From Oscillospiraceae bacterium (GTDB taxonomy: Bacteria; Bacillota; Clostridia; Oscillospirales; Ruminococcaceae): DNA of 10,195 nt. The stretch covers positions 1 to 10,195 of the forward strand of contig CAADWC010000203.1 in the NCBI GenBank assembly GCA_900752625.1, read 5' to 3'. The notes under the pieces are model-generated. The model had not been told where the DNA came from. It made no database searches and saw only the letters and a program-made list of their open reading frames with translations. A program made the translations under genes and the position numbers. Shown here in pieces: positions 1-10,195 of this stretch (position 1 is its first letter; every line of letters starts with the position of its first letter).

Positions 1-50
1 CGGCATCTTGGTCCCAAACCAAGCACTCTACCAAACTGAGTTACGCCCCG
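1..50 (-). tRNA. tRNA-Pro (anticodon TGG), 3' part cut off by window edge
   Basis: Read on the minus strand from base 50, the sequence has an acceptor 5' strand CGGGGCG, then TA, a 4-bp D stem (ACTC/GAGT) around a loop with GGTA, and a 5-bp anticodon stem (CTTGG/CCAAG) enclosing TTTGGGA. The anticodon is TGG (bases 16-14), which reads proline CCN codons. The variable loop, T arm and acceptor 3' strand lie outside the window, so the last pairing cannot be checked. A near-consensus promoter sits about 65 bases upstream. It could be the first gene of a tRNA cluster continuing to the left. Confidence 0.93.
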
Positions 51-113
51 TTTTTAACGATGGATTTTTTGATCGGCTAAAACTATTGCTTTGTATCATT
101 AAACAGCTTTATA

Positions 114-142
114 ATTATACACTTTTTTTAATGAAAAGTCAA
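114..142 (-). promoter_or_regulatory. Promoter for tRNA-Pro
   Basis: On the minus strand, TTGACT (142-137) and TATAAT (119-114) are separated by exactly 17 bases. That is 11 of 12 matches to the sigma-A/sigma-70 consensus. Transcription would start near base 107 and give a leader of roughly 57 bases before the tRNA 5' end, to be removed by RNase P. Confidence 0.8.
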
Positions 143-273
143 GTCTTAAATTGACTTTCTGCATTTTGCACAAATTAATAATACATTAATGCGAATTTGT
201 ATCGCCTAATGACGGCATATTCCCGAAATGTGCTGAGAAATAAAAATGTTTGGTGAAAATTAAATGATATCCA

Positions 274-302
274 TTGCTTTTTTTCAGATTATGTGCTATT
301 AT
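274..302 (+). promoter_or_regulatory. Candidate promoter for the zinc-ribbon membrane protein gene
   Basis: TTGCTT (274-279) and TATTAT (297-302) are 17 bases apart. The -10 box is preceded by TGC, an extended -10 motif that can compensate for the weak -35 box. The start would be near 309, leaving a 40-base leader. The rest of 51-348 is very AT-rich intergenic DNA between divergent transcription units, and I see no gene in it. Confidence 0.55.
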
Positions 303-333
303 TATTAATAATTAATGTATTTATAGATGAAAG

Positions 334-339
334 AAAGGA
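334..339 (+). promoter_or_regulatory. Ribosome binding site that fixes the start at 349
   Basis: AAAGGA at 334-339 directly abuts an in-frame ATG at 340, which is too close for use. It lies 9 bases before the ATG at 349. The start at 349 is therefore preferred, and the zinc ribbon then begins within a few residues of the N-terminus. Confidence 0.7.
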
Positions 340-348
340 ATGTTTGTA

Positions 349-1389
349 ATGAAAACAAAAAAATGCCCTCATTGCCATGCTGAAATTTCCGAGGAAGCTA
401 TACTTTGCAAATACTGTCATTCTCTTTTGATCGACGATGGAAACGAAGATCCCGTTGAAAGCGGCGTTAACGCCGACGAGGAAAGCACAATAGTCTTTAA
501 TAAGCAGCAGCTTCAGCAGGATGACGACAGAACGAGAATTTTTTCTGCGGCTCAGGTCAACGAGCAGTTTAATAACGGTGCTTCTGCCGCTGGCGGACAG
601 AATGTATTCTATGACGAATATGATCAGGATGATCCGGAAGAGTATGACGACGAGGTATACGAGGACGAGTATGAGGACGAGGACGATTACAGTGATGACG
701 ACGGTGAAATCGACCCCAAAAAGAAAACTTTCATGATCGTTGCTGTTATTACGATCGGCATACTTATTATAGTTATAGTAGCGGTTATCGTCGGCTATAA
801 GATATTCGGTTTCTCCGGAAAAGACGATTCTTCTACAGATCTTGACGATATTGTTGCTAATGTGAATTCTTCTCAGAGTCAAAACGACGCTCAGGACGAT
901 ACAGATTCAGTACAGCAAAACGAAAGTCAGTCCGCTGCCGAACCGTCGTCTGAAGCACAATCGGCAGATCCCTCCGGCGACGCTTCTTCAAACGCTGCGG
1001 ACGATTCGGACGATATGATCTCTTCATATGAGGATTCATCGGTATCCGACTCTTCGGCGGCAGACCTGTCAAGCTCTTCGGATGATACTTCTTCTGTTTC
1101 AGACACTTCTTCCGCTGCGGATTCATCCTCAGCCGGCGACGTTTCTTCGGCGGATACATCCTCCGGCGTTTCTTCGGAAGATGATTCATCGTCTGCTGTT
1201 ATTCCAACAGACGACGGCTCTATAATAGCTGCCATTACGCCTCAGATAAACGGAACGATAGCGTCCTATGAATTCAGGGAAGCTGACGCAAATTATAGAT
1301 ACTACTATGTATTTACCGAAGACAACCATGGCTACAGCGTTGCTTACAACATACATACAGGCGAAGCGGTAATAGTAATGAATTATTAA
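349..1389 (+). CDS. Zinc-ribbon, single-pass membrane protein with Ser/Asp-rich outer stalk
   Basis: The protein has 346 residues and unknown function. Visible parts, in order: a zinc ribbon with cysteine pairs C6-x2-C9 and C20-x2-C23; a linker with two similar segments, TIVF (47-50) and TRIF (62-65), each followed by a Gln/Ala-rich stretch; a strongly acidic Asp/Glu/Tyr region (88-122); KKK (124-126); one hydrophobic helix at about 127-150; a low-complexity Ser/Asp/Ala stalk (about 157-290); and a compact C-terminal segment of about 57 residues rich in Tyr. The lysines before the helix predict the zinc ribbon in the cytoplasm and the stalk and C-terminus outside (positive-inside rule). No signal peptide or LPXTG motif is seen. 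The gene is monocistronic, with its own promoter and terminator. The domain plan suggests passing a signal or anchoring between cytoplasm and surface, but that is inference. Gene reality is near certain. Confidence 0.88.
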   Translation: MKTKKCPHCHAEISEEAILCKYCHSLLIDDGNEDPVESGVNADEESTIVFNKQQLQQDDDRTRIFSAAQVNEQFNNGASAAGGQNVFYDEYDQDDPEEYDDEVYEDEYEDEDDYSDDDGEIDPKKKTFMIVAVITIGILIIVIVAVIVGYKIFGFSGKDDSSTDLDDIVANVNSSQSQNDAQDDTDSVQQNESQSAAEPSSEAQSADPSGDASSNAADDSDDMISSYEDSSVSDSSAADLSSSSDDTSSVSDTSSAADSSSAGDVSSADTSSGVSSEDDSSSAVIPTDDGSIIAAITPQINGTIASYEFREADANYRYYYVFTEDNHGYSVAYNIHTGEAVIVMNY

Positions 1390-1435
1390 AGCAATGCTTT
1401 GCACAGCTCCTGTGTGACGGCTTCCAGATTTTTAT

Positions 1436-1480
1436 TTCCGCAGAATGCATGAATCCTGCATTCTGCGGAATTTTGTTGTT
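1436..1480 (+). terminator. Intrinsic terminator after the zinc-ribbon protein gene
   Basis: A perfect 14-bp stem (1436-1449 with 1457-1470) encloses a 7-base loop and is followed by TTTTGTTGTT. Two small hairpins precede it between the stop codon and the stem (1388-1400, with 5-bp arms AAAGC/GCTTT; and 1402-1414, with 5-bp arms CACAG/CTGTG). The U-rich tract is on the plus-strand side only, so it acts on rightward transcription and insulates typA. Confidence 0.9.
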
Positions 1481-1522
1481 ATAATTCACAAAACGCAGCG
1501 CCTATTTGAAATTAATTTATAT

Positions 1523-1551
1523 TTGCATTAAACCGTTTAATGTGGTATAAT
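1523..1551 (+). promoter_or_regulatory. typA promoter
   Basis: TTGCAT (1523-1528) and a perfect TATAAT (1546-1551) are 17 bases apart, with TGG just before the -10 box (extended -10). The start would be near 1558. This leaves a leader of about 110 bases that can form a 6-bp hairpin, CGGCTG (1605-1610) with CAGCCG (1630-1635), ahead of the SD. Confidence 0.78.
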
Positions 1552-1652
1552 ATATGTTTGGAAATATGTAAATGCATTTTAAGACAGGTTCTGAGCTGTT
1601 GAAGCGGCTGATAGCTTTGATTGATTTGGCAGCCGGAAAGTGCGGACAGCTT

Positions 1653-1661
1653 AAAGGGAGG
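1653..1661 (+). promoter_or_regulatory. Strong SD that sets the typA start
   Basis: AAAGGGAGG lies 6 bases before the ATG at 1668. An in-frame ATG at 1572 would add 32 residues, but it has no SD and lies only about 14 bases after the predicted transcript start. Translation from 1668 begins [20 protein letters not shown], the usual start of TypA proteins. Confidence 0.88.
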
Positions 1662-1667
1662 ATTTTT

Positions 1668-3485
1668 ATGATAAGAGAAGATTTGAGAAACGTTGCGATC
1701 ATAGCTCATGTTGACCACGGAAAAACTACTCTGGTTGACGAGATGCTCAAACAGAGCGGAACCTTCAGAGATAATCAGACGGTGGACGAAAGAGTTATGG
1801 ACTCTAATGACATTGAGAGGGAAAGAGGAATCACAATACTTGCCAAGAATACGTCCATTCATTATAAGGACGTTAAAATAAACGTTATAGATACTCCCGG
1901 CCACGCTGATTTCGGAGGTGAAGTTGAGCGTGTGCTTAAAATGGTGAACGGAGTGATTCTGCTTGTAGACGCCGCCGAAGGACCCATGCCTCAGACCAGA
2001 TTTGTCCTTCAGAAGGCTCTGGAGCTGGGTCATAAAATAATTGTGGTAATAAACAAGATAGACCGCCCTGACGCAAGACTTAACGAAGTAGGCGACGAGG
2101 TGCTGGAGCTGCTTATGGACCTTGACGCCAGCGACGAGCAGCTCGACAGTCCTATTCTTTACTGCTCCGGACGTGACGGAACGGCTTCTTATCACCCCAA
2201 TGAGCAGGGGGAGAATCTTATTCCTCTGCTGGACGAGATACTCAGCTATATTCCCACGCCGGAGGTTGACGCCGAAGGTCCGATGCAGTATCTGGTTTCG
2301 GCGATCGACTATAACGACTATGTGGGAAGGATCGCGATCGGAAGGATCGAGCGGGGCATTATGAGAGTCAATCAGGAGGTAAGTGTAGGCGACTTTCATC
2401 AGTCCAAAAAGGAATACAGAGGAAAAGTCGTTACAATGTATCAGATAGAGGGTCTTAGACGGGTCCCATGCGACGAGGCAAAAGCGGGCGATATCGTCTG
2501 CATAAGCGGTATCGAAAATATTACTATAGGCGATACAATATGCGAATTCGGAAAATTTGAGGCGCTTCCGTTTGTAAAGATTTCCGAGCCTACCGTTGAA
2601 ATGACTTTCTCGGTCAACGATTCTCCGTTCGCCGGAAGAGAAGGTAAATTCGTTACTTCCCGTCAGCTGAGAGACAGGCTTTTTAAGGAGCTTTTGAAGG
2701 ACGTTTCGCTGAGAGTTTCCGAAACGGATTCGACGGATAGCTTCAAGGTTGCCGGCAGGGGAGAGATGCACCTTTCAATACTTATCGAAAATATGCGCCG
2801 CGAGGGCTACGAGCTTTCGGTATCTACTCCTCACGTTTTATATAAGGAAATAGACGGAAAGCTTAACGAGCCTATTGAAAGACTTGTTATCGATGTTCCT
2901 GAAAACTGTGTGGGATCCGTAATGGAAAAGCTCGGTTCAAGGAAGGGAGAGCTTACACAGATGACTCCGGTAGGAAGCCGTATGAGGATCGAATTTCTTA
3001 TTCCCGCAAGAGGCCTGTTCGGCTATAGAAGCGAATTTCTGACCGACACAAAGGGCGAAGGAATAATGAGCTCGGTGTTCCACAGCTATCAGCCTTACAA
3101 GGGAGATATCCCTAGAAGAAGCACAGGCTCGCTTGTTGCCTTTGAAACCGGCGAAGCGGTAACTTACGGACTTTACAACGCTCAGGAAAGAGGAGAGCTG
3201 TTCATTACTGCCGGAACTCCGGTCTACGAGGGAATGATAGTAGGAGCGTCTCCCAAAGCCGAAGATCTGGTAGTAAACGTGTGCAAGAAAAAGCATCTTA
3301 CCAATACCAGAGCCAGCGGAAGCGACGATGCATTGAGGCTTATACCGCCAAGAAATCTCAGTCTCGAGGATTCGCTCGAATTTCTTGCGGACGATGAGCT
3401 GCTTGAAGTAACTCCGAAAAATATCCGTATCAGAAAGAGAACTCTCAGCAACACCCTCAGAGCGAAGGAAAGAGCGAAGATGTAA
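1668..3485 (+). CDS. typA: Ribosome-associated translational GTPase TypA/BipA
   Basis: The protein has 605 residues, close to the usual length of about 605-615. GTPase motifs are intact: P-loop AHVDHGKT (13-20), switch I with RGIT (52-55) inside a longer conserved stretch (41-60), DTPGH (74-78), NKID (128-131) and SGRDG (166-170). The EF-G-like beta-barrel and domain III/V regions follow, then the TypA-specific C-terminal domain, which contains [12 protein letters not shown] and ends with Arg/Lys-rich residues. The family binds the 70S ribosome at the EF-G site in a GTP-dependent way and assists ribosome assembly and growth under cold or other stress. The gene is flanked by its own promoter and terminator, so it is probably a single-gene unit. 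Length, motifs and start all agree, so the family call is secure. The exact physiological role in this organism is not readable from sequence. Confidence 0.97.
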
Positions 3486-3501
3486 TCAAGGATCATATAA
3501 G

Positions 3502-3546
3502 ACCGCCCGGCGTGATTTCAATGATCGCCGGGCGGTTTGTTTTTTG
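3502..3546 (+). terminator. Intrinsic terminator of typA
   Basis: An 11-bp perfect GC-rich stem (3502-3512 with 3526-3536; ACCGCCCGGCG and its complement) encloses a 13-base loop and is followed by a T-rich tract ending in TTTTTT. It lies 16 bases after the typA stop. The minus side has no T tract, so it works mainly rightward. Confidence 0.93.
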
Positions 3547-3637
3547 CCGAGCGGCATGGTCAGATAAAAAGGGACCCGAAAAAAATCGATAAGTTTCTGA
3601 CTGCGCCGGAATTCGGTTTTATGCTTGAGCTTTAAAC

Positions 3638-3669
3638 AAAAAAGCCGCTGCAATCAAGCACCAGCCTTT
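3638..3669 (-). terminator. Intrinsic terminator of the candidate small RNA
   Basis: On the minus strand GCTGGTGC (3665-3658) pairs with GCAGCGGC (3651-3644) around the loop TTGATT, with one G-G mismatch and one G-U pair. The stem is extended by AAAG pairing into the T run. TTTTTT follows directly (3643-3638). The stem and T tract are both in the correct order only for leftward transcription. Confidence 0.72.
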
Positions 3670-3780
3670 GATAAGATCGCAGCCGATAAAGACATCTGCG
3701 ACCGCCTGCAAAGATACGGAAAATGTTTGTAAGCCGTACATTTATATAACGCCGAACGGGATGCGTTGTCTATCGACAAT
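3638..3780 (-). ncRNA. Candidate stand-alone small RNA of about 140 nt, unassigned
   Basis: On the minus strand a near-consensus promoter (3812-3784) is followed, after about 110 bases of structure-prone sequence, by a hairpin with six Ts. This gives a complete small transcription unit from about 3780 to 3638. Predicted elements in order: TTGTC/GACAA around GATA (3779-3766); AACGC/GCGTT (3767-3763 with 3752-3748) around a loop with TCCC; either TACGG/CCGTA (3738-3734 with 3719-3715) or the competing AAATGT/ACATTT (3743-3738 with 3726-3721); an 8-bp hairpin GGTCGCAG/CTGCGATC (3703-3696 with 3682-3675); and the terminator. The 5' and 3' ends do not pair as in 6S RNA, and no SRP or tmRNA hallmark is seen. 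No gene follows on this strand inside the gap, so a cis leader is unlikely. A trans-acting regulator is the simplest reading, but this is inference. A 40-codon ORF inside lacks an SD. Confidence 0.6.
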
Positions 3781-3783
3781 AGC

Positions 3784-3812
3784 ATTATATCATATAACCA
3801 CGCCTTTGTCAG
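3784..3812 (-). promoter_or_regulatory. Promoter of the candidate small RNA
   Basis: On the minus strand CTGACA (3812-3807) and a perfect TATAAT (3789-3784) are separated by exactly 17 bases. TGA precedes the -10 box, giving an extended -10. The start would be at about 3780-3777. It diverges from the secA promoter, with 43 bases between the two -35 boxes. Confidence 0.78.
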
Positions 3813-3855
3813 CTTTTTAGCGGCAGAAATTTTCGGTCAAATGCGCTTAAACCGA

Positions 3856-3884
3856 TTGACAAACCGCCTATTATTTGCTATAAT
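3856..3884 (+). promoter_or_regulatory. secA promoter, full consensus
   Basis: TTGACA (3856-3861) and TATAAT (3879-3884) both match the consensus fully with 17-base spacing, and TGC precedes the -10 box. The start would be near 3891. This is the strongest promoter in the window and fits constant high expression of secA, or control after initiation through the long leader. Confidence 0.9.
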
Positions 3885-3890
3885 ATAAAA

Positions 3891-4048
3891 TGTATTTTTG
3901 TATCCGGTTAAGGGCAGGGCAAATCGGCTTTGCAGGTGTGCAGTTCGCTTGCCCTCAGCGTAAGGTTACTTACTGACATAATATATTTGGGAACGGATTT
4001 CATATATATTTTTGCAGGACTTTAATTTTAAAAGGTGGAATGGAAGAA
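3891..4048 (+). promoter_or_regulatory. Structured 5' leader of secA
   Basis: About 158 bases lie between the predicted transcript start and the secA ATG. AGGGCAA (3916-3922) pairs with TTGCCCT (3949-3955) around a 26-base region that itself contains a TGCA/TGCA mini-hairpin (3931-3942). GTAAG (3960-3964) pairs with CTTAC (3969-3973) around GTTA. The remainder to the SD is AT-rich and probably unstructured. I recognise no known riboswitch, SecM-like arrest peptide or T-box. AAAGGTGG (4031-4038) is the SD. Confidence 0.5.
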
Positions 4049-6781
4049 ATGGGTTTAATTGAAGCAATATTCGGAAATTACTCTAAAAAAGAGCTTAAAA
4101 GAATAGAGCCTATTAAAAATAAGGTTCTTGAGCTTGAAGAAAAGTATCAGCCTATGTCCGATCATGAGCTGAGGGAGCAGACTCAGATCATGAAAGACAA
4201 GATCGCAGACGGACTGAGTACGCTTGACGACGTTTTGCCGGACGCTCTCGCGGTATGCCGTGAGGCAGCTTACCGTGTACTTGGCAAAAAGCCGTTTCCT
4301 GTTCAGATCGTCGGCGCTATCATTCTTCATCAGGGCAGAATCGCCGAAATGAAAACAGGTGAAGGTAAGACTCTTGTAGCCTGTCTTGCAGCTTACGCAA
4401 ATTCTCTTAGCGGCCACGGCGTTCACGTTGTTACGGTCAATGACTATCTGGCTAAGTTCCAGTCAGAGGAAATGGGAAAGGTTTTCAGGTTTCTTGGACA
4501 GTCTATCGGCGTAGTGCTTTCCGGAATGGACAAGGACGCAAAGCGTGCGGCTTACAATGCGGATATTACATACGGAACCAACAACGAGTTCGGATTCGAC
4601 TATCTCCGCGACAACATGGTGATTTACAAGAAGGACAAGGTTCAGAGAGAGCATGCCTTTGCTATCGTGGACGAGGTGGACTCGATCCTTATCGACGAAG
4701 CGAGAACTCCGCTTATTATATCCGGGCAGGGCGACAAGTCTACCGAGCTTTATACTCTTGCCGACCGTTTTGCCAAGACGCTCAAGCCTGTAACGGTCGT
4801 TGAAATGGACGACAAGGCGGATAACGATGCACTCGACGGCGATTATATTATCGACGAAAAGGCAAGAACCGCTACTCTAACAAAGTCGGGCGTTAAAAAA
4901 GCTGAAAAGGCGTTCAATGTTATAAATCTTATGGACGCGGATAATATGACTCTGCTGCACCATATAAATCAGGCTATCAAGGCTAACGGTACTATGCGAA
5001 AGGATATTGACTACGTTGTCAAGGACGGAGAGGTTCTTATCGTAGACGAATTTACGGGACGTATCATGATAGGACGCCGCTTCAACGACGGGCTGCACCA
5101 GGCTATCGAGGCGAAAGAGGGCGTAAAGGTAATGAGAGAGTCAAAAACCATTGCCACGATTACCTATCAGAATTATTTCCGTCTTTATTCCAAGCTTTCC
5201 GGTATGACAGGTACCGCTATTACCGAAGAGGACGAGTTCAGAGAGATATACAAGCTGGATGTTATCGAGGTTCCTACAAACAAGCCTGTTATCAGAATAG
5301 ATCATCCCGACGTTGTTTATAAAACCGAAAAGGGCAAATTCAACGCTGTGATCGAGCAGATCCTTGAATGCAATAAGAAGGGTCAGCCGGTGCTTGTAGG
5401 TACGGTTTCTATTGAAAAATCGGAATATCTGTCAAGACTGCTGAAAAACAAGGGAATAAAGCATGAAGTCCTCAATGCGAAATATCATGACAAGGAAGCT
5501 AAGATAGTAGCTCAGGCGGGTAAGTACGGTGCTGTTACCATTGCTACCAACATGGCGGGAAGAGGAACGGATATCCTGCTTGGAGGAAACGCTGAATATC
5601 TTGCTACCGAGCAGCTTTATAAGCTCGATTATCCGGAAGAGGTGGTTGTTGAAGCGACAGGCTTCGCAGAAACCGAGGACGAGCAGGTGCTTGAAGCAAG
5701 AGCAAAGTATAAGGAGCTTTACAGCAAATATTCCGCTGAGGTTGCCGAAAAAGCTGAAAAGGTAAAGGAAGCCGGAGGACTGTTCATTATCGGTACCGAA
5801 AGGCACGAGTCAAGACGTATCGACAACCAGCTGAGAGGACGTTCGGGACGTCAGGGCGACCCGGGAGAAAGCCTGTTCTTCCTGTCGCTTGAGGACGATC
5901 TTATGAGATTGTTCGGCGGTGACAGAATAAATTCCATGATGGAGGCTCTCAAAGTAGACGAGAACACGCCTATTCAGTCAAAAATGCTTGCCAGCGTAAT
6001 CGAGTCGTCCCAGAAGAAGATAGAGGGCAGAAACTTTAACATCAGAAAGAACGTTCTTAATTATGACGACGTAATGAACACTCAGCGTGAGATCATTTAC
6101 GGTCAGCGTCAGAAGGTGCTTGACGGCGAGGATATTCACGAGTATATCATGGGAATGATAAAGGAATATATAGAGTCTACCGTAAATATGTATCTGCTGG
6201 ACGACGAGGTTCACGACAATTGGAACCTTGAGGGATTAAGAGATCATCTTATGGGTCTGTTCACCGTTGACAGCGATTTCAGATATGACGCAAAACAGCT
6301 TGATGAGATAACCAAAAAGGACATTTCCGAAATGCTCAACGACCGTGCGGATAAGATATACGCAAAGCGTGAGGAGGATCTTGGCAAAGAGCTGCTGAGA
6401 GAGATCGAGAGAGTTGTTCTGCTCAAGGTAGTGGACACTAAGTGGATGGCTCATATCGACGATATGGAAGAGCTCAAGCGCGGTATCGGTCTGCGTTCTT
6501 ACGGTCAGAAGAATCCTGTTGTTGAGTACCGTATGGAAGGCTTTGATATGTTTGACGCTATGATCGATGCGATCCGTGAGGATACCGTAAGAATGCTGTT
6601 TACCATTCAGGTGAGAAAAGCATCTCCCGCTCCGAAAAGAGAGCAGGTCCTCAACGAGGGTCCTCAGCATTTCAATATCCAGAGAAAATCAACTAAGGTC
6701 GGTCCCAACGACCCGTGCCCCTGCGGAAGCGGCAAGAAATACAAGAAATGCTGCGGAGCAGGACAGAATACAAACGAATAA
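4049..6781 (+). CDS. secA: Protein translocase ATPase SecA
   Basis: The protein has 910 residues. It is the ATP-driven motor that pushes unfolded preproteins through SecYEG at the membrane. Motifs: Walker A TGEGKT (103-108), VNDYLA (130-135), [16 protein letters not shown] (175-190), DEVDS (208-212, Walker B), NMAGRGTDI (501-509) and [10 protein letters not shown] (595-604) of the second nucleotide-binding fold, then the helical scaffold and wing regions. The tail is zinc-binding, CPCG with CC (C890, C892, C901, C902), and binds SecB or membrane lipid in other species. A Lys/Glu-rich insertion of about 60 residues follows GGN in the second nucleotide-binding fold; this stretch varies in length in the family. 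An in-frame ATG at 4040 is rejected because it lies one base after the SD AAAGGTGG; the ATG at 4049 is 10 bases from it and gives the usual MGLIEAIFG-type start. Transcribed alone from a consensus promoter. Confidence 0.98.
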
Positions 6782-6787
6782 ATAAGC

Positions 6788-6818
6788 AAAACAGGACGGT
6801 TTTTGACTGTCCTGTTTT
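6788..6818 (+). terminator. Hairpin terminator after secA
   Basis: AAAACAGGAC (6788-6797) is a perfect complement of GTCCTGTTTT (6809-6818). Two further inner pairs leave a 7-base loop. The T run is part of the stem and is followed by GGGG rather than more T, so termination is likely incomplete and some read-through into the next operon is possible. It starts 6 bases after the secA stop. Confidence 0.7.
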
Positions 6819-6830
6819 GGGGTATATACA
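6803..6830 (+). promoter_or_regulatory. Candidate promoter for the DUF1015-epimerase-PHP operon
   Basis: TTGACT (6803-6808) lies in the loop and inner stem of the secA terminator hairpin. TATACA (6825-6830) follows after 16 bases, giving 9 of 12 consensus matches. The start would be near 6837, about 29 bases before the ATG at 6866. It is moderate in strength; the operon could also rely on read-through from secA. Confidence 0.45.
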
Positions 6831-6865
6831 ACGAAAACGTTATCGGAAAAAGGAGCCTTTCATAT

Positions 6866-8131
6866 ATGTCAACAGCATTCAAAAAAGCAGATATTTTACT
6901 TCCAAAGGATACCGATATGTCCAAATGGGCGGTAGTAGCCTGCGATCAGTACACTTCACAGCCGGATTATTGGCGGGAAACCGAGCGTATCGTTGGCGGC
7001 GAGAGATCTGCGCTTGGTCTCATTCTTCCGGAGGTTTATCTGGAGGATGAGGACGCAGAGGAGCGTATCTCAAAAATCCATGAAAATATGGAGAATTATC
7101 TTAAAGCCGACGTTTTTACGGAGTATAAGGATTCCCTTATATATATCCGGAGAACTCAGTCCGACGGAAAGATAAGGGAAGGTATAGTCGGAGCAATAGA
7201 CCTTGAACAATACGATTACCGCAAGGGTTCAAAATCTCAGGTGAGGGCAACAGAGGCTACGGTAGTCGATAGGATCCCGCCAAGAATAAAGGTGAGAAAG
7301 GGCGCGTCTATAGAGCTTCCGCATATTATGATACTTATAGATAATCCGGAAAAAACGGTTATCGAGCCGCTTGCCGAAAAAACAGACGGTATGAAAAAGC
7401 TTTACGATTTCACGCTTATGCAGGGTGGCGGCGAAATAAAGGGCTGGCTGCTTGACGATAAGTCGGCAGACCAGGCGCTCGCCGCTCTCGACAGGCTTGC
7501 GGATCTTGATGCATTCAATAAAAAATACGGTCTTGACGAAAACTCTCCCCTGGTATTTGCTATGGGTGACGGAAATCATTCTCTTGCTACGGCAAAGGAA
7601 TACTATGAACAGCTGAAAGCGGAGAATCCCGGAAAGGATATGTCCGGTCATCCTGCAAGATACGCTCTGGCGGAGATAGTTAATCTTCATTCTCCTGCAC
7701 TGGAATTTGAGGCTATCCATAGGATCGTTACCGGGGTGGATAAGGATAAGCTTATGGATGCGATGACAGCGGAACTTGGTTTATGCGAAAACGAAATATC
7801 CGGTCAGAGTATCACCGCAGTTGAGTACGGAAAGGAAAAGAAGCTTTATATTCACAAGCCGGCTTCAAAACTGACCGTCGGCTCCCTTCAAAATTTCCTT
7901 GACGGATATATAAAAGAAAACGGCGGAAAAGTGGATTATATCCACGGCAAAGATGTTGTTGCCAGACTGTCTATGAGCGATGATTCCATCGGTTTTCTGC
8001 TTCCCGATATGGGCAAGGAGGAGCTTTTCCCTACCGTCATCTGCGACGGCGCGCTGCCCAGAAAGACCTTTTCCATGGGTCACGCAGAGGATAAGAGATT
8101 TTATGTGGAAGCCAGGAAAATTACCGAATGA
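6866..8131 (+). CDS. DUF1015 family protein, function unknown
   Basis: The protein has 421 residues, about full length for DUF1015 (PF06245). Family signatures are CDQYTSQPDYW (26-36), ATEATVVDRIPPR (129-141), GDGNHSLATAK (234-244) and a C-terminal SMGHAEDKRFYVEARKI (403-419). No signal peptide or membrane helix is seen, so it is cytoplasmic. The biochemical role of the family is not settled. The GDGNHSLA segment resembles the GxxR/DGHHR loop of ParB/sulfiredoxin-fold proteins, some of which are free-serine kinases; this is my inference from the motif only. The start at 6866 is chosen because AAAAAGGAG ends 10 bases upstream; an earlier in-frame TTG at 6803 would lie inside the terminator hairpin. 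It is first in a likely operon, 53 bases before the epimerase gene. Confidence 0.93.
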   Translation: MSTAFKKADILLPKDTDMSKWAVVACDQYTSQPDYWRETERIVGGERSALGLILPEVYLEDEDAEERISKIHENMENYLKADVFTEYKDSLIYIRRTQSDGKIREGIVGAIDLEQYDYRKGSKSQVRATEATVVDRIPPRIKVRKGASIELPHIMILIDNPEKTVIEPLAEKTDGMKKLYDFTLMQGGGEIKGWLLDDKSADQALAALDRLADLDAFNKKYGLDENSPLVFAMGDGNHSLATAKEYYEQLKAENPGKDMSGHPARYALAEIVNLHSPALEFEAIHRIVTGVDKDKLMDAMTAELGLCENEISGQSITAVEYGKEKKLYIHKPASKLTVGSLQNFLDGYIKENGGKVDYIHGKDVVARLSMSDDSIGFLLPDMGKEELFPTVICDGALPRKTFSMGHAEDKRFYVEARKITE

Positions 8132-8184
8132 TTCCGGCTGAAGGAGAAAAATTTTATTCATACAGAATAAAGGAGCTGTAAATA

Positions 8185-9354
8185 ATGATAATTTCAGAAG
8201 TAAAACAGGAGCTTACGGAGCATATAATTCCTTTCTGGTCAAAGCTAAGGGACGATGAAAACGGCGGTTTTTACGGCTATATGAGCTATGACCTGAATCT
8301 TGATAAGAAAGCCGATAAGGGAGTTATTCTCCATTCGAGAATACTGTGGTTCTTTTCAAGCTGCTATGACGTTTTAAAAGACGAAAAGTGCAGAGAGTTT
8401 GCAGACCATGCATTTGAGTACATCAAAAATCATTGTGTAGATTACGATAACGGTGGAGTCTATTGGATGACAAGCTATAAGGGCGAGCCCGTGGACACAA
8501 TGAAGCATACATATAATATTGCCTTTGCTATTTACGCTTTGTCGGCTTATTACAATGCCGTCGGCGACAAATTCGCTCTCGATCTAGCCTATAAGCTGTT
8601 TAACGATATCGAGGCCAATACTCTTGACGAGTATGGATACAGAGAGGCGTTTACTGTGGATTGGAAGCTTGTCCCGAATGATGCCCTTTCCGAAAACGGT
8701 CTGATGGCGGACAAGACTATGAACGCTATTCTTCATCTTATAGAGGCATACACAGAGCTTTATAAGGCGGATAAGAATGAAAGAGTGGGTGAAAGACTGA
8801 GATTTCTGCTTTCTCAGGCGGCGGATAAGGTGTTCGATCCCGAAACGAACGCTTTAAAAGTGTTTTTTGATACTACTCTTAAGGTTATCGGAGATATCCA
8901 TTCCTACGGTCATGATATAGAAGCTACATGGCTTATGGATCTTGCCTGCGACGTCCTGGAGGATGAAAAGCTGAAGGCTGAATTTGCGGCTATGAATCTG
9001 AAAATATCAAAGAATATCCAGAGTATTGCTATGGAGGACGGCGCTTTGAACAACGAGCGTGAAAACGATAAGATAGACAGAAAGCGCGTATGGTGGGTCG
9101 AGGCCGAAGCTGTTGTGGGCTTTATCAACGCCTATCAGCACAGCGGCGATAAGACGTTCCTTGATTCTGCAAAATCTGTGTGGGAATACATAAAATCCGA
9201 TATTATCGATAAGCGCCCGGGTTCGGAATGGTATTCGGAGGTTTCCTTTGAGCATAAGCCTCATGAGTGGAAGGAAATCGTCGGTCCGTGGAAATGTCCT
9301 TACCATAACGGCAGAATGTGCCTTGAGGTAATCAAGAGAGGTATAGATTTCTGA
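8185..9354 (+). CDS. ce: Cellobiose 2-epimerase (AGE superfamily)
   Basis: The protein has 389 residues, the same length as the Ruminococcus albus enzyme, and by recollection is very similar along its whole length. It folds as an (alpha/alpha)6 barrel and epimerises C2 of the reducing-end glucose of beta-1,4 disaccharides: cellobiose to 4-O-beta-D-glucosyl-D-mannose, and mannobiose to mannosylglucose, which feeds mannan use. Residues I recall as needed in the R. albus enzyme are all present at identical positions: Arg52, His243, Glu246, Trp249, Trp304, Glu308 and His374 (in HSRI, YGHDIEATW, RVWWVEAEA and CPYHNGRM). No signal peptide, so it is intracellular, matching uptake of intact disaccharides. 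SD AGGAG lies 9 bases before the ATG. The gene sits between DUF1015 and PHP genes. The usual partner, mannosylglucose phosphorylase, is not in the window. N-acylglucosamine 2-epimerase is the alternative annotation, but the match to the cellobiose enzyme is much better. Confidence 0.95.
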   Translation: MIISEVKQELTEHIIPFWSKLRDDENGGFYGYMSYDLNLDKKADKGVILHSRILWFFSSCYDVLKDEKCREFADHAFEYIKNHCVDYDNGGVYWMTSYKGEPVDTMKHTYNIAFAIYALSAYYNAVGDKFALDLAYKLFNDIEANTLDEYGYREAFTVDWKLVPNDALSENGLMADKTMNAILHLIEAYTELYKADKNERVGERLRFLLSQAADKVFDPETNALKVFFDTTLKVIGDIHSYGHDIEATWLMDLACDVLEDEKLKAEFAAMNLKISKNIQSIAMEDGALNNERENDKIDRKRVWWVEAEAVVGFINAYQHSGDKTFLDSAKSVWEYIKSDIIDKRPGSEWYSEVSFEHKPHEWKEIVGPWKCPYHNGRMCLEVIKRGIDF

Positions 9355-10067
9355 TGAAAAAGCATTTGTGCGAAACTCATCTGCATACCTGCGAAGGGAG
9401 CGCCTGCGCCTTTTTAAGCGGTGCAAAGCAGGCGGAGCGTTATAAGGCTCTGGGATATGACACCATTTTTGTGACAGATCATTTTTTCAACGGAAACAGC
9501 GCCGTTGACCGTTCATTACCTTGGGAGGAAAGGATAAACGCCTATTGCAGGGGCTATGAAAATGCCAGAGCAAGAGGAGATGAAATAGGTCTTACGGTAC
9601 TTTTCGGTATTGAATATACCTACGGCGGAGCGGATTTTCTCACCTATGGAGTGGGAAAGGAATGGCTTCTTTCACATCCCGAGCTTGAGGATAACGACTT
9701 TTTCAGATATGCCGGGCTTGTTCATGAAGCGGGGGGTTTTCTTGTGCACGCTCATCCGTTCAGACGTGCCGGGTACCTGCGTGAAATAAGGCTTATACCT
9801 GATTATACGGACGCGGTAGAGGTAATAAACACTCACAACGGAGACGAGCTTTCCAATGAAAGAGCAAAATGGTATGCACATCAGTTTGATTTTCCCGTAA
9901 CGGGCGGAACGGATAATCATTATATTCCCGCCGGAGAATTCTGTGCCGTATGCACTGAAAAGAAAATCATTACCGTAAGCGACTATATTAAAGCGGTAAA
10001 AAGCAGAGAGCTTACGCTTGAAATAATACGGTTTGAAAGCGAAATGCAGACGGCCGGTCATATCTGA
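9354..10067 (+). CDS. PHP-domain metal-dependent hydrolase (phosphoesterase-like)
   Basis: The protein has 237 residues and spans one complete PHP domain. Metal-site motifs: H9-L-H11-T, T41-D42-H43, E87 in GIEYT, H132-A-H134-P-F, H161 in NTHNG, and D187-N-H189 in GGTDNH. The third ligand position, where YcdX-like enzymes have His, seems to fall in CEGSAC (13-18), so the metal cluster may differ. PHP proteins typically hydrolyse phosphate esters with a di- or tri-metal centre; histidinol-phosphatase is one member, but nothing here points to histidine synthesis. No signal peptide is seen. The ATG shares its A with the epimerase stop (TGATG, 1-base overlap) and the SD-like GAGAGG lies 12 bases upstream, so translation is probably coupled. 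Context suggests a substrate in disaccharide or sugar-phosphate metabolism, which is inference. Confidence 0.9.
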   Translation: MKKHLCETHLHTCEGSACAFLSGAKQAERYKALGYDTIFVTDHFFNGNSAVDRSLPWEERINAYCRGYENARARGDEIGLTVLFGIEYTYGGADFLTYGVGKEWLLSHPELEDNDFFRYAGLVHEAGGFLVHAHPFRRAGYLREIRLIPDYTDAVEVINTHNGDELSNERAKWYAHQFDFPVTGGTDNHYIPAGEFCAVCTEKKIITVSDYIKAVKSRELTLEIIRFESEMQTAGHI

Positions 10068-10086
10068 CAGAGCGCCCATTGCTATG

Positions 10087-10116
10087 TTGAAAACGGGGCA
10101 TGACCCTTGTTAAAAA
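10087..10116 (+). promoter_or_regulatory. Weak candidate promoter for the gene at the right edge
   Basis: TTGAAA (10087-10092) and TAAAAA (10111-10116) are 18 bases apart, with TGT before the -10 box. A G/C-containing imperfect hairpin (10091-10110) lies between the boxes and could instead be a weak terminator of the PHP operon. Either reading is tentative. Confidence 0.35.
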
Positions 10117-10138
10117 TAAAGTTTGAAAGGATAATTTT

Positions 10139-10195
10139 ATGAAACTGAAAAAAACACTTGCGCTGATAGTCGGCGCAGCTATGGCTGGTTCATGC
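10139..10195 (+). CDS. Exported protein, N-terminal signal peptide only (truncated by window)
   Basis: Only 19 codons are visible. The SD-like GAAAGG (10125-10130) lies 8 bases before the ATG. The start reads MKLKK followed by a hydrophobic run (TLALIVGAAMAG), then Ser-Cys, a typical n- and h-region of a Sec signal peptide. The Cys at position 19 could be a lipobox cysteine (AGSC), but many related lipoproteins have the cleaved Cys a few residues later, and the window ends here. A sugar-binding lipoprotein of an ABC importer would suit the epimerase context, but nothing visible proves it. It begins 71 bases after the PHP gene. Confidence 0.7.
   Translation, partial: MKLKKTLALIVGAAMAGSC

Follow-up and report, generated by a model that had tools for sequence, protein, structure and literature searches.

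A predicted leftward transcription unit between typA and secA

The gap between typA and secA in this Oscillospiraceae genome raises the question whether its minus strand carries a small RNA gene of its own, as a preliminary description had claimed. Within the window, i.e. the whole 10,195-nt stretch of DNA analysed here, typA (1572-3485, plus strand) is followed by a 554-nt gap and then by secA (4040-6781, plus strand), and the other genes around these two lie on the plus strand too. The following features of the gap are relevant:

3784..3812, minus strand: promoter, with the -35 box CTGACA at 3812-3807, a 17-nt spacer and the -10 box TATAAT at 3789-3784
3638..3777, minus strand: predicted transcript of ~140 nt, with a start at ~3777 deduced from the -10 box and its end at the T-run
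3638..3669, minus strand: predicted intrinsic terminator, with the hairpin 3669-3640 (AAAGGCTG.TGC / GCA.CGGCTTTT) leading into TTTTTT at 3643-3638
3647..3703, minus strand: mutually exclusive stems, formed either by 3703-3696 with 3682-3675 or by 3683-3675 with 3655-3647
3619..3741, minus strand: 40-codon open reading frame (ORF), which runs through the terminator and is unsupported as a gene
3502..3545, plus strand: typA terminator, an 11-bp inverted repeat with a T-run
3856..3884, plus strand: secA promoter, TTGACA-17-TATAAT, 12/12 consensus matches, kept in relatives

Inspection of the minus strand verified the promoter at 3812..3784 as it had been described, including its extended -10 element (TGaTATAAT, in which a single base separates TG from the -10 box). 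It matches the consensus at 11 of 12 positions and forms a back-to-back pair with the promoter of secA, which the preliminary description had left unmentioned. The hairpin with six Ts is likewise present, ~115 nt downstream of the promoter. This site escaped a simple scan for terminators but was picked up by folding: 3680..3636 folds with -15.1 kcal/mol (z -2.3; 4 of 200 shuffles equal or better), and the alternative 9-bp stem 3683-3675 with 3655-3647 scores -16.7. The leftward unit ends at 3638, and the typA terminator is situated beyond this point. Short ORFs aside, no minus-strand gene follows the promoter inside the gap, again in agreement with the preliminary description. A second minus-strand promoter-like site with 11/12 matches is located near the start of the window, at 142-114.

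On balance, these signals are probably best read as a short lineage-specific sigma-A transcription unit with its own terminator. That is, a sigma-A promoter, placed back to back with that of secA, would start an untranslated RNA of ~140 nt, which would end at its own intrinsic terminator short of typA. The unit sits in quickly turning-over gap DNA between two housekeeping genes.

Structure of the predicted RNA and comparison with known RNA classes

The ~110 bases between promoter and terminator had been described as rich in short perfect inverted repeats. However, the body of the RNA (3777..3686) is less stably folded than the average shuffle (z +0.42), and 131 of 200 shuffles do as well, so the claimed structural richness is absent. 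Including the terminator, the 148-nt sequence reaches z -1.25, with 22 of 200 shuffles as good.

Searching the whole window against Rfam at the gathering score reached no family. At permissive limits, the segment 3480-4045 gave seven weak matches at chance level; none of them was 6S, SRP, tmRNA or RNase P RNA, which bears out the earlier failure to assign the candidate to any of these, and no riboswitch family was among them. The match with the lowest E-value was BcKCsr2 (RF02883; 3638-3745, minus strand; 18.3 bits, E 0.082). Its score is to be compared with a gathering score of 40, many pairs are broken and the family is from Burkholderia, wherefore we take it as a chance match.

The candidate resembles 6S RNA (RF00013) in its similar size range and as a stand-alone gene, but differs in that it has no permissive Rfam match to 6S and no long bulged hairpin in its fold. 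Intergenic trans-acting sRNAs with their own promoter and intrinsic terminator are a known class in bacteria. The candidate shares with them its size, a sigma-A-type promoter, an intrinsic terminator, the intergenic position and the lack of a supported ORF. In contrast to them, it is a candidate defined by its sequence signals, and neither conservation nor excess structure was seen.

Conservation of the locus

A search of 396 family genomes with 3300-4300 revealed adjacency of typA and secA in the near relatives G236 and G302, and among the matches listed none covers 3502-3848. Within the 16 genus genomes, adjacency was seen in these two only; typA and secA matches lay on different contigs in ten, and four had a secA match alone. 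As these are draft assemblies, adjacency in the other 14 is not strictly excluded. The best 80 typA loci among 592 relatives showed no secA match in flanks of up to 5 kb.

Conservation in close relatives, which the preliminary description had beforehand made a touchstone of its claim, was not found: the unit is absent from the typA-secA gaps of both G302 and G236. The best minus-strand promoters in the G236 and G302 gaps have 8 and 9 of 12 matches, and no minus-strand T-run of five occurs there. The distance from the typA stop to the secA -35 box is 370 nt in the window, 206 nt in G236 and 116 nt in G302, and in G236 repeat-rich filler takes the place of the unit. This G236 gap (locus L147) contains copies of a AGGCTAGA-type repeat in both orientations, which are perhaps mobile or slippage-prone. 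Absence from G302 and G236 is compatible with a lineage-specific sRNA.

A BLAST-type search with the region's DNA in 150 relatives of G001 (E up to 1) gave matches in 133 of them; those listed span at most 51 nt with a best E of 0.0037, and we read them as background. At E up to 0.01, two of the 16 genus genomes matched the region, over ~22 and 30 nt. The 80 typA loci gave no BLAST match to the gap, no homologue of the region was detected in phages or plasmids, and an exact 22-mer search in viral_contigs found none. A single-sequence covariance model produced nine matches in seven of the 16 genus genomes (E up to 10); when run on the window together with the typA-secA loci of G302 and G236, it matched the window alone. 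The best genus match (G470, E 6e-4) falls on a pair of terminator-like hairpins that separate two convergent genes, and no minus-strand promoter is listed in the vicinity; the second- and third-best rest on terminator hairpins; and a further match (G087, E 0.3) falls on the 3' end of a gene for an M18-type aminopeptidase, a presumptive label based on the protein sequence. The four covariance matches examined in detail elsewhere in the genus are terminators and one gene end. There is no convincing homologue in the genomes, phages, plasmids and Rfam families searched, and at the locus itself G302 and G236 lack a counterpart of the unit.

Alternative explanations

Promoter- and terminator-like strings might have come together by chance and never be transcribed, for which the missing conservation of the locus would speak, as would an overall excess of promoter-like sites in the window (24 versus 16.8 expected, sd 3.8). 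Shuffled sequences argue the other way. Promoters with at least 11/12 matches arose 0.015 times per dinucleotide shuffle of the gap (n=3000) and, with an extended -10, 0.0003 times; for shuffles of the whole window (n=400), the values were 0.19 and 0.0075. Among 1500 shuffled stretches of 230 nt, a fraction of 0.0013 had a terminator at least as stable as -16.7 kcal/mol. None of the 400 whole-window shuffles contained such a promoter with an equally good terminator 30-260 nt downstream. Moreover, with 11/12 matches and an extended -10 the promoter comes close in strength to the conserved one of secA. We consequently regard chance strings as a very unlikely explanation. The earlier statement that chance assembly is improbable thus holds against shuffled DNA, but the arrangement is not rare in real genomes: in 803,512 bases around typA from 80 relatives, a terminator of -12 kcal/mol or better lay at most 260 nt behind 19 of 182 promoters with at least 11/12 matches, an extended -10 not being demanded, and one of -16.7 kcal/mol or better behind nine of the 182. 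Promoter-terminator units are accordingly routine in these genomes. Some of these pairs precede or overlap longer ORFs, and the counts are not independent, since the 80 typA loci are related. The transcript could also be the mRNA for a protein of 40 residues, as the frame 3741..3619 begins ~36 nt past the predicted transcript start. However, 123 of 1000 shuffles contain an ORF of this length, no ribosome-binding sequence is seen in the 21 nt upstream of the ATG, the ORF has neither a Pfam match nor a homologue, and the terminator lies inside it, all of which renders a small protein extremely improbable. We assign just as little credit to an attenuator or riboswitch leader that has lost its gene and whose mutually exclusive stems form a switch. 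The segment 3682-3675 can indeed pair upstream or downstream, but a hairpin still precedes the T-run in both folds, which therefore do not imply an on/off switch and offer no antiterminated state; besides, no gene lies downstream and the seven permissive Rfam matches include no riboswitch family.

Since divergent genes often lie beside secA in the family, we also asked whether the unit is a remnant, i.e. a promoter and terminator left behind by the loss or shortening of a protein gene that ran divergently from secA, with a transcript that has no function. A minus-strand promoter with at least 11/12 matches is present in seven of 38 other distinct secA upstream regions, and in all seven the 1.1-1.5 kb upstream contain a long open frame on the minus strand (230 to 487 codons from stop to stop); the look at open frames covered 10 secA loci, these seven among them. 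In addition, 32 nt of the unit (3737-3706) look like the end of the coding sequence in M18-type aminopeptidase genes of relatives, and a 51-nt profile of this end matched the window with an nhmmer E of 5.4e-4, a value equalled by none of 500 shuffles. Yet the lead was selected from the 16-genome search, in which the starting match, that of G087, had an E of 0.3 for one genome. A 240-nt profile of the M18-type genes had no match in the window, nor had its upstream part alone, and the adjoining upstream piece behaved like shuffled sequence (152, 183 and 156 of 300 as good). When the whole region was aligned with the M18-type genes of 13 relatives, four beat all 300 shuffles in both scorings, three more in one scoring only and six in neither. 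The genes of the nearest relatives were unremarkable under strict scoring (78 of 300 shuffles as good for G302, 13 of 300 for G236). Two of the three genes that stood out in one scoring do not support the site: the best G236 alignment fell elsewhere in the gene, and a gene fragment without its 3' end (L204) still outdid all 300 shuffles in the loose scoring. Finally, no divergent gene exists at the locus in the syntenic G302 and G236. Given the way in which the match was found, we hold an origin from a decayed gene to be unproven, and consider a functionless relic of this kind unlikely.

Possible function of the unit

Returning to the lineage-specific transcription unit, the preliminary description of a complete sRNA gene survives in part: a short leftward unit with promoter and terminator is there, but excess structure, homologues and conservation were not found. 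As G302 and G236 lack the unit, it looks like an ordinary lineage-specific candidate sRNA. A young sRNA and a side product of divergent transcription that the cell tolerates are equally plausible readings of these signals. If functional, its likeliest role would, purely by inference, be base-pairing in trans with other mRNAs, as is usual for unconserved intergenic sRNAs. A more specific proposal, namely a recently born, lineage-unique sRNA that is co-regulated with secA through the back-to-back promoters and tunes mRNAs for protein export or other mRNAs by base-pairing, appears doubtful and rather improbable to us. Antisense pairing was assessed for eight start and leader regions of the window, and between 5 and 128 of 200 shuffled sRNAs paired equally well. 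The lowest value, 5 of 200, belongs to the region around an internal Met of typA and is not significant for eight tests, the duplex measure, taken over the whole length, being a crude one. None of the eight regions is thus a conspicuous antisense partner.

The titles of the literature on Ruminococcus sRNAs pointed to nothing specific, from which we do not claim absence from print. If transcribed, the unit would exemplify how fast small transcripts turn over in Ruminococcus-like bacteria within gaps flanked by housekeeping genes. A further caution is that a promoter and a terminator can look perfect together and still not mark a conserved RNA gene.

The secA start-site region and the typA start

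Comparison of secA upstream regions brought to light a motif at the predicted secA start site, TATAAT-N6-TGTRTNNNTRT (TATACT allowed), which includes the -10 box and extends directly beyond it (3879-3901, plus strand). It occurs upstream of secA in 36 of the 39 distinct regions compared from the window and relatives, the exceptions being L146, L130 and L086, and in none of 188 other promoters with at least 11/12 matches in the typA loci. The secA promoter spacer and the remainder of the leader show no conservation across relatives. A strict form of the motif has 12 matches in 10 of the 16 genus genomes, and the position of 10 of these matches places them immediately ahead of secA; it has no match in 147 order genomes, G302 included. 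Because the secA copy of G302 departs from the strict form, the latter result reflects rarity of the string and not absence of the motif. At the class level, 114 of 118 genomes have a secA match; 30 loci were compared, and the loose motif occurs in two of the 30, one of them G302. Members differ by nonsynonymous changes (TAT to TGT), which makes a leader peptide unlikely. Some members read ATATAAAA-TGTAT-TTTTATAT, an inverted repeat or near-palindrome over the predicted start site, and this arrangement suggests that the motif is an operator, possibly specific for secA. Further into the secA leader (3891-4039, plus strand), the window and G236 share an extra segment at ~3917-3956 that G302 is without, and the 3' part (ATATATTTGGGAAC..ATTTCATATATATTTTTGCA in the window) is common to the window, G236 and G302 with small changes.

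At the other side of the gap, the matches of relatives to TypA begin at residue 24 or later in 73 of 80 cases, many of them at residue 33, and earlier in the other seven, one of which starts at residue 2. The late starts in the 73 relatives suggest that translation of typA may truly begin at an internal ATG (1668) and not at 1572, which would leave 1572-1667 (plus strand) outside the coding region.
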